Shown piece after piece: positions 1-64,000 of a DNA stretch of 64,000 bases. Position 1 is the first letter of the stretch; each line of letters starts with the position of its first letter. A program made the translations under genes and the position numbers. Below the pieces are notes generated by a model. The model was not told where the DNA came from, made no database searches, and saw only the letters and a program-made list of their open reading frames with translations. Origin of the DNA: Phycisphaerae bacterium (GTDB lineage Bacteria > Planctomycetota > Phycisphaerae > UBA1845); the NCBI GenBank assembly GCA_029260075.1, contig JAJDDY010000061.1, forward strand, positions 1-64,000. Direction: 5' to 3'.

Positions 1-1
1 G

Positions 2-520
2 GGTCTGTGTACCGGAGGTGCGCCTACGGTTTGCACGGGTACCGGCGATCAATGCAATGCGGACAGTACGTGCGATCCGGCCGGCCTGGAAGGCAACTGC
101 GATACCGCTGGTGCGACCATAAACGAAGGCCTCGCTTGTGATGACGGCCTAGCTTGCAATCAAGGTGAGACTTGCCAAGTCGGTCTGTGTACCGGAGGTG
201 CGCCTACAGTTTGCACGGGTACTGGTGATCAATGCAACGCAGACAGTACTTGCGACCCAGCCGGTCTCGAAGGCAACTGCGACACAGTCGGCGCGACGAT
301 CAATGAAGGACTCGCGTGCAACGATGGGCTTGCGTGTAATCAGGGTGAGACTTGCCAGCTTGGTCTATGTAGTGGAGGCGCGGCCACGGTATGCACGGGT
401 ACCGGTGATCAATGCAACGCAGACAGTACTTGCGACCCAGCCGGTCTCGAAGGCAACTGCGACACAGCCGGCGGTGCTATTAATGAGGGTTTGACGTGTA
501 ACGATGGGTTGTTCTGCACG
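2..520 (+). repeat. 180-bp in-frame tandem repeat, about 3 visible units
   Basis: Units start at 2, 182 and 362, an exact 180-bp period, so the reading frame is kept and each unit encodes 60 residues. The last two units are identical over long stretches, which points to recent duplication or gene conversion. The array probably continues upstream of the window. Confidence 0.9.
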
Positions 521-1450
521 CTAACGGACACGTGTACGGCTGGCGTATGCGGAGGCGTGGGCGATCCTTGTCCGGGGCAACTTTGCGATGAGTCGGGTAG
601 CACATGCGTAGACTGTTTCATAGATTCCGACTGTGACGACGGCAACGCCTGTACTACCGATACATGTAGCACCAACGTCTGCACCAACACGCCGATCGGG
701 GACGTCACGGTCAATCTGAAAGTCGACGCGCTCTCGAACGCGGTCACGCGCACGGTGACGTTCGAAATCACCACGTGCATGGGTACGACGGATACGAGAA
801 ATCTTCCGGTCGCGTTTGACGCACTTGGTCAGGCCACTGTCGTATTGCCATCGCTGACCGGTCAAGAGGGATGGCTTGCCGTGCGCGAGGGGCATACGTT
901 ACGTCAATCGGCGCCGCTTACGTTTGCCACCTGCCAAGCGACCGTAAACTTCACGGGGGCTGCGCAACTGCGATCTGGAGACTTCCAAGAGGGTGTTGTG
1001 GCGCAGGACAATCTCGTCGACATTACCGACTTCTCGATTCTGGCCAGGAATTTTAACGTGGCCATCAGTTCGGCGCTCAGCAACGGCGCCGACGCTACGG
1101 GCGATGGAGTGCAGGCGACCGCCGACTTTACGGCGATCCAGTTCAACTTCCTCTCCGTCGGTGATGCGGTCGATCAATGTCCGGCGGCGGTCACCGGACC
1201 CGGTGAACCCACGGCGATCACGGATGTACACGTCGAGTCGCGGCCCACTCTTCGTCAACCACGTGCCTCTATCGCTGTTGATCAACTGGGTTTCTCTGAT
1301 GCCCAGCAGGCCGACGTGAACAATGATGGCATTGTCGATGCGCAGGACATTCGCCTGTTCGCCCGGCGTCACGGTCTTACGCTTCGACCGGAGTTCGCCC
1401 GCAAGCTTCGCAGCCTGACGTCAAAGCGGAGCGAACGGCGGAAGAGGTAG
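2..1450 (+). CDS. Cys-rich repeat protein with dockerin-like C-terminal part (5' end outside window)
   Basis: The frame is open from base 2 to the TAG at 1448-1450 (482 visible residues); the start lies upstream of the window. Visible residues 1 to about 172 are nearly identical 60-residue Cys-rich units (each with several Cys and the phrase DPAGLEGNCDT), followed by a diverged Cys-rich stretch to about 230. Next comes a beta-rich region (about 232-320). Then there are Asp/Asn-rich dockerin or EF-hand-like segments near 325-390 (DITDFSILARNF) and 438-460 (DVNNDGIVDAQDI). The tail is basic. Cys-rich repeats plus dockerin-like calcium loops suggest a secreted or surface protein held together by disulfides and calcium; the ligand is unknown. 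No C-terminal membrane anchor is seen. The next gene is convergent. Confidence 0.7.
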   Translation, partial: GLCTGGAPTVCTGTGDQCNADSTCDPAGLEGNCDTAGATINEGLACDDGLACNQGETCQVGLCTGGAPTVCTGTGDQCNADSTCDPAGLEGNCDTVGATINEGLACNDGLACNQGETCQLGLCSGGAATVCTGTGDQCNADSTCDPAGLEGNCDTAGGAINEGLTCNDGLFCTLTDTCTAGVCGGVGDPCPGQLCDESGSTCVDCFIDSDCDDGNACTTDTCSTNVCTNTPIGDVTVNLKVDALSNAVTRTVTFEITTCMGTTDTRNLPVAFDALGQATVVLPSLTGQEGWLAVREGHTLRQSAPLTFATCQATVNFTGAAQLRSGDFQEGVVAQDNLVDITDFSILARNFNVAISSALSNGADATGDGVQATADFTAIQFNFLSVGDAVDQCPAAVTGPGEPTAITDVHVESRPTLRQPRASIAVDQLGFSDAQQADVNNDGIVDAQDIRLFARRHGLTLRPEFARKLRSLTSKRSERRKR

Positions 1451-1667
1451 GTGCCTTGGTCAATCTTGGAATGTGACGGTGCGTGCGGAAAGAAGAGAGA
1501 TGCCCGAAGCGCCGGGTGGAGCGAATCCGCAATGCACACACAATGCGGCGGGTGCCGCCCCGGGCGTCTCCCTACCGGTATATACGATCAACATCCGGCT
1601 ACCTGACGCGCTTGTTCAGAATTCCTCGTGGAACACGTCTAAGAGGGCGCTTAAGAAGGTGTGCTTC

Positions 1668-1738
1668 GAGCCGAGCTGCAACCGTCAGGGAGCGGTTTTC
1701 GCACGTGAAACCGGACCGCTTCCTTACGGGCGCGGCTC
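1668..1738. repeat. REP-like inverted repeat (family D) in the 1451-1860 spacer
   Basis: Two arms related to the sequence GCGCCCGTAAGGAAGCGG face each other around a short loop. The right arm (CCGCTTCCTTACGGGCGCGG) recurs at 20140-20167, 31141, 33841, 42893 and 48380. The element sits between convergent genes, where it could fold as a hairpin at both transcript ends. I see no gene in the rest of the 410-bp spacer. Confidence 0.75.
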
Positions 1739-1860
1739 TGCAAAGATTTCCTAGACACGCTCTAACGGATGTCGCACCGGTTGTGTGGCCGAGCTTGGTT
1801 TTGCCTTGAACCGACCGCACGCGTGCGCATCGAAGCCGCGAAAGCACTCAACGCCCAGTT

Positions 1861-4800
1861 CTACTGCCGCGAGAACCATTTCTTCTTCCTCCCCGGTACT
1901 CCCGGTTCTGTCCCCTGGCTCATGATTTGCCGGAGCAGCTCCATCTGTGGCTTCCCGGGGTGGAGTCGCCTCATCATTTTCAACTTGGCCAACACCTGCG
2001 GGCTCAGGTCGTCGGGTAGGGATTCTTGGTCCGAGACGGTCGGCGACGCCTGAAGGTCTCCACCGTCCATCAGGTCCTGCGTGGGTGACACGTTCGTCTC
2101 GGCATCGCCGACCGCAACCACACGCGATTTGGGTTCGCCCCTCGACCCCGGCGCCGGTGCATCGTCGAGCTCGAGCTCAGCCTTCGCAGCCTCCAGCGCG
2201 CGTTCCATCGCATGCGCCTGGGTTAGCTCTTCTTCATCTTCGGCGTTCGGTGCTTCCGAGTCAGCAGGAGCTAATGCATCCGCCGCCAGGAGGTCATTCG
2301 ACTGAGATTCCGACCCATCAGTGGCCGGTTGAACGCTTACGGTCGCCAGACCCTTGATGTTCTTTGGATCGAATTCAGCCCAGAAGTCCGCGACAGACGC
2401 ATGGCACTCATAGCGAACGGACAGACTTGAGTCGATCAGCGCACTGCGGTCGACTTCAGACCCGTCGCCTGTGAGGACACTGAATTCCTTTTCGCGCTCG
2501 TCGAGGTCGCAAGCACGCTGAGCAATCTCCGCCCGTTCGCATTCGAGTTGCTGCGTCAGCGCCTCGGATCGCTCCTCCGCCTTTCCAAGCGAGCAAGTTT
2601 GTTTGTCGCCCACCTTTTTGGCTTCTTGCAGGCCATGCTCCAGCTTGGCGCAACATTCGTAGGCCGTATCGAGCTTCGCCTGAAGATCCGCCACTTCAAC
2701 TTTATTCTTCTCTAGCAACTCGGCTTGGTTCGCGGTCTTCTCAAGGCTTTGAGTTTTCTCGTCGCATTCACTCCGGACGTCCGCGATAGATTGCTCAAGT
2801 TTCGCGTCATGGGCCTTGGCGGCGTCGAGCTCGGCGCGTACCCTAACGAGTTCACTTTGTGCCTTTTCTAGAAGGTCGCCTTGTTTCGCGGCCTCTGAGC
2901 GACTCTGGGCTCTTCGGTCGTCGCCGACGCTTTCGGCTTTCTTGACGGCTTGCTCGAGTTGGGCACTGTGTTCTTCGGCTGACGCCAGTTTGCTGCGGAG
3001 CTCAGCTACTTCAGCTTGCTTCTTGGCGAGTTGAGATTTCTCGCCGTCCTGAGACTTCGTGAGCGCCAGGCGGTCCTGCTCCAAGTCCTTACGATCCTGG
3101 ATACTCCGCGCACTGTCCGCTTCGAGCTTCTTCTGCCGGGATTTCAGTTCTTCACGTTCCGTCGCGACTGCCTCGGTCCGGCGCTTGAGCTCCTCCTCGC
3201 GATCTTCAAGCGTCTTGACTGCGAGATTGTTCGCCTTGTGGTTGCCGTCGATTTCGGCCTGCGAAGCCGCCAATTCTTTCTTTAGCTTATCCAATTCCTT
3301 TCGAGCGGCTTGTGTCTCGACCGAGAACTTCTTTCGTTCCTCTTCAAGTTGGTCGTGTTTCTTGGTCCATTCAGCAGCGACGTCGTGGTGCGCCTGCATG
3401 GCTTGCTTGTGCAGTTCTACATCGCGTTGGTACTCCGATCGCCGGCGCTCGATGGCTACGCGATCCTCTTCGCACGTCGCGCGAAGCTTGTCCAATTCGC
3501 CCTGCTTGTTCACCAACTCCTGGTTTCGCTTGTCGTTCGCCGCAGCCCGCTTCGTCGAATCGGCGATCGCAGCAGCTAATTGCTTCTCCCGCTGCTGTGT
3601 GCTGGTCACACTCTGATTCTTGGCTACATCGAGATCGCGGCGGGCTTGTTCAAACTCAGCCACCATCCGGTCGAGTTCGGCGCTACGATCTTCCACTTGC
3701 TTGCCGCGTTGCTTCACCGCGACTTGTTCTGCGTCCAACGACTTTCGCTTGGCCGCGAGTTCGGACGAATGCTTCTCGTGCTCTTGGCCGTTGGCGTCGA
3801 GGCGCTGCGTTCGATCCTGCAACTCGGCGGTAAGCTGTTCAAGGGCGCGGTGACGTTCGTCAAGATCCTTGGTTCGTTTCTCTAGGTCAGCGGCCCTACT
3901 CTTGAAATCGTCACGTTGTTCATCTAGCTGCTTCCGAAGACCGGCTGTTTCGGACTCGCGCCGATCCAATTTGACACATCGCTCCTTATGCGACGCGACT
4001 TCCTTTTCGAGCGAACGCGTTTGGGCGTCAAGCTTCTCCGACGTAGCCGCGAATTCGTTGCTCTTTCGGCGAAGCTGACTATCCCGTGATTTCAGTTCCT
4101 CGCCCTGTCGTGCGACGCCCTGTTCCCTTTTTTCGATCTCCTTTGCTCGAGCGCCGACTTGGGCGAGCTCTTCTTTGAGCTTCTGGCGATCTGCGTCCAT
4201 GGCTTTATGGATCGCGGCCGACTCGGTCTCTCGCTGATCCAGCTTCTTGCATCGATTGTCGAGTGATGCCGATTCTGTCTCGAGTGCATTCGCTCGGACG
4301 TCGACCTTACTGGAAAGCGCATCCAGCTTCTCTTGTTCCAGTCGAAGTTGGTCTTCGAGCGACTTCAGCTTCTCGCCCTGTTGCGCGACCCCTTGCTCAC
4401 GCTTTTCGACCTCCGCACCTCGAGCGCCAACTTGTGCGTGTTCTTCCTTGAGGGTCTTGCGGTCAATCTCCAGTTGCTTTCGAATCGAAGCTGTCTCAGC
4501 GTCACGCTGATCCATCTTCGCGCCTCGCTCCTTGAGCGTAGCCGCTTGTTGTTCCATGGCTGCCGCGCGGGTGACCTCTTGAGCGGCGCGTTGATCGAGC
4601 GTCTGCTTAGCTTGATCGAGTTGGGCGCGATCAGCCTTCAAAGCTCGACGCTGTTCTATGAGTTCCTTCGTCGAACGCGCCTGCTCAATGCGGAATGCAT
4701 CCTTGTCCTTCTTAAGGGTCTCCTCCTGAAGCCGCAGCTTGTCCGCGCGCTGTGCACAGTCGGTCGCCTCTTTGTCTAGCTGCTTGCGCTGTTTCACACA

Positions 4801-5664
4801 CTGTGACTCCTGCGCAGTCAGTTCGGCCCGTGTCCGTTCGATCTCGGTGCGGGCGGCGTGAAGCTTTGATTCGAGTTGCTGGTTTCGACGCTCCGCTTCT
4901 TCGGTGGCCTTGGCCCGTTGATTGTTTTCCTTTTCGCGAGCGGATATCCCGGCCTCGCGCTTTCCGAGCTCAGCCCGATCACTGTCCACACGGGTTCGCT
5001 CAGCCGCTTGGTCGGACTTCTGGCGGGCGAGCTGGTTGAATTGCTTCTTCTGCGCCTCTTCCTCTTTTTGTAGAGACGCCGCGCGTTCCGACAGTTTCTT
5101 GGACCGCGCTTCGAGGGACGCGTGCTCGTCGGCTGAATCTTTGCGGCGGGTCTTCAGATCGGCGGCATCTTGATCGAGCTTGGTCTTGCGTGCTGCAACC
5201 TCGCACATGCCGGCTTCCACGGCCTGCTCTTGGTGAACAAGACTTGCCTCTCGCTTTTGGAACGCTTGAGCAGTTTCTTGCTCGCGGGCTGCGGTCGACG
5301 CCTGGGTTTTTTGGAACTCAGTGGTACGCGTCTTGAGCGACTCAGCCTCCTTGGCCAGTTCACGCTCTCTCTGGTCAGCTAGCTTGACGCGCTGTTGGTG
5401 CGCCTCGGTCTCGCGTTGCAGATCGGTTCGCTCTGTCTGGAAAGCGGCCTGGTCTTTGTCGAATTGCGCTTTGCGTTCGTCGAGTTCGCGAGAGGCTTGG
5501 TTGCACTGCTCCTGACTCTGCTTGCTGTGTTCTTCGGTTTCGCGAATGAGCCCGGCCGACCACGCGGACACTTGTTCCGTGTAGTTTACGAGCTCACTTT
5601 CGAACGCGTGCATCGCGGTCTCGGCCGTCGCCAGCGTATCGCCTTGCACCATCGTTTCGACCAT
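1861..5664 (-). CDS. giant coiled-coil protein, 1267 aa
   Basis: Starts at the ATG at 5662-5664 and runs divergently from the next coiled-coil gene. Residues from about 60 to 1010 are almost uninterrupted heptad-type sequence rich in Glu, Lys, Gln, Ala and Arg, with SMC/myosin-like composition but no ATPase head. Internal duplication is visible: the segment beginning AQVGARGAEVEKREQGV recurs 91 residues later as AQVGARAKEIEKREQGV. The C-terminal 200 residues are acidic and probably disordered, ending in a short helical module (about 1220-1250, PQVLAKLKMMRRLHPGKPQ) and a basic tail GRKKKWFSRQ. No signal peptide or membrane segment is seen, so it is probably cytoplasmic. Its position beside a GTPase/GAP1 set suggests a scaffold or filament for that system; this is inference. 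Confidence 0.85.
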   Translation of the reverse strand: MVETMVQGDTLATAETAMHAFESELVNYTEQVSAWSAGLIRETEEHSKQSQEQCNQASRELDERKAQFDKDQAAFQTERTDLQRETEAHQQRVKLADQRERELAKEAESLKTRTTEFQKTQASTAAREQETAQAFQKREASLVHQEQAVEAGMCEVAARKTKLDQDAADLKTRRKDSADEHASLEARSKKLSERAASLQKEEEAQKKQFNQLARQKSDQAAERTRVDSDRAELGKREAGISAREKENNQRAKATEEAERRNQQLESKLHAARTEIERTRAELTAQESQCVKQRKQLDKEATDCAQRADKLRLQEETLKKDKDAFRIEQARSTKELIEQRRALKADRAQLDQAKQTLDQRAAQEVTRAAAMEQQAATLKERGAKMDQRDAETASIRKQLEIDRKTLKEEHAQVGARGAEVEKREQGVAQQGEKLKSLEDQLRLEQEKLDALSSKVDVRANALETESASLDNRCKKLDQRETESAAIHKAMDADRQKLKEELAQVGARAKEIEKREQGVARQGEELKSRDSQLRRKSNEFAATSEKLDAQTRSLEKEVASHKERCVKLDRRESETAGLRKQLDEQRDDFKSRAADLEKRTKDLDERHRALEQLTAELQDRTQRLDANGQEHEKHSSELAAKRKSLDAEQVAVKQRGKQVEDRSAELDRMVAEFEQARRDLDVAKNQSVTSTQQREKQLAAAIADSTKRAAANDKRNQELVNKQGELDKLRATCEEDRVAIERRRSEYQRDVELHKQAMQAHHDVAAEWTKKHDQLEEERKKFSVETQAARKELDKLKKELAASQAEIDGNHKANNLAVKTLEDREEELKRRTEAVATEREELKSRQKKLEADSARSIQDRKDLEQDRLALTKSQDGEKSQLAKKQAEVAELRSKLASAEEHSAQLEQAVKKAESVGDDRRAQSRSEAAKQGDLLEKAQSELVRVRAELDAAKAHDAKLEQSIADVRSECDEKTQSLEKTANQAELLEKNKVEVADLQAKLDTAYECCAKLEHGLQEAKKVGDKQTCSLGKAEERSEALTQQLECERAEIAQRACDLDEREKEFSVLTGDGSEVDRSALIDSSLSVRYECHASVADFWAEFDPKNIKGLATVSVQPATDGSESQSNDLLAADALAPADSEAPNAEDEEELTQAHAMERALEAAKAELELDDAPAPGSRGEPKSRVVAVGDAETNVSPTQDLMDGGDLQASPTVSDQESLPDDLSPQVLAKLKMMRRLHPGKPQMELLRQIMSQGTEPGVPGRKKKWFSRQ

Positions 5665-6121
5665 AACGCATCCCCTAATCGACCGCGACCCGACGCAGAA
5701 CCCGTGTACGCCATGACGTAATGACGGCGCAATGCTCGCGGCCGATAGGCCAAGAGCCTATGCACCGCCTGCTGGTCCATTGGTCATACTGGTAGAGTCT
5801 ACGTTTTGCGCAGGCGCCGCGAGGCCGTGGCCTCGGATTGCGCACATCGTCTCGGGAGGGGACCGCGCATCTGTCCGATAACGATTCATCATCCAGGGGT
5901 CCGAGAAACTCGGCTGTCGGTATGCGGTTGTTGAGCCACGCAAGCACGTGGAACAACGGGCCCGGCGCGACACCCATGTATCGTAAGCTTCGGGCATGCG
6001 TCTCACCCGTGCGTGTCTTCGCTCGTCCTTGGAGGGCCGGAGCGCGCTTTCCGTGACCGGATTCGGTGGCCGCATCGAACGTAAAGAGAACGACAACGTC
6101 GCATAAATAAGGATCTGGTCG
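5665..6121. promoter_or_regulatory. divergent intergenic region between two coiled-coil genes
   Basis: This 457-bp spacer separates two divergently transcribed genes and must hold both promoters. No clear sigma-70 pair could be picked. An AAGGA ribosome-binding site lies just before the ATG at 6122. ORFs that cross it on the minus strand are antisense to the coiled-coil gene at 6122 and look like shadows. Confidence 0.4.
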
Positions 6122-6952
6122 ATGGCCAAGAGCCCATCCAAGAAGCTGAACACGGCGCCGCCTGACTTTGGTCGGGTTCAAGCGAGAGGCTCCGAGATGC
6201 TGCAGGCACTCAGAGACTCGAAAGAGTGGCTGAATCAGGAGTCTGCCGAATCCCGGACGGTTCAGGAGCGTATCGCCCGTGAGCAGACGGACGTCGCCAA
6301 CGACCGCAAGGACTTGCTCGAACTCCGTGACGATGTCGAGGGCAAGTTCACGCAACTGGCTGCGGCGACCAAGGAAATCGAAACGTACCGCGCGGGTGCG
6401 GAGGAATTGCGCCAACGGATCGATGAACAGTCGAGATCGATCGCGGCGGGTCAGCAGCAGCTCGACCGGCTTCGCGCCCAACTGGAGGAGCAGGCTCGGG
6501 CCAACTCGGCGCGGGCGGATGAGATTATGCAGCGTGACGCCGAGCTCGAGATGGCGAGACAACGCCTCAATGAAGAGAGCCAGTCGGTTCACGCGATGAA
6601 TGAGGAAATGCAGAGTAGAACGGACGAATTGGAACGGCGGGAGGAAGAGGTTCAGGCGAGCGTGGGCGACGTGGCCAGCCGTCGCGAGGCGCTCGGCACG
6701 CTGCAAAACCAACTCGTTCGTGAACAGAAAGATCTCGCCGGGCAGCGACAAGAACTGCTGGACCGATTGGATACTGTTCCGGTTCGCGCCGGGCGAACCG
6801 AGAAGACCTCGGACGCTGACGCTGTTGCGGTTGAAGGGCAATCCGCCGAACTGCTGCAGTCGGGACCGGCGCCGAAGCCGGCTGGTAACAGTGCAGCTGA
6901 GCAGTTCCGCAAACTCAGGCGGGACTCACGACGCAAGGCCGTTGGTGTGTAG
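6122..6952 (+). CDS. coiled-coil protein, 276 aa
   Basis: ATG at 6122 with an AAGGA motif about 8 bases upstream. Residues about 20-215 are dense heptad repeats (Glu, Arg, Gln, Ala, Leu) like those of the divergent 1267-residue protein, so the two may pair as hetero-coiled coils. The C-terminal 60 residues are low complexity and end in a basic segment (LRRDSRRKAVGV). No catalytic domain, signal peptide or membrane segment is seen. It is the first gene of a probable operon with the FGE-like, GTPase and GAP1-like genes (50-bp gap to the next, then 16 and 27 bp). I do not recognise the family beyond its coiled-coil nature; structural or adaptor role is inferred from context. Confidence 0.8.
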   Translation: MAKSPSKKLNTAPPDFGRVQARGSEMLQALRDSKEWLNQESAESRTVQERIAREQTDVANDRKDLLELRDDVEGKFTQLAAATKEIETYRAGAEELRQRIDEQSRSIAAGQQQLDRLRAQLEEQARANSARADEIMQRDAELEMARQRLNEESQSVHAMNEEMQSRTDELERREEEVQASVGDVASRREALGTLQNQLVREQKDLAGQRQELLDRLDTVPVRAGRTEKTSDADAVAVEGQSAELLQSGPAPKPAGNSAAEQFRKLRRDSRRKAVGV

Positions 6953-7002
6953 TCGTCTTTCGACCGCATCGACAAACTTAAATTGGTTTACGGAGCGCAA
7001 CC

Positions 7003-8019
7003 ATGGCGTTGAAGCTTTTCTCACGAAAAAAGTCGAAACCGCGCACACCGCGCAAGGAGTGGAGCGAACCCACGCCGAGCGGTGCCGAGGACTTCCAGCC
7101 CTCGCCGAAAAATTCGGTTTCGGAGGATCCGCTTCTGTGCCTTGCGCAGCAGCAGCGAGACTGCGTGCTTCTCCGCGACCCGTCGCGATGGGCATCCCAC
7201 GCCGAAGGCGCCAAGATCGTCTCGGAGGCCAAAGACCGACTGGAACAGATGATGGCGTTGGTACCGGCTGGAAGCGTGACGATGAACCAAACGCTTTCAG
7301 ACCAACCCGGCGCACCTGAGGAAGAGATCGCCGTAACGCCCTTCCTTCTCGACGTCCACACGGTAACCAACGAGCGGTATCAGCAGTTCGTGGACGCAGC
7401 GGGTTACGACGAGTTGGACTGCTGGCCCGAAGAAATCTGGCCACATCTCATCGAACTCAAAGACCAAACCGGTCAGCCCGCACCACGGTTTTGGCGCGAC
7501 GGACGATACCATGCACCCTTAGCGCAGCATCCGGTCGTAGGAATCAGTTGGTACGAAGCGCAAGCGTACGCCCTGTGGATCGGCCAGCGATTGCCCACGG
7601 AAGCGGAGTGGCAGATGTCGGCTTCGTGGCACATCAGAAGCTCGACGGATATCATGCGCCGGTTTCCATGGGGCGATGCGATGGACATGACCAAATGCAA
7701 CGTCTGGTCGTCGCACAAGAAGGCCACGGTTCCGGTTTCAGAATACGAAGAGGGTGCAGCCCCGAATCAGGTACGTCAACTTGTGGGCAACGTCTGGGAA
7801 TGGACGGACACGGAATACAACATCGCGGACGACGAGGGACGCCCCATCGTTGGCGAGATGCCGATGCACGTCGTTCGCGGCGGTGCCTTCGATACGTACT
7901 TCGAATGTCAAACGACCACGTCGTTTCGCACCGGACAACTTGCGTTGGCACGCCCTCATAACACGGGGTTTCGCTGCGCCATCGACCTCGACCAGGCCAC
8001 TTGGATGAACGGCGAATAA
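7003..8019 (+). CDS. FGE/SUMF1-fold (formylglycine-generating-enzyme-like) protein
   Basis: 338 residues. A basic N-terminal tail (KLFSRKKSKPR) leads into a helical segment. An FGE-sulfatase-type fold fills residues about 85-330, with family landmarks DVHTVTNERYQQFV, HPVVGISWYEAQAYALWIGQ, RLPTEAEWQ, GNVWEWTDTEY, VVRGGAF and TGFRCAID. Canonical aerobic FGE uses a cysteine pair in the C-terminal part to oxidise a sulfatase Cys; here I see only ECQ and the terminal FRC, so the catalytic pair looks absent. The domain may act as a binding module, as FGE-like domains do in diversity-generating and conflict systems. It lies in the operon with the coiled-coil, GTPase and GAP1-like genes, and no sulfatase is nearby. 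Confidence 0.85.
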   Translation: MALKLFSRKKSKPRTPRKEWSEPTPSGAEDFQPSPKNSVSEDPLLCLAQQQRDCVLLRDPSRWASHAEGAKIVSEAKDRLEQMMALVPAGSVTMNQTLSDQPGAPEEEIAVTPFLLDVHTVTNERYQQFVDAAGYDELDCWPEEIWPHLIELKDQTGQPAPRFWRDGRYHAPLAQHPVVGISWYEAQAYALWIGQRLPTEAEWQMSASWHIRSSTDIMRRFPWGDAMDMTKCNVWSSHKKATVPVSEYEEGAAPNQVRQLVGNVWEWTDTEYNIADDEGRPIVGEMPMHVVRGGAFDTYFECQTTTSFRTGQLALARPHNTGFRCAIDLDQATWMNGE

Positions 8020-8035
8020 CGCCCAGGAGAACACC

Positions 8036-8935
8036 GTGACTACGTTGACAGCCGTCGCACCCTCGACCGAAACTGCCACAACCTGCATGATCTGTGGGAC
8101 CACCAACGCCGGCGACACGGTCGTCTGCAGCGTGTGCGGCGCCCCCATGGCGCTAACGCACGATACGGTCGATCAAGGTCGTGATCCGTGCATCGTTACC
8201 GTCATCGGCGACAGCAACGTCGGGAAGACCGTCTATCTCGGCGTGCTTCTCGACATGCTCTCGAAACGCGCGGACCAATTCGAAGCCGTTCCCAGGGGGG
8301 CGTTCTCAGTCAACCTGCAGCATACCGTCGTCAGCTACCTCGGCGCTCGACAGTTTCCGCCGAAGACAGCCATGGAAGTGGACGAATGGCAATGGGCCTA
8401 TTACCAAGCCAACCACGCCGGCGAACCCGACATGGTTTATGACCTGGTGATGCCCGACATCGCCGGCGAAGCGTTGGCTGCAGAGGTGTCGTCACCCAAC
8501 ACGTTCACGGTGATCAACTCGTTGCTACGCAAGTCCGCCGGCGCGATCTTGCTCGTGGACGGTGCCATGGCGGCGGCCGGTTCACCGCAACCGGATTTCT
8601 TTGCGCTCAAACTCATGACCTACATCGACGGCGTGTGCAGAAACAAGAAAAAAAAGAAGATCGACATGCCGGTCGCCATTGTCTTGTCCAAAGCAGACTA
8701 CTGCATCGAGTGTTCCGATGATCCCAACCGGTTTGCCCAGACGAACCTCAACCGACTTTGGAACATCTGCGAAAACCGTTTCGAGCACTTCCGCTTCTTC
8801 TCGGCTACCGTCGTCGGCGCCCTGGGATATGGCACTGACGAAGCAGACAACGTCATTCCCTACCCACTGCACGTCGCCCCGCGAGGGATACTTGAGCCGT
8901 TCGCGTGGACGCTTTCCGTGATTGGAAACCGCTAA
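8036..8935 (+). CDS. zinc-ribbon plus TRAFAC-type GTPase (double-GTPase-2-like)
   Basis: 299 residues from a GTG start at 8036, with a CAGGAG ribosome-binding site 7 bases upstream. Residues 17-38 form a C-x2-C-x10-C-x2-C zinc ribbon. The GTPase core follows: P-loop GDSNVGKT near residue 58, a Walker B-like segment VMPDIAGEALA near 140 and a G4-like VLSKADYC near 220. This matches the bacterial GTPases that comparative genomics groups with GAP1 proteins (named double-GTPase or DO-GTPase in Pfam). They are thought to be switches in conflict or multicellularity-linked signalling systems. A GAP1-like gene follows 27 bp downstream, which supports the assignment. No membrane segment is seen. The start could be slightly off, but the GTG has the best ribosome-binding site. 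Confidence 0.8.
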   Translation: MTTLTAVAPSTETATTCMICGTTNAGDTVVCSVCGAPMALTHDTVDQGRDPCIVTVIGDSNVGKTVYLGVLLDMLSKRADQFEAVPRGAFSVNLQHTVVSYLGARQFPPKTAMEVDEWQWAYYQANHAGEPDMVYDLVMPDIAGEALAAEVSSPNTFTVINSLLRKSAGAILLVDGAMAAAGSPQPDFFALKLMTYIDGVCRNKKKKKIDMPVAIVLSKADYCIECSDDPNRFAQTNLNRLWNICENRFEHFRFFSATVVGALGYGTDEADNVIPYPLHVAPRGILEPFAWTLSVIGNR

Positions 8936-8962
8936 CCGGACGAGTAAACAGAGGACGACACC

Positions 8963-10381
8963 ATGGCCACCACAACGATCGTCTGCGCTCAAGCTATCTT
9001 CACCTCGGTACGCACACCGATGGGCGAAGGCTATCGCATCATCGCCGCGAGCCGAGGGCTTCGCGCCGGAGACAAGCAGCGAATCACGCGCAACTCACCG
9101 TCGCACGATTCACTGTGTACTGCGGCTGCCGGCTCGGACGAATATGCAGGCTGCGCCGCGTCCGTGTATCCGATTGGCGATGGTCGAGTGAGCGTATCGC
9201 TTTCTTGCCCCGCCGGCGCGGAGCACACTGGTCGCGGTGGTCAGCGCGTCTATACGCACATCGTCGTACTCTCACAGGAAGACTTGGAGACGCACGCCGC
9301 GTCCAATCCATTCACCGTACTACGTGCTATGGTCGCGATGAAGCTCCACGCGCCACAACTGAATCCGCCTGGCGTGCTGGATGATTTGGAACTCGCGATC
9401 GACGACAGGCCGGTTGTTCGAGAGGGTGCGATCGCCCAACCGCCATTGACGACCGCGTGGGGCGGTCACTGCTTGGAGTCGCTCCTTGATGGCCGCAAGA
9501 TCGTTGTCAACCTCGCGCAGCCGTGGATCGATTCGGGCGAGGCGATGTGGCTTGGTCTGCCCGGACCGATGCGCGTCCGCATGTCACTTTCCGTCGGGCT
9601 TCGATTCTCCGTCGGTCGCTGCCATAACCTGATGCTCATACACGATGACCAAGGCGTCACGCAAAAGCGCGTGACCGGGCAGGATGTGGCCTACCTGGAA
9701 CCGAACGCCAACAACGAACCAACCGCCGACGACACGCCATGGTTGATGTTCGTGAAACGACATTGGACGCGTGGCGATCTTACTGAGCTATCGACGCGAA
9801 CGGCACGCCCGTATTCGCAATTCGACTCGGATGGCCGCGAGCGCATCGGGAAGATATTCAACGAACAAGACCTCGTGGGCGAAACGGAAATCACCGAGCT
9901 CCTAACGATCGCACGACGACGCTTGGTCGAACCGGAATGCAAAGTCGAGGCCGAATGTACCGCCGATTTGGTCACGACCGTACAACGCGAACTGCTTAAG
10001 CGCATTGCGATCGCGCCGTGGCAAGAATCCTCAGCATACTGGGGGAACCTAGTCGAACTCAACCGCGGCAGCGAGGAGTCGCGACTCTTCGTTCGACCAC
10101 TCATTGAACGTGTGTTCGATTCAACGGCCAACGACAGATCAGAAGAAGCGGCCCGACGGGCGCTCGACCTCTGCGCGGATGACGGCGCCGATTGGGAACG
10201 TGAATTGATCGACCGGGTTTTGACGCGACTGGTCGCCTTGACTGGTGACGCTGACACGGAACAGCTCGCAACCATCTCGGAGGTCGGTCGGCGATGGCGT
10301 CAGGTTCGCCCGACCTGCCCGATTGTCGACGAGATCGTTCAGCGATGCGCATCGCCAGCGCCGACAAACACGCGCGTGTAG
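8963..10381 (+). CDS. GTPase-associated protein 1 (GAP1)-like
   Basis: 472 residues, ATG at 8963, 27 bp after the GTPase gene. The N-terminal part resembles the GAP1 N-terminal domain: QAIFTSVRTPMGEGYRIIAA, then the SPSHDSL phrase, a short Gly-rich strand and TGRGGQRVYTHIVVLSQEDL, a pattern I know from GTPase-associated protein 1. The middle (residues 160-270) is a beta-rich region, and the C-terminal 200 residues are helical with no known catalytic motif. GAP1 proteins are almost always encoded next to a double-GTPase, as here, and are thought to couple the GTPase to effectors. The assignment is by remembered pattern and context, not by a search. No transmembrane or secretion signal is visible. 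It closes the operon. Confidence 0.65.
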   Translation: MATTTIVCAQAIFTSVRTPMGEGYRIIAASRGLRAGDKQRITRNSPSHDSLCTAAAGSDEYAGCAASVYPIGDGRVSVSLSCPAGAEHTGRGGQRVYTHIVVLSQEDLETHAASNPFTVLRAMVAMKLHAPQLNPPGVLDDLELAIDDRPVVREGAIAQPPLTTAWGGHCLESLLDGRKIVVNLAQPWIDSGEAMWLGLPGPMRVRMSLSVGLRFSVGRCHNLMLIHDDQGVTQKRVTGQDVAYLEPNANNEPTADDTPWLMFVKRHWTRGDLTELSTRTARPYSQFDSDGRERIGKIFNEQDLVGETEITELLTIARRRLVEPECKVEAECTADLVTTVQRELLKRIAIAPWQESSAYWGNLVELNRGSEESRLFVRPLIERVFDSTANDRSEEAARRALDLCADDGADWERELIDRVLTRLVALTGDADTEQLATISEVGRRWRQVRPTCPIVDEIVQRCASPAPTNTRV

Positions 10382-10669
10382 TAGCCTGTTCAACGAGGCG
10401 AACATCCTCGCACATCGCATGCCGGATCGCACGATCTGCTGCCGCGTACGCCCTGTCCCAGACGCACCCTTATGCAATTCCGGTCTGAGTTCCTGACCGC
10501 TCCCGCCCCACCCGTCAAACGATTGTCCGTAAGCTTGGCACGTCACCCGAAACCGCGACGCCCGAGGGTCTTGCGGAATCCAGGTCTATCCGGACAATCC
10601 ACTGCTACTGCTGTCGGCTGTGAGAATACCCGTCCGGCGGCTGAGCGAAATCAACAGGAATGGAGTTCC

Positions 10670-12364
10670 ATGACCCGTCAACTCATCGAATGCGTCCCGA
10701 ATTTTAGCGAGGGGCGAGACCCCTCGGTCATCAAACAGATCACGGACGCCATAGAGGGCGTCGACGGTGTGCGTCTTCTCGACGTCGACCCCGGTAAGGC
10801 CACCAACCGCACCGTCGTCACGTTCGTCGGCGCACCGGAACCGGTGATCGAAGCCGCTGTTCGAGCGGCGAAACAGGCGGCCGAGTTGATCGACATGAGC
10901 AAACACACGGGCGAGCACCCGCGCTTCGGCGCGATGGACGTCTGCCCGCTCGTTCCCATCGCCAACATCTCCATGGATGAAACAGTGGTCCACGCACACC
11001 GTTTGGCGCAGCGACTTGGCGAAGAGGTCGGGCTGACCATCTATTGCTACGAGCACGCAGCCAAAACATCGCGACGCCGCAACCTGGCCACGGTTCGCGC
11101 CGGCGAATACGGGGGGCTGAAGGAAAAGCTGACCGACGCCGAGTGGAAACCCGACTTCGGACCCGCGGTGTTCAACGCACGGTGCGGAGCGACAGGGGTC
11201 AGCGCTCGCGATTTCCTCGTGGCGTACAACGTCAACCTGAATACTACCTCGACGCGCCGAGCCAACGCGATCGCTTTCGATGTCCGCGAAAAAGGTCGCG
11301 TCGCGACCGACAACGGAACGATCACTGGCAAGCCGGTACTCGACGACAAAGGGCATCGCGTTTGGACGCCGGGAACACTCAAGTGTGTCAAAGCCATCGG
11401 CTGGTTTATTGAGGAGTACGGTGTCGCGCAAATCTCGATCAACCTGACGAACATCACCGTCACGCCGATTCACGTGGCGTTCGACGAAGTGTGTAGGAAG
11501 GCCGATGCCCGAGGCATTCGCGTCACCGGGTCTGAACTCGTCGGATTAGTCCCGCTTAAGGCCATGCTGGATGCCGGTGCCTATTTCCTACGAAAACAAG
11601 GGCGATCGGTCGGCGTCTCAGAGTCGGAACTCATCAAGATCGCCGTGAAGTCTCTCGGGCTGGATGACTTGGCTCCATTCAACCCGAAACAAAAGATCAT
11701 CGAGTATCTGCTTGCGAAATCGAGCAATGACAATCTCGTCGACCTGACGGTGGCCGGGTTTGTCGAAGAGACGGCGTCGGAATCCCCTGCCCCGGGGGGA
11801 GGGTCGATCGCAGCCGCCGTCGGATCGATGGGTGCCGCTCTGGCTACCATGGTCGCGAATCTTTCCGCACACAAGCGTGGCTGGGACGATCGATGGGAGG
11901 AATTCTCTGACTGGGCGGTCAAGGGCAAAGCCGCGTACGAACACCTACTCGCCCTTGTCGACGAAGATACCGAAGCCTTCAACCGTATCCTCGCAGCCTT
12001 CGGCCTGCCCAAGGGTAGCGACGCGCAACAGACTGCCCGCCGCGATGCCATCGAGCAGGCCACGAAGCACGCCATTGACGTGCCTTTTCGTGTTATGCAA
12101 GCGGCGTTCGATTCGATGACGGTGATCAAGGCCATGGCAGAGATTGGCAACCCGAATTCCGTATCCGACGCCGGCGTCGGCGCTCTTTGTGCCCGGACGG
12201 CTATCTTGGGCGCCGGACTCAACGTGCGTATCAATTCGGCTGAGCTTTCAGATAAGGAATTCTCGGCAGACATGCTGTCCCGCGCTGCCGACCTTGAACG
12301 CAGCGCTAGAGCGATGGAAAAGGAGATTCTCGAAATCGTCGAAGGTAAGATAAGCGGTCAGTGA
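10670..12364 (+). CDS. ftcD: formimidoyltransferase-cyclodeaminase
   Basis: 564 residues from the ATG at 10670, which has GGAG at 10662-10665; the open frame continues upstream to 10472 but without family similarity. Residues 1-300 are the formiminotransferase half (IECVPNFSEGRD, KHTGEHPRFGAMDVCPLVPI) that moves the formimino group from N-formimino-L-glutamate to tetrahydrofolate. The C-terminal 200 residues are the cyclodeaminase half (APGGGSIAAAVGSMGAALATMVANLS) that releases ammonia to give methenyl-THF. The two-domain length matches vertebrate and some bacterial fusions (about 540 residues). It serves histidine degradation; no hut genes are adjacent. FolD, which uses methenyl-THF, is elsewhere in the window at 44625. 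Confidence 0.93.
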   Translation: MTRQLIECVPNFSEGRDPSVIKQITDAIEGVDGVRLLDVDPGKATNRTVVTFVGAPEPVIEAAVRAAKQAAELIDMSKHTGEHPRFGAMDVCPLVPIANISMDETVVHAHRLAQRLGEEVGLTIYCYEHAAKTSRRRNLATVRAGEYGGLKEKLTDAEWKPDFGPAVFNARCGATGVSARDFLVAYNVNLNTTSTRRANAIAFDVREKGRVATDNGTITGKPVLDDKGHRVWTPGTLKCVKAIGWFIEEYGVAQISINLTNITVTPIHVAFDEVCRKADARGIRVTGSELVGLVPLKAMLDAGAYFLRKQGRSVGVSESELIKIAVKSLGLDDLAPFNPKQKIIEYLLAKSSNDNLVDLTVAGFVEETASESPAPGGGSIAAAVGSMGAALATMVANLSAHKRGWDDRWEEFSDWAVKGKAAYEHLLALVDEDTEAFNRILAAFGLPKGSDAQQTARRDAIEQATKHAIDVPFRVMQAAFDSMTVIKAMAEIGNPNSVSDAGVGALCARTAILGAGLNVRINSAELSDKEFSADMLSRAADLERSARAMEKEILEIVEGKISGQ

Positions 12365-12422
12365 TCGCATCGCGTACGAGCCAAGACCGCTCATCCGAAC
12401 CACAGACCCGCGAGACAAGAAT

Positions 12423-13382
12423 ATGACACCTACGACCAAGCCACCAAGTCTGGAGGAAATCACGCAAGCCGCCGAACGTATGCGCGAAGTCGTCGTCCGG
12501 TCGCCGATCGTCCCGCTCCACGACTTCGCCGGCGCAAGCGACATCTTACTCAAGCTGGAGATTCATCAGGTCGTCACGTCGTTCAAGATTCGCGGCATCT
12601 ATCACGCGGTAGCATCGCTGGCGCCGGAGGTGCGCGCGCACGGTCTTAGTACGGTGAGTGCCGGAAACACGGCACAGGCGCTGGCGTGGTGTGGCCGACA
12701 CTTCGACGTGCCTTCTCGCAGCATCATGCCCGACACAGCCCCCGCCACGAAGATCGAGGCTGTCAAGAAGTACGGCGGGGAACCCGTGCTCGTGCCAATG
12801 GACGAAGTGTTCGCGTTCCTCAAAGAGCGTCGATGGGAGCAGCAGCCGTATGCGTTCATACATCCGTGGATCGAACGCGACGTGTGGATCGGCCACGGTT
12901 CACTTGGTTTGGAAATCTTAGCCGACCGTCCCGACGTGCAAACCGTGTTCATTCCCGTCGGCGGTGGCGGTTTGATCACCGGTGTGGCCAGCGCCCTGAA
13001 AGCCACCAACCCCGACATCCGTGTTGTGGCTGTTGAACCTGAAGGGTGCGCATCGCTCTATGAGAGCATGCGACAGGGCAAGCCGGCGAGCGTGCCGTGC
13101 AATACGATGTGCGACGGCGTGGCCGTGCCGTACATGACCGATACCGTATTCGGCGTCGTCAAGAGTCTCATCGACGACGTGGTGCTCGTCTCGGAGGAGG
13201 ACACCAAGTCCACCATCAGACGCCTCGCCTTGGGAAACCGTGTGATCGTAGAAGGTTCCGCCGCCCTACCCGTGGCGGCAGCACTCAAGACTCCGCCCGA
13301 CGCACGTGGCCGTTCCGTCTGCGTCGTCACCGGAGGATCGATTGACTCGCGGAAACTCGTAGCGATTTTGGGCGATGGGTAA
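12423..13382 (+). CDS. threonine/serine dehydratase family PLP enzyme
   Basis: 319 residues, fold type II PLP enzyme. The Schiff-base lysine lies in SFKIRG (near residue 48), the PLP phosphate loop is VGGGGLITG (near 180), and the substrate-binding SAGNTAQA is near 80. These features fit catabolic threonine ammonia-lyase, L-serine dehydratase or serine racemase, which share this short form without an ACT domain; sequence alone does not separate them. The gene follows ftcD by 58 bp on the same strand, so the two may be co-transcribed in amino-acid breakdown. Most of the expected family length (310-330) is present. Downstream lies a repeat-rich spacer. Confidence 0.85.
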   Translation: MTPTTKPPSLEEITQAAERMREVVVRSPIVPLHDFAGASDILLKLEIHQVVTSFKIRGIYHAVASLAPEVRAHGLSTVSAGNTAQALAWCGRHFDVPSRSIMPDTAPATKIEAVKKYGGEPVLVPMDEVFAFLKERRWEQQPYAFIHPWIERDVWIGHGSLGLEILADRPDVQTVFIPVGGGGLITGVASALKATNPDIRVVAVEPEGCASLYESMRQGKPASVPCNTMCDGVAVPYMTDTVFGVVKSLIDDVVLVSEEDTKSTIRRLALGNRVIVEGSAALPVAAALKTPPDARGRSVCVVTGGSIDSRKLVAILGDG

Positions 13383-13540
13383 TACGTGGTGAGCGAAAAC
13401 CGCGAGGACGTAACTCGTTGCTCGTATGAGCAATAGTAAGACCGGCGCAGAGCGCCCTGCCCAATCCGACGGCGCGAGCCTGTTTCGGACGACGCGGGAG
13501 TGGTGCGTCCGGGACGCGCGCTACCACTACGATCTGAACA

Positions 13541-13765
13541 GGTGCGAGAAAGTATTCACGCACCAGCGAATTGATGGGACGAGATTCCTATCTCGTCCAT
13601 CTGCTCAAACAGGCGCATGGGACGCACTACGAGCGATGCTACGATCTAAATGGGTGCGAGAAAGGATTCACGCACCAGCGAAATGGACGGGCGCGAGAAA
13701 TGATTCACGCACCAGCGATAGCTTGGGATTCGCACGCCAGCGGGCGCGAGAAGGGATTCACACGC
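13541..13765. repeat. hairpin repeat cluster (family B x4, family C x1) in the 13383-13790 spacer
   Basis: Four copies or variants of GTGCGAGAAAGGATTCACGC lie at about 13541, 13653, 13689 and 13743. Each folds as a GTGCG/CGCAC stem with an inner GAA/TTC stem around an AGGA loop. A family C hairpin (GGACGAGAT, TCCT loop, ATCTCGTCC) is at 13576-13598. The 408-bp spacer between the dehydratase and rpsR holds nothing else recognisable. Confidence 0.85.
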
Positions 13766-13790
13766 AAGCTACGTCCGCCGAGAGCGTGTG

Positions 13791-14030
13791 CTACGCGCCG
13801 GCGTAGGGAATCAGCCCGATGAAGCGGGCGCGCTTGACGGCGATCTTCAACGCGCGTTGCTCTTGCGTGTTCGTACCGGCACGCTTGCGCGACATGATCT
13901 TGCTACTGGAAGTCAGACACTTGCGGATCAATTCGACTTCCTTGTAGTCCACGAGCGGGCCATCCCACTCGGGGGTATCGCGATCGGAAAAACGACGCTT
14001 GGTGTGAAAACCGCCTGATTCGTATGCCAT
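13791..14030 (-). CDS. rpsR: small ribosomal subunit protein bS18
   Basis: 79 residues, ATG at 14028-14030, TAG at 13791-13793. It is recognisable by DYKEVELIRKCLTSSSKIM followed by the hallmark SRKRAGTNTQEQRALKIAVKRARFIGLIPY, the conserved S18 core. It binds 16S rRNA in the platform of the 30S subunit. The N-terminal 25 residues are a variable extension. S18 is usually encoded with S6, Ssb or L9; here it stands alone between repeat-rich spacers, an isolated location. A zinc ribbon of the kind found in some S18 paralogues is not present. Length (75-90) is normal. Confidence 0.95.
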   Translation of the reverse strand: MAYESGGFHTKRRFSDRDTPEWDGPLVDYKEVELIRKCLTSSSKIMSRKRAGTNTQEQRALKIAVKRARFIGLIPYAGA

Positions 14031-14181
14031 CTAATCTCTTTCCTAGTCCACGTCTTACGACGACCGCCATGATCGCCAAACATTGTCAATAAGCCGGGCC
14101 GGTCAACATGCGACCAACCCGAGTCGTCGTCAGAAACTACCTGAGCCGTCGTATCAAATCGCTGGGACTCGCCAGCCTGCT

Positions 14182-14293
14182 GCTGGGACGTGATCCCTAC
14201 CTTGCTGGGACGTGATTCCCATCTCGTCCCTAAGATCTTGCTGGGACGCGATTCCTATCTCGTCCCTACGATTGAGCAGGATTCCCATCCTGC
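14182..14293. repeat. hairpin repeat cluster (family C variants)
   Basis: Three related GGGACG...CGTCCC hairpins with degenerate arms stand in series at about 14182-14277, followed by GCAGGAT-TCCC-ATCCTGC at 14276-14293. The last one lies inside the 3' end of the Trm112-like gene. The rest of the 14031-14265 spacer, upstream of rpsR, has no recognisable gene. Confidence 0.8.
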
Positions 14294-14541
14294 CCGTCAC
14301 GACCACACTCAGCCATAACCCGGTCGAACTCGTCCGCGTCAACCACCTCCGACTCATCGACAAGCATCACCGGGATGCCGTCGCGAACCGGATATTTCCG
14401 CCGCGTGGCCGGATCCGTAGCGTATAGCCAATCGCCAGCCTGCACCAGAGGCACATGCGCCACCGGGCATTCCATCAGCTTGAGCAATTTCGCATCGACA
14501 TCAGCCAACGTCCACAACCCCCGCAACGCGACCGGACCCAT
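14266..14541 (-). CDS. Trm112/YcaR-family small protein
   Basis: 91 residues from the ATG at 14539-14541; an in-frame TTG at 14554-14556 would add five residues. The core LLKLMECPVAHVPLVQ, then YPVRDGIPVMLVDESE, is the Trm112 fold pattern. Bacterial Trm112-like proteins are usually zinc-ribbon-like partners of methyltransferases; here the expected cysteines are mostly replaced (one Cys in ECP), so zinc binding is doubtful. The last ten codons (DGQDGNPAQS) come from a copy of the local hairpin repeat, which suggests the repeat inserted into or extended the 3' end. It is transcribed towards rpsR. Confidence 0.8.
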   Translation of the reverse strand: MGPVALRGLWTLADVDAKLLKLMECPVAHVPLVQAGDWLYATDPATRRKYPVRDGIPVMLVDESEVVDADEFDRVMAECGRDGQDGNPAQS

Positions 14542-14746
14542 CGTGCCCAGACGCAATACAACGTGCCGGTCATTCTAGCCCGCTGACGGTATTCCGCAAC
14601 CTACGAATTGGGGGAGGAAGGGACAGAGAGACTTAAGGAACCAAGGGACGAAGACATTCGTCCAACCCCTACGTCCCGGAGTCGATTCGTCCCTCCGTGG
14701 CCGCCTGAATCTCGCTCCCAGCCCCCAAGCCTGTTATCCTCCGGCT

Positions 14747-15676
14747 ATGATTGTTCGTGAGCCGGTTGTGGCTGGCCAGTTTTATCCTTCCGGTGGCGAC
14801 GCGTGTCGGCGTGACCTTGAGGAGTTGCTCAGCAGCAACTCGAGCGACGCGGACGATGCGCGCGAATATGTCGGCGGGCTGGTGCCGCATGCGGGTTGGA
14901 TGTGCAGCGGCGGCGTGGCGGCTAAGGTGTTCGACACCCTCGTGTCTTCGTGGACCAAGCACGCCGATCGGCCGAGCGGTCGCAAGCCTCACCCGGACGT
15001 CATCATCCTGATTGGCGGCGTGCATCGTCATCGTGGCAAAGAGGCGGCTATGTTCGGGTCCGGGCGGTGGGAGACGCCGGTCGGGTCGGTGTCGGTCGAC
15101 GCCCGGTTGGCTGAGCGGATCATGGGTCACACGAATTTGATTGTCGACGACCCGTACGCCCACGCCGACGAGCATTCGCTCGAAGTACAAATACCCTTTG
15201 TCGCCCACCTGTTTCCAAACACGCCGATCGTCCCGATCATGGTACCGATCGTGACCACGGCGCCGGAGATCGGGCAGGCTGTCGGGCGAACGCTAAAGGC
15301 ATATAAGTATGACGCCCTCATCGTGGGAACGACGGACCTGACGCACTACGGTCCGCAGTATGGGTTCACGCCGCACGGCGACGGTGAAGACGGTCAAACT
15401 TGGGCTAAGGAAAACGATCGGCGGTTCGTCGATTTGATGTGTGGAATGCGTGCTGCGGAGTTGGTGCCCGAAGCGGCAAGCCATCGCAATGCGTGCAACA
15501 GTGGTGCGGCGGCAGCGACGATTGCCGCGAGCCAGGCGATCGGTGCCACGGACGGCGTACTGTTGGAGCACACGACCAGTGCCGAAGTACTTAATCGACG
15601 GGGAGCCGCCGATCAGGATGATTCCGTGGGTTATGCGGGATTGGTTTTTGGTCGACCGGACGTGAACGGTGGGTAG
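14747..15676 (+). CDS. amrB: AmmeMemoRadiSam system protein B (Memo family)
   Basis: 309 residues, ATG at 14747. Family marks are REPVVAGQFYPSGGDACRRDL at the start, LVPHAGWMCSGGVAA near 45, DEHSLEVQIPFV near 140, DLTHYGPQYGF near 200 and a C-terminal DSVGYAGLVFG. Memo proteins are metal-dependent, dioxygenase-like (class III extradiol fold); bacterial members are often encoded with AmmA and a radical SAM protein and have no firmly known reaction. Neither partner is next to this gene. Length (about 270-310) is typical. Just upstream is a purine-rich spacer with no gene. Confidence 0.85.
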   Translation: MIVREPVVAGQFYPSGGDACRRDLEELLSSNSSDADDAREYVGGLVPHAGWMCSGGVAAKVFDTLVSSWTKHADRPSGRKPHPDVIILIGGVHRHRGKEAAMFGSGRWETPVGSVSVDARLAERIMGHTNLIVDDPYAHADEHSLEVQIPFVAHLFPNTPIVPIMVPIVTTAPEIGQAVGRTLKAYKYDALIVGTTDLTHYGPQYGFTPHGDGEDGQTWAKENDRRFVDLMCGMRAAELVPEAASHRNACNSGAAAATIAASQAIGATDGVLLEHTTSAEVLNRRGAADQDDSVGYAGLVFGRPDVNGG

Positions 15677-15691
15677 TCTCGCGGCGGTCAA

Positions 15692-16009
15692 ATGGAAGGG
15701 GGCCTTTTCGGGCCGGTTGACCTATTTGGATCACCGGCTGGAAGCCGGTGCCACACATGAGATGCCACTCGGCGAGTCGACACCGGTCGGGTTGTCGGAT
15801 CACCGTCGGGTGGCCCATGGCTTTAGCCGCGGGGGAGTCGAATCGACTACGGATTCGATCGCCCCATCTTTGAATAGGTGAGGCACTTAGGCGTCGGGGT
15901 AGGTAGTGTTGTGGTGTTGGATGGAAGGTGGGCCTGGCGGACCGGTTGGCTGTTCGGATCACCGGCTGGAAGCCGGTACCACACATGAGATGCTACTCCG
16001 CGAGTCGAT
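15692..16009. repeat. 89-bp direct repeat pair with family A hairpin, plus family E element
   Basis: 15692-15780 and 15921-16009 are near copies of one 89-bp sequence, 229 bp apart, each containing the hairpin CACCGGCTGGAAGCCGGTG (or a close variant) at 15732 and 15959. Between them, 15802-15847 carries a second motif (family E, GTGGCCCATGGCTTTAGCC...GGGGGAGTCGAATCG) found inverted at 33921-33966. The pair fills most of the 358-bp spacer before serA. Confidence 0.85.
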
Positions 16010-16034
16010 AGACTGAAGTTACTAAGGATCGAAG

Positions 16035-17648
16035 ATGCCCAAAATTCTCGTTGCAGACAAAATCGCGCCGGCCGGGATTGAGCGGTTGGAGCAAACGCCC
16101 AACGTATCGTTCGACGTTCGACATGGTCTTTCGCCGACTGAACTCGCGTCGGCGGTCGGCGAATACGACGGCATGTTGATCCGTTCGGCGGTGAAGGTGA
16201 CGGCCGAAGTGCTCGCCAAACCCGGCAAGCTCGTCGCAATCGCCAGAGCGGGGGTTGGTGTGGACAACGTCGACCTCAGCGCCGCGACGGCTGCGGGCGT
16301 ATTGGTCATGAACACGCCGGACGCCAACACCATCTCTACAGCCGAGCATACGATTGCCATGATCCTGGCACTTCATCGCCGGATCCCGTCGGCCCATGCC
16401 CATGTCGTGTCGGGACAGTGGACTCGGTCGGACTACCAGGGCGATCAGGTCGCGGGAAAGACGCTGGGCATCGTTGGATTCGGGCGCATCGGTCGCGCCG
16501 TCGCGCAGCGTGCCCTCGCCTTGGAAATGAAAGTCATCTGCTTCGACCCCTTCGTCACGGGCACGTCGAGCATGGACGGTGCGGTCACGCTGGTAGCTAC
16601 GCTCGACGATCTGCTCGCGCAGGCTGATTGCACCACGCTGCATTCCGCCCTATCCGACGACACGCGGGGCATGCTCGGCAAGGAGCAGTTCGCCCGGTTC
16701 AAACCGGGTGCTCGATTGGTCAACTGTGCGCGCGGCGGGCTTATCGACGAGTTGGCGCTCGCGGACGCGCTCAACGCCGGTCAACTCGCCGGGGCGGCGC
16801 TCGATGTGTATGCCAAAGAGCCGCCGAAAGACAGCCCGATTCTGTCGGCAAGAAACGTCGTGCTCACGCCGCACCTGGCCGCATCGACCGTGGAAGCTCA
16901 GACGCAGGTCTCCGTAGACGCGGTGGACGCGCTGCTTGCATACCTGATCCGCGGCGAAATTCTATCAGCCGTAAACGTCACGGGGTTACCCGCCAGCCTT
17001 CCCCCTCGTGGGCGGGCGTATGTTGATCTCGCGGCGCGCATGGGTGCGATTCTATCGCCGTGGTGTGCGGGCGGGGTGGAGCGCATCACCGTGACCGTCT
17101 TCGGCGACTCACTACACGAACTCTCGGGCGTGCTGGCGTGGCAGGCGATGGTGGCGATCGTCGGTCCGCATCTCGACGCACGCATCAATATCGTCAACGC
17201 CAAGGAACACGCGAACCGCCGAGGAATCACTGTGGAGCACGCAAGCCGAAACGCCCAACCCGGTTTCCCCGACGCGCTCAGTGTCTCCGTGTGTTCCGGC
17301 GGGGTCGACCACGAAATCGAAGGCGTAATTTTCGGCGACGGCAAGCCAAGGATCACGGCCATAGACGGCTATCGAATGGAGATTGTTCCGGAGCGCACGA
17401 TGGTGCTCATCTTCAACGACGACAGGCCTGGCGTGATCGGACTGGTGGGTCATCGGTTCGGCGACGCCGGCATCAACATTGCTGACATGGCGCTGTCACG
17501 ACGCGGTCAGACGGCGCTCATGCTGCTCAAACTCGACAAGCCCATGCCGGACGATCTCCGCGAAGGCCTGATCGCGACCGACCCACCGATCAATTCGCTA
17601 TCCTCCATTTCATTGCCGCCGATTCCTGAAAGTCCGTCGACGAAATGA
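16035..17648 (+). CDS. serA: D-3-phosphoglycerate dehydrogenase
   Basis: 537 residues, ATG at 16035 with an AAGGA site at 16024. It is the long form: NAD-binding Rossmann domain with LGIVGFGRIGRAVAQRAL (about 140-158), catalytic region NCARGGLIDE and the histidine in LTPHLAAST (about 280), then the intervening substrate domain and a C-terminal ACT domain (about 455-530, MVLIFNDDRPGVIG, GINIADMALSR). It oxidises 3-phosphoglycerate, the first step of serine synthesis, in the cytosol. The ACT domain usually gives serine feedback control. The stop overlaps the ROK kinase start by 4 bp (ATGA), so the two are translationally coupled. Confidence 0.95.
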   Translation: MPKILVADKIAPAGIERLEQTPNVSFDVRHGLSPTELASAVGEYDGMLIRSAVKVTAEVLAKPGKLVAIARAGVGVDNVDLSAATAAGVLVMNTPDANTISTAEHTIAMILALHRRIPSAHAHVVSGQWTRSDYQGDQVAGKTLGIVGFGRIGRAVAQRALALEMKVICFDPFVTGTSSMDGAVTLVATLDDLLAQADCTTLHSALSDDTRGMLGKEQFARFKPGARLVNCARGGLIDELALADALNAGQLAGAALDVYAKEPPKDSPILSARNVVLTPHLAASTVEAQTQVSVDAVDALLAYLIRGEILSAVNVTGLPASLPPRGRAYVDLAARMGAILSPWCAGGVERITVTVFGDSLHELSGVLAWQAMVAIVGPHLDARINIVNAKEHANRRGITVEHASRNAQPGFPDALSVSVCSGGVDHEIEGVIFGDGKPRITAIDGYRMEIVPERTMVLIFNDDRPGVIGLVGHRFGDAGINIADMALSRRGQTALMLLKLDKPMPDDLREGLIATDPPINSLSSISLPPIPESPSTK

Positions 17649-18610
17649 ACGCTTCCGTCGCCATCGGCATCGATCTCGGCGGAACGACGTTGAGCGTGGC
17701 CCTTGTTGAACGGGACGGGCGAATGTTGGCAAGTCGCTCGACGCCCACAGACGCCGCCCGTGGACCGCAACCCGTCATCGACAAGATGGTCCGGATGGCT
17801 GACGAGTTGTTGACGTCGGCGAGTCTAGATCGTTCAGCCGTCGTTGGTGTCGGCGTCGGATCACCGGGACCGCTGGACCTTGACGCGGGGCGAATCGTCC
17901 GCGCCGCCAACCTGCCGGGATGGATCGATGTACCACTGCGCTCGCTGCTGTTTGACAAGCTCGAAATTGATGTGGTCCTCGATAACGACGGCAACACCGC
18001 CGCCTTCGGCGAGCACTGGGCAGGCGCGGGTCGCGGATATCGGGATATGGTGATGCTTACGCTCGGCACCGGTGTAGGGGCCGGCGTCGTGCTTGGTGGT
18101 CAACTGGTTCACGGACATTTCCACAACGCGGCGGAGCTGGGTCATACGATCGTCGCCATAGACGGGCTGCGCTGTGCGTGCGGTCAACGCGGTTGCCTTG
18201 AGCAGTATGCGTCAGCCGGCGGTGTTGCACGCCGAGCGATCGACGCCATCGAGCACGGTCAGTCGAGCGTGCTGACCGACAACGACACCGAACCCATTAC
18301 CGCCGAGCGCGTTGCGGATGGGGCTCGCGCGGGCGATGACGTTTGTCTTCATATTTGGGACGAGGCCTGTCGCGCTCTGGCGATCGCTTGTATCAACATC
18401 CAACATTCGTACAACCCGGAATGCGTCGTCTTCGGCGGCGGCATGAGCGATGCGGGGGATTTCCTGCTGGACGGCGTCAACCATCACCTCGCCGCGCAAC
18501 GCTGGTCACTTTGTGACGACGTGCCGTCGTTGCGCCTTGCAGAGTTGGGTCGCGAAGCGGGCGTGATTGGTGCCGGCGGTTTGGCGTGGCGGCAATCATT
18601 GGACTGTTAA
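17645..18610 (+). CDS. ROK-family sugar kinase (glucokinase-like)
   Basis: 321 residues; ATG overlaps the serA stop as ATGA. The N-terminal ATP-binding loop is IGIDLGGTTLSVALVERDGR and the sugar-binding/ROK signature sits at LPGWIDVPL...DNDGNTAAFGEHWAGA (about residues 95-135). The zinc/substrate motif ELGHTIV...CACGQRGCLEQ (residues 160-188) has the CxCGxxGCxE arrangement of ROK kinases. The C-terminal part has the second nucleotide-binding motif GGGMSDAGDF. It probably phosphorylates glucose or an aminosugar; ROK members differ in specificity and this one is not resolved. The pairing with serA is odd; both could feed central metabolism. Confidence 0.85.
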   Translation: MNASVAIGIDLGGTTLSVALVERDGRMLASRSTPTDAARGPQPVIDKMVRMADELLTSASLDRSAVVGVGVGSPGPLDLDAGRIVRAANLPGWIDVPLRSLLFDKLEIDVVLDNDGNTAAFGEHWAGAGRGYRDMVMLTLGTGVGAGVVLGGQLVHGHFHNAAELGHTIVAIDGLRCACGQRGCLEQYASAGGVARRAIDAIEHGQSSVLTDNDTEPITAERVADGARAGDDVCLHIWDEACRALAIACINIQHSYNPECVVFGGGMSDAGDFLLDGVNHHLAAQRWSLCDDVPSLRLAELGREAGVIGAGGLAWRQSLDC

Positions 18611-18753
18611 CGGCCTGTTGAGAAAGTGTGGCACCGGCTTCCAGCCGGTGATCCATTAGCGATTTCTGCCTCTTGATGGAGACACGTCCCGTCGTCACGG
18701 GCGGGTTCGTGGGGACGTGATTGAATACCAGCGTTGTTCAACAGACTGCTGGG
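18611..18753. repeat. dispersed 143-bp repeat, copy 1
   Basis: Closely matches 50756-50899 over about 143 bp. It contains the family A hairpin CACCGGCTTCCAGCCGGTG (18632-18650) and ends in TTCAACAGACTGCT. The copy begins immediately after the ROK kinase stop codon. A family E fragment (GGCGATTCGACTCC) follows at about 18757. Confidence 0.8.
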
Positions 18754-18844
18754 CGAGGCGATTCGACTCCCTCACCGCTGTAGCAATGAGTCACCCGCCG
18801 GCACCAGTTTGCTCCAATACCACTAGCTTCTAGAATGGCGGGCG

Positions 18845-20002
18845 ATGAGCGAGCTAATCTATTTCGATAACAACGCCAGCACCAAACCGCTACCCGAAGT
18901 GGTCGAGGCCATGGTCCCGGTTCTTAGGGAGCAGTACGCGAACCCTTCGAGCTTGCATCAGTTTGGTCAGGCTGTTCGCCACCGTGTGGAGGTGGCGCGC
19001 GAGCAGGTGGCCTCTTTGATCGGGGCGGAATCTCGGGAAATCGTTTTCACCAGTGGCGGTACCGAGGCGATCAATCTGGCGCTTCGGGGCGTCCTTCATG
19101 GCCATCCCAACCGACGACATATCGTCACGACGGCCGTGGAGCACTCGGCCGTGCTCAAGGTCATGGAACAATTGGCGCACGAAGGATACCGCATCGACTA
19201 CGCCCGCGTTGACTCGGATGGTCGCGTCAATGCGGATCAGTGGTCGAAGTTGATCACAGACGATACGGCCTTGGTTTCAATTCAGCACGCCAACAACGAA
19301 ACAGGCGTGGTCAATGACATTTTTCGATTGGGCGAGGTCGCACGTGAGCGAGACGTGCCCGTCCACGTCGACGCCGTACAAGCCGTGGGCAAGTTGCCGA
19401 TCGACGTCAGCGGCTGGCCCGTGCAGTTGGTGAGCTTGTCGGCCCACAAATTCCATGGTCCCAAAGGCACCGGCGCGCTGTATGTTCGACGCCGAACGCG
19501 AATCGAACCGCTCATCCTAGGCGGCGGTCAGGAGCGACGGATTCGCGGCGGCACGGAGCACGTCGCCGGTATCGTGGGCATGGGCGTGGCCGCATCCCTC
19601 GTTAGCGAGACACTGCTGGACACGGCAGAGCATGTCGGGCGTCTGCGCGATACGCTTGAGACTGGGCTGCTCGAGTCGGTCCCCTACTCTGTGATCAACG
19701 GAGGTGGCGCCGAACGCGTGTACAACACGTGCAACATCTCATTCGCCGGGCTTGAGGCCGAGGCTATCTTGATACTCCTGAGCGAAGCCGGCATCTGTGC
19801 GTCGAGCGGCGCGGCGTGTAGCAGCGGTTCTCTCCAACCGTCGCACGTGTTGCAAGCCATGAAGATCGACGAGCGAATCGCGCACGGCGCCATTCGGCTA
19901 AGCTTATCGCGGTTCAATACGGAGGAGGAGGTTGACCGCGCGGTACAGGTGATACCCGAGCTGCTCTCGCGATGGACAACTGTTACCGGTTCGCACTCAT
20001 GA
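18845..20002 (+). CDS. cysteine desulfurase (NifS/IscS class)
   Basis: 385 residues, ATG at 18845. PLP aminotransferase-fold enzyme: N-terminal YFDNNASTKP, EHSAVLK near residue 101, IQHANNETGVV near 145, and the PLP lysine in SAHKFHGPKGTGALYV (about 202). The catalytic cysteine loop is SEAGICASSGAACSSG (about 320-330), which is characteristic of group I desulfurases (IscS/NifS). The ordinary function is to release sulfane sulfur from L-cysteine for Fe-S clusters and tRNA thiolation; group I enzymes can also act on selenocysteine in some bacteria, which is worth noting because this window encodes selenoproteins. No iscU or suf genes are adjacent. Length is normal. Confidence 0.9.
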   Translation: MSELIYFDNNASTKPLPEVVEAMVPVLREQYANPSSLHQFGQAVRHRVEVAREQVASLIGAESREIVFTSGGTEAINLALRGVLHGHPNRRHIVTTAVEHSAVLKVMEQLAHEGYRIDYARVDSDGRVNADQWSKLITDDTALVSIQHANNETGVVNDIFRLGEVARERDVPVHVDAVQAVGKLPIDVSGWPVQLVSLSAHKFHGPKGTGALYVRRRTRIEPLILGGGQERRIRGGTEHVAGIVGMGVAASLVSETLLDTAEHVGRLRDTLETGLLESVPYSVINGGGAERVYNTCNISFAGLEAEAILILLSEAGICASSGAACSSGSLQPSHVLQAMKIDERIAHGAIRLSLSRFNTEEEVDRAVQVIPELLSRWTTVTGSHS

Positions 20003-20024
20003 TTCGGTTGACGTTCCTGTGTGG

Positions 20025-20043
20025 CACCGGCTTCCAGCCGGTG
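20025..20043. repeat. family A hairpin
   Basis: CACCGGCTTCCAGCCGGTG, perfect 8-bp stem with a TCC (GGA on the other strand) loop. It sits in the spacer just after the desulfurase stop. Confidence 0.85.
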
Positions 20044-20098
20044 ATCAGAATAACTCTTGGAAGGTGTGCAGAAGACGTGTTAGAGGGTTTGCGATGAA

Positions 20099-20167
20099 CC
20101 GAGCCGCGCCCGTGAGGAAGCGGTTTCACCCGCGAGCCCGGACCGCTTCCTCAGGGGCGCGGCTCGG
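20099..20167. repeat. family D REP-like inverted repeat
   Basis: Two arms, CCGAGCCGCGCCCGTGAGGA and its near-reverse complement ending at GCGCGGCTCGG (20167), flank a short centre. This is the clearest complete copy of the element; partial copies recur at 1668, 31140, 33838, 42890 and 48319. Confidence 0.85.
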
Positions 20168-20204
20168 CAAAAGGCATGTCACACACGTTCTTAATCGTAA
20201 GCAT

Positions 20205-20276
20205 ATGCGATCGAAACAAACCGACACGGAACGGTTCCTTGTCGAGATCGACGAACAGAAACAACGCGAAGGGTGA
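20205..20276 (+). CDS. possible 23-residue leader peptide before mtnP
   Basis: ATG at 20205 to TGA at 20274-20276, three bases before the mtnP ATG. The peptide (MRSKQTDTERFLVEIDEQ...) is hydrophilic, with no known family. Its stop region carries AAGGG, which probably serves as the mtnP ribosome-binding site, so the short frame could be a translationally coupled leader. It could equally be chance, as no comparison is possible here. Confidence 0.25.
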   Translation: MRSKQTDTERFLVEIDEQKQREG

Positions 20277-20279
20277 TCG

Positions 20280-21179
20280 ATGGGTAAGGCACAAGTGGGA
20301 TTCATCGGCGGTACTGGCTTGGGTGAGATGCTGCACAAGGAGGTGGGCGGCGAACCGGTTTCGATCGACACGCCGTTTGGGGCCACCAGCGCGCCGCTGC
20401 TGCTGACGAATTGGAACGGTGTCGACATAGCCTTCCTATCGCGGCACGGCGCGGGCCACCGACTCAATCCATCCAGCGTACCCTATCGCGCCAACATCTG
20501 GGCGCTCAAGTCGCTCGGCGTGCGCGCCATCATCGCGAGTGGCGCCACTGGCAGCCTTCAGGAATCGATTTGCCCAGGCCATCTTGTTCTTTGTGACCAA
20601 GTGATCGACAAGACGTTTCGTCGTGCGGGCACGTTCTTCGACGAGGGCATGGCCGTACACGTGGAACTCGCCGAGCCATTTTGCCCACACCTTCGTTCGC
20701 TGCTGGCTAATGCTGCTGAGCACGTCGACACGAAAGTTCACATGACGGGCACGTACGTGTGTATGGAGGGGCCGCAATTTTCGACACGCGCCGAATCGAG
20801 AATGCACCGGCAATGGGGTGCGGACCTCATCGGCATGACGTGCATGCCCGAAGCCAGATTGGCCCGAGAAGCCGAGATTTGTTACGCCCTGGTCGCCCTT
20901 CCGACGGACTACGATTGCTGGCGCGAATCTCCCCCCGGACAGGCTGGCGATCAGATTATGCAGTCGGTCTTGAAGAACCTCGACACCGCCACGCGCGGCG
21001 CCCACGCATTAATCGCCGCCACGCTGCAGGCGATGCCAGACGCCTACCCCTCCTGTAGCTGTCACGACGCGCTGAAACTGGCGATTTGGACGGATCCGGC
21101 TCAACTGGAGCCCAAAGTTCGCACGCGACTCGCCCCGCTCATCGATCGGTACATGACGAAGCCGACGGATGCCGACTAA
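20280..21179 (+). CDS. mtnP: S-methyl-5'-thioadenosine phosphorylase family protein
   Basis: 299 residues, ATG at 20280. Family II nucleoside phosphorylase: GFIGGTGLGEML at the N-terminus (phosphate loop), FLSRHGAGHRLNPSSVPYRA (about 58-77), ASGATGSLQESI (about 88-99), the base-site stretch TYVCMEGPQFSTRAES near 160 and TDYDCWRE near 218, whose Asp contacts the purine. It converts 5'-methylthioadenosine and phosphate to adenine and methylthioribose-1-phosphate, recycling the by-product of polyamine synthesis. The typical length is 270-290. Inosine or guanosine phosphorylases share the fold, but the DYDCW motif favours MTA phosphorylase. A REP-like repeat and possible leader lie upstream. Confidence 0.88.
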   Translation: MGKAQVGFIGGTGLGEMLHKEVGGEPVSIDTPFGATSAPLLLTNWNGVDIAFLSRHGAGHRLNPSSVPYRANIWALKSLGVRAIIASGATGSLQESICPGHLVLCDQVIDKTFRRAGTFFDEGMAVHVELAEPFCPHLRSLLANAAEHVDTKVHMTGTYVCMEGPQFSTRAESRMHRQWGADLIGMTCMPEARLAREAEICYALVALPTDYDCWRESPPGQAGDQIMQSVLKNLDTATRGAHALIAATLQAMPDAYPSCSCHDALKLAIWTDPAQLEPKVRTRLAPLIDRYMTKPTDAD

Positions 21180-21187
21180 TATAGTAT

Positions 21188-24100
21188 ATGTGGGCGAATG
21201 ATCGATCGACATCAATAGAGTACCTGCTGATCCGGGTGGTTGTACTCGGCTGTATGGTGGCGCCCGTAGTGGCGCAGGACAAGGTGCCGACCGAAGCGGT
21301 GCCTGGACTTCGCGCGGATACGACATTCACCAACGCCTATGTCAACGACAACTTCGCCGCCGTCGATGCCCTGGCCAAGGCTCGGGTGTTGGCCTCGCGG
21401 GGGCGCTGGTCGCAGGCGGCGACACTGCTCCAAGAGGTTTCCGATTCAGCGGACGACAAGCTCACGCGTTTGTCACCCGGTCGATACGTCGGGCTTCGCC
21501 CGCATATCAATCAACTGATCGCCACATGGCCCGCCCCTGGTTTGAGCGCCTATGATTCACTCGTTGACGCGCGATTGCAACGGGCGTTGGCGACGCTGCG
21601 TGGCCGTCGTAAGCTTGGCACTCTGGTCGAACTGTTTAACCGATATTTTTGCACGCCATCCGCCGCTGCGCTCGCCGACGCAATCGGTCAGATCGCCATC
21701 GAAGAAGGCAATATCGCGCTCGCGCGATATGTCTACCGCCGCGTGGTAGACGAACATCCCAACCCGGGCGATCACGAGCGGCGTGCGCGAACAATGTTGG
21801 CGATGCTCGACGCCATGCGCGCGGGTCACGACGGCGACACGCCGACCGACACGACGTCGATCCGTTGGAAGGGGCAAGAGCAATCGCTGGGCAAGGTGGC
21901 TCTGGATATCGCCAAGACGTTTCCCGATCTCAACACGCCCGTGATCCCGTCAGACTGGCCGATCTTCGGCGGCAATTCGGAACGCGCGCGACATCCAAGA
22001 AGCGACGTGGATGATCCCGGCGTGCGTTGGCGGTTCGATGCCACCGCTCAGCTCGGTTCCGCCCATGGATCGGACGACACGACGAGCATGATTCGCAGCG
22101 ACAAGAGCGACGGCTTACCCGGTGTTCAGCCAGTGGTGCAGGGCGAATTGATCTACGCCCAGTTTCCGCAGGCGATCGTGGCCCTTCACCGACGAACGGG
22201 AGGCGTGGCATGGAAGCATTCCTTCGGCGATCCGAGCGCAACGGGTCTGACCTATGTGGACGAACACACGCCGGGCTGGGGCGCGGTGACCGTCGCCGGC
22301 GACCGACTGTACGCGTCGCTTCCTGGTGATCCCGTGCCATACTACAGCTACGAATCGCCTCGTAACGCGGCCGAGCTAGTCTGCCTTGACGCGTTGACCG
22401 GCGCCGTGGTGTGGCGACTGGATCGCACGATGATTCAGGAGGCGTTCGCCGAAGTTTCGTTCGACTCCAGTCCGGTGGTTCTCCATAACCGACTCTTTGT
22501 CGTCGGTCGACGTCGTCGTTCGTTTGGCTTCGAAGACTGCTACCTTTACTGCTTCGATGCGGCCACCGGATCAATGATGTTTCGAACGCACGTGGGCAGT
22601 GCGTCAACGGGAAGTTTCGGCTCGCGCCAGGCGACGCGATCCGTGATCGCTCTGCACGAAGACACCGCGTATGTGTGCAGCAACCTGGGCACGGTGGCGG
22701 CTGTGTTGACGTACACGGGTGAAGTCCAGTGGTTAACGATGTACGGCCGAAATGAGACGCCCGGTGGAACGGACTCGACGCGATCCATACGGAACACCTA
22801 TCCGTGGCAGTTCAATCCGCCGGTCTACGCGGATGGTCGACTCATCGTCTTGCCCATGGATCGCGCGGACGTGCTGATCATGGACGCCGAAGATGGTGCC
22901 GTCGTTCGGGCGGTTCCGACGTCCGAGCTCGGCGGCGGCGACACCATGCTCGGCGTGCGCGGTAACGTAGTGTGCGGCGCGGGCTACGCCGTGGCGTGCT
23001 ATGACTTGCACGCGGGACGGCAACTGTGGGAGAAGCCGCTTCCCGATGGTCAAGAACTTGACGGTCGCGGCCAATGGGTCGGCGATAGCCTGCTGGTTCC
23101 CACCAAGAACGCCCTCGCGAGTTATGCCGTTGCAGACGGCTCGCGCATGGACATTGCTTTGAACGAAGAAGACCACGGCGGCAACATCGTCGCCCTGCCC
23201 GGCGAGTTGTTGATCGCGGGCGGTGGTCGTGTGACCGCGTACGTGAGGAAACGGGACATCTGGAACGCCCTGCGCGCGCGCATGGCCGCCGCCCCGTCCG
23301 ACCCGCTCCCGGCGCTCGAGCTGGTCGAGATTGCGATGAGCAATGGGGCGTATGACAAAGCAATTAACGTTCTCGCCGAGGCCGCACGCCGTGTCGATGG
23401 GCTCGACCCGTCGCTCGGTTGCAACATGGCGCGTCGGTTGTTCGATGACGTGCTCGCATTCGGGCGACGGCTCGAATCGCGCAAGCTGCTCGACACGACG
23501 ACCATCGACACGCTCTATGAACATGCGTCGCGCTATGCGTCGGACCCACAAGCGCACTTGGCGTATCGTCTTAAGTTCGGCGAATGGTTCGAGCAGGACG
23601 AACGAGAGAAGCGTTCGCTCCGTGTGTATCACCAGATACTTCGTGACCGCTCACTTCGCGAACAACCGGACGAAAGCGCCAAAGCAAGCGGCGCGACGGG
23701 CGGCGACGACGCTCGACAACGGATCGCGAAATTGCTCGATCGATATAGCCGTACGCTCTACGCGCCGTACGAGCGCGAAGCGAAGCAATGGCTTGACCGG
23801 GCGAGCCAGCGCGGTGACGATGACAGCTTTCGCCGGGTTGTCGATACGTTTCCCAACAGCGAGACAGCGCCACGCGTGTTCATCGCTTGGGGCGAGCGGT
23901 TGCTGAGAGACGCCCGTCCGGTCGACGCAGCCCGACGATTCGCCAACGCTTACCACCGATATCCGACCAGCGTCGATCGCGCCGATCTTCTTCGGAGAAT
24001 CGCCAACGCCTACGAATCGGCCGGCGAACGATCGAACGCCTATCGATGGTTAACCAAGGCCAGTCGAGAGTTTCCGGGGTACCGCTTCGATGTCTCCGGT

Positions 24101-25402
24101 CGCACCGTGTCGTTCTCGGATTATCGACAGCGTCTGTCTGACGTTCGAGATCAAGTGGAACCGTCACGCCCAAGGCTTACTCTGCCTCTTGACCATCGGT
24201 TGGCTCGCGAGTTCGAAACGCCGATCACGCTGCTGACTCCGCAGTTCGGTCACGCACCGGGAGCCACGTGGTCCCGATTCTACGTACACACGCCGGACGG
24301 CGTCATCGCATGTGACCCCAGTTCGGGCGACGACCTTTGGACCCAACCAAGCGCCGTGCGTCGCCAACCGGAACTTCTATACACCAACGCCAACGTAGCC
24401 GTCTTCGCCAACGACTTCGAAGTCTTCGCGCTGGACGCATGGACGGGAAGGCGGCGCTGGTCCCGTGGGGACTATCCACCGGACCTCGACGAGCGCGACG
24501 CCGACTGGGAAGACGCCGATCCATGGCGTACCCACGCCATACGGGGCGATCGTCTGCTGAGCGTGCGCGATAGCGGAACCATGACCCTTTGCGACATCGC
24601 GACGGGCGATACGCTTTGGAAACGCTCGCCGCGACGCGCACCGACCGGACGCGTACGGCTGTTCGACTCGTGGATCGTCTATTCCGCCCTGCAGGATCAA
24701 GAGGCTATGGCCTGTCTGATCAACGCCGATACCGGTGAGTGGTTCGGCGCCTTCCGCACCGGGCAACGCCGATCGGTCGAAGATCTGTTCGTCACAATCG
24801 ACGGCCAAGTTGTTGTGGTCAGCACGCGATCGATCGCCGCGTTCGCCTCAGAAACCGGCGAACAACGATGGCACATCGAGCTCGACGGACGCGTTCACCG
24901 GGCGTCGATACTGGTCGACGTCGACGTGCTCTACGTCAGCGATGACGGCCATCACGTGAAGAAAATCAACCTGGAGGACGGCCGCCCGCTGTGGGTCTCT
25001 GGTCGCGTCGTACCGAGGGTGGATGACAACCTTGTGGTCCAACTGCACGGTACGAGCCTGATCGTTACGTCCACCTCGGCGGTCAACGCATTGGACGCCG
25101 TAACCGGGGTGACGTTGTGGCGCGGTACGACTCCGGGCGAACCAACGTTCACAGATCACGTCCTCACCGAGTCTTACATGATGGCCCTGCATACGCCGTC
25201 CATCGAGCACGCTGGCGTGCTGGATTCGCGTGCGGAGCGCGTGGCCTATAGCTACGACCTGCGCAACGGCAGCGGACTCATCCCGCCCGTCGGCGGCGTT
25301 ATGGAACTGGGGCGATTGATCGATACGCAGGCAGTGCTTGCGTGCGACAACGCCCTGCTGATTCAAACCGGTAACACAATCCGCGGATGGTCGCACCGCT
25401 GA
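21188..25402 (+). CDS. exported PQQ-like beta-propeller/TPR protein, 1404 aa
   Basis: ATG at 21188, eight bases after the mtnP stop, so probably co-transcribed. A Sec signal peptide is visible (residues about 12-29, hydrophobic, ending VVAQ). A helical, TPR-like segment covers 50-230, followed by a BamB/PQQ-type eight-bladed propeller at about 260-690 (blade motifs such as GDRLYASLPGD, DALTGAVVWRLDR, CFDAATGSMMFR). A helical stretch of TPR-like repeats (about 700-960) and a second propeller (about 980-1404, DAWTGRRRWSR, NALDAVTGVTLWRG) follow. The propellers probably act as protein-interaction surfaces in the periplasm or on the cell surface; PQQ-enzyme active-site residues are not visible. 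Such double-propeller TPR proteins are common in Planctomycetota and their role is unknown. Confidence 0.85.
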   Translation: MWANDRSTSIEYLLIRVVVLGCMVAPVVAQDKVPTEAVPGLRADTTFTNAYVNDNFAAVDALAKARVLASRGRWSQAATLLQEVSDSADDKLTRLSPGRYVGLRPHINQLIATWPAPGLSAYDSLVDARLQRALATLRGRRKLGTLVELFNRYFCTPSAAALADAIGQIAIEEGNIALARYVYRRVVDEHPNPGDHERRARTMLAMLDAMRAGHDGDTPTDTTSIRWKGQEQSLGKVALDIAKTFPDLNTPVIPSDWPIFGGNSERARHPRSDVDDPGVRWRFDATAQLGSAHGSDDTTSMIRSDKSDGLPGVQPVVQGELIYAQFPQAIVALHRRTGGVAWKHSFGDPSATGLTYVDEHTPGWGAVTVAGDRLYASLPGDPVPYYSYESPRNAAELVCLDALTGAVVWRLDRTMIQEAFAEVSFDSSPVVLHNRLFVVGRRRRSFGFEDCYLYCFDAATGSMMFRTHVGSASTGSFGSRQATRSVIALHEDTAYVCSNLGTVAAVLTYTGEVQWLTMYGRNETPGGTDSTRSIRNTYPWQFNPPVYADGRLIVLPMDRADVLIMDAEDGAVVRAVPTSELGGGDTMLGVRGNVVCGAGYAVACYDLHAGRQLWEKPLPDGQELDGRGQWVGDSLLVPTKNALASYAVADGSRMDIALNEEDHGGNIVALPGELLIAGGGRVTAYVRKRDIWNALRARMAAAPSDPLPALELVEIAMSNGAYDKAINVLAEAARRVDGLDPSLGCNMARRLFDDVLAFGRRLESRKLLDTTTIDTLYEHASRYASDPQAHLAYRLKFGEWFEQDEREKRSLRVYHQILRDRSLREQPDESAKASGATGGDDARQRIAKLLDRYSRTLYAPYEREAKQWLDRASQRGDDDSFRRVVDTFPNSETAPRVFIAWGERLLRDARPVDAARRFANAYHRYPTSVDRADLLRRIANAYESAGERSNAYRWLTKASREFPGYRFDVSGRTVSFSDYRQRLSDVRDQVEPSRPRLTLPLDHRLAREFETPITLLTPQFGHAPGATWSRFYVHTPDGVIACDPSSGDDLWTQPSAVRRQPELLYTNANVAVFANDFEVFALDAWTGRRRWSRGDYPPDLDERDADWEDADPWRTHAIRGDRLLSVRDSGTMTLCDIATGDTLWKRSPRRAPTGRVRLFDSWIVYSALQDQEAMACLINADTGEWFGAFRTGQRRSVEDLFVTIDGQVVVVSTRSIAAFASETGEQRWHIELDGRVHRASILVDVDVLYVSDDGHHVKKINLEDGRPLWVSGRVVPRVDDNLVVQLHGTSLIVTSTSAVNALDAVTGVTLWRGTTPGEPTFTDHVLTESYMMALHTPSIEHAGVLDSRAERVAYSYDLRNGSGLIPPVGGVMELGRLIDTQAVLACDNALLIQTGNTIRGWSHR

Positions 25403-25482
25403 AGCGGCGCACGCTGTAACACGCGGTGGCCACTCACAAAACCTCTGGTGCGTCGCCACGACTCGCTGGTGCGTGAATACAG

Positions 25483-25997
25483 CTGGTGCGTGAATCCTTT
25501 CTCGCGCCTTCTTCGGTGCACCGAAAAAAGAAACGCACACAACCAGCGCATCAACGGATCACCGGCTGGAAGCCGATGCCACGCTCTTGTGCCGAGAAAG
25601 GATTCACGGCACAGCATCACGGCGTCCGAAGTCTAAACGCTGGTGCGTGAATCCTTTCTCGCACCTTCTTCGGTGTACCGAAAAAAGAGACACGCACAAC
25701 CAGCGCATCAACGGATCACCGGCTGGAAGCCGATGCCACGCTCTTGTGCCGAGAAAGGATTCACGGCACAGCATGAAGGGATTCACGGCACAGCATCACA
25801 GCGTCCGAAGTCTAAACGCTGGTTCGTGAATCCTTTCTCGCACCTTCTTCGGTGTACCGAAAAAAGAGACACGCACAACCAGCGCATCAACGGATCACCG
25901 GCTGGAAGCCGGGGCCACGCTCCTGTGCCGAGAAGGGATTCACGGCACAGCATGAAGGGATTCACGGCACAGCATCACGGCATTCGAAATCTAATCG
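25483..25997. repeat. three-copy tandem repeat (about 157-179 bp) in the 25403-25990 spacer
   Basis: Copies start at 25483, 25640 and 25819. Each contains a family B hairpin (CTGGTGCGTGAATCCTTTCTCGC), a GGTGTACCGAAAAAAG core, a family A hairpin and an element GGATTCACGGCACAGCAT. Copies 2 and 3 carry an extra 22-bp internal duplication of the last element, so the array has grown recently. The last copy abuts the mutM stop codon. This fills the 588-bp space between convergent genes. Confidence 0.9.
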
Positions 25998-26830
25998 CAG
26001 GGATGTTGGGCGACAGCGGGTTGACATTGCGGGCAGATAAACGTGGATCGCCCCGCCGCCACGAAGCACTCGATCGGCAGGCCGCACGTACGACACGGAT
26101 CACCCGTACGTTGGTACACTCGATGGTGTTGGCGAAACGACCCCTCGCTACCGTCGGCGCGCCGATAGTCGACAAGCGTCGATCCGTTGAAGCGAATGGC
26201 TTTGTTCAATACTGATTTGATCTTCCGCAGTAATCGATCCGCCACCCGTCCGTCCAAGTCATCGGCTCGCGTCAGTGGATGTATGCTCGCGGCGTGCAAC
26301 GCTTCGTCGCAGTAGATATTACCGATCCCTACAATGATTCGCTGATCGAGCAGTATGGCCTTGATCTGCCGGCGCCGGCGAAGCAGTCGTCGAAAGACCG
26401 CCGGTGTCGTGTCGAGCGGCTCTACGCCCAACGGTCCGAGCCGACGTCCGACGTGCGTCTTGCCACCGGCCAAACACCACACGCCGCCGAAGCGACGCGG
26501 ATCGCGAAATCGCAACTCGCTCTGCATTCCGCGGACCGTCACACGCAGATGCGTATGTGGCTCAGCCAGCACATCCGAATCGACAACGGTCAACCGACCG
26601 CTCATACCCAGATGAACAATCAACTCGGCGGTCGGTTTGAGACTGACAACGATCCGCTTCGCTTGTCGCGAGATGTCGATCACACGACGCTTCGGCAATA
26701 GCGAAGTCAGCGGACGCGGATCGCCGTGAACAATGTCGGACCGCACGTGCAGAACCGACCCGAACGATCGACCAACAAGCAGGGGTCGAAGATCGCGGAC
26801 GATGGTTTCGACCTCGGGCAACTCGGGCAT
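25991..26830 (-). CDS. mutM: formamidopyrimidine-DNA glycosylase
   Basis: 279 residues from the ATG at 26828-26830, chosen because the mature enzyme needs Pro2 directly after Met (MPELPEVETIVRDL); the open frame upstream is not similar. The catalytic Pro2 and Glu3 are present, the helix-two-turn-helix stretch is GIGNIYCDEALHAAS, and the C-terminal zinc finger is C-x2-C-x16-C-x2-C (CRTCGLPIEC...CPQCQ). It removes oxidised purines such as 8-oxoguanine and cuts the abasic site in base-excision repair. Length (270-280) is normal. The stop codon lies at the end of the tandem repeat array. Confidence 0.93.
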   Translation of the reverse strand: MPELPEVETIVRDLRPLLVGRSFGSVLHVRSDIVHGDPRPLTSLLPKRRVIDISRQAKRIVVSLKPTAELIVHLGMSGRLTVVDSDVLAEPHTHLRVTVRGMQSELRFRDPRRFGGVWCLAGGKTHVGRRLGPLGVEPLDTTPAVFRRLLRRRRQIKAILLDQRIIVGIGNIYCDEALHAASIHPLTRADDLDGRVADRLLRKIKSVLNKAIRFNGSTLVDYRRADGSEGSFRQHHRVYQRTGDPCRTCGLPIECFVAAGRSTFICPQCQPAVAQHPCD

Positions 26831-27071
26831 GTGCGGCGACTCCGGCTCTGAAACGACCCATCTTAGCAGAGCCGGAATGCTTCGAACATGCCTGCGTAGC
26901 CGCAATCACGGGCGGACGAACGCGTTGACCCGCACGACTACTGGAGACGCGATCCGGTTTCGTGTAGGCTTTCGTCGCGGTCGGGAGTGTCTTAGCTCTT
27001 ATCGCCAGCGTCAGTATTCGATAGCCACTGGTTTCCAGCCGGCGTACCGGAATCGGAAATCGCGCTACCAC

Positions 27072-29258
27072 ATGGAGAAATCGCCCGTGTCCAACTCGTC
27101 ACAAGGCACGTTCTTAGGCCACCCCAAAGGGCTCTACGTTCTGTTCTTCACGGAAATGTGGGAGCGATTCAGCTACTACGGCATGCGTGCGCTGCTGCTG
27201 CTCTACATGGTCGACTACTTCAAGTGGACGCAGGAGGACGCATCGGGGATCTACAAATGGTACACATCATTGGTCTACCTAACGCCGCTTCTCGGCGGTT
27301 ACTTGGCCGACCGAGTGCTCGGCAATAAGTGGGCCATCGTCATCGGCGCGATTCTCATGTCCGTCGGACACTTTCTGATGGCCTTCGAAGATATCTGGAT
27401 GTTCTACATGGCGCTGGGGTTCCTGATCATCGGCAACGGGTTCTTTAAGCCCAACATGTCCGTCCAAGTCGGGCGTCTCTATCCGCAGAACGATCCTCGT
27501 CGCGACGGCGCGTATACGATTTTCTATATGGGCATCAATTTGGGCGCGTTCCTGTCACCGCTGGTTTGCGGTGCTCTTCGCGACACGCCCGGTCTCGGTC
27601 CGCACTGGGGATTTGGCGCGGCCGGCGTCGGGATGGCGATCGGCTTGGTCACCTACTTGATCGGCCTCCCTTGGATCAAAGAACTTCCCGAATCGGCCGT
27701 CTACGAGCCGCCCGAAGGAGAGGAAGCGGGGCAGGCTGCTAACGAGCACATCATGACGGAAGCCGAAGCCGAAACGGCGCCATCTGCGGTGGCTACTTTT
27801 TCACGACTGTCACCCGCCATTTTTACACTGATAGGTGTGGCCTTGCTGATTGGATCGCCGGCCCTTTGGCTGATGAACCTCGTAAAATTTGATAACTTCA
27901 TCGCCATGGAAATTGCCGCGATTGTTGCGTTTATCGGAGGATGGATTCTCAAGCACCTGAGTATGGCCGTTCGAGATCGGGTGTTGGCGATCTACGTGCT
28001 TTCCGTTTTCGTCGTGTTCTTCTGGGGTGCCTTCGAGCAAGCCGGCAACGCGATGAATGTGTGGGCGGACCAAACGACAAACCGCTACCTTACCGAAACG
28101 CCACGGATCCCGGACGTTTACCCACAAACACCCGTCGACCTGGACGAACAAGGCTTCGCGGAGACGTTGAAGTCCGCGTTCTCGAAGCTTACGGCGATCA
28201 ATCCCGTCTTGACTACATCTTTCCAATCGATCAACGCGTTGGCCATCGTCTGCTTCGCGCCAATCTTCGCGTGGTTGTGGCTCTTCCTCGCGAGACGCCA
28301 CGTCAATTTATCCATCGCCGGGAAGATGTCGATTGGCGTCTTCATGCAAGGAATGGCGTTTGCGTTGATGATCTGGGCCGTCAGCTACGAAAACGGATCG
28401 AGCACCACAAGTCTTGCGGCGCTTCCACCACGCTTTGAGATCGATGGCGGTGGCGCCGTTGCGTTCTACGACGTTCCGGACTTCGGTGACGACGAGGGAT
28501 TCGAAGAATTCGAGCGGGGCGACCTGCCCGAGGAAGAAATGATCGCCCACGGGGGACGCCTCGTTCACGATAGCTCGTCCGGTAACCTCAACATGCACGG
28601 AGTGCTCAACGCCAACCATCGTGACCGAATGCTGCGAGCGACAGTGCCAACGGACTTTGTTGAGGCGGTATGGGAACTCGCCCGCAAGAGTAACGCGGCC
28701 GAGACTGCGGCCGAGGAAAGCGGAGAGGAAAGATTCGAGATACAAGTCACGCTTGACCAACTTCCGCCCGGGTTTGACGCCAAGTACCTTCAGGGTTTCA
28801 AGGCCGAGGATCTTGTGTTTGACGCGAGCACGCGCACGTTCACCGTCGGCACAGTGTTAGCGGACAAGGACTACAAGCAAATTCTCGTCGCCGGTGCCAA
28901 CCCTGAGTTCCGCTCTGCGTTGAACGACCTCTATCTCAAGTCGTCGAAGTTCCGCGTGAGTTCCTGGTGGTTGGTCTGGTTCTACATTCTATGTACACTT
29001 GGTGAGTTGTGTCTTTCGCCGGTCGGACTATCCATGGTCAGCAAGCTTGCACCGCGGCGCTTCGCCACAATGCTGATGGGGATGTGGCTGTTGACGAGCT
29101 TCTTCGGCAACTTCACCGCCGGTCTCGCCGGTGAGAACTGGGAGAAACTGGCACCAACGAACTACTTCTTCTACATCACGCTAGCCTTGGTGGGCGCGTC
29201 GTTCGTTTGCTTCTGTCTCATCAAGAAAGTGACATCCATGATGCACGGCGTGAAGTAG
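27072..29258 (+). CDS. POT/PTR2-family peptide:H+ symporter with large extra-loop insert
   Basis: 728 residues from the ATG at 27072 (the frame is open upstream but not similar). The N-terminal POT signature FTEMWERFSYYGMRALLLLY lies at about residues 24-43, followed by the FFKPNMSVQVG motif near 120 and many hydrophobic helices. A hydrophilic, acidic insert of about 180 residues spans about 450-630 (encoded 28420-28960), after which the C-terminal helices resume (VSSWWLVWFYILC). Typical POT proteins are about 450-550 residues; the insert probably forms an extracytoplasmic domain. The expected cargo is di- or tripeptides taken up with protons. The family is common in Planctomycetota and specificity cannot be told from sequence. 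Confidence 0.88.
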   Translation: MEKSPVSNSSQGTFLGHPKGLYVLFFTEMWERFSYYGMRALLLLYMVDYFKWTQEDASGIYKWYTSLVYLTPLLGGYLADRVLGNKWAIVIGAILMSVGHFLMAFEDIWMFYMALGFLIIGNGFFKPNMSVQVGRLYPQNDPRRDGAYTIFYMGINLGAFLSPLVCGALRDTPGLGPHWGFGAAGVGMAIGLVTYLIGLPWIKELPESAVYEPPEGEEAGQAANEHIMTEAEAETAPSAVATFSRLSPAIFTLIGVALLIGSPALWLMNLVKFDNFIAMEIAAIVAFIGGWILKHLSMAVRDRVLAIYVLSVFVVFFWGAFEQAGNAMNVWADQTTNRYLTETPRIPDVYPQTPVDLDEQGFAETLKSAFSKLTAINPVLTTSFQSINALAIVCFAPIFAWLWLFLARRHVNLSIAGKMSIGVFMQGMAFALMIWAVSYENGSSTTSLAALPPRFEIDGGGAVAFYDVPDFGDDEGFEEFERGDLPEEEMIAHGGRLVHDSSSGNLNMHGVLNANHRDRMLRATVPTDFVEAVWELARKSNAAETAAEESGEERFEIQVTLDQLPPGFDAKYLQGFKAEDLVFDASTRTFTVGTVLADKDYKQILVAGANPEFRSALNDLYLKSSKFRVSSWWLVWFYILCTLGELCLSPVGLSMVSKLAPRRFATMLMGMWLLTSFFGNFTAGLAGENWEKLAPTNYFFYITLALVGASFVCFCLIKKVTSMMHGVK

Positions 29259-29320
29259 GGTGAAGTTCTGGACCGAAGCACGCACGAGAGTGCGGTGGCG
29301 CCGTTCGCCAAACTGACTTA

Positions 29321-30031
29321 GTGAAGAGCAAAGACTACAGAAATCTGTTCGAGTGGCGCGGCGACACGCCGTGGTTCCGCGGTCTGCCCGTGCAGCTTCG
29401 CCGCATCAGCACCGGCGCAGGCACCGTGATCATGGCCGGTCTCAAAGACGCCGCCGATTTACTTGATCAACCAGACTTCGCCGAGCGGTTCATCAAGGAC
29501 GACATCGCCCCTTACGGCATGGAGCTTTGGCCGTCGTCCCTGATATTGGCCGAGGAATTGCTCGCGACGGATCCGGGAATGGGACGCACGGCGCTCGACC
29601 TTGGCTGTGGACTCGGATTGGTCTCGATCGTCGCCGCGCGTTGCGATTGGTGTGTCACGGCGTCTGACCTTGACGACCTATCACTTCGTTTCGCATCCTA
29701 CAACGCCTCGCTCAACGACGTGGACATTGAAGCGTTCACAAACATCGATTGGCACAAGCCAAGTTCGACGACCACGTTCGATCGCATCTTGGCGGCTGAC
29801 GTGTTGTATCAGCGCATGGACCACGTCCCGATACTTCGCTGCATCGAGGGCTTGCTTAGCCCCGGCGGCACGGCGTGGGTGTGCGATCCCAACCGATCCA
29901 TCGCCGACGGGTTCGCGGACACAGCGCGGGAGTATGGATTTTCCGTACACGTAGCCTCCCGATCCATTGCGCGCCCAACCGAGAAGCTGGTAGCCGGGCG
30001 TATCTTCTTTCTTGAACCACAGAAGGCGTAG
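29321..30031 (+). CDS. class I SAM-dependent methyltransferase (METTL-like)
   Basis: 236 residues from a GTG at 29321. SAM-binding motif I is ALDLGCGLGLVSIVAA (about residues 89-104) and the adjacent acidic residue lies in ASDLDDLSLRFA. The pre-motif stretch APYGMELWPSSLILAEEL is characteristic of the METTL/nicotinamide-N-methyltransferase-like group, which includes protein lysine methyltransferases. A later motif, FDRILAADVLYQR, also fits this family. The substrate is unknown. It follows the transporter by 62 bp on the same strand. An ATG start a little downstream is possible, but the GTG gives the usual pre-motif length. Confidence 0.8.
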   Translation: MKSKDYRNLFEWRGDTPWFRGLPVQLRRISTGAGTVIMAGLKDAADLLDQPDFAERFIKDDIAPYGMELWPSSLILAEELLATDPGMGRTALDLGCGLGLVSIVAARCDWCVTASDLDDLSLRFASYNASLNDVDIEAFTNIDWHKPSSTTTFDRILAADVLYQRMDHVPILRCIEGLLSPGGTAWVCDPNRSIADGFADTAREYGFSVHVASRSIARPTEKLVAGRIFFLEPQKA

Positions 30032-30368
30032 TCGCACAGGCCTCGGTCCCGATAACGCGCAGCGTGGCCATTCCTTTGCGGCATCGCTGGTCGAGCACAT
30101 TCGCTAAGGCCGATGTCACGCGCAGCATAGGCACCCGTCGTGCCCATGGCGTATCGCAGGCTCAGGTCATACCCATTTCGCGCACACCGTCGGTTTCACT
30201 TGACTCCTCCACAAGCCGATGTTAGTATGGTGACCCGATAGTTTGGGCTGTTCGTCCTCCTATCTTTACCGTGTCGTATGACTATCTTTGACCGGCACCT
30301 TGCGAAAACCGCGCTGCGTGCTCTGCACTCCGACCGCGGTTTTCGCCACGCGCCTGTGGAAACATGCT
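30032..30368. other. intergenic region before rnc
   Basis: 337 bp. Apart from the promoter-like pair at 30200-30228 I see no gene. The reading frames on the minus strand overlap the methyltransferase gene and have no recognisable similarity. Confidence 0.4.
30200..30228 (+). promoter_or_regulatory. sigma-70-like promoter for rnc
   Basis: TTGACT at 30200-30205, a 17-base spacer and TAGTAT at 30223-30228. Spacing and both hexamers are close to consensus. It would start transcription near 30235, about 130 bases before the chosen rnc start. Confidence 0.55.
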
Positions 30369-31082
30369 GTGAGCGATTCATCACCTGCGCTACGCGCTCA
30401 GGAAATCATCGGACACACCTTCAACGACCCAGACCTTATCGAAATCGCGCTAACGCACGCCTCATGCGCCAGCAACCGCCTCGATAGCAACGAACGGCTT
30501 GAGTTTCTTGGAGACGCTGTCTTGGGGCTGGTCGTCTGCGCCGAGCTGTACAGCCGCTTCCCGAATTGGCTTGAGGGCGACCTAACCAAGGTGAAGTCGA
30601 TGGTAGTGTCGCGGCGGGTTTGCGCTGAGATTTCGGACGAACTCGGGTTGACCGAGCTACTCATACTCGGCAACGGTTTCGACGCGCGCGGTGAACTCCC
30701 GACTTCGCTTCGTGCGGCGGTCTTGGAGGGTGTGATCGGCGCCATGTTTCTTGACGGTGGGTATGAGGTCGTAGCCCACTTCATCCGACGGTCTGTTTCC
30801 CACCACATCGATACGTGGGCCGCTGGCGAGAAGCGTGAGAACTATAAATCAGCGCTACAGCAGCACGTCCAGCGACACTTCGCCACAGTCCCGCACTACG
30901 AAACATTGGACGAGCAGGGTCCGGACCACAGCAAGTGCTTCGAAGTGTGCGTAATGATCAACAACCGCCGATTCCCCAGCGCCTGGGGCCCGAGCAAGAA
31001 GGACTCCGAGCAAGAGGCTGCACGGCGGGCGTTGGCGATGCTACGAGACGCCGGCGAAATCGGCGTCAATTTGCCGACGTAG
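30369..31082 (+). CDS. rnc: ribonuclease III
   Basis: 237 residues from the GTG at 30369; a TTG at 30288 would add 27 non-conserved residues. The catalytic RNase III domain carries the signature NERLEFLGDAVLGLVVCAEL (acidic metal-binding residues, about 37-56) and a C-terminal double-stranded RNA-binding domain (about 163-230: NYKSALQQHVQ, SKKDSEQEAARRAL). It cleaves double-stranded RNA in rRNA maturation and mRNA turnover. Length matches the E. coli enzyme (226). The signature occurs in the usual order with a second acidic patch EGVIGAMFLDGGYE. It stands alone rather than with era or acpP, and a repeat block follows it. Confidence 0.93.
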   Translation: MSDSSPALRAQEIIGHTFNDPDLIEIALTHASCASNRLDSNERLEFLGDAVLGLVVCAELYSRFPNWLEGDLTKVKSMVVSRRVCAEISDELGLTELLILGNGFDARGELPTSLRAAVLEGVIGAMFLDGGYEVVAHFIRRSVSHHIDTWAAGEKRENYKSALQQHVQRHFATVPHYETLDEQGPDHSKCFEVCVMINNRRFPSAWGPSKKDSEQEAARRALAMLRDAGEIGVNLPT

Positions 31083-31139
31083 CGCATCGCCGTCCCCTCG
31101 GCAACCGCGGGTGCTATGTCACACACCGAACGACGAATT

Positions 31140-31280
31140 TACCGAGCCGCGCCCGTAAGGAAGCGGACTATTCACTGATCTACCGAGCCGCGTCCGTTAG
31201 GAAGCGGACGTTTGAAATCCAGTCGCGACAGCTCAAAAACGCTCCTTCACGGTCACGGCTCGGATCGGATGAACCCGTCG
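31140..31280. repeat. tandem family D REP-like elements
   Basis: Two direct arms (GAGCCGCGCCCGTAAGGAAG at 31144 and a close variant at 31185) are followed by a partly inverted one ending in TCGGATCGG. They lie in the 31083-31554 spacer downstream of rnc. No gene was recognised in the remaining bases except the possible N-terminal extension of the next protein. Confidence 0.75.
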
Positions 31281-31554
31281 CTCGCCAACCCCAATGTCCA
31301 TGTCAGCGTGAGCAACTCAGAGGAATAGAGCACCCGGAACGCGTTGACAGCATTATCAGCTCCGGTATCGCGGTCAGGTGCGCGACTGCTTGGTGAGACC
31401 GCTTCCCCCGGGTCAAACTGCGCGACCTCGCCCCGAACTCAAGCCGACCACACCGCAGGACCACGTCACTCAAGTCGGCCTTGCCGACTTCCGAAAAACA
31501 ATCGGAAGCAAGGATGCTTGCGCAACTGACAAGGCCCTCCACGTACCGAGTTTC

Positions 31555-32502
31555 ATGAATCGACCGAACGCGCATCTGGTAGTCGACCGCCCCGCCGCGG
31601 CATGCGATGTGCGCGCCGACTTGCATAGCCCCACCGTAGATTCCGAGCCCCACTGCGATGACGACGTCGACCGCGCCCGATTGATCGACCTGGAGGATCA
31701 GTTTCGCCGCGCCCGTAGTCTGCAACAGCGACTTCAAGCTGCGACGCCTATGATGCCCGATGGCGTGCGAACGTACTCGCGAGATTCCGCCGAGATGGGC
31801 GGAGATTTGTACGAGGCGGTTCGACTCGACGATACGCACATTTCCATCTTCTTGGGCGATGCGACCGGACACGACCTGGTCGCCAACGTGCTCGCGAACT
31901 TCGTCCGCCGGTGGCTTCTCGAAGCTGACTCGGCCGCATCCTCCCAACGCTCCATGGACCCTACGGCCAAACTCCGACGCATCAACGACCGTCTGATTCG
32001 CGCATCGCTCACCGATTGTCAGTTCCTTTCGGCGATCCACATGATCTACGATGAAGAGACACGCGTGCTTCGATGGGCACGAGCCGGTGCCCCCTACCCG
32101 ATTCTCGTCCGAGCGGACGGGCAACCGCGACGTATCATTACCAGTACCGGTCCGCTGCTTGGCGTGGTGGACAATGCTTCGTTTGAGATCGGCGAACTTC
32201 AACTTGAACCCGGCGATACGATCGTGCTGCACACGGACGGGATCGACGAACTCGAAGCTGATCAACCCGCGCACAGCAGTGATGTTCACGCCGATCTGCG
32301 TCCTTGGCTTCGCGCCGTGGAAACGGCGGGTGCCGACGCGTCTTTCAAAATCCTCGCCGAGCAGCTCACCCGATCTTGCACCGGAACGTCGAATGTCGAC
32401 GATGTCACCGTCGTGACGCTAACGGCGAACGCGATCGTCGGCGACGAACTTGAATCTCCAGCCCCAGCGGTAAGCCAAACGACGCACGCCGTTTCCGTCT
32501 GA
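31555..32502 (+). CDS. PP2C/SpoIIE-type serine phosphatase (RsbU-like)
   Basis: 315 residues from the ATG at 31555; an alternative GTG at 31378 would add 59 unconserved residues, so the start is uncertain. After a helical lead, the SpoIIE/PP2C domain fills about residues 60-290 with its metal-binding acidic residues in MGGDLYEAVRL, IFLGDATGHDLV, LHTDGIDELE and NVDDVTVV. Such enzymes dephosphorylate anti-sigma-factor antagonists (RsbV-like) or similar targets in partner-switching regulation of stress or envelope responses. No PAS, HAMP or receiver domain is fused, so any sensory input must come from another protein. No anti-sigma gene is adjacent. Confidence 0.85.
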   Translation: MNRPNAHLVVDRPAAACDVRADLHSPTVDSEPHCDDDVDRARLIDLEDQFRRARSLQQRLQAATPMMPDGVRTYSRDSAEMGGDLYEAVRLDDTHISIFLGDATGHDLVANVLANFVRRWLLEADSAASSQRSMDPTAKLRRINDRLIRASLTDCQFLSAIHMIYDEETRVLRWARAGAPYPILVRADGQPRRIITSTGPLLGVVDNASFEIGELQLEPGDTIVLHTDGIDELEADQPAHSSDVHADLRPWLRAVETAGADASFKILAEQLTRSCTGTSNVDDVTVVTLTANAIVGDELESPAPAVSQTTHAVSV

Positions 32503-32696
32503 CCAAGACCCGTTCCGTTCCTGCGTTGCTCCCTCCCCCCGCGCCGACAAGCCAACAAGATCCGGCCAATCTCCGGCATAGAGAAAGACCTCACGCACGA
32601 GCACAAGGCAACCTCAGACCGACCGAAGTGCCGAAAACCGAATTCGATGTCCAAAAATCGGTGGATGTAGGCACGGTCCTGAAGTACGTTGAAGGC

Positions 32697-33761
32697 ATGA
32701 CGATTTCCCTGCCCTCAATCGATCAGATGGACGAAGCTTTGCGACGCCGCGACGCCGCTTTTGACGGCATATTCTACACCGGCGTGCGCACGACGGGCAT
32801 TTTCTGCCGACCCTCTTGCCCGGCGAAAAAACCGTTGCGGACGAACATCGACTTCTTCCGCTCGGTGCATGACGCCCTGCTGGCTGGGTTTCGCCCGTGC
32901 AAACGCTGTCGACCCATGGATCGCAATGGCGCGTCGCCGCAATGGGTCAAGCGTTTACTGGCGATGGTCGATGCCGATCCGACGCGACGATGGACCGATA
33001 CCGATCTGCAATCGACCTCGATCGACCCAACCCAAGCACGTCGACATTTCAGCACGCACTTTGGCATGACGTTTCAAACCTACCACCGTTCTCGCCGGAT
33101 GGGGTTGGCGCTGGCTGAATTGCAGCGGGGCGCGGACATCATGGACGTAGCCCACCGGCACGGTTTCGCTTCGTGTAGCGGTTTCCGAGCGGCGTTTGCT
33201 CGGACGTTTGGTGTACCGCCCGGCGCGGGGCGAACGGCCAAGTGCATTCATACGACTTCGATCCCAAGCCCACTCGGGCCGCTCATTGCTGGCGCCACCG
33301 ATGAAGGCGTTTGCTTGCTGGAGTTCACCGACCGGCGTGCGCTGCGCAATCAAGTGAAGACGCTGCAGAAACGCCTCGATCGCTCCATGTTGCCCGGCGT
33401 CAACGAACCGCTGGAGCAGCTTCGCGCAGAGCTTGGTAGCTACTTCCGCGGCTCGCTGAACCGCTTCACCGTGCCGATGGTGCTCCCCGGCACACCGTTC
33501 CAACAAACGGTTTGGCGCCGGCTGATGCAAATTCCTTATGGTTCGACCACGTCATACGGACAACTCGCGCGCGACCTCAATCGCAACGGCGCCCAGCGCG
33601 CCGTGGCCCGCGCGAATGGTGACAATCGATTGGCCATTCTGATCCCCTGCCACCGCGTGGTCGGTAGCGACGGGCAGTTAACCGGTTACGGCGGCGGGCT
33701 TTGGCGTAAGAAGTTTCTTCTGGACCATGAGCGACAGTATCGCAGCACGCTCGCTACGTAG
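32697..33761 (+). CDS. ada: bifunctional Ada: methyltransferase and transcriptional regulator
   Basis: 354 residues from the ATG at 32697, equal to E. coli Ada (354); the upstream frame is not conserved. The N-terminal Ada domain has the four-Cys zinc site (GIFCRPSCPAKK near 38, PCKRCRP near 68), with the first Cys as methyl acceptor. A middle AraC-type helix-turn-helix covers about 90-170. The C-terminal MGMT domain holds the active-site PCHRVVG (near 322) and the AraNG-type loop. It repairs O6-methylguanine and phosphotriester damage and, when methylated, activates alkylation-repair genes. No AlkB or AlkA gene lies next to it. Clear promoter boxes were not identified. Confidence 0.93.
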   Translation: MTISLPSIDQMDEALRRRDAAFDGIFYTGVRTTGIFCRPSCPAKKPLRTNIDFFRSVHDALLAGFRPCKRCRPMDRNGASPQWVKRLLAMVDADPTRRWTDTDLQSTSIDPTQARRHFSTHFGMTFQTYHRSRRMGLALAELQRGADIMDVAHRHGFASCSGFRAAFARTFGVPPGAGRTAKCIHTTSIPSPLGPLIAGATDEGVCLLEFTDRRALRNQVKTLQKRLDRSMLPGVNEPLEQLRAELGSYFRGSLNRFTVPMVLPGTPFQQTVWRRLMQIPYGSTTSYGQLARDLNRNGAQRAVARANGDNRLAILIPCHRVVGSDGQLTGYGGGLWRKKFLLDHERQYRSTLAT

Positions 33762-33837
33762 GCTTCATGGAACGCCCTCACGCGAAACAGAAGTCGCGGC
33801 GTGTTTCCAGTACTCGCAGCAGTGCGCTCGCAGGTGA

Positions 33838-33966
33838 AGACCGCTTCCTTACGGGCGCGGCTCGGTTCATCGGAAGCCCTCTAGTGGGTTTCTTCGCACG
33901 CTCTTATTGATCATATGGCACCCGGCGATTCGACTCCCCCACGGCTAAAGTCATGGGCCACCCGCT
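33838..33966. repeat. family D arm and family E element between ada and tsaB
   Basis: 33838-33867 is a single family D arm (CCGCTTCCTTACGGGCGCGG) and 33921-33966 a family E copy inverted relative to 15802-15847. Both lie between convergent genes ada and tsaB. Confidence 0.75.
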
Positions 33967-34016
33967 CACATGGAAGACCCCGCCGCATCCGGAGGGCGGG
34001 CCCTTGCCCCAAACCG

Positions 34017-34742
34017 CTATGGTTGATTCCGCTGGCGCCACTTCTCTTCTGCTTCGGGCGGCCTGATGTACGTGGGAACGAGCGACCGGTAGTCGGTGAA
34101 CGATCCGGCGGCTTCGAGCTCGGCGCCGAGGGAGAAAACGGTCTCTGCTCTTGGCCGAAAGAGCGACTCAGGAAGAACGGTCCAACCGGCGGCGTGGATA
34201 GCGTCCGCATGAAGCGAAGCGCCGTCACCGACGACAGCTCCGCCGGTCCCGCCGTGTTCGTTCAAAAAACCCTCCGGAGCCACTTCTTCCGGTTGAGCCA
34301 TAGTTTCGTATCGATCGCCGCGATATGCGAACAACGCGGCGTATACGTGGTGACGCTTGGCGTCGACCATGACTGCGAGTCGCGAAGGCCGATCGGGCAC
34401 GTCCAGGGCGTTTTGGGCGATTACGTCCAGCGTCGGAACCGTGACGACTCGAACACCGCCGGCGAACCCCAGCATCCTGGCTACGGTCACGCCGATGCGC
34501 AACCCCGTAAAGCTACCCGGACCGCGTGAGACGAACACTGTGCGAAGCGCCTGAGGGCTCACACTGCGACGACTGCACAAGTCCGCGATCGCGGGCAAGA
34601 ACTCTGCGGCATGGCGGCGCGGGCCTGAGAGTGTGACACTGTCCACAACCTTGCCCGCCAGACCGAGGGCGGCGCTTCCGATATCGCTGGATGTTTCCAG
34701 GGCCAGAGCGTAGGTCAGATCGGTCTCGTTGACGGTCATCAT
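34017..34742 (-). CDS. tsaB: tRNA N6-threonylcarbamoyladenosine protein TsaB
   Basis: 241 residues from tandem ATGs at 34742 and 34739 (the upstream frame to 34784 looks spurious). The ASKHA fold begins with ALALETSSDIGSAALG, and the conserved SRGPGSFTGLRIGVT lies near residue 72. TsaB is the scaffold partner of TsaD and TsaE, which attach the threonylcarbamoyl group made by TsaC to A37 of tRNAs. TsaC is encoded at 39649, but tsaD and tsaE are not in this window. Catalytic residues are not expected in TsaB. Length (about 230) is normal. It is divergent from the phosphoesterase gene. Confidence 0.9.
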   Translation of the reverse strand: MMTVNETDLTYALALETSSDIGSAALGLAGKVVDSVTLSGPRRHAAEFLPAIADLCSRRSVSPQALRTVFVSRGPGSFTGLRIGVTVARMLGFAGGVRVVTVPTLDVIAQNALDVPDRPSRLAVMVDAKRHHVYAALFAYRGDRYETMAQPEEVAPEGFLNEHGGTGGAVVGDGASLHADAIHAAGWTVLPESLFRPRAETVFSLGAELEAAGSFTDYRSLVPTYIRPPEAEEKWRQRNQP

Positions 34743-34850
34743 GGACGGTGATGATACAAATATCGACGGGATCGTGTACCCCACCGTGTAATACCGCTGT
34801 CAGTTCTCTGAATATGCTGGTGAAACGGCCCCGTCAATTTTCTCTGGTGA

Positions 34851-34879
34851 TTGACGAAACGCCGTGACACCCGTACATT
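34851..34879 (+). promoter_or_regulatory. sigma-70-like promoter for the metallophosphoesterase gene
   Basis: TTGACG at 34851-34856, a 17-base spacer and TACATT at 34874-34879. A short hairpin (AGATTC/GAATCT) follows in the 5' leader near 34911, ahead of the GTG at 34973. Confidence 0.45.
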
Positions 34880-34972
34880 CGGCGGTTCTTGGCGACATCG
34901 ACAACGCCCGTAGATTCGCCGTGAATCTGCGGCGTCTCATCCCTTGGAAAACTGCGGTACAGGTAACGACCG

Positions 34973-35797
34973 GTGTATGCGGTAATCTCTGACATCCATG
35001 GCAACCTCGAAGCACTCGAGACCGCCCTTGGCTATATCGAGCAACGATCGATCAAGAAAATCCTCTGCCTCGGCGACGTGATCGGCTACGGCGCGAGCCC
35101 TAAGCAATGCCTCGACCTGGTCATTGAGCGGTGTGCATTGGTCCTTTGCGGCAACCACGACCAAGCCGTGTTCTACGAGCCGACGAATTTCAACATCGGC
35201 GCGGAGCGTGCCGCCTATTGGACACGGCAAGCGTTGGAGGAGGAAACGAACAAGGCCGATCGTGACAGGAGGTGGGCAGCCCTCGGCCGCATGCCCCTGC
35301 GCAGCGAAGTCGATGGGCTGATGTTGGTTCACGCCGCGCCGCGACGCCCGATCAACGAATACCTCTTTCCTGAAGACGTGTACACGAACCCAAGCAAGAT
35401 CATCGAGAACTTCAAACGGCTCAAAGATCACCACATGGCCTGCCTGGTCGGCCACACGCATGTCCCCGGCGTGTTTCTGGACGATCCATGTTTCGACTCG
35501 CCGGACGAGCTTCCCGAAATGGGTTTCTACTCCATCACGTCCGACGAAAAAGCCATCATCAACGTGGGCAGTGTCGGTCAGCCGCGCGATCGAGACCCAC
35601 GGTTGTGCTTCACGATTGTCCACGAAAACGGTGAATCGCCCGAGGGTTATGACCCACCCGAAGTCGACGAAGACGAGATCGTCATCACGATGGAATTCGT
35701 TCGTCTAGAGTACGACATCGAAAAGTCAGCCCGAAAGATCTACGACACGCCGGAGCTTGACGATTTTCTAGGGACACGCCTGTTCGAGGGACGCTAG
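34973..35797 (+). CDS. calcineurin-like metallophosphoesterase
   Basis: 274 residues from a GTG at 34973 with an AGGTAA ribosome-binding site. The metal-binding motifs come in order: SDIHGNLEAL at the N-terminus, LGDVIGYG near 35, GNHD near 61 and VGHTHVPG near 160. This is the YfcE/diadenosine-tetraphosphatase-like branch; family members hydrolyse phosphodiesters or dinucleotide polyphosphates, and no specific substrate can be named. The acidic C-terminus (PPEVDEDEIVITMEFV) is a short beta-extension. It lies apart from obvious operon partners. Single-domain and cytoplasmic, with no signal peptide. Confidence 0.88.
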   Translation: MYAVISDIHGNLEALETALGYIEQRSIKKILCLGDVIGYGASPKQCLDLVIERCALVLCGNHDQAVFYEPTNFNIGAERAAYWTRQALEEETNKADRDRRWAALGRMPLRSEVDGLMLVHAAPRRPINEYLFPEDVYTNPSKIIENFKRLKDHHMACLVGHTHVPGVFLDDPCFDSPDELPEMGFYSITSDEKAIINVGSVGQPRDRDPRLCFTIVHENGESPEGYDPPEVDEDEIVITMEFVRLEYDIEKSARKIYDTPELDDFLGTRLFEGR

Positions 35798-36314
35798 CCG
35801 TCTATGACGTCAGACTGTTGTTCTGATGCACTGCAGCCGCCCTGTCGGCGCCGATGGGCTTCGTACAGCCCCATTTGACAATCGCCTAGGAATCACCCGC
35901 CAAGAGCCGCTACCACCGCTGTGGCACACGGTTGAACTGCCCTGGGGCGACGGCGGAGCACGCTTCGTCGCCTACAGCCACCTGCCGACAGGATGCAAGA
36001 CCGATAGGGCGGCGCCAAGACCGATGTGCGGTGCCCCATTCCTCGCGTCACCGTGTAATGCACCACGTTGAAGCACAAGTGTCCTGTGACGCGAAGCGTA
36101 GAGAGCTGGTGGTCTTCCCGTGAGCTATCCGTCCCCCACGCTTCGCCAACGGCGAAGAATGGGGCACCCGCTTGAGAAGTCGCGTTTGCCTATGCCGGCA
36201 TGCACGCACCGCCTCAATTCAGGGGCGCTGGAGTTGCACGTCGGACCGAAAACACCTAGAGTTTGGGTTAGGGAATGGCACCTCAGAGCGACAAGTATCG
36301 ATAGGAGACGCTTG
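35798..36314. other. intergenic region before the M16 genes
   Basis: 517 bp without a recognised gene. Two facing segments, GCGGTGCCCCATTCCTCGCG near 36028 and a complementary GGCGAAGAATGGGGCACCCG near 36150, could pair. The 5' part of the longer open frame starting at 36120 shows no similarity, so I start the protease at 36315. Confidence 0.35.
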
Positions 36315-38135
36315 ATGAATACGAGAAACTATCGGGGTATCGCGGCGATGGCCGTGTGCCTGTTGGCTGCGCCGGCGATTCAGCCGCAAACCGCACTGGC
36401 GATCGAGTCGCCCTCCGCCGCCGGCGTCAAGCCGACGGAGGTCGTGCTCGACAATGGGCTGACTCTTCTGCTCGTGGAGCGGCGCGACCAACCGGTTGTG
36501 GCGGCGGGCATGTTCTTTGATGTTGGCGGTGTCAACGATCCACGCGGGAAAAGCGGAATCGCCCATCTGTTCGAGCACATGTTGTTCAAAGGATCGAGTG
36601 TGGTCGGCACGAAAGACTTCGACGCGGAGCGTCCGTTCATCGAACAGCAGGACCACCTTCGTCGTGACATGATTGCCGAAATGAACCGGATGCGCGTCAT
36701 GAAGCGCCGCGGTGAAATCACCGACGTGCTCGATCCGACGCAGTGGACGAGCAAGTACACGGGCATGAAGAAGCAGTACGACCAGCTCGTCCAATCCGAG
36801 CGGGAGTACGTCGTCAACAACGAACTCTTCAATCTGTACACCACCAACGGCGGCGCAGGGCTCAACGCCGGTACAATGGAAGACCTCACGATGTATTTCG
36901 TGCAGCTTCCTTCCAACAAACTGGAGCTGTTTTTCTGGCTCGAAGCCGATCGCATGTCGAACGGCATCATGCGTGAATTCTACGTCGAGCGATTCAACGT
37001 CCGCGAAGAGCGGCGCCTTCGCGTCGAAAGCACACCCACGGGCAAGTACGACGAAGCGTTCAATTCGCTTTTTTGGCAGTCACACCCGTACGGCATTCCG
37101 GTCATCGGTTGGCCGTCCGAGGTCGAATCGATTAGTCGCGATGACGTGCGTGATTTTTACAAGATTTATTACGCACCCAACAACGTCAAGGTCGTGATCG
37201 TCGGTGATTTTGATACCGACGAGACAATTGCGATGGCGAAGAATTACTTCGGGTCGATTCCGCGCGGAACGCGAGCGCCGGACCCGGTGATCACCGAAGA
37301 GCCGAAACCGATCGCCGAGCGTCGCCTGAGCGCCGAAGCCGATACCAACCCGCGTGTGCGGCTGCGGTATCACAGCGTCGCAATGGGTCACACCGACGAA
37401 GCCGCATTGAACGTGCTCTCCGGTCTGCTCTCAGGCAAGACGGGGCGTCTGTTCAAGAGGTTGATCACATCCGAGGACGTGGCCATCGGAAGGCCCCAGG
37501 CCGGAAACAACAGCCGTAAGTACGCCGGCTCCTTTGAGATCAACGTGACGGTCAAGGAAGGCCACACGCCGGAGGAGGTCGAGGGAATCGTTCTAGAGGA
37601 GATCGACAAGCTTCGCGAAGGCGACATTTCCGATCGCGAATTGCAGAAGGTCAAGAATCAGGTGCTCGCGTCGTCCGTACGCCGGGTGAAGAGCAACATG
37701 GGACTGATGTTTCAACTCGGGCTATACGACACGTGGTACGACTGGAGCTACATCAACACCGGTCCGAAGCGCATGCTGGAAGTAACGACCAACGACGTAC
37801 ACCGCGTGGTCAAGGAATTCTTCAATCCCAAGACGCGTACGGTAGCCATCTATCGAACCAAGAAGAAGGATGATGACGTCGGTGCCGGAGATGCGGAGCT
37901 GACGGCGTTTCTGGCCAGCGTGCCCGTCGAGCAGCGCGATCAGACGAAAATGATGATCGCCCAGATCGAGAAGATGAGCGAAGGGTTCAAGCTGCAACAG
38001 ATGGTGGGCATGATGGAGCAGGGTCTTGATTCCGACAAGATTTCAGAAGAACAAAGCAACGTCATGAAATACATGCTAAAAGTCGCCAAGAAGCGTCTGG
38101 CTGAGTTGACCTCGGCGAACAAGGAGTCTGACTAA
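36315..38135 (+). CDS. M16-family zinc protease (catalytic partner)
   Basis: 606 residues from the ATG at 36315 with AGGAG at 36303-36307. An N-terminal signal peptide is visible (residues 1-32, hydrophobic core AVCLLAAPAIQ). The insulinase-type inverted zinc motif HxxEH is intact in HLFEHMLFKGS (near residue 91), and the third-ligand region EERRLRVES lies downstream. Two M16 domains follow in order. It probably degrades or processes peptides in the periplasm. The next gene, an M16-like protein without the zinc motif, starts one base after the stop, so the two look like a catalytic and a non-catalytic subunit pair, as in the mitochondrial processing peptidase. Confidence 0.9.
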   Translation: MNTRNYRGIAAMAVCLLAAPAIQPQTALAIESPSAAGVKPTEVVLDNGLTLLLVERRDQPVVAAGMFFDVGGVNDPRGKSGIAHLFEHMLFKGSSVVGTKDFDAERPFIEQQDHLRRDMIAEMNRMRVMKRRGEITDVLDPTQWTSKYTGMKKQYDQLVQSEREYVVNNELFNLYTTNGGAGLNAGTMEDLTMYFVQLPSNKLELFFWLEADRMSNGIMREFYVERFNVREERRLRVESTPTGKYDEAFNSLFWQSHPYGIPVIGWPSEVESISRDDVRDFYKIYYAPNNVKVVIVGDFDTDETIAMAKNYFGSIPRGTRAPDPVITEEPKPIAERRLSAEADTNPRVRLRYHSVAMGHTDEAALNVLSGLLSGKTGRLFKRLITSEDVAIGRPQAGNNSRKYAGSFEINVTVKEGHTPEEVEGIVLEEIDKLREGDISDRELQKVKNQVLASSVRRVKSNMGLMFQLGLYDTWYDWSYINTGPKRMLEVTTNDVHRVVKEFFNPKTRTVAIYRTKKKDDDVGAGDAELTAFLASVPVEQRDQTKMMIAQIEKMSEGFKLQQMVGMMEQGLDSDKISEEQSNVMKYMLKVAKKRLAELTSANKESD

Positions 38136-38136
38136 T

Positions 38137-39618
38137 ATGCACGCCCTATCCAAGATATTCGTAGTGTCGCTACCGCTGTGCGTCGCCGTGCAAGGGGTCG
38201 CAGCTCAAAAGCCCAAAGCCGACCACCCCAAGAACATCGTCTACCCCAAGCTTGACTTCAAGCTGCCGCCGCCGTCCCAGTTCCGCGAGGTGCTATCGAA
38301 CGGTATGGTCGTTTTCATCGCCAAAGACCGCATGCTGCCCACGTTCGATCTGTCGATCACGCTGCGTACCGGGTCAGCCGTCGAACCGGTCGACAAAATC
38401 GGCCTCGCGGAGTTGATGGGCGAGCAAATGCGCGACGGTGGAACGAAGAACCTCACCCCTGCCGAGCTCGACGAAGAGGTCGAGTTCTTGGCGGCGTCCC
38501 TGTCCACCAACATCGGCGAGACGCGCGGGCGGGTCGGCTTGTCCTGCCTGTCCAAAGACATCGACGAGGGACTACGCCTGCTTATCGACGTCGTTCGATA
38601 CCCGAGCTTCGATAAGGAACGGTTCCGTCTGGCCAAGGAACGTCGCGTGCAGAACATCAAGCGCCGCAACGACTCCACGAACTCCATATCAGGAATCGAG
38701 TGGGGGTTCCTGATGAGCGGCGAGGACCACTACTCGAACCGATACCCTTCGACCAAGTCGCTCAACGCCATCACCCGCGATGACATGTTCGCGTTCCACA
38801 AGAAGTACGTACACCCCGCCAACATGCTGGTTACCGTGACCGGCGACTTCGATCGCACCGAAATGCTTCGCAAACTGGAAGGCGTGTTCGGTGATTGGCC
38901 GGTGGGCGAAACGGGACCGACTACGTTCCCCGCACCGAACTACACCCCGAAGCCGGGCGTCTATCTGCTGAACAAAGAAGGCGTCAATCAGGGGCGCGTG
39001 GCGATCGGCCATCGGTCCATCAAACGCGGTTCTCCGGACGAGTTTCCGCTGATGGTCATGAACGGCATCTTGGGCGCGTCTGGGTTCCGCTCGCGGCTCG
39101 TTGCAAGGGTTCGTTCCGACGAAGGTCTTGCATACAACACCGGTAGCCGCTTCAGCCAGGGAACGTACTTCCCTGGCTCGTTCCAATGCTGGTTCCAAAG
39201 CAAGAGCAACTCGTGCGCCTACGCGGCGCGAATCGTTCTCGACGAAATCAATCGATTGCGAACGGAGCTGGTGTCGCAGGAAGACATCGACGACACGGTG
39301 GCCTACAACGTGGAAAGTTTCCCGCAGCGTTTTCAAACGAGGGCGGCGTTGCTGGGAACGTACGCATCGGACGAATACACGGGCAGGAATCCGAAGTATT
39401 GGCTAACGTACACGGACAACCTCAAGCGGGTTACGCGAGAGGACGTACTCCGCGTCGCGAAGAAGTATCTCCACCCCGATCAGCTTGTGATTCTCGGCGT
39501 GGGTGATGCGGATGCGATTTTCACTGGTGGCCACGACAAGGCGCCGAACCTCAAGTTCTCGGAGTTTGGCCACGTAACACGCCTTCCATTGCGTGATCCG
39601 GATACGCTTAGTCGTTGA
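38137..39618 (+). CDS. M16-like protease homologue, probably non-catalytic
   Basis: 493 residues, ATG at 38137, one base after the upstream M16 stop. A signal peptide (residues 1-24, ending VAAQ) is followed by an M16 N-terminal fold (LSNGMVVFIAKDRMLPTFDLSITLRTGSA) and a C-terminal M16 domain. The position of the zinc motif reads LAELMGEQMRDGG, with Glu kept but the His ligands missing, so it should not bind zinc in the standard way. Known M16 pairs (processing peptidase alpha and beta, or PqqL-like systems) combine one active and one inactive chain, which this arrangement resembles. Confidence 0.88.
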   Translation: MHALSKIFVVSLPLCVAVQGVAAQKPKADHPKNIVYPKLDFKLPPPSQFREVLSNGMVVFIAKDRMLPTFDLSITLRTGSAVEPVDKIGLAELMGEQMRDGGTKNLTPAELDEEVEFLAASLSTNIGETRGRVGLSCLSKDIDEGLRLLIDVVRYPSFDKERFRLAKERRVQNIKRRNDSTNSISGIEWGFLMSGEDHYSNRYPSTKSLNAITRDDMFAFHKKYVHPANMLVTVTGDFDRTEMLRKLEGVFGDWPVGETGPTTFPAPNYTPKPGVYLLNKEGVNQGRVAIGHRSIKRGSPDEFPLMVMNGILGASGFRSRLVARVRSDEGLAYNTGSRFSQGTYFPGSFQCWFQSKSNSCAYAARIVLDEINRLRTELVSQEDIDDTVAYNVESFPQRFQTRAALLGTYASDEYTGRNPKYWLTYTDNLKRVTREDVLRVAKKYLHPDQLVILGVGDADAIFTGGHDKAPNLKFSEFGHVTRLPLRDPDTLSR

Positions 39619-39648
39619 ACCGCCGCGTCGCCAAGCGGCGGACGCCCT

Positions 39649-40770
39649 ATGAAATCCGAAGTCATCAAGGTGGAGTCGGGCGGCGCCCATCGTCACGCCG
39701 TAGACCGCGCCGTCGAAGTCATTCGCCGGGGCGGCGTTGTAGCGTTTCCGACCGAAACGGTATACGGCGTGGGCGTGCGCGCAGACCAGCCGGATGCGTT
39801 GGCCCGTCTGCGCGAAGTGAAAAATCGCCCGGTGCGGCAAGCGTTCACGGTTCACGTCGACTCTTTGAAGACCGCCCTGCGTTACGTTCCGGACGCGAGC
39901 GGGCTCACTACACGCCTGATGCGACGGGGTTGGCCCGGTCCCCTCACCCTTCTGCTGCCGGTGAGCGCGACCGGTTTGGATCACATCCGAACAGCGTGGG
40001 GCGCCGACGCCGCAGAGGCCGTGTGCGTCAACGAAACCGTTGGCCTGCGATGCCCTGACGACGCGATGGCGATCGAACTACTGCGCCGTGTGGATGCACC
40101 GGTCGTCGCAGCCAGCGCCAACCTCGCCGGCGAACCAGCCCCGTACTCCGGCGAGGCTGTGGTGGCGCGGTTGTCGGGATCTGTTGACCTCATTCTCGAT
40201 GCTGGAACCACGCGATACGCCAGGTCGTCAACGATTGTGCGGGTGGCCGGTTCGACTTATGATTTTGTTCGCGAAGGCGTATACGACAAAGGAATTGTGA
40301 AGCGATTGGCGACACTCCGGCTCTTATTGGTATGTACCGGCAACACGTGTCGCAGCCCCATGGCCGCAGGTGTAACGATGCGCCTGATGGCTGAGCGATT
40401 GAAATGCGAAGTCAGCGAACTGCCGGATCGCGGCGTTGTGGTCACCTCCGCAGGAATGTCGGGCGGTGGCGGCGGTCCGGCGGAATACGCGGTGACGGTT
40501 ATGGCCAAGCGTGGCGTTGATATTTCGAGCCATTCACCGCAGACACTGACCGAAGCGATGGTGCGCGACGCGGACCACGTCTTCGCGATGACAGGATGGC
40601 ATCGGGATCGGATCGTATCGATGGTCCCTGACGCAGCCGATCGCGTCGCGTTGGTCGTAGACAATTGCGACGTAGACGATCCGATCGGCGGAAGCGAACA
40701 AGCGTATGACGAGTGTGCCCGTATCATTGAAGACGGGCTCCGTGCTAGGCTACGGGAGATTTCGGTATGA
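39649..40770 (+). CDS. fusion of TsaC/Sua5-type L-threonylcarbamoyladenylate synthase and low-molecular-weight protein tyrosine phosphatase
   Basis: 373 residues, ATG at 39649. Residues 1-205 are a YrdC/Sua5 domain (PTETVYGVGVRAD, KNRPVRQAFTVHV, GLRCPDDAMAIELL), which makes the threonylcarbamoyl-AMP used for tRNA t6A by TsaB/TsaD. Residues from about 222 are a LMW-PTP domain with the P-loop CTGNTCRSP (CX5R) and the general-acid DDPIGG near 345. The two functions have no obvious link, so the fusion is notable; the frame is continuous across the junction, so it is not a sequencing error. The stop overlaps the rpiB start by 4 bp (ATGA). Confidence 0.9.
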   Translation: MKSEVIKVESGGAHRHAVDRAVEVIRRGGVVAFPTETVYGVGVRADQPDALARLREVKNRPVRQAFTVHVDSLKTALRYVPDASGLTTRLMRRGWPGPLTLLLPVSATGLDHIRTAWGADAAEAVCVNETVGLRCPDDAMAIELLRRVDAPVVAASANLAGEPAPYSGEAVVARLSGSVDLILDAGTTRYARSSTIVRVAGSTYDFVREGVYDKGIVKRLATLRLLLVCTGNTCRSPMAAGVTMRLMAERLKCEVSELPDRGVVVTSAGMSGGGGGPAEYAVTVMAKRGVDISSHSPQTLTEAMVRDADHVFAMTGWHRDRIVSMVPDAADRVALVVDNCDVDDPIGGSEQAYDECARIIEDGLRARLREISV

Positions 40771-41225
40771 ACGTGGCTCTTTCCAGTGATCACCGCGGTT
40801 ATTCGGCCAAAGAACAGATCAAGTCGTACGTAACGACCAGCGGCCATAACGTGCTGGACTTCGGTTGCGACAGCACCGCCAGTTGCGACTATCCCGAGAC
40901 CGCACTTAAGGGTGCCGAGTCCGTCGCCAGCGGCGAGGCCGATAGGGGCATTCTGTTTTGCGGCACGGGAATCGGCATGTCGATCACCGCGAACAAGGTC
41001 CGTGGTATTCGAGCTGCACTCTGTCACGATGAACTCACCGCCGAGCTGTCCCGCCGCCACAACGACGCCAACGTGCTCTGCCTACCGGCCGACCTCATCG
41101 GTGAAGAGCTGATGCGCCGCGTGGTCGACGTATGGCTTCGCACCGAATACGAAGCAGGGCGTCATCAACGCCGCATCGACAAAATTTCGGCCTTCGAAGA
41201 GAACGGCCAATACAGTAAGAAGTAG
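40767..41225 (+). CDS. rpiB: ribose-5-phosphate isomerase B
   Basis: 152 residues; the ATG overlaps the upstream stop as ATGA, so translation is coupled. RpiB/LacAB fold: SSDHRGYSAKEQIKSYV at the N-terminus, FGCDSTASCDYPETAL near 40 and the active-site loop CGTGIGMSITANKV (residues 66-79, with the proton-transfer Cys66), plus CHDELTAELSRRHNDANVLCL near 86. It interconverts ribose-5-phosphate and ribulose-5-phosphate in the pentose phosphate pathway. The common neighbour of rpiB in many bacteria is a LMW phosphatase, and here that domain is part of the upstream fusion protein. Length is normal. Confidence 0.92.
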   Translation: MNVALSSDHRGYSAKEQIKSYVTTSGHNVLDFGCDSTASCDYPETALKGAESVASGEADRGILFCGTGIGMSITANKVRGIRAALCHDELTAELSRRHNDANVLCLPADLIGEELMRRVVDVWLRTEYEAGRHQRRIDKISAFEENGQYSKK

Positions 41226-41354
41226 TCCAACGATGTGCCTGCGTAGAGTCTTCGACAGCTCTTGACCTACCTTGACAACGCTTCCATGGTTCTCGGCTTT
41301 CTACGCATACCGAGCACACTTCGCAAGCGCGGCGCGTCGTGGGTTGCACCGCCG

Positions 41355-41383
41355 TTGGCGAATCACCGAAACTCCGCTATCAT
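41355..41383 (+). promoter_or_regulatory. sigma-70-like promoter for the M20 peptidase gene
   Basis: TTGGCG at 41355-41360, 17-base spacer, TATCAT at 41378-41383, about 105 bases before the chosen GTG start. Confidence 0.4.
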
Positions 41384-41486
41384 TCTTTCTTCGGTCACCA
41401 CTGCTTTGGTGTAGACCACTTGGCCCAAGCCGTTGTCAGACACTTTCCGCGAACGACGAAACGTTCCGATTATTGGGGGTTCCCAC

Positions 41487-42860
41487 GTGATCGATCAAGT
41501 TATTGCTCGGATAGACGCCAACAAAGATGCTAACGTCGACCGCCTGAAAGATCTGCTCCGGATCCCATGCATCTCGACCGACCCCGCCAGAGGTCAAGAT
41601 ATGCAGCGGGGTGCCCAGTGGGTTCAAGATCTCTTTGTAAGTTGCGGAGTGGAGAGTCGAATCGTCGAGACCAAGGGGCACGCATGCGTCCTTGCCGACA
41701 CCGGTCCGGTGTCGGGCGATGGGCCGACCGTGCTCGTGTATGGCCACTACGACGTGCAACCAACGGGCGACCCGGCGCTTTGGGATTCCCCCGCGTTCGA
41801 GCCGACCGTTCGCGACTGTATCTTGTTTGCCCGAGGGTCAGCCGACGACAAGGGTCAGGCACTGACGCATTTGCTTGCCTTGGAAGCGTGGAGACACGTA
41901 GCCGGCGGAACACCGATTCGCGTGAAGTACATCATCGAGGGTGAAGAGGAAATCGGTTCGCCGAATCTGGAGAAGATCCTTCGAGACCACCGCGACGAGT
42001 TGGCGTGCGACTATGTGGTCATTTCGGATACGCCGAAGTTCGACGCGAACACCCCGGCGATCACGTATGGCACGAAGGGCATGATCTACAAAGAAATCAT
42101 CGTAACGGGTCCGAAGCAGAACCTGCACAGCGGCTCGTTCGGCGGCACCATCACCAACCCGGGCAATGCACTGGCTTCGATTCTCGCGTCGTTGCGTGAC
42201 GCCGACAACCGCGTCACGATTCCAGGCTATTACGACGACGTCCGCGACGTGACGGCTGAGGATAGAGGACGACTTGCCGCCCTACCGTTCGATGAGACTG
42301 AATTTCGAGATTCCATGGACGTAGCGTCGCTGGAAGGCGAGCGTCAATACAGCACGCTGGAACGTCGCTGGTTCCGCCCGACGCTTGATGTCAACGGGCT
42401 ACACGGCGGGTTCACCGGCGAAGGCGCGTCGACGGTCATTCCCGCCACGGTGATGGCCAAAGTGTCGATGCGCATCGTGCCGGATCAGGATCCCGACCGG
42501 ATATCGAAGTCCTTCGACGAAGCCATACACGCTGCGACACCGCCCGGCGTTCGCGTTGAGATTATGGAGCACGCACGCTGCGGCGCCTACGTCAGCCCGA
42601 TCGATTCCCCAGGAATGAACGCCGCCGTCGCAGCCGTGGAAGCCGGCTTCGGCAAACGCCCCGTGTTCACCCGGGAAGGCGGGAGTCTACCGATCCTCCC
42701 GCTCTTCAGGGATTTGCTGGGCGCTGAGTCGATCATGATCGGGTTCTGCACGCCAGACTGCAACGCCCACGGTCCCAACGAGTTCTTCGCCCTATCCGAC
42801 TTCCACAACGGAACAAAAACCGCCGCCCATTTCCTCGATAAGCTCGCGCACGCTGGCTAG
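41487..42860 (+). CDS. M20-family dipeptidase-like metallohydrolase
   Basis: 457 residues from a GTG at 41487 with a GGGGG stretch just upstream; a TTG at 41433 would add 18 residues that do not fit the family start. Metal-ligand motifs occur in order: VYGHYDVQPTG (about 86), ARGSADDKGQ (about 116), EGEEEIGSP (about 151, with the catalytic Glu), SDTPKFDA (about 181) and the C-terminal CNAHGPNE (about 430). A dimerisation lid domain lies between 190 and 310. The branch is that of dipeptidases and ArgE/DapE-like enzymes, so di- or aminoacyl substrates are likely but not fixed. A repeat spacer follows. Confidence 0.88.
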   Translation: MIDQVIARIDANKDANVDRLKDLLRIPCISTDPARGQDMQRGAQWVQDLFVSCGVESRIVETKGHACVLADTGPVSGDGPTVLVYGHYDVQPTGDPALWDSPAFEPTVRDCILFARGSADDKGQALTHLLALEAWRHVAGGTPIRVKYIIEGEEEIGSPNLEKILRDHRDELACDYVVISDTPKFDANTPAITYGTKGMIYKEIIVTGPKQNLHSGSFGGTITNPGNALASILASLRDADNRVTIPGYYDDVRDVTAEDRGRLAALPFDETEFRDSMDVASLEGERQYSTLERRWFRPTLDVNGLHGGFTGEGASTVIPATVMAKVSMRIVPDQDPDRISKSFDEAIHAATPPGVRVEIMEHARCGAYVSPIDSPGMNAAVAAVEAGFGKRPVFTREGGSLPILPLFRDLLGAESIMIGFCTPDCNAHGPNEFFALSDFHNGTKTAAHFLDKLAHAG

Positions 42861-42878
42861 TGCTTTGTCACAGCTAGA

Positions 42879-42989
42879 CTGACGGGTTGACCGAACCGCG
42901 ACCGTAAGGAAGCGGACGATTGAAAGCATCTCGCGACAGCTCGAAAACGCTCCGTCGCGGTCGCGGATCGGATCGGACGAACCCGTCAG
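42879..42989. repeat. long inverted repeat with family D core (MITE-like)
   Basis: The outer ends CTGACGGGTT (42879) and AACCCGTCAG (42989) are exact reverse complements, and the inner arms are the family D sequences (CCGAACCGCGACCGTAAGGA and its mate CGCGGTCGCGGATCGG). The 111-bp unit has no ORF, so it resembles a miniature element rather than a gene. Confidence 0.75.
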
Positions 42990-43064
42990 ATAATGCATGA
43001 CAAGCGGTAGCGTCGCACTTGATCTATAGGTTGCCCGGCCTTTGACGTCGGTGTAGCCTACCGC

Positions 43065-44591
43065 ATGCACATGATCACGATTCTTGCGTTCGCGCTGCTT
43101 TTTTGGCACGCGGAGCAGCCCACGCGCTGGCTGATTGTCGGTGAGCACGATGTTTTTTTTACGCTGCTGATCGTGATTATTCAGCCGCCCCTGTTGTGGA
43201 TTACGTCGACGCTGGCCGCAACACGATCCATTCGCCTGCTTGAAGAGAACGACAGTTCGCGGCAGCGCGCCCAACTCATGCACCACCGCGTTGCACTGGT
43301 GCTGCGCATCGCGGCGCTCTGCGGTCTCGCTGCCGCCATCAAGCTCACGAACTGGCCGACGTGGTTCGCGTGGGGTCGCGTGTCTCCGGTGCTTCAAATC
43401 TTTGGTGACCTGATCATCCTGTCGCCGTTCGTGGTGAATCTTATCGCAATCTGGTGCGGAGCGCACCGTCTGGAACAGGCAATTCACGAAGACTGCCTGA
43501 CCAAAGCCCCGCCGACGGATGGTAATCGCAAGACATGGAACCTGCGCTCGTACGTGGGTTTCAACCTGCGCCATCAAGTGTTCGTCGTGGCCGTGCCACT
43601 TGTCTTGATTCTCCTCGCGTCCAACCTGACTCGAGGCTACGCACGATCGCTCCAACTCACGTTCAATCGTGCGTGGGCGCCGGATGCAGTCTTGGGTCTT
43701 TCGGCGGTGGTGGTTTTTGTGTTCGCCCCCCTGCTCATCTGCCGCGTGTGGCGTACCGGTCGGTTGGAAGAGGGTGAATTGCGTCAGCGGTTGGATTTGC
43801 TGTGTGACCGAATCGGACTCAAGTGTCGCGACATCCTGATCTGGTACAGCGACGGTATGGCGATCAACGCCGCAGTCATGGGTGTCTTCGCACCGCTGCG
43901 ATATGTCTTGCTGTCCGACGCCTTGCTCGACACGATGACACCGCCGCAAATCGAAGCCGTCTTCGGTCACGAAGCCGGGCACGTCAAGAAACGCCACATA
44001 CAACATTTCCTCGTCTTTGCCTTCGTCGGGTGGTTGCTGGTCGCAGCCATCATGGAACTCATGGCGCGGTGGTGGGTCGCGTCACCGCAAATCGGTGGGG
44101 ACTCGGTTTGGGTCGTTCGCGTAGTCGGCGTTGCGGCTACGGTCGCTTTTTGGGGATTGGGGTTCGGTTGGGTCTCGCGACGCTTCGAGCGTGAAGCCGA
44201 CACTTATGGCGCTCAATGCGTCACGCCAGACGCGGACGGATGCCATCAACCATGCAGCGTCCATCCGGAGAACGGCCCGGAACGCAAAGGTACACATCGA
44301 GTCTGCACGACCGGCGCAGCCATATTCGCCTCGGCGCTGGATCGCGTAGCTGTGCTCAACGGCATACCGCACGAAGAACGTAGCTGGCGCCACTCGTCCA
44401 TCGGCAGTCGCATTCGCTTCTTGACCTCACTAAGTGGCGATCCGACGCGCGCGGAAAGATTTCACAGGTTGGTGCATCGGATACGCCGTGGGTTGGTCGC
44501 GGCGGCGCTTATCGGCTCGGCCGGTTCGGTGTACTATTGGTCGGTCGTTGAGCGTCCGGCGCTTCTGGCGTTGCAGAGCATGGGTGGTTGA
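43065..44591 (+). CDS. M48-family integral-membrane metallopeptidase (Ste24-like)
   Basis: 508 residues, ATG at 43065 (a second ATG two codons on). The N-terminal 230 residues carry several hydrophobic segments consistent with membrane helices. The zinc motif HEAGH lies near residue 302 (VFGHEAGHVKKRH), and the third ligand is in FEREADTYGA near 377, matching M48 Ste24/HtpX peptidases. A Cys-rich insert follows (CVTPDADGCHQPC). These enzymes process or degrade membrane proteins in stress responses. The C-terminus has one more hydrophobic segment (LVAAALIGSAGSVYYW). FolD follows 33 bp downstream, which could be fortuitous. Confidence 0.9.
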   Translation: MHMITILAFALLFWHAEQPTRWLIVGEHDVFFTLLIVIIQPPLLWITSTLAATRSIRLLEENDSSRQRAQLMHHRVALVLRIAALCGLAAAIKLTNWPTWFAWGRVSPVLQIFGDLIILSPFVVNLIAIWCGAHRLEQAIHEDCLTKAPPTDGNRKTWNLRSYVGFNLRHQVFVVAVPLVLILLASNLTRGYARSLQLTFNRAWAPDAVLGLSAVVVFVFAPLLICRVWRTGRLEEGELRQRLDLLCDRIGLKCRDILIWYSDGMAINAAVMGVFAPLRYVLLSDALLDTMTPPQIEAVFGHEAGHVKKRHIQHFLVFAFVGWLLVAAIMELMARWWVASPQIGGDSVWVVRVVGVAATVAFWGLGFGWVSRRFEREADTYGAQCVTPDADGCHQPCSVHPENGPERKGTHRVCTTGAAIFASALDRVAVLNGIPHEERSWRHSSIGSRIRFLTSLSGDPTRAERFHRLVHRIRRGLVAAALIGSAGSVYYWSVVERPALLALQSMGG

Positions 44592-44624
44592 TCGTACCGC
44601 TTCAGCGTGACGAGGTTTTGAATA

Positions 44625-45524
44625 ATGGCGGATTTGATGACGGGTGCAGCAATTATCGACGGGCGGGCACTGGCACGGCGGATCAAACAACAAGCCGTCG
44701 AGCGGGTACAAGCCCTGGGCAATCGCGGCGTAACCGTAAGCCTTGACGTCGTCATGGTGGGGTCGTCCGAAGCCGGGGAAATCTACGCCCGGTCGCAGCG
44801 CAAAAGGTGCCAAGATATTGGCATCGATTACCACCTCCACACTCTGCCTGACGAATCGACTGAATCGGAAATTCGCACGTTGATCCGTCAACTCAACGCC
44901 GACACCGCGGTCACGGGTATTCTCCTAAACCTGCCGTTGCCAAGCGGAATCGATACGGCGGCCATGCAGTATTGCATCGATCCATACAAGGATGTCGAAG
45001 GCGTCAACCCAGCCAACATCGGGCTGCTGTTCTACGGCAGTCCGATTATCGCACCTTGCACAGCGCTCGCGGTGATGGAGATTCTCCAGGACGCCCAAGT
45101 CGACCCGCGCGGGCTCGACGCGGTTGTCGTCGGGCAAGGTGCGATTGCTGGAAAACCAATTTCCCTCTTCCTGCTTCACGAGATGGCCACCGTCACATGT
45201 TGCCACGTGGCTACACGTGACTTGCTCGAACACACGCGCCACGCCGACGTACTCGTGGTGGCGGTCGGCAAGGCTGGACTCATTCGCGCCGAGCACGTGA
45301 AACCCGGCGCCCTGGTTATCGACGTGGGCATCAATTCCGTGGTGGAACCCGATGGGACGCGCCGGATTGTCGGCGACGTGGCGTTTGACGAAGTGCGTGA
45401 GGTGGCCGGTGTGATTACGCCGGTTCCCGGCGGTGTGGGTCCGGTGACGGTTTCGATCTTGTTGCGCAGCGCAGCCGACGCCGCCGCCAAGCAACTGGCC
45501 ACGCCGAGACGGTTGGACAGTTGA
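44625..45524 (+). CDS. folD: bifunctional methylene-THF dehydrogenase/methenyl-THF cyclohydrolase
   Basis: 299 residues, ATG at 44625 with GAGG upstream. The catalytic Lys/Tyr region reads [21 protein letters not shown], the substrate motif is [11 protein letters not shown] and [15 protein letters not shown] follows. The NADP-binding loop is [17 protein letters not shown] (about residue 166) and the C-terminal [11 protein letters not shown] is the classic FolD ending. It makes 10-formyl-THF precursors for purine and formyl-Met synthesis and interconverts the one-carbon pool that also receives the FtcD product. Length (280-300) is normal. Confidence 0.95.
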
Positions 45525-45551
45525 TGCCGCAGTCGTCGGAGCAACGTGTGG

Positions 45552-45715
45552 CACCGGCATCTTGCCGGTGTGTTGATTGACATTGGCAGACTGGGACGAG
45601 ATTCCTATCTCGTCGCTACGCTGTGAAAGAATTCCTATCCTGGAGGCCGTGGCAACGGGAACGAACGGGAAGGGATTCCCGCGAACGTGGGTGCGAGAAG
45701 GGATTCACGCACCAG
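45552..45715. repeat. family A, C and B hairpins in the folD-yceH spacer
   Basis: Family A variant at 45552-45570 (CACCGGCATCTTGCCGGTG), family C at 45592-45615 (GGGACGAGATTCCTATCTCG) and family B at 45690-45715 (GTGCGAGAAGGGATTCACGC) stand in series. Three families together in one spacer show that they tend to co-locate. Confidence 0.85.
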
Positions 45716-45795
45716 CGGTCGGCGTCTTACAGGTGCATTGTCAAGTTGGATGCGCATGCCGAACCAGCGGCGATCACCATTTTGAGTAGAACATC

Positions 45796-46497
45796 ATGGC
45801 ACTGATCTTTTCGGAAATCGAATTGCGATTGCTCGGCGTGATGATGGAAAAATCGCTGAGCAACCCGGCCGGATATCCGCTGACGCTCAACGCCGCCGTC
45901 TTGGGTGCCAACCAGAAGCAAAATCGCGACCCTGTCATCAACCACGCCGAGAGTGACATCGCCAAAGCGATGCACGGCCTGCAGCAGAAAAATCTGGCGA
46001 GGCAGGCATCGCCGTTGCCCGGCGCCCGGGCAAATCGATTCGAGCACACCGTCATTGAGCGATTCCGATGGGATCGGCGCGAGCAAGCCATCATGGCGGA
46101 GCTCATACTTCGCGGGCGGCAAACCGTCGGAGAGCTGCGCACGCGTGCCGCGCGTATGACACCATTTCCCGACCTGGCGGCCGCCTCAACGACGCTGGCC
46201 GCGCTCGCGGCGTACGACCCGCCGCAGGTCGAAGAACTCGCCCGCGAACCAGGCCGCTCCGCCAATCGCTTTCGACATCTTCTTGGCACGAACGAAACGC
46301 CGGAGACCTCCGCCGCGCCGGCCACGACCGAGCAAGCACAGCGTCCACCGGTTAGCGATGAAGTCGACCCACACATCGACATGCCCATCGCCGCCCCTTC
46401 GCTCGAGCCAAACTCAGACCGGTTGGAAGAGTTGGAGGCACGGGTCGGCAGGCTGGAACGATTGGTCAACAGACTGAACGAAGCCGCCGATTCATAG
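45796..46497 (+). CDS. YceH family protein (DUF480/UPF0502)
   Basis: 233 residues, ATG at 45796. It is recognisable as YceH by the winged-helix-like opening FSEIELRLLGVMMEKSLSNP, QNRDPVINHAESDI, and the second half RREQAIMAELILRGRQTVGELR with the PPQVEEL segment. YceH proteins are predicted tandem winged-helix domains, with no proven biochemical function. An acidic linker (EVDPHIDMP) and a short coiled coil (LEELEARVGRLERLVNRLNEA) follow at the C-terminus. It is convergent with the CPBP gene (64-bp gap). Confidence 0.88.
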   Translation: MALIFSEIELRLLGVMMEKSLSNPAGYPLTLNAAVLGANQKQNRDPVINHAESDIAKAMHGLQQKNLARQASPLPGARANRFEHTVIERFRWDRREQAIMAELILRGRQTVGELRTRAARMTPFPDLAAASTTLAALAAYDPPQVEELAREPGRSANRFRHLLGTNETPETSAAPATTEQAQRPPVSDEVDPHIDMPIAAPSLEPNSDRLEELEARVGRLERLVNRLNEAADS

Positions 46498-46561
46498 CCC
46501 TTCAGCAGCACGAGCTTTCGACAGCCACCTCCCCACATAACCTCAGCACACTCGAAGACCG

Positions 46562-47392
46562 CTACGCCGCCCCGGCGGCATCCCATAGCAGCGTCTTTAG
46601 ATTGAACAAGGCGTGGATAGCGATTGGTGGTACGAGTGATCCGGTTCGTTCGTAGGCGAAGCCCATGATGACGCCGAGGACCGCGAGTGCGGGCACGGCG
46701 TACGCTTGTTCGACGTGTACGCCGCCGAAAGCGAGTGACGCCACGCCGATCGCGAACCAGCGGCGACCGGATAGGCGGACGAGGAACGTTTGGAGCAATC
46801 CGCGAAAGAACATTTCCTCCGCCACAGGTGCCAACAGCGCCGCGCCAAGCCAGAGCGTCACAATCGTCGCCATCGACTGCGAGCCGTCGTGCAATCCCTT
46901 GATCGTCTGGTGCGTTGGAAATGAATAGTCCGGCGCGACGTATTGTAGAATCCAGACGGTAACATCGCGAACCATCGGACACAGACCCACGGCGAGCAGG
47001 GTACACACGAACGTGAGACGTAGCGTTCCAAACCGTCCTCTGCCGACCGGACCGAAAATGAACCGCGAGATACCTCCGCGCACACGAAACGTAGCCACAA
47101 CAAGACAAACGCCCACGCCACCGACTTGCACGATCGTGCTGGCGATCGTACGCGCGTGAATGGTGTCCGTCTCGCCGATCCAACTCTTCACGAACAGACC
47201 GGCCAGCAACCCGATGCACAAGTAGATAAGGATGGCCAAGCCGAGCGAGTCTTCGCGAATGTCGTTGGCGCGATGCGGCGCCAATCGGAGCGGGTCTACC
47301 TGCGCTCGACCCCACGTCATGCCCACTACCAGCAGCGTGATCAACGCGACAACGCTGATGGCGTTGTCAATCTGGAATAGGTATGGCTGCAT
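46562..47392 (-). CDS. CPBP-family intramembrane metalloprotease
   Basis: 276 residues, ATG at 47390-47392. Multiple hydrophobic segments span the protein. The three CPBP/Abi motifs are present near the C-terminus: EEMFFRGLLQ (EExxxR), FGGVHVEQ and the HALFN pair, which supply the glutamate-histidine catalytic/metal centre of CAAX-type proteases. Bacterial members process membrane-anchored peptides or immunity proteins; no specific target can be named. It is divergent from trpC (84-bp spacer with a shared promoter region). Confidence 0.85.
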   Translation of the reverse strand: MQPYLFQIDNAISVVALITLLVVGMTWGRAQVDPLRLAPHRANDIREDSLGLAILIYLCIGLLAGLFVKSWIGETDTIHARTIASTIVQVGGVGVCLVVATFRVRGGISRFIFGPVGRGRFGTLRLTFVCTLLAVGLCPMVRDVTVWILQYVAPDYSFPTHQTIKGLHDGSQSMATIVTLWLGAALLAPVAEEMFFRGLLQTFLVRLSGRRWFAIGVASLAFGGVHVEQAYAVPALAVLGVIMGFAYERTGSLVPPIAIHALFNLKTLLWDAAGAA

Positions 47393-47476
47393 GCGATTTC
47401 GATCGCGTTCGGTTACAATTATCGGCTGGCAATGATCGCGCCGACGTTCGGCGTGAGCGTGCCCGCAGGGGATGTC

Positions 47477-48286
47477 ATGGCCGAGACTATATTGGACCAG
47501 ATCGTTGAGACCAAGCGAAAAGAAATTGAGCTGGCCAAACAGCAGCGCCCGCTCGACGAATTGACCCGATTGATTGAAACGCTTGACTGCCCTCGCAACT
47601 TTTTCGGCGCGGTTCGATCCGGCGGCGGCGATGACGTCCGCCTCGTTGCTGAGATCAAGAAAGCATCACCATCCGCCGGACTCATCGTGCCCGATTTCGA
47701 CGCGGTTGCGATCGCACTGACGTACGCGGCACACGGGGCGGCTGCACTTAGTGTAGTGACCGACGAAACGTACTTTCAAGGCAACCTCGGGCTGATCCGC
47801 CAGGTTCGCGCCGCCGTGGACCTCCCCGTGCTCCGCAAGGACTTCCTCGTGGAGGCGTATCAGGTATACGAAGCCCGCGCAGCGCAGGCGGACGCCGTAT
47901 TGTTGATCGCGGAGGTTGTGCCGCCGGACAATCTAAGCGAGCTCGCAAGCTTGGCCACAAACCTCGGAATGAGCGTGCTCGTTGAGGTTCATAGTGAGGA
48001 TCGCTTGGCCGACGTGCTGAGTGTACTGGGTTCGCCCGACGATAGTGGATACCTTGTCGGGATCAACAACCGCGATCTTTCGGCCCAACGGACCGACCTG
48101 ACGACGATGTCGCGCGTGGCGAGACTTCTGCCGACGACGACGCGATTCGTGGCAGAAAGCGGATTGGCCGCTCGCGCGGACGTGTTAACTGCGGCTGCGA
48201 GCGGAGCGTGCGCCGTGTTGGTGGGCGAGTCGCTATTACGTTCGGAAAACTTGGGCGCCAAGGTCGACGAACTCATGGGACGTTGA
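47477..48286 (+). CDS. trpC: indole-3-glycerol-phosphate synthase
   Basis: 269 residues from the ATG at 47477 with AGGGG at 47466-47470; a frame-continuous ATG at 47432 would add 15 unconserved residues. TIM-barrel landmarks are EIKKASPSAGLI (Lys near 55), VTDETYFQGNLG, RKDFLVEAYQVYEA, LLIAEVVP, VGINNRDLS and ESGLAARADVL. It closes the indole ring from carboxyphenylamino-deoxyribulose-5-phosphate in tryptophan synthesis. The gene stands alone, away from other trp genes, as is common in Planctomycetota. Length (250-270) is normal. Confidence 0.94.
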   Translation: MAETILDQIVETKRKEIELAKQQRPLDELTRLIETLDCPRNFFGAVRSGGGDDVRLVAEIKKASPSAGLIVPDFDAVAIALTYAAHGAAALSVVTDETYFQGNLGLIRQVRAAVDLPVLRKDFLVEAYQVYEARAAQADAVLLIAEVVPPDNLSELASLATNLGMSVLVEVHSEDRLADVLSVLGSPDDSGYLVGINNRDLSAQRTDLTTMSRVARLLPTTTRFVAESGLAARADVLTAAASGACAVLVGESLLRSENLGAKVDELMGR

Positions 48287-48318
48287 GATGAAGGAGAGGG
48301 TGTCCAAGAGGGGTCTTT

Positions 48319-48399
48319 CCGATCCGCGACCGTGAGGGAGCGCCTTCAAGCTGTCACGACCGACTTTCAAACAACCACTTCCTTATGGTCGCGGCTCGG
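48319..48399. repeat. family D REP-like pair
   Basis: CCGATCCGCGACCGTGAGGG (48319) and the facing arm CACTTCCTTATGGTCGCGGC (48376-48395). It lies downstream of trpC and of the convergent selenoprotein operon, so it could act as a two-sided transcript end. Confidence 0.75.
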
Positions 48400-48429
48400 T
48401 AGATTCGTCATTCGATGTGTGACAGAGCA

Positions 48430-49080
48430 CTACGGTGTTTGGTCGACCGTGTTCGCCTGAAGCAACCCGCGTAACGTGTCCTCCAGGCCATTGACCAGAT
48501 CCTTGCCCGTGCGAAAGAACTTCCCACTCGCCCGACCGCCGCCGAGTTGGTGCATATAAACATCCGGTTTCGGCGGTCCGTCTTCCCAGACCGCGCCGGG
48601 TTTGTAGAAGAAGTACATGTCCCATGCAGGTCCGCGCCCGTCCTTAACGATGCCCTTACCAAACGCGTTGCCAGCCAGATGCGTCTTCACCGGATCGAAG
48701 AACTGGGCTACGCGCGGATCGACGAGCAGGCGGGCGATCTTCTTGGCTGATCGCTGGTTGTCGTTGAATCCCGGCATCTGAATCCAAACCACGGTCACGC
48801 TGATGGCGGCCTTGGGAAATCTTCTTAGGATCGATGTTTGCACCGCACGGGCGCCAGCTACGCAACCGGGTCATGTGGGCGACAGCAGCGCAATGAAACG
48901 AATCTTCTCTCTGTGATCGTTGAATCGCTCTTTGATCGCCGCTAAGGAATCGTGGAGTGGAGTCAGCTTGACGTCGTCGTCCGCGTTGACTGCGTCATCG
49001 GCAACGGCATGAACGGGAGACGCGACGCCGCCCAACATCAGTATCAGTGCAATACCGACCGCCAAGAATCGTGACTTCAT
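48430..49080 (-). CDS. thioredoxin-like selenoprotein, Sec at codon 70 (UGA 48871-48873)
   Basis: Read with UGA as Sec, this is 216 residues from the ATG at 49078-49080 (GGGAAG upstream) to TAG at 48430. It has a signal peptide (residues 1-25, LAVGIALILMLGGVASPVHA). A thioredoxin-type strand IRFIALLSPT leads to the redox site Sec70-Pro-Gly-Cys73, where the UGA replaces the first Cys of C-x-x-C. The fold continues after it (RAVQTSIL, AISVTVVWIQMPG, WDMYFFYKPGAVWEDGPPKPDVYMHQLGG), with no frameshift. The frame is otherwise free of stops. A conventional reading splits it into two ORFs, 48871-49140 and 48430-48843. It probably acts as a periplasmic reductase or metal-site partner; the operon with an HMA selenoprotein and a barrel supports this. 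Sec machinery is not visible, so proof is missing. Confidence 0.8.
48840..48854 (-). promoter_or_regulatory. candidate bacterial SECIS of the thioredoxin-like gene
   Basis: In the RNA, GCGCC and GGUGC pair (5 bp, one G-U) around the loop CGUGC. The loop starts 22 bases after the UGA and has G as its second base, within the known bacterial SECIS spacing of roughly 16-37 bases. The stem is short and the fold is not unique, so this is weaker than the HMA hairpin. Confidence 0.45.
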
Positions 49081-49185
49081 TGTCGCTTCCCAAGACACAG
49101 CGCTGGTCGCAACGGCAACATGCCGCATACGCATGATCACAGCGCATGAGCGATTGGTTTTAACAGCTGGTACGACGGGATCGAT

Positions 49186-50031
49186 CTACCAGAAAAACCG
49201 AACGCCGATGACGAACCGGACATCAGTCTCGGCCCGGTCATCGGCCACCTCGCGAACAACGGGCAACTGTAGAGACGTTTCCAGGGCCCACCCGTCCCCG
49301 GCGAGCTGCAAACCTGGGGCAAGATAAACCTCATGGCTGCCGTCGGTGCGATACACACCGTTGAGTTCCGCGACCGTGTCGAGCGAGACAACTTGCCCCG
49401 GCGCGTACTTTGCGGGATAGATTCGATAGGACCAAGCGAAGTCATACCGAAGAGCATCGTGGCCAAAATTTCCGGTTCCGGTGTTAATGCGATACAGAAC
49501 GTCAGCGTCCAACCTCGTGCGGTCGGCGCGCCACGACCACGCGAGGCCGACCATCGGGTCGTAACTATCTGTCGTAAAATCTGAATCTCCGGCACGAACG
49601 CTTACGCCGGCTAACAGGGCCAAGCGATTCGTTTCAAGTGTGTCCGTGTCCTGCTGCCAAAAGCGATATTTCACCAGCGCGGTGATGTCGCCGATTCCGT
49701 CATGGGCATCCTCGAAACGCGCCCCCCCCACAGGCGAGACGTCGATCTGCCGATTGTGATACGGCGCGCTCAGAAACAGGGCCATGCGCTCCGTCGCTCC
49801 GTAAACTAACGTACTTCGAAACGTCGAAGCATTGATCTGACCGGCGGCGCCACGTCCCTCTGCTTCGGCATAAATATATTGAAGCCGCAGAACGCCGCCG
49901 CCTTCGCGAGGCGTGAACGCCACGTCCGTATTAATCGGTCCGGCGACAACCGGCGCGACGGCGAGACCGCACAGCAGTACGACAACCGCCGACATCGCCT
50001 GCCGGGTATTCGTTCCACGCAATCGCTTCAT
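49186..50031 (-). CDS. outer-membrane beta-barrel protein between the two selenoprotein genes
   Basis: 281 residues, ATG at 50029-50031, with AAGGAA upstream. A signal peptide (residues 10-31, VVVLLCGLAVAPVVAG) is followed by alternating amphipathic strands (VLRLQYIYAEAEGRG, MALFLSAPYHNRQID, AWSWRADRTRLDADVLYRI, FAWSYRIYPAKYAPGQVV) and a C-terminal aromatic FFW, the usual outer-membrane barrel ending. It resembles the transporter family annotated as MetA-pathway/phenol-degradation-type. The closely spaced HMA lipoprotein gene upstream (28 bp) and the thioredoxin-like gene downstream (105 bp) suggest one operon, so the barrel may admit or expel the metal compound. Its cargo is unknown. Confidence 0.75.
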   Translation of the reverse strand: MKRLRGTNTRQAMSAVVVLLCGLAVAPVVAGPINTDVAFTPREGGGVLRLQYIYAEAEGRGAAGQINASTFRSTLVYGATERMALFLSAPYHNRQIDVSPVGGARFEDAHDGIGDITALVKYRFWQQDTDTLETNRLALLAGVSVRAGDSDFTTDSYDPMVGLAWSWRADRTRLDADVLYRINTGTGNFGHDALRYDFAWSYRIYPAKYAPGQVVSLDTVAELNGVYRTDGSHEVYLAPGLQLAGDGWALETSLQLPVVREVADDRAETDVRFVIGVRFFW

Positions 50032-50059
50032 AGATTCCTTCCCTCAGTCCGCAAGATCG

Positions 50060-50407
50060 TCATCCACCCTGCTTGGCGTTCTGTATTTCGATCTTTCCGG
50101 ACGTGAACCCTCCGTTCTTGGCGGCCGCCCGCAACCGGGCTTGATCGACTCGCGTTTCCTTAGCAAAGAAAACCGTAGCCTCCCCACTGCCCAAGTCGAA
50201 CGCCACGTGCTCGACACCTTCAACGCGCTCGACCGAGCGCTTAAGCCCGAAGGCTCAGTTGCCTCACGAGACGCCCTTTACGTGCATGACCGCCACGGGA
50301 CCATTCCATGTTTGTGCATCCGGTGCCGCGTCGTGCCGAGATGTCGAACATCCGCCGACCGCCAGCAATCCGGCAGCCGCCATGAGCAAGGGCTGGTATC
50401 GCAACAT
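50060..50407 (-). CDS. HMA-domain lipoprotein with two selenocysteines (U48-x-x-U51)
   Basis: 115 residues when both UGA codons (50264-50266 and 50255-50257) are read as Sec. The ATG is at 50405-50407 with AAGGA 7 bases upstream; TGA at 50060-50062 is the true stop. A lipoprotein signal peptide ends in the lipobox VGGC (Cys20). A full heavy-metal-associated fold follows: VAVMHVKGVS, then U48-Gly-Asn-U51, AFGLKRSVERVEGVEHVAFD, GEATVFFAKET, VDQARLRAAAKNGGF and GKIEI. In ordinary HMA/MerP proteins the same loop is C-x-x-C; here both metal-binding cysteines are replaced by UGA. A single perfect hairpin lies downstream. The two UGAs fall exactly on the two family-defining positions with no other stops, which chance decay would hardly give. 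A soft metal such as Hg(II) is a reasonable but unproven ligand. It is the first gene of the operon. Confidence 0.82.
50225..50240 (-). promoter_or_regulatory. candidate SECIS hairpin of the HMA gene
   Basis: GCGCUC-GGUC-GAGCGC: a perfect 6-bp stem with a GGUC tetraloop in the mRNA. The loop begins 21 bases after the second UGA and 30 after the first, so one hairpin could serve both. The G-G-U-C loop matches, from memory, the apical loop of E. coli fdhF SECIS. Confidence 0.65.
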
Positions 50408-50755
50408 TCACAATTCCTTTCCATACGCGTAGACAAAGCACGCGCGATGACGGGTGCCGCGTGGCGAAGCATAGCTACGGGGCACCATAGCTGCAACGGC
50501 CGCATACGCAACGTTTGCGCGCCTTTTTGGCTTGGATATGACGCGGGAGCTACGGAAGAGCGTCTCTTGAGGTCGTCAGTAGGCGCCTGGCTCAAAGAAC
50601 GGCGGTCATCCGAGCGTCACATGCTTGTATCAGCGATGCTCGTTGCGGCGGCAGTGGAATGTTTGCCACGGTTTCGCCATGGCATGGTGCGTAACGTACA
50701 CGGGTGGAGCGCCGCCAGCACACGAACGTTGCAGCTTGATTCGACCGGCGACTAG
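50408..50755. other. leader region of the selenoprotein operon
   Basis: 348 bp upstream of the HMA gene with no recognised gene on either strand. The minus-strand frames (for example 50592-50801) end in or cross repeat sequence and show no family; on the plus strand a 280-codon frame (49913-50755) runs antisense to the operon and is rejected. It probably holds the operon promoter. Confidence 0.4.
50468..50496 (-). promoter_or_regulatory. candidate promoter of the selenoprotein operon
   Basis: On the minus strand, TTGCAG (50491-50496), 17-base spacer, TATGCT (50468-50473), about 60 bases before the HMA start. Both boxes are moderate matches only. No operator such as a MerR-type dyad was picked out. 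Confidence 0.3.
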
Positions 50756-50899
50756 CGGCCTGTAGAACAAGTGTGGTACCGCCCTCCAGCCAGTGATCCA
50801 ATCGCGATTACCAACTCTTGACGGGGACATTTCCCGTTGTCACGGACGAATTCGCAGCGACGTGATTGAATACCAGCCCTGTTCAACAGACTGCTAGGG
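50756..50899. repeat. dispersed 143-bp repeat, copy 2
   Basis: Matches 18611-18753 from CGGCCTGT to CTGCTAGGG, including the (degenerate) family A hairpin and the TTCAACAGACTGCT end. The final CTA (50894-50896), inside the repeat, is the stop codon of the TPR protein that follows. Confidence 0.8.
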
Positions 50900-52720
50900 A
50901 CGGACGATCAGCCGCTCGCCTTTCGCGCGTTGTTCCGCCGCTTCTTCCACGCGTCCCTGTCGCTCCAGCGCCTCCGACAGTGCCAAGCGAATCCTCGCGG
51001 TATCCGGATCAATCTTCACGGCACGCCGCAGGACGTCAACCGCCTTATCAACGGCATTGCCCCTGAGCAATACGGCACTGAGGCTGACGTAGGTGCGGAC
51101 GTATTCAGGCGTCGTTCGAATGGCCTCACGATAGTGCTTGATAGCTTCTTCGAACCTGCCCTCACGCACGAGCATGTTGCCGAGATCGGACCGGGCCTGC
51201 CCCATCTTCGGATCGAGCCGTACCGTTTCTTCATAGCAGCGGCGAGCGTCGTCAACACGACCCAGAGCAGATAGTGCCTTACCAAGGTTGTAATGGGCCT
51301 CGACGAACTCCGGATCAACTTCAATAGCTCGCCGCAGGGCTTGCTCTGCAGCCGACGGATTGCCTTCATCCAGCCAAGCCCGACCGAGGTTATAGTGCGC
51401 GCGTGCGTTTCCAGGACGAGTCGCAATCACACTTTCCCACATCCGCGTCTCGCTCGCATAGACACGGTTGCGCATGGCTGACGTTAGCGCGAGCGCTGCA
51501 ACGCACAGCCCGGCCAAGCCATGCGTCACGAGTCGCGAACGCCTATCCCCAACCGCCATTCGCCGCAGTATGAATTGGAGGGCGCGATAGGCTCCAATCA
51601 CGACGAGCACGACAACAGCAGCCGATGACAGATACATTCGGTGCTCGAAGAACGGGTCTTTCATCTGGACAATGCTCGACGTGGGCGATAGAACCACGAA
51701 AAACCACGCGACCAGAAACGCAACCGGGCGAAATCTAACCAATACCCAAACAGCGACCACGAGTAGCGAGAGAAAGAAGATCAAATGCGGTACAATCGAG
51801 CCAGCGGCAGAAGCGATCGGCCATTCATAGTCGAGCGACTGCGGGTACGGCCAGAGGGCGAGTCGAAGATATCGCAGCAGGACGCCCGGCTGGGTCATGA
51901 GGTATTCGGTGGGCGTCACGCCGACAAGTGATCGGCCGACGGTACCCACGGTGTTCGCATAGGGGAAAAACGTCTGGCGCACAAACTTCGTCGCAAACAG
52001 TACACCCCAGCTACCCACCAAGCCCACATAGACCCACCAACGCTTCGCCAACATACGGCTCAATGAGCGTGCGAGAAAAGTCCAGTCGAACAACGCCACG
52101 ACGACGGGAATGGTGACAGCAACCGCTTTGCAGCCCATTGCGAGCGCCGAACACACGATCGCAATCAGATACCAATAGACCCCCGACGGTTGTGTGGCGC
52201 CGCGCAGCATGCAATACAATGTCAGAAAATAGAACATCCCCATGAAGGACTCGTAGCGCTGTACCACATAAGTTACACTTTGGGTTTGCAGTGGGTGTAC
52301 ACACCAGGCGCACGCCACCAACAGCGATACAGCGGTAGCGGAAGAACCCCAACGGGCAGCACAAACCGGAAGTGTGAGTGTTCGACGCACAATCCCCAGC
52401 AGTGCTAGCCCGGCCACGAAGTGGATAAGCAGGTTGACCGCATGGTAGCCGGACGGATCGTCTCCGCCGAGCGCATAGTTCACTGCGAAAGTGAGATCAA
52501 CGATCGGGCGCCGACCGGAAAATACATGGCCGAGATCGCTGAGGTCCTGAAGACGTGCATTTTCTAGAATGGATCTTTTGTCGTCAAACAGAAATACGCC
52601 GTCGAAGCTGTTGACGTATGGAATCAGAACAACGAGGCCCAGAAAGACAGCTGGCCAGTAGTGGAACTGGCTCTGGAGTTTCTGGTGTCCATCGGCGAAC
52701 CCGACATACGACGCGTACAT
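50894..52720 (-). CDS. TMTC-like multi-pass membrane protein with TPR repeats (paralogue 1)
   Basis: 608 residues, ATG at 52718-52720. The N-terminal 400 residues hold about ten hydrophobic segments and the family landmark FDGVFLFDDKRSILEN near residue 40, where the Asp-Asp pair is typical of GT-C-type mannosyl-transferase-like proteins. HPLQTQSVTYVVQR and FEHRMYLSSA further match the family. The C-terminal 200 residues are TPR repeats (AHYNLGRAWLDEGN, AHYNLGKALSALGR). The architecture is that of TMTC O-mannosyltransferases and of many planctomycete proteins; the lipid-linked donor and target are unknown. It overlaps the glycosyltransferase gene upstream by one base (TAATG). Confidence 0.8.
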   Translation of the reverse strand: MYASYVGFADGHQKLQSQFHYWPAVFLGLVVLIPYVNSFDGVFLFDDKRSILENARLQDLSDLGHVFSGRRPIVDLTFAVNYALGGDDPSGYHAVNLLIHFVAGLALLGIVRRTLTLPVCAARWGSSATAVSLLVACAWCVHPLQTQSVTYVVQRYESFMGMFYFLTLYCMLRGATQPSGVYWYLIAIVCSALAMGCKAVAVTIPVVVALFDWTFLARSLSRMLAKRWWVYVGLVGSWGVLFATKFVRQTFFPYANTVGTVGRSLVGVTPTEYLMTQPGVLLRYLRLALWPYPQSLDYEWPIASAAGSIVPHLIFFLSLLVVAVWVLVRFRPVAFLVAWFFVVLSPTSSIVQMKDPFFEHRMYLSSAAVVVLVVIGAYRALQFILRRMAVGDRRSRLVTHGLAGLCVAALALTSAMRNRVYASETRMWESVIATRPGNARAHYNLGRAWLDEGNPSAAEQALRRAIEVDPEFVEAHYNLGKALSALGRVDDARRCYEETVRLDPKMGQARSDLGNMLVREGRFEEAIKHYREAIRTTPEYVRTYVSLSAVLLRGNAVDKAVDVLRRAVKIDPDTARIRLALSEALERQGRVEEAAEQRAKGERLIVRP

Positions 52721-53730
52721 TATTCACCTCGCAACGGAGGTCCGCCGCGTCCGGATCGAAGTTTGGCGAACACGCCGTGGACCATGCCCACGCCGCGCCA
52801 GTACGAACGAAGGAAACCCATAATCCCAAAACACACGTATCGAGTGTTCTTCATGCGACGGACGAGTTTCAGAGTCATTGGGACTTGCGCTAGCACGAGC
52901 AGTATGACCAGTCCGACCGGAACGGATAGGGGCATTGTGACCGGCAACTCGACCAGAACAAGTGGAGCGATCAAGAGGGTAAGGACTGCGACCAGCGGTT
53001 GCATGTGATCGAGAAGGCTGCTGTAGGAATCGCCTGTGTCATGACCGGAATGTGAAAGGTGAAGGAAAACGCGCCAATAGCCTTGACGTCGCTGGGTGCG
53101 AAGGTATTGCGACCAACGCGTATTGTGAAAGTGTTTGACGCGCGACTCGCCCACAAAACGTAATTCATAACCCGCATCCATCACCCGAAATGAAAACTCG
53201 GCGTCTTCGGCCATGATGTACCCTTCATGGAAACCGGAGAGCTCTTCGAGAATCGCGCGACGATACAACACGTTGAACGTGGCCAAGAAGTCGACGCGTT
53301 TCGGCATGCTCTGGTGTCGCTCGATAATCTCTTCGTGAATCAAACACGCCAGCAGCGACCCCGTGTTCATGTTGCCATAGCTACCACTCACACCACCCGT
53401 GACAGCGTCCCGCATTTGCGGAAGGAGTAGAGCGAGCGCGTCCGGCTCGGCCACACAGTCAGAATCGATAAACCAAACCAACGGGGTCTGGGCGTGGCGC
53501 CAACCGACGTTTCGCGCCGCCGCGGGACCGCGACCCTGGCCCTTGAGGCATGTAACCGGGAATTCACGGACAATGTTCGCGGTGTCGTCGGTTGATCCGT
53601 CGTCGACGAAAATGATTTCCCGCAACACACCCTGATCAATCAATGGCGCGACAGAAGAGAGGCACTGGCGGATGGTCGCCGCGCAGTTGCGCCCTGGAAT
53701 CACCAGACTGATTGGCTCGGCGTCAGCCAT
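52720..53730 (-). CDS. family 2 glycosyltransferase with membrane segments
   Basis: 336 residues, ATG at 53728-53730. GT2 core with the nucleotide-binding strands ISLVIPGRNCAATI, REIIFVDDGSTDDTA and the DxD in WFIDSDCVAEPD; acceptor site motif EDAEFSFRVMDAGYE and the TRWSQYLRTQRRQGYW region fit the EpsE/ExoM type. Two hydrophobic segments near 240-285 probably anchor it to the inner membrane. It is co-transcribed and overlaps the TMTC-like gene by one base. A sugar for a surface polymer or glycoprotein is likely. Confidence 0.88.
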   Translation of the reverse strand: MADAEPISLVIPGRNCAATIRQCLSSVAPLIDQGVLREIIFVDDGSTDDTANIVREFPVTCLKGQGRGPAAARNVGWRHAQTPLVWFIDSDCVAEPDALALLLPQMRDAVTGGVSGSYGNMNTGSLLACLIHEEIIERHQSMPKRVDFLATFNVLYRRAILEELSGFHEGYIMAEDAEFSFRVMDAGYELRFVGESRVKHFHNTRWSQYLRTQRRQGYWRVFLHLSHSGHDTGDSYSSLLDHMQPLVAVLTLLIAPLVLVELPVTMPLSVPVGLVILLVLAQVPMTLKLVRRMKNTRYVCFGIMGFLRSYWRGVGMVHGVFAKLRSGRGGPPLRGE

Positions 53731-54042
53731 CGTAGTAGCACAATCCCGCTATTGAATACATGAGCATTGCCCATCGCCGAGCCGCGTGCGTTGGGTTCCA
53801 CGGCCAAGCGCAGCGCGACCATGTGCTCCGTGGGCCAAAACATGCTGCCGATTTCGGTTTGGACATACCAAACCAACAACGCGCGAGCATTTCTTGACAC
53901 ACCACTAGATTCGTACGGCTCGTCTCGATCATTCGCATTAGCTTTCTTACCATTGACGCCACGGGGAATATATCGGCCTATCGACACACGGCCAACAGCG
54001 TGCTTCGGTGAAGCGTCGTCTGTCTGCCGCACGTATCGACTA
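53731..54042. other. unresolved 312-bp segment between glycosyltransferase and TMTC-like paralogue 2
   Basis: A 110-codon minus-strand frame (53700-54032) overlaps the glycosyltransferase start by 31 bases and has the phrases RALLVWYVQTEIGSMF and EHMVALRLAVEPNARGSA. I cannot assign a family; a small membrane-linked partner or a remnant of a larger gene are both possible. Another frame (53723-53962) overlaps it. Confidence 0.25.
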
Positions 54043-55947
54043 TCAGTCCCGGTCGCCGTCGTCGAGGCGATCGAGAATTCTCTTGCGCTGTCTTATCGCG
54101 TCCGCGTTCTCGGGGTTGATGGCCAACGCACGATCGACGTAGGGCAACGCCTCCTGCGGTCGCCCACGGATATTCAAGAGATACGCCAGTTGCACCAACG
54201 CTCGTTCATACTTCGGCCACCGCTCGACGGCCAACTCGTAGTGCGTCAGCGCTCCATCCAAATCGCCCGCGCGGCCGACAGCACTTCCGAGATTGTAGTG
54301 GGCGTTGGCAAGAAGTTTTCTGTTGGCGAACTGTGGCGCGATCTCCGTCGCCTCGCGATAGGCGTCCATCGCTTCTTCGCTGCGACCGAGCGCGTCGAGG
54401 GCGTGCCCCAAATTGGTTCGCGCCTCGACGTGCTCGGGATCCTGCCGAGCGACTTGGCGATACTGCCGTTCCGCCTTGACCGGTTGATTCGTCTCCATCA
54501 ACGCGTTGCCTAGATTCATTCGCGCCGAGACGAAGTCCGGCTCGAGCACCAACGCTTTTCGAAACTCCCGGATCGCCTCGCTCCTTCGGTTCAGTTGTAC
54601 GAGCGCCGTGCCGAGATGCTGAAGCGCCCGGGCGTTGTTCGGCCTCTTCGAGACGACGTCTCGCCACATGGATTCCTTGGACTGATACGTCTCAGTGCGC
54701 CGAGCCGTTCGCATAACAAGTGTCGTGGTAACCGTGCCAACGACGATCGCCACACCGACACCGGCGGACATCCGCGAACACGCGATCCGGTGACGCAACA
54801 GAGTCACTACGTGAGCGCCGGCGATCACCACAAGCGTTACGATACCCGCCAGCGGCAAGTACATACGGTGCTCGAACATCGCGTCCTTGATGGGGATGAT
54901 CGTGGAGGTCGGCGCCAGGACTAACCACGGGCTGATGCATACGAACCCGATCGCCGGTCGTTTGGCAAGCAACCAGAAGGATGCAGCCACGAGCGAGACG
55001 ATGACCAGCGCAGCCGGTGCGATCGCGCCAAGCGTTTCTGCGGTCGGCCATTGATAGTCAAGACAGAGCGGGTACGGCCAGAGCGACAGCTTGAGGTATT
55101 CCACCAAGACACCGAACTGCGTCAATGCATACTGCAACGGCGTCGTCCCTTCCAGGCTAAAGCCTGAACTCGCGCCAACGGTTTTCGTCCCCAAGACGCT
55201 CGGTACGACGCCGCGTACAAAAAGTATCGCTAACGTCGCGGTCAAACCCGCGTACGCCGGCCAGCGACGTTTCACGACATCGCGCCATGACGCGGCCAGA
55301 AATATCCGATCGTATGCCAGGATGACGATCGGCGCCGTCGCCATCACAGCCTTGGAACCCATGCCCAGCGCGCACACGACGATCGCGATAACATACCACC
55401 CCACCGGACGCGAGGAACCGGCGCCACGAATGACACAATAGAGCGTGAGCAGATAGAACAACGCCATCATGGACTCGGCACGCTGGATGCAATAGTTCAC
55501 GCTCTGCGTCTGAAGCGGATGCACCACCCAAACCAACGCGACGACAAACGCCATCCAATGCGCATCGAATCCGTAACGATGGCTTAGTCGCGGGGTGAGC
55601 AGCGTTCGGCGTACGACGCCAAGAAGCGTGAGGGCTGCGGCCAAGTGAACCGCCAGGTTGACTACGAGATAACCTCGCGGATTCAAGTCGCCGTAGGCAT
55701 AGTTCACCGCCAACGTCAGATCAACAACCGGTCGCGTCTTGGAGAGCACCGTCGACAACGACGACAGGTCCCGGATACGGGTATTGTTGATGATTTGGGC
55801 CAGATCATCGAATAGGAACACGCCGTCGCCAATGCCGGAATAGGCGATCAAGCCAGCGATCAACACCATCGCCGGCGCCGCAAACCGGCTCCACGCAGAC
55901 CAGCCTTCTACCTGTTCCACTGTCGCTGCGGCCGCGCGAGTTGTCAC
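54043..55947 (-). CDS. TMTC-like membrane/TPR protein (paralogue 2)
   Basis: 634 residues from a GTG at 55945-55947, whose GTGA overlaps the stop of the upstream paralogue. It has the same plan: SGIGDGVFLFDDLAQII near residue 45, HPLQTQSVNYCIQRAESMM near 160, about ten membrane segments and FEHRMYLPLAG near 360. Five or more TPR repeats fill the C-terminal 210 residues (LQHLGTALVQLNR, ARTNLGHALDALGR, AHYNLGSAVGRAGD). It may be a glycosyltransferase-like protein with a TPR docking domain. Sequence identity to the other two copies looks moderate, so the duplication is not recent. Confidence 0.8.
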   Translation of the reverse strand: MTTRAAAATVEQVEGWSAWSRFAAPAMVLIAGLIAYSGIGDGVFLFDDLAQIINNTRIRDLSSLSTVLSKTRPVVDLTLAVNYAYGDLNPRGYLVVNLAVHLAAALTLLGVVRRTLLTPRLSHRYGFDAHWMAFVVALVWVVHPLQTQSVNYCIQRAESMMALFYLLTLYCVIRGAGSSRPVGWYVIAIVVCALGMGSKAVMATAPIVILAYDRIFLAASWRDVVKRRWPAYAGLTATLAILFVRGVVPSVLGTKTVGASSGFSLEGTTPLQYALTQFGVLVEYLKLSLWPYPLCLDYQWPTAETLGAIAPAALVIVSLVAASFWLLAKRPAIGFVCISPWLVLAPTSTIIPIKDAMFEHRMYLPLAGIVTLVVIAGAHVVTLLRHRIACSRMSAGVGVAIVVGTVTTTLVMRTARRTETYQSKESMWRDVVSKRPNNARALQHLGTALVQLNRRSEAIREFRKALVLEPDFVSARMNLGNALMETNQPVKAERQYRQVARQDPEHVEARTNLGHALDALGRSEEAMDAYREATEIAPQFANRKLLANAHYNLGSAVGRAGDLDGALTHYELAVERWPKYERALVQLAYLLNIRGRPQEALPYVDRALAINPENADAIRQRKRILDRLDDGDRD

Positions 55948-58136
55948 ATCCCACCTTCTTCCGACGAGGTTGATGCGTTCACTCGATCAAACGCTCGGCG
56001 CGCCCCCTCGTGATTCGGTCGCGCACGCAACACGAATCGAAACCGCTCTATGGCTTCGCTGGTTCGTCCTAGTCTTTCCAGCGCCAACCCGAGCTCGTAG
56101 TGTGTCTCGATGTGTTGCGGACGGGTCTGTAACGCTTCTCGATAGTGCTGGATCGCTTCGCTCGGCCTGCCAAGGTGGAGTAGACATCCGCCCAGGTTGA
56201 ATTGGGCCTGAGAAAACCCAGGCTTGATCTCGATCGCTCGCTCGAAGTAAGGCACCGCCTCTTTCATCTGATCTTGCGACGCAAACACGATCGCCAATCC
56301 GTTGTTCGCATTGGCCGACCCAGGATTAAGGGCAAGAGCACGCCAGAACGCCTGCCTCGCTTCATCAGCTTGACCTATGGAAAGCAGCGCCGTGCCGAGG
56401 TTGGACCACCCGGAGTCGTGCTCTGGATCGAGTGCCACAAGATCGCGGTACTCACGAATCGCCTCGTCGCGGCGTTTCAAGGAAAACAACACACCGCCAA
56501 GTCCCAACCGGGCATGAAGATTATCTGGTTGGATGCGCTTTGCCGTCCGGTACGACAATACGGCTTCTTCCAAGCGACCGGTGTCTCTAAGCACATTGCC
56601 GAGGTTTACATGCGCTCGGTCCAGGGTCGAGCGAAGGCGCACGGCCTCGCGAAACTGAAACTCAGCGTCGGACATGCGACCATCCGCTACGTACGCAAAA
56701 CCTAATCCGTTTCGCACTTCGGCCGATTTCGGCGTGATGACCACGGCCTTCTCCAAGGCATCGAGGGCTTCGGTCAGCTTGCCCTCCGCCAACAACGCTG
56801 TCCCAAAGTTTTCTGCAGCACGCGGGTTCTTCGGTCGCTTCGTCCAGACGTCGCGCCACATACCGGATTCGCTCAGGTACATACGATTGCGCGCGTGCGT
56901 AGCGCCAGCCAGCGACGCCGACGCCAGAACCGCCACACCAAGCGACACGATACGCAACGTGGTCTCACCTAATTCGAGTCGGCACCTCAGCCAATGCAGC
57001 ACGTAGTTCACAGCCAGCACGCCGGCGACAGCCACCGCAGCCAACGACAGATACATCCGGTGTTCAAATGCCGGATCTTCAATGGGTATGACGGAGGACG
57101 TCGGCGCAAGGATCAGAAAAAACCATAGACCGATGAATCCCAACGCGGGGCGTCGAGCACATGCCCACGCCGTGGCGAGGAGCATGCCCACGATCAACAA
57201 TCCAGGCAATACTACGTCGACGGCGGTATGCGCGATGGGCCAATCGTAATCCAAACACAACGCCCTCGGCCAGATGGACAGGCGGACGTAGTGCAACAAT
57301 ACACCAGCCTCGGTGAACAAGTAGTCGAGCGCAGAGATGCCCTTGACCGAGAAGCCGACGTTCGTATTTCGCGCCTCCGGGCTGAGCACGCCGGGTACGA
57401 GCCCGGACGCCCAGATGATCGCCCATGTACTCGCCAATCCCGCATACAGCACCGCGCGACGTTTCAACAGACTTACGAACGACCGCGAAAGAAACATCCG
57501 GTCATACAGCAAGACGACAACCGGCGCGGTTATCATGATCGCCTTGCTGGACATACCCAATGCGCAGACGACTACCGTGCCGATCGACCAGACCATCGGG
57601 CGCCGTGAGCCGGCGGTGCGGATGACGCCGTAGAGCGTGAGCATATAGAACAAGCCCATCATCGACTCCGCCCGTTGGATCAAGTACGTCACGCCCTGAG
57701 TGAGCAGCGGATGGGCGACCCAGATCGCTGACGTCGCAAGGGCGAGTGATACGGCTGATCGATGAAAACGACCGTCGAATCGTTTCAACAGCAGGGTTCG
57801 ACGCACGACGCCATAGAGCGTCAACGCGGCCAGGAGATGAACGGTGAGGTTGAACAGATGGTAGCCCCACACGTCTCGCTGCCCGATCGCGTAGTTGACA
57901 GCAAGCGAATAGTCGACCGCCGGACGGTTTCTACGAAGCGCTTGCCATAGTGGCCACAGTTCCTTGATGCGGCGGTGCCCGAGAATGTGCAGTCGATCGT
58001 CGAATAGGAATCCACCGTCAAAGCTCGTCCAATACGCCGTACCGCCCAGCGCCACAATCAGCGCCGGCGCGATGATGCGTCTCAGCGCCGATCCACCCTG
58101 CTCGGTCATGTTGATTTCTGATCGCATCCTGGACAT
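55944..58136 (-). CDS. TMTC-like membrane/TPR protein (paralogue 3)
   Basis: 730 residues, ATG at 58134-58136 (GGAAGATAGTGG upstream) or an internal ATG at 58109. The largest of the three paralogues: the landmark FDGGFLFDDRLHIL lies near residue 45, HPLLTQGVTYLIQRAESMM near 165, and a long TPR array (about residues 430-715) has some eight repeats (AAENFGTALLAEGK, AHVNLGNVLRDTGR, SNLGTALLSIGQADEA, AQFNLGGCLLHLGR). It overlaps the next gene by 4 bases (GTGA), so paralogues 3 and 2 are translationally coupled. Membrane-embedded, with a TPR part likely in the periplasm. Confidence 0.8.
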   Translation of the reverse strand: MSRMRSEINMTEQGGSALRRIIAPALIVALGGTAYWTSFDGGFLFDDRLHILGHRRIKELWPLWQALRRNRPAVDYSLAVNYAIGQRDVWGYHLFNLTVHLLAALTLYGVVRRTLLLKRFDGRFHRSAVSLALATSAIWVAHPLLTQGVTYLIQRAESMMGLFYMLTLYGVIRTAGSRRPMVWSIGTVVVCALGMSSKAIMITAPVVVLLYDRMFLSRSFVSLLKRRAVLYAGLASTWAIIWASGLVPGVLSPEARNTNVGFSVKGISALDYLFTEAGVLLHYVRLSIWPRALCLDYDWPIAHTAVDVVLPGLLIVGMLLATAWACARRPALGFIGLWFFLILAPTSSVIPIEDPAFEHRMYLSLAAVAVAGVLAVNYVLHWLRCRLELGETTLRIVSLGVAVLASASLAGATHARNRMYLSESGMWRDVWTKRPKNPRAAENFGTALLAEGKLTEALDALEKAVVITPKSAEVRNGLGFAYVADGRMSDAEFQFREAVRLRSTLDRAHVNLGNVLRDTGRLEEAVLSYRTAKRIQPDNLHARLGLGGVLFSLKRRDEAIREYRDLVALDPEHDSGWSNLGTALLSIGQADEARQAFWRALALNPGSANANNGLAIVFASQDQMKEAVPYFERAIEIKPGFSQAQFNLGGCLLHLGRPSEAIQHYREALQTRPQHIETHYELGLALERLGRTSEAIERFRFVLRARPNHEGARRAFDRVNASTSSEEGGM

Positions 58137-58400
58137 CGTCCACTATCTTCCGACGACTTCGCATGAGCCGGAGTTGGCCAGCGCATCTGTTCGACTACCG
58201 AACAACACGGGCCTCGACCCGAACGGGAGAGTATCAAACCAAACGGCCTCGGATTCAAGATGTCCGGCAAAGAATGACCTGTCGCGACGTGGCCGATGGA
58301 CGTGCATCGAGACGCGCGAGGCTAACGGACAGATGTGGCGTGACCAGAACTGATACGCGGTACGCGCGGCGGGCATCTCGTCTGTGTTCGGATTGCGCGA

Positions 58401-60170
58401 CTACTCGGAAACCGAGTTGGATTGGGAGACGGCGCCGCTCTGAGCCACGTGGAGAAGATCGTCCACCTGTTCCGCCAGCCGACGGGTAGCGTCTCGTCGG
58501 GCGCCGCGATCGATCGATCCGGACTCCGCGGCCGTTTGGGCAAGACGGCGCAGACCGCTCGAGCTCTCGTGGACATCTCGAATGATCCCGACCGCCTCCG
58601 ATCGGGTTCGGCTGTCGTCACGACGAACCGGAGTCACGCCGACAGAACTCGCCGAACCGGTCTTGAGAACCTCGACCTGATCGCCAGCCCCTTGGGGCGC
58701 AAGAGTCACTTCCGGTGTGAGTCGCGCGATACGTTCGGTCACTTCACGAGATACGCGGGTTTGTTCGACGAGTTTTCGGTAGGCGGTCTGAGCGTTCTGT
58801 TCCGCGCGTTTCGCCTCCGCTACGGAACGTCCGGTCTGCTCAAGCAGTTTGGACAGTCCGCGCACAATGCCCTTGACGGACGCCGCGGCGTCGTGAAGCT
58901 GTTTCGTTTTCTTCTCAGCCACGCGAGATTCGCGGGTCGCGCGACTGATGACCGTGCGGGCCTGATGGACAAGCGTGCTAAGCTCACGCCGTGCATCGCC
59001 GGACTCAGCGACAGTCGACGCATCTTCCTGCCGACGCTTCTCCAACTGCCCCACACGGCGCAGAACGGACGCCATCTCGGCATGATGACGCCGATCCATG
59101 GCGGCGCATTCCGCTCTGAATTGTTCATGCGCATCAACATGAGCGTAGCGCGGTGCCTCAAGAGACGCACAGCGCAATTGGGATTCGATGGCGGCAAGAC
59201 GTGACACGAGCGGATCAACGGCGACCGGCGGTGCATAGCTTCTCGGCGCCGTCGGAGCCAGCGGCGCCCGCGCCGGGCTCGGCGCGGAGTGGAAACGGCC
59301 AGCTGACGGCCGTGGCGTTCGCGCTTCGGATCCTGGACCGCTCCCGACTTTGTCGACAGTACCCACCAACGTCATGTGCTGAGTCACGGACTGTACGAAG
59401 GCGCGATCAAGATCACGTCGGTTGGCTGAGTACGCGCTGAGCAGCGTGTTGTCGCAGATCGTATTGATGACGCGAGGAAGCCCGTTCGACACGCGATAGA
59501 TTTCGTCGACGGCCTCGGCGCTGAAGATTTTGTCGGGCTCATCCGTAACAACCGACAACCGGTGCAGGATGTATCCTTCGGTGGCTTCGCGACTCAGCGC
59601 GGGAAGATGGAAGCTGCGAAAAATGCGTTGGCCTAGTTGGCGGAGCTTGGGTGACGCAAAACGCTGTTGTAATTCCGGCTGACCGACGATCGCGATCTGC
59701 AGCAGCTTGGCGTCATCCGCCTCCAAATTGCCGATCATGCGCAGTCGCTCGAATCCGTCGGCGGGCAAGTTCTGTGCCTCGTCCAACAGCAACACGACCG
59801 GAATGTTTTGCGCAAACTGAGCGAGCAAGTAGTCGTGCAACGAACGCACCATATCCGTCGGTCCGTCGCCTTCCTCGATCGGGATTTCGAGCTCGGTACA
59901 GATCGATGCCATCAAATCGTCCGCGTTGTCCACCGCATGATTGATGTTGGCGAAGGCGATGTTCGTTCCGAAGTTACGCACCATCATCCGAGTAACCAGC
60001 GTTTTTCCCGCGCCGACCTCACCCGTGAGCAACACAAACCCCTTCCGCTCTTTGACGGCATAAATCAAAGATGCGAGGGCCTCTTCGTGGTCTGGCGTCG
60101 AATAGAAAAAACGCGGATCCGGGGTGTTGTTGAATGGCAATTCCCGCAACCCGAAGAATTCGATGTACAT
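58401..60170 (-). CDS. ExeA/GspA-like AAA ATPase with coiled-coil C-terminus
   Basis: 589 residues from the ATG at 60168-60170; the frame continues upstream to 60485 without similarity. The N-terminal start MYIEFFGLRELPFNNTPDPR is typical of ExeA-type and PEP-CTERM/exosortase-associated ATPases. Walker A is GEVGAGKT (about 50-57), Walker B VLLLDEAQN (about 125), and a sensor region with GQPELQQRF follows. After about 300, a long Ala/Arg/Glu-rich coiled coil replaces the usual peptidoglycan-binding end. Related genes commonly sit beside exopolysaccharide export and BY-kinase genes, as the divergent genes here do, so it may help place the export machinery. The gene ends 265 bp before TMTC-like paralogue 3. 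Confidence 0.88.
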   Translation of the reverse strand: MYIEFFGLRELPFNNTPDPRFFYSTPDHEEALASLIYAVKERKGFVLLTGEVGAGKTLVTRMMVRNFGTNIAFANINHAVDNADDLMASICTELEIPIEEGDGPTDMVRSLHDYLLAQFAQNIPVVLLLDEAQNLPADGFERLRMIGNLEADDAKLLQIAIVGQPELQQRFASPKLRQLGQRIFRSFHLPALSREATEGYILHRLSVVTDEPDKIFSAEAVDEIYRVSNGLPRVINTICDNTLLSAYSANRRDLDRAFVQSVTQHMTLVGTVDKVGSGPGSEARTPRPSAGRFHSAPSPARAPLAPTAPRSYAPPVAVDPLVSRLAAIESQLRCASLEAPRYAHVDAHEQFRAECAAMDRRHHAEMASVLRRVGQLEKRRQEDASTVAESGDARRELSTLVHQARTVISRATRESRVAEKKTKQLHDAAASVKGIVRGLSKLLEQTGRSVAEAKRAEQNAQTAYRKLVEQTRVSREVTERIARLTPEVTLAPQGAGDQVEVLKTGSASSVGVTPVRRDDSRTRSEAVGIIRDVHESSSGLRRLAQTAAESGSIDRGARRDATRRLAEQVDDLLHVAQSGAVSQSNSVSE

Positions 60171-60576
60171 AACACTCTCAGCGTGTGCGCCCACAGCGGT
60201 CCCGACGGACCTATATCTAGCCGCTGACCTATCGGTCGTCCCGGGACGCCCCTTGAAGTTCCCACCACATGTCTGTCCGGACGAATGTCGCCCACGCGCC
60301 CGAGCCAGAGGCCCGGCGGACCGCACCTGCATCCGGGTACGCCCCTCTACGCTCGAAACACGCCTTGGAATCGCAGCCCCACGCCAACGGATCGCTCTTC
60401 TAGCCAAGACCGGCCATCCTGCGTCGCAGCGTCCAATTAGACGGCCACGTTCAGAATCGTTACGGACGACCCGATAAACCCACATGGTAGTCGCACAGCA
60501 CGCGGACGTTCTCGGCCATCCGGCTTATCGGTGGTCACGACGAGCTAGGCGCTTCGCGCCCTTGGGAGCCGTTCGG
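60171..60576. promoter_or_regulatory. divergent promoter region of the polysaccharide cluster
   Basis: 406 bp between the ExeA-like ATPase (minus) and the export lipoprotein (plus). It must drive both directions. No convincing gene is seen, and I cannot single out promoter boxes. GGGAG at 60564-60568 is the likely ribosome-binding site of the export protein. Confidence 0.35.
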
Positions 60577-61359
60577 ATGAACATGTCACCGGCAATTCGG
60601 TACATCATTCCAGCCGTATGCATCGTGTTCCCCGGGTGCGCGGTGAAGAACCGGGACATGCTTCATTTTCTTCGCGAAAACGAACATCAGGTTTCCGCCA
60701 TCGAATACCGCATCGGTATACCCGACAGTATTGCAATTTTCGCACCGTCCGTCCCTGAGATCGATGGCGTCAACACACGTCTTCAACCAGACGGGAAGAT
60801 TCACGTGAAACTCCTTGGTGAAGTGACGGTCGTCGGACTGACGGCGAAAGAAGTCGCCGCCAAGCTGGAGGTTCTGGCCACACGCTACTATGTGGACCCG
60901 AAAATATCAGTTCGCGTAAGTGGATTCTCGAGTAAGCGGTACTACGTTCGCGGCCCTAGCGGTGCGGCCGGGGCGGTGCCGTATTCGGGGAGGGATACGG
61001 TGTTGGACGCGGTCATTGCGTCCGGTCTAAGCCATCGCGCGTGGACCAGCCGCGTCACCGTGACGCGCCCCGCCCACAACGAAGAACCCGTGCGCACGAT
61101 TCGCATCAATATCGACAAGATGGTCAAGAAAGGGGACTGGAATCAGAACATCCTTCTCGAACCGAATGATATCGTCAACATACCCCCGACACCCGGTATG
61201 TGGGTAGCGCTGCAGGTGCGCAACGTGCTCTTCCCGGTCGGACCGGTGTTACAGGCCTATACTACGCCAGCGTATATGTTGGACGCGCAGGATGCCTACA
61301 GCGGCGACGGAAGAAACAACTTTCGAGGCGGCGGAAGTTTCAATACTTCGCTCCCGTGA
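60577..61359 (+). CDS. polysaccharide export lipoprotein (Wza-like)
   Basis: 260 residues from the ATG at 60577 (GGGAG upstream). A lipoprotein signal with PGC lipobox (near residue 20, IVFPGCAVKN) is followed by a polysaccharide export domain (YRIGIPDSIAIF, LQPDGKIHVKLLGEVTVVGLTAKEVAAKL) and a SLBB-like domain (FSSKRYYVRGPSGAAGAVPYSGRDTVLDAVIASGL). Wza-type proteins form the outer-membrane channel for capsule or exopolysaccharide; this one has fewer SLBB domains than E. coli Wza. The divergent ATPase and downstream tyrosine kinase fit that role. Confidence 0.88.
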   Translation: MNMSPAIRYIIPAVCIVFPGCAVKNRDMLHFLRENEHQVSAIEYRIGIPDSIAIFAPSVPEIDGVNTRLQPDGKIHVKLLGEVTVVGLTAKEVAAKLEVLATRYYVDPKISVRVSGFSSKRYYVRGPSGAAGAVPYSGRDTVLDAVIASGLSHRAWTSRVTVTRPAHNEEPVRTIRINIDKMVKKGDWNQNILLEPNDIVNIPPTPGMWVALQVRNVLFPVGPVLQAYTTPAYMLDAQDAYSGDGRNNFRGGGSFNTSLP

Positions 61360-61526
61360 GCGCGATTTGAAGATGAGGACGGCTCGCGCAACCGGTTTGC
61401 CGTTCGGTTGTTCCCGGGCCATGAAAACCCAGAAACAAAAGCAGCGTCTTTCACAGAATCGCTCGACGGCATGCTGACCGTACGACGTGACCAACTGCGG
61501 CAAGTAGGCCGCACAAGAGAGTATTC

Positions 61527-62426
61527 ATGGGCAGAATCGCAGATGCACTAAAGCGGGCGGAACAGGAGCGGCAGCATTCCTTGCGCGCGCCGACCGCCAT
61601 CGTCACACCTTCATCCGAAACACCGCTGATGGACCTTGTGGATGTTCCGGAACCGATCCTCGACATAGCGGCCGAACATCGTGTGAAACTGGTCAACGGG
61701 CTGTCCGAATCGCTCGTGCCGCTCTACGAACCCTCGTCGCTGATTAGCGAGCAATATCGATCGCTGCGCACACGTCTGCTGAGTCAAAATCCGAATTACG
61801 AACACCGTGTTATCGCAGTGACCAGCGCCGTGCCCAAAGAAGGCAAGAGCGTGACCGTGCTCAACCTCGGGACAACGCTCGCAGAGATTCGCCACTTGAA
61901 GGTGCTCGTGGTTGATGGTGACTTCAGGCGAAGTTCGCTCGCACAGATGCTCAGCCAACCAGAGCGTCCGGGCCTTGCCGAAGTGCTCACGGGCGACGCG
62001 ACATATGAGGAGGCCATTCGCGACACACCCGTGCCCAACCTGAAGTTCATCGCCGCCGGCAGTACGAAGAACCGCTCCGCCGCAGAACTGCTTACGGAGT
62101 CATGCGCCAGACGCGTGTTCAAGCGAATGCAGAACGAATTTCACTTCACTATTGTAGATACGCCCCCCGCCACAACCGTAACTGACGTCGGGATCATTGG
62201 TCAAATGTGTGACGGCGTCATTATGATCGTCCGCCTCAACCGAACGCACGAAGCCGCTGCCAAACGGGCGGTCCGCCTGCTGCAAGTAAACAATATCGCC
62301 ATCATGGGTTGTCTCATCGTGGGTCGCGATTCGCCTATGGATCGATACGGTTATGGGTACGGGTATGGTTATCATTACAACTATTACCGGTACTACAAAC
62401 ACGTCAACAAAGACGAAGAGGCGTAG
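61527..62426 (+). CDS. CpsD/BY-type tyrosine autokinase
   Basis: 299 residues, ATG at 61527. BY-kinase motifs: Walker A AVPKEGKSVTV (about 107), Walker A' VLVVDGDFRRS (about 132), Walker B FTIVDTPPAT (about 212). A Tyr-rich C-terminal cluster (about ten tyrosines in the last 30 residues) is the autophosphorylation tail. Wzz-type chain-length determination is not fused, so a separate membrane activator is expected. In exopolysaccharide systems the kinase regulates polymerisation and export. It follows the export lipoprotein by 167 bp and precedes the glycosyltransferase. Confidence 0.9.
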   Translation: MGRIADALKRAEQERQHSLRAPTAIVTPSSETPLMDLVDVPEPILDIAAEHRVKLVNGLSESLVPLYEPSSLISEQYRSLRTRLLSQNPNYEHRVIAVTSAVPKEGKSVTVLNLGTTLAEIRHLKVLVVDGDFRRSSLAQMLSQPERPGLAEVLTGDATYEEAIRDTPVPNLKFIAAGSTKNRSAAELLTESCARRVFKRMQNEFHFTIVDTPPATTVTDVGIIGQMCDGVIMIVRLNRTHEAAAKRAVRLLQVNNIAIMGCLIVGRDSPMDRYGYGYGYGYHYNYYRYYKHVNKDEEA

Positions 62427-62497
62427 ACCATGGCTGGATTCCCGCGAACCGCAAAGGGCGTCGCCGGTTGTGCATAATGGTTCTTGAGTAGTTCTTG

Positions 62498-63706
62498 ATG
62501 ATCACTGACCGACTCATCGTATGTATTGGCAGCTCGTGGGATTACGATCCGACGAGCAAGCACCACATTATGAGGATGCTGTCGCGACACAATCGCATTC
62601 TGTGGATCAACTACCACGGTACGCGTTGTCCGGAAGCGAACGCCGTGGACCTCAAGGACGTCTTCGGCGCACTCCACCGAGTGACCAAAGGTCTGAAGCG
62701 CGAATCTGAATCCATTTCTCAACTCACACCCCTGGTCATACCGGGTGCTTCGAGTGCGCTGTTGCAGCGTCTGCACCAGCGTTTGCTCATCTTTCAGATT
62801 CGCCGCGCCATCGCCAAGTTGCAAGGTGAGACGACGCAACCAATACAGGTCTGGTCGTTCGCACCCGACGTCCCCTACCTCGTCGGAGCATTGGGCGAAG
62901 AACGCTTTGTCTACTACTGCGTCGATGAATACCGCGCATTTGATGGTTTCGACGCGAAGAAGATCGCCGACGCCGAGGACGAATTGATCGACCGCGCGGA
63001 CTGGGTCGTAACTTCTTCGGAAACACTGCGCAGCGAGAAAGCCCGCCGCAGACCAGACGTCATGTTGGTCCGACACGGCGTCGACTTCGACCATTTCGCC
63101 ACCGCTTGGCGAGACAAACTACCGCTACCGACCGACTTGAGTAACGTACCCCGACCTATGTTCGGGTTCTTCGGCGTGGTACATCATTGGGTGGATCGTC
63201 GACTGCTGGCTGAAGTGGCCCGCCTGAGACCGTCGTATTCCTTCGTCCTGATCGGCGAGTGCAAAGTCGATGTGTCCGAGCTGCGCACGCTGCCCAACGT
63301 CTATCTCTTGGGAAGAAAACCATACGCCCAACTTCCGGCGTATGCGGCTGCGTTCGATGCAGCCATGTTGCTCTTCGCACGAAACGAAATGACCCGGCAT
63401 GTCAATCCGGTGAAACTTAGCGAATACCTTGCGGCTGGGCTGCCCGTCATTTCCACGCCGCTGCCCGAAGCGAAACGTATCGGCGGTCCCGTAGTGATGG
63501 CCGACACAGCCCAGGAATTTGCACTGGCCTGCGATGCCATCGTCGCATCACCGAAGTCGATCAACCGAGAGCAAATAAGCCATACGGTGAGCGATGCGTC
63601 TTGGCATACCAAAGTAGAACACCTGTCCGACCTTGTGATGAACGGAGTCTCTGGCGATGAACGAACGCGTTTTATTGGTGAACCCACCTGCCGAAGTTGT
63701 GCGTGA
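62498..63706 (+). CDS. GT4-like (GT-B) glycosyltransferase
   Basis: 402 residues from the ATG at 62498 (a TTG one codon before is possible). GT-B fold: an N-terminal half with WSFAPDVPYLVGALGEE and VDEYRAFDG, and a C-terminal nucleotide-sugar domain with RPMFGFFGVVHHW, PNVYLLGRKPYAQLPAYAAAF and NPVKLSEYLAAGLPVIST, the typical GT4 acidic region replaced by KLSEYLAAG. It builds a sugar of the polysaccharide; donor unknown. The next gene starts inside it (50-bp overlap), so they are tightly linked. Confidence 0.88.
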   Translation: MITDRLIVCIGSSWDYDPTSKHHIMRMLSRHNRILWINYHGTRCPEANAVDLKDVFGALHRVTKGLKRESESISQLTPLVIPGASSALLQRLHQRLLIFQIRRAIAKLQGETTQPIQVWSFAPDVPYLVGALGEERFVYYCVDEYRAFDGFDAKKIADAEDELIDRADWVVTSSETLRSEKARRRPDVMLVRHGVDFDHFATAWRDKLPLPTDLSNVPRPMFGFFGVVHHWVDRRLLAEVARLRPSYSFVLIGECKVDVSELRTLPNVYLLGRKPYAQLPAYAAAFDAAMLLFARNEMTRHVNPVKLSEYLAAGLPVISTPLPEAKRIGGPVVMADTAQEFALACDAIVASPKSINREQISHTVSDASWHTKVEHLSDLVMNGVSGDERTRFIGEPTCRSCA

Positions 63707-64000
63707 GTGCTACGATACACCCAACTATCCGGCGATCGGTATTGCCTACGTCGCGGGCTACTTGCAGCGTCACGACGTTGACGTATCGGTCGTCGACGGC
63801 AAACTGGCGCGCCACACGCTCGCGCAAACCATCGACGAAATCGTCACGACCAACCCACGCGTGCTCGGCCTAACAGCCATGACACATATGATCGCTACGG
63901 CGCACAAGATCGCCATTGCGGTTCGCGAGCGCTCTCCCGACACGGTCATCGTTCTTGGCGGATTCCACGGCAGCTTCCTTCCAGAGCAAACGCTGCGCGA
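63657..64000 (+). CDS. B12-binding radical SAM protein (3' end outside window)
   Basis: 114 residues are visible from the ATG at 63657, which lies within the preceding gene. The N-terminal cobalamin-binding domain is recognisable: VLLVNPPAEVVRECYDTPNY, PAIGIAYVAGYLQRHDVDV, LGLTAMTHMIATAHKIA and the VLGGFHGSFLPEQTL loop, in the order typical of B12-dependent radical SAM enzymes. The radical SAM domain (CxxxCxxC) would follow downstream of the window. Such enzymes methylate or rearrange cell-surface or lipid substrates; the cluster suggests a polysaccharide or lipid modification. Confidence 0.85.
   Translation, partial: MNERVLLVNPPAEVVRECYDTPNYPAIGIAYVAGYLQRHDVDVSVVDGKLARHTLAQTIDEIVTTNPRVLGLTAMTHMIATAHKIAIAVRERSPDTVIVLGGFHGSFLPEQTLR

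Follow-up and report, generated by a model that had tools for sequence, protein, structure and literature searches.

What does a bacterial HMA domain do with UGA codons at both of the positions where such domains have their metal-binding cysteines? A sequence-only reading had picked out such a frame in DNA from a Phycisphaerae bacterium and proposed that it encodes a selenoprotein, with selenocysteine (Sec, U) in a UxxU motif suited to soft metals such as mercury. The window, by which we mean the whole 64,000-nucleotide stretch analyzed, is part of contig 58 in a 4.92-Mb genome that is 97% complete. Features are collected in Table 1.

The frame encodes a predicted HMA lipoprotein

The earlier reading gave no strand for the frame. 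It lies on the minus strand (50407..50060), with its ATG at 50407-50405 and its UGA stop at 50062-50060; reading 50060-50407 on the plus strand yields an unrelated frame. The 115-residue product (MLRYQPLLMAAAGLLAVGGCSTSRHDAAPDAQTWNGPVAVMHVKGVSUGNUAFGLKRSVERVEGVEHVAFDLGSGEATVFFAKETRVDQARLRAAAKNGGFTSGKIEIQNAKQGG) is interrupted by in-frame UGAs at codons 48 and 51 only, and these fall, as had been claimed, at the HMA metal positions. A lipobox signal peptide and a good ribosome-binding site had likewise been reported, and we found both. The signal peptide ends in VGGC, with Gly19 and Cys20 invariant among 15 members of the family, and by this lipobox signal peptide the protein is a predicted lipoprotein.

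The complete HMA fold also held up. With U replaced by Cys for the domain and structure programs, the product matched Pfam HMA (PF00403) at 32.0 bits versus a cutoff of 24.8. An AlphaFold2 model, built with 12 relatives, shows its strands and helices in the HMA order (E38-44, H49-60, E65-71, E76-81, H89-98, E102-109), with pLDDT values of 84 to 93 in the core domain blocks and 71 in residues 31 to 40; residues 48 to 51 (UxxU) open the first helix. The top PDB matches found by Foldseek are HMA domains, including MerP (1osd, oxidized, and 1afi), ATP7B, and CopZ. An Rfam scan at gathering thresholds and a tRNA scan of the window gave no matches.

Table 1. Positions of the Sec-HMA gene, its elements, and its neighbors in the window, with the related loci that carry the small lipoprotein gene
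Feature	Position	Strand	Remarks
Sec-HMA lipoprotein gene	50060..50407	-	115 codons + TGA stop; MLRYQPLLMAAAGLLAVGGC...GVSUGNUAFGLKRSVERVEGV...
Ribosome-binding site AAAGGA	50415..50420	-	7 nt 5' of ATG, read from sequence
Lipobox VGGC, Cys20	50348..50359	-	Cys20 invariant across the Sec family
HMA domain, residues 38-109	50081..50296	-	beta-alpha-beta-beta-alpha-beta; Pfam, AlphaFold2 model, PDB matches
UGA codon 48	50264..50266	-	Predicted first Sec of UxxU; first HMA metal-binding Cys position
UGA codon 51	50255..50257	-	Predicted second Sec of UxxU
SECIS-type hairpin GCGCUC-GGUC-GAGCGC	50225..50240	-	Loop starts 20 nt past second UGA, 29 nt past first
Partner gene, 281-aa outer membrane beta-barrel channel (FapF/COG4313-like)	49186..50031	-	Begins 28 nt past Sec-HMA stop
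Second selenoprotein gene (predicted), Trx-like, 216 codons	48430..49080	-	UGA codon 70 (SPTUPGC, UxxC); after channel gene, same direction
GCLGPNPGFF lipoprotein loci	L056, L057, L059, L061-L063, L065-L067, L069		~300-1000 nt past first Sec-HMA motif

Both UGA codons are almost certainly read as selenocysteine

Perhaps the two UGAs are simply stops, as in the standard code, and the locus is a pseudogene or a gene for a 47-residue peptide? We searched 150 related genomes and read the motifs by eye from the translations. This yielded UxxU in 12 further gene copies and CxxU in three, from the same taxonomic order, and CxxC (mostly of the CPLC type) in 18. All close relatives of the window gene come from MAGs, and some of the counts of stops inside relatives reflect a genuine stop or read-through past a stop, as in the CPLC protein at L034. 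Among the 16 tabulated Sec-type copies, the first position is UGA in 13 and a Cys codon in 3, while the second is UGA in every copy. The sequence-only reading had argued that random nonsense mutations would not be expected at just these codons and had suggested examining homologs there. Only Cys or Sec was found at the two positions: in Sec-type relatives UGA occupies the same two columns, and the other homologs have only Cys. Hence, the UGA pair is not a product of chance.

The SECIS-type hairpin of the window folds into a 6-bp stem. A stem-loop with a GGUC loop 20 nt past the second UGA occurs in all 16 window-type copies (13 UxxU, the window included, and three CxxU); its five core pairs are kept, and 95.8% of cells in the alignment are paired overall. 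The loop is similar to that at the apex of the E. coli fdhF SECIS, which likewise contains GGUC. CxxC relatives have no SECIS hairpin. In a 16-copy codon table (without L032 but with L107, a CxxU protein whose hairpin differs), the hairpin codons are fixed (TCG in 15/15, GTC in 15/15, and GAG in 14/14); elsewhere, conserved Val, Gly, Ala, and Leu columns draw on at least four codons each, the Gly and Val columns on all four. CxxC relatives have KQLLK, DQQLM, and similar peptides where the Sec forms have RSVER, and so the RSVER peptide is dictated by the hairpin. At L040, both strands of the stem are changed (GAGCUC-GGUC-GGGCUC): replacement of C-G by A-U plus a wobble pair keeps the stem, and the peptide is altered from RSVER to SSVGL. 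Formal covariation is weak, the observed score being reached by 31 of 500 shuffles, because the hairpin hardly varies at all. Against shuffles, the window hairpin likewise has a modest z-score (-1.24). A distant group in the phylum has other hairpins after its UPIU motif.

For three close pairs from genus g10, substitutions downstream of the hairpin numbered 9/8/26, 9/7/26, and 5/4/26 at codon positions 1/2/3. This third-position bias after the UGAs is the pattern of translated sequence. The genome also carries selA, selB, selC, and selD, genes for which the earlier reading had recommended a search: selA (570 bits) and selB (337.7 bits) adjoin each other on contig 4, selD (370.2 bits) has an in-frame UGA of its own, and tRNA-Sec (selC), with anticodon UCA, scores 69.4 bits on contig 85 versus a gathering threshold of 47.

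That the window hairpin is unexceptional against shuffles is in keeping with ordinary stops. However, 12 further double-UGA copies, frozen SECIS codons, the third-position bias, and a full set of Sec machinery contradict that explanation, and we rejected it as highly improbable. Reassignment of UGA to another amino acid, under a changed code, would also place UGA inside conserved frames. Yet here the internal UGAs are followed by a SECIS and replace Cys only, no such hairpin was noted after the terminal UGA of the same gene, the neighboring frames stay open under table 11 and end at normal stops, and tRNA-Sec, selA, selB, and selD are all present. This explanation is contradicted too, and we give it practically no credence. 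We conclude that the UxxU HMA gene is almost certainly a genuine selenoprotein gene, with two Sec in place of two Cys; the selenoprotein reading is thus upheld, since neither of the two findings that it had named as refuting it came up, and the conserved SECIS hairpin adds direct support at the RNA level. SelB and tRNA-Sec would decode both UGAs, with a single downstream hairpin as guide. Standard annotation halts at the first UGA, so such genes would be missed.

Cys and Sec forms both occur among planctomycete HMA lipoproteins

Like HMA lipoproteins in the wider phylum carry UPIU/UPMU, UIPU, USPU, CPFU, CLFU, and UxxC (UMSC, UASC, UGGC) motifs; one protein, L175 (G405), has UGIKU, a UxxxU spacing with one extra residue. 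The HMA tree (74 columns) is poorly resolved; the four Cys/Sec states require no fewer than nine changes on it, and the CxxC group falls on a separate branch, save for one CxxU member. A collection-wide scan for UGA/Cys-x-x-UGA followed by a hairpin returned 31 stretches, with HMA genes only among those from Planctomycetota/Phycisphaerae. The remaining stretches held unrelated frames and were taken as chance. The series of CC, CU, UC, and UU forms on related scaffolds makes the effect of selenium for sulfur on soft-metal affinity directly measurable.

One genome, G038, has a tandem pair of UxxU genes (L063), and at L069 (G025) a second Sec-HMA match lies ~0.5 kb off. Further planctomycete HMA proteins were seen at L123, L179, L180, L181, and L175, of the UxxC type apart from the one UxxxU.

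An outer membrane channel gene adjoins the HMA gene

The protein encoded by the gene that follows the Sec-HMA gene starts with a signal peptide and is predicted to form a beta-barrel (PF13557, 38.1 bits versus a cutoff of 22). Its model has 13 predicted strands, and its best structure matches are FapF and the COG4313 channel 4rl8. The fold is shared with these channels (PDB 4rl8 and 5o65), but identity is only 11 to 14%. We know of no metal-linked function for COG4313 or FapF, and neither the metal nor the direction of transport follows from the channel family.

Each of the 15 Sec loci (the window plus L056 to L069) has a channel homolog adjoining its HMA gene. So do the 18 CxxC lipoprotein loci: the 16 that were tabulated carry it downstream and on the same strand, and L042 and L051 are the other two. 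Since the channel gene is adjacent in Cys and Sec loci, the partnership is common to both forms. In the distant UPIU group, the channel gene lies upstream of the HMA gene. Among 37 other HMA or Sec-HMA loci, a channel was found in four, three of which are members of this lipoprotein HMA group. In most Sec loci, the Sec-HMA and channel genes are separated by a gene for a ~60-aa lipoprotein (GCLGPNPGFF). It is missing from the window, G036, G043, and G009, and neither Pfam nor NCBIfam gave a match for the one from L056.

The HMA gene stands beside an outer membrane channel gene in nearly all related genomes examined, and for this reason we propose that the Sec-HMA protein is probably a selenium-based soft-metal trap at the outer membrane. 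The product would be a lipid-anchored periplasmic HMA protein with a Sec-x-x-Sec metal loop, probably held on the outer membrane's inner face, alongside the beta-barrel channel. Under the E. coli sorting rule, the Ser after Cys20 suggests outer membrane placement, although planctomycetes may not follow that rule. Compared with two thiolates, two selenolates would hold Hg(II), Cu(I), or like soft ions more tightly, and the metal might then pass to or from the channel, as an exit or entry path, in metal defense or export. The linked channel gene provides a testable partner for the lipoprotein. On balance, we favor a Sec-decoded, lipid-anchored UxxU HMA protein that acts as a MerP/CopZ-type soft-metal binder beside an outer membrane channel. 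Our confidence is evenly divided over a broader proposal, namely, that Planctomycetota have a two-part outer membrane metal system in which selenium replaces sulfur at one or both ligands and UxxU forms a dedicated, nonredox bis-selenolate site.

Relation to known Sec and HMA families

A metal-binding HMA selenoprotein with UxxU has been listed before (NF041115; PMC13188914, PMC9312934), and a 2026 review names NF041115, UxxU_metal_bind, as a "putative mercuric reductase" with UxxU and 2 Sec (PMC13188914). Like the window protein, NF041115 has an HMA domain in which both metal positions are Sec. However, the window protein scores 33.8 bits, below the NF041115 cutoff of 95, and that model covers 74 positions of HMA domain and nothing else; the window protein is a lipoprotein paired with an outer membrane channel. 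The window gene is a member of a different subfamily, linked to the lipoprotein/outer membrane channel arrangement. The source behind NF041115 is presumably the 2007 Olavius symbiont paper. We looked for NF041115 in the class of Desulfonema magnum (192 genomes) and in four locus genomes, and no match exceeded the cutoff.

MerP (TIGR02052) is likewise a periplasmic HMA protein and is among the best PDB matches noted above, but the window protein reaches only 29.8 bits versus a cutoff of 92.55, and the predicted lipid anchor belongs to the window protein. No mer operon was recognized in the window; MerT-type genes lie near the Sec-HMA gene in three relatives. A "mercuric transport protein MerP" selenoprotein was described from GOS seawater reads, in an account that does not give the Sec motif (PMC2398784). 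NF045683, MerT_CopZ_Se (MerT/CopZ fusion-like heavy metal transport selenoprotein), also has Sec in an HMA/MerT transport context, but the window protein has no MerT part and scores 27.2 bits versus 375. The Planctomycetota CxxC HMA lipoproteins (L030 to L118) have the same architecture and the same channel neighbor but carry Cys and no SECIS. Our literature search, which lay mostly outside subscription papers, found no report of the lipoprotein/channel-linked form, its CxxU/UxxC intermediates, or its SECIS.

Neighboring genes bear on metal binding versus redox chemistry

The Trx-like selenoprotein gene is a probable third member of the cluster. Its product has no Pfam or NCBIfam match, and 18 other genomes encode relatives, most of them with a single UGA in frame. 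Two Sec residues could just as well pair as a diselenide, and we wondered if the Sec pair might do redox work instead of holding metal, with a diselenide acting on the channel, on the Trx-like selenoprotein, or on peroxides. Most known selenoproteins are oxidoreductases (PMC13188914, PMC9312934), the Trx-like UxxC protein is encoded two genes downstream, and CxxU and UxxC forms are present in the family. Nevertheless, the fold is that of HMA and not thioredoxin-like, and the CxxC of HMA domains is a metal site. Moreover, the Trx-like gene is near the Sec-HMA gene in only 2 of 15 loci (the window and G069), and several relatives adjoin MerR, MerT-HMA, P-type ATPase, or RND genes. We consider a redox role unlikely and, like the sequence-only reading, favor a metal site at UxxU, with mercury as a candidate metal. 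Understood selenoproteins are nearly all redox enzymes, and a noncatalytic two-selenolate metal site, if true, would be a distinct use of selenium.

The metal-related neighbors lie within ~6 kb in four relatives. Genes for zf_CopZ-MerT-HMA proteins are near the Sec-HMA gene in G069, G021, and G005, accompanied by MerR in G021 and G005; the G069 locus also has an HMA P-type ATPase gene and the G050 locus an RND efflux gene. Among the neighbors close to the Sec-HMA gene in the window, no metal-resistance or mer gene was recognized. Elsewhere in the same genome, on contig 69 (L168, 3064-12381), two Trx-like selenoprotein paralogs lie in an arsenic/mercury-type island with genes for an ArsR regulator, ACR3, an LMWP-type ArsC, a zf_CopZ-MerT-HMA protein, and a thioredoxin.

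Could the metal be copper? The protein might then serve copper supply or scavenging, rather than dealing with mercury or other toxic metals, and the barrel would be an uptake channel. Copper HMA domains make up most of the nearest sequence relatives in the PDB, and one relative of the gene stands beside an RND efflux gene. MerT-type genes beside three relatives and beside the genome's own Trx-like paralogs argue against such a copper role, which we regard as a somewhat doubtful alternative to a trap for mercury or other toxic soft metals.

On the other side of the Sec-HMA gene, window positions 50894-58136 on the minus strand encode three large proteins in a row, of 608, 634, and 730 aa, which have the look of membrane-plus-TPR paralogs; a glycosyltransferase-like gene lies between those for the 608- and 634-aa proteins.
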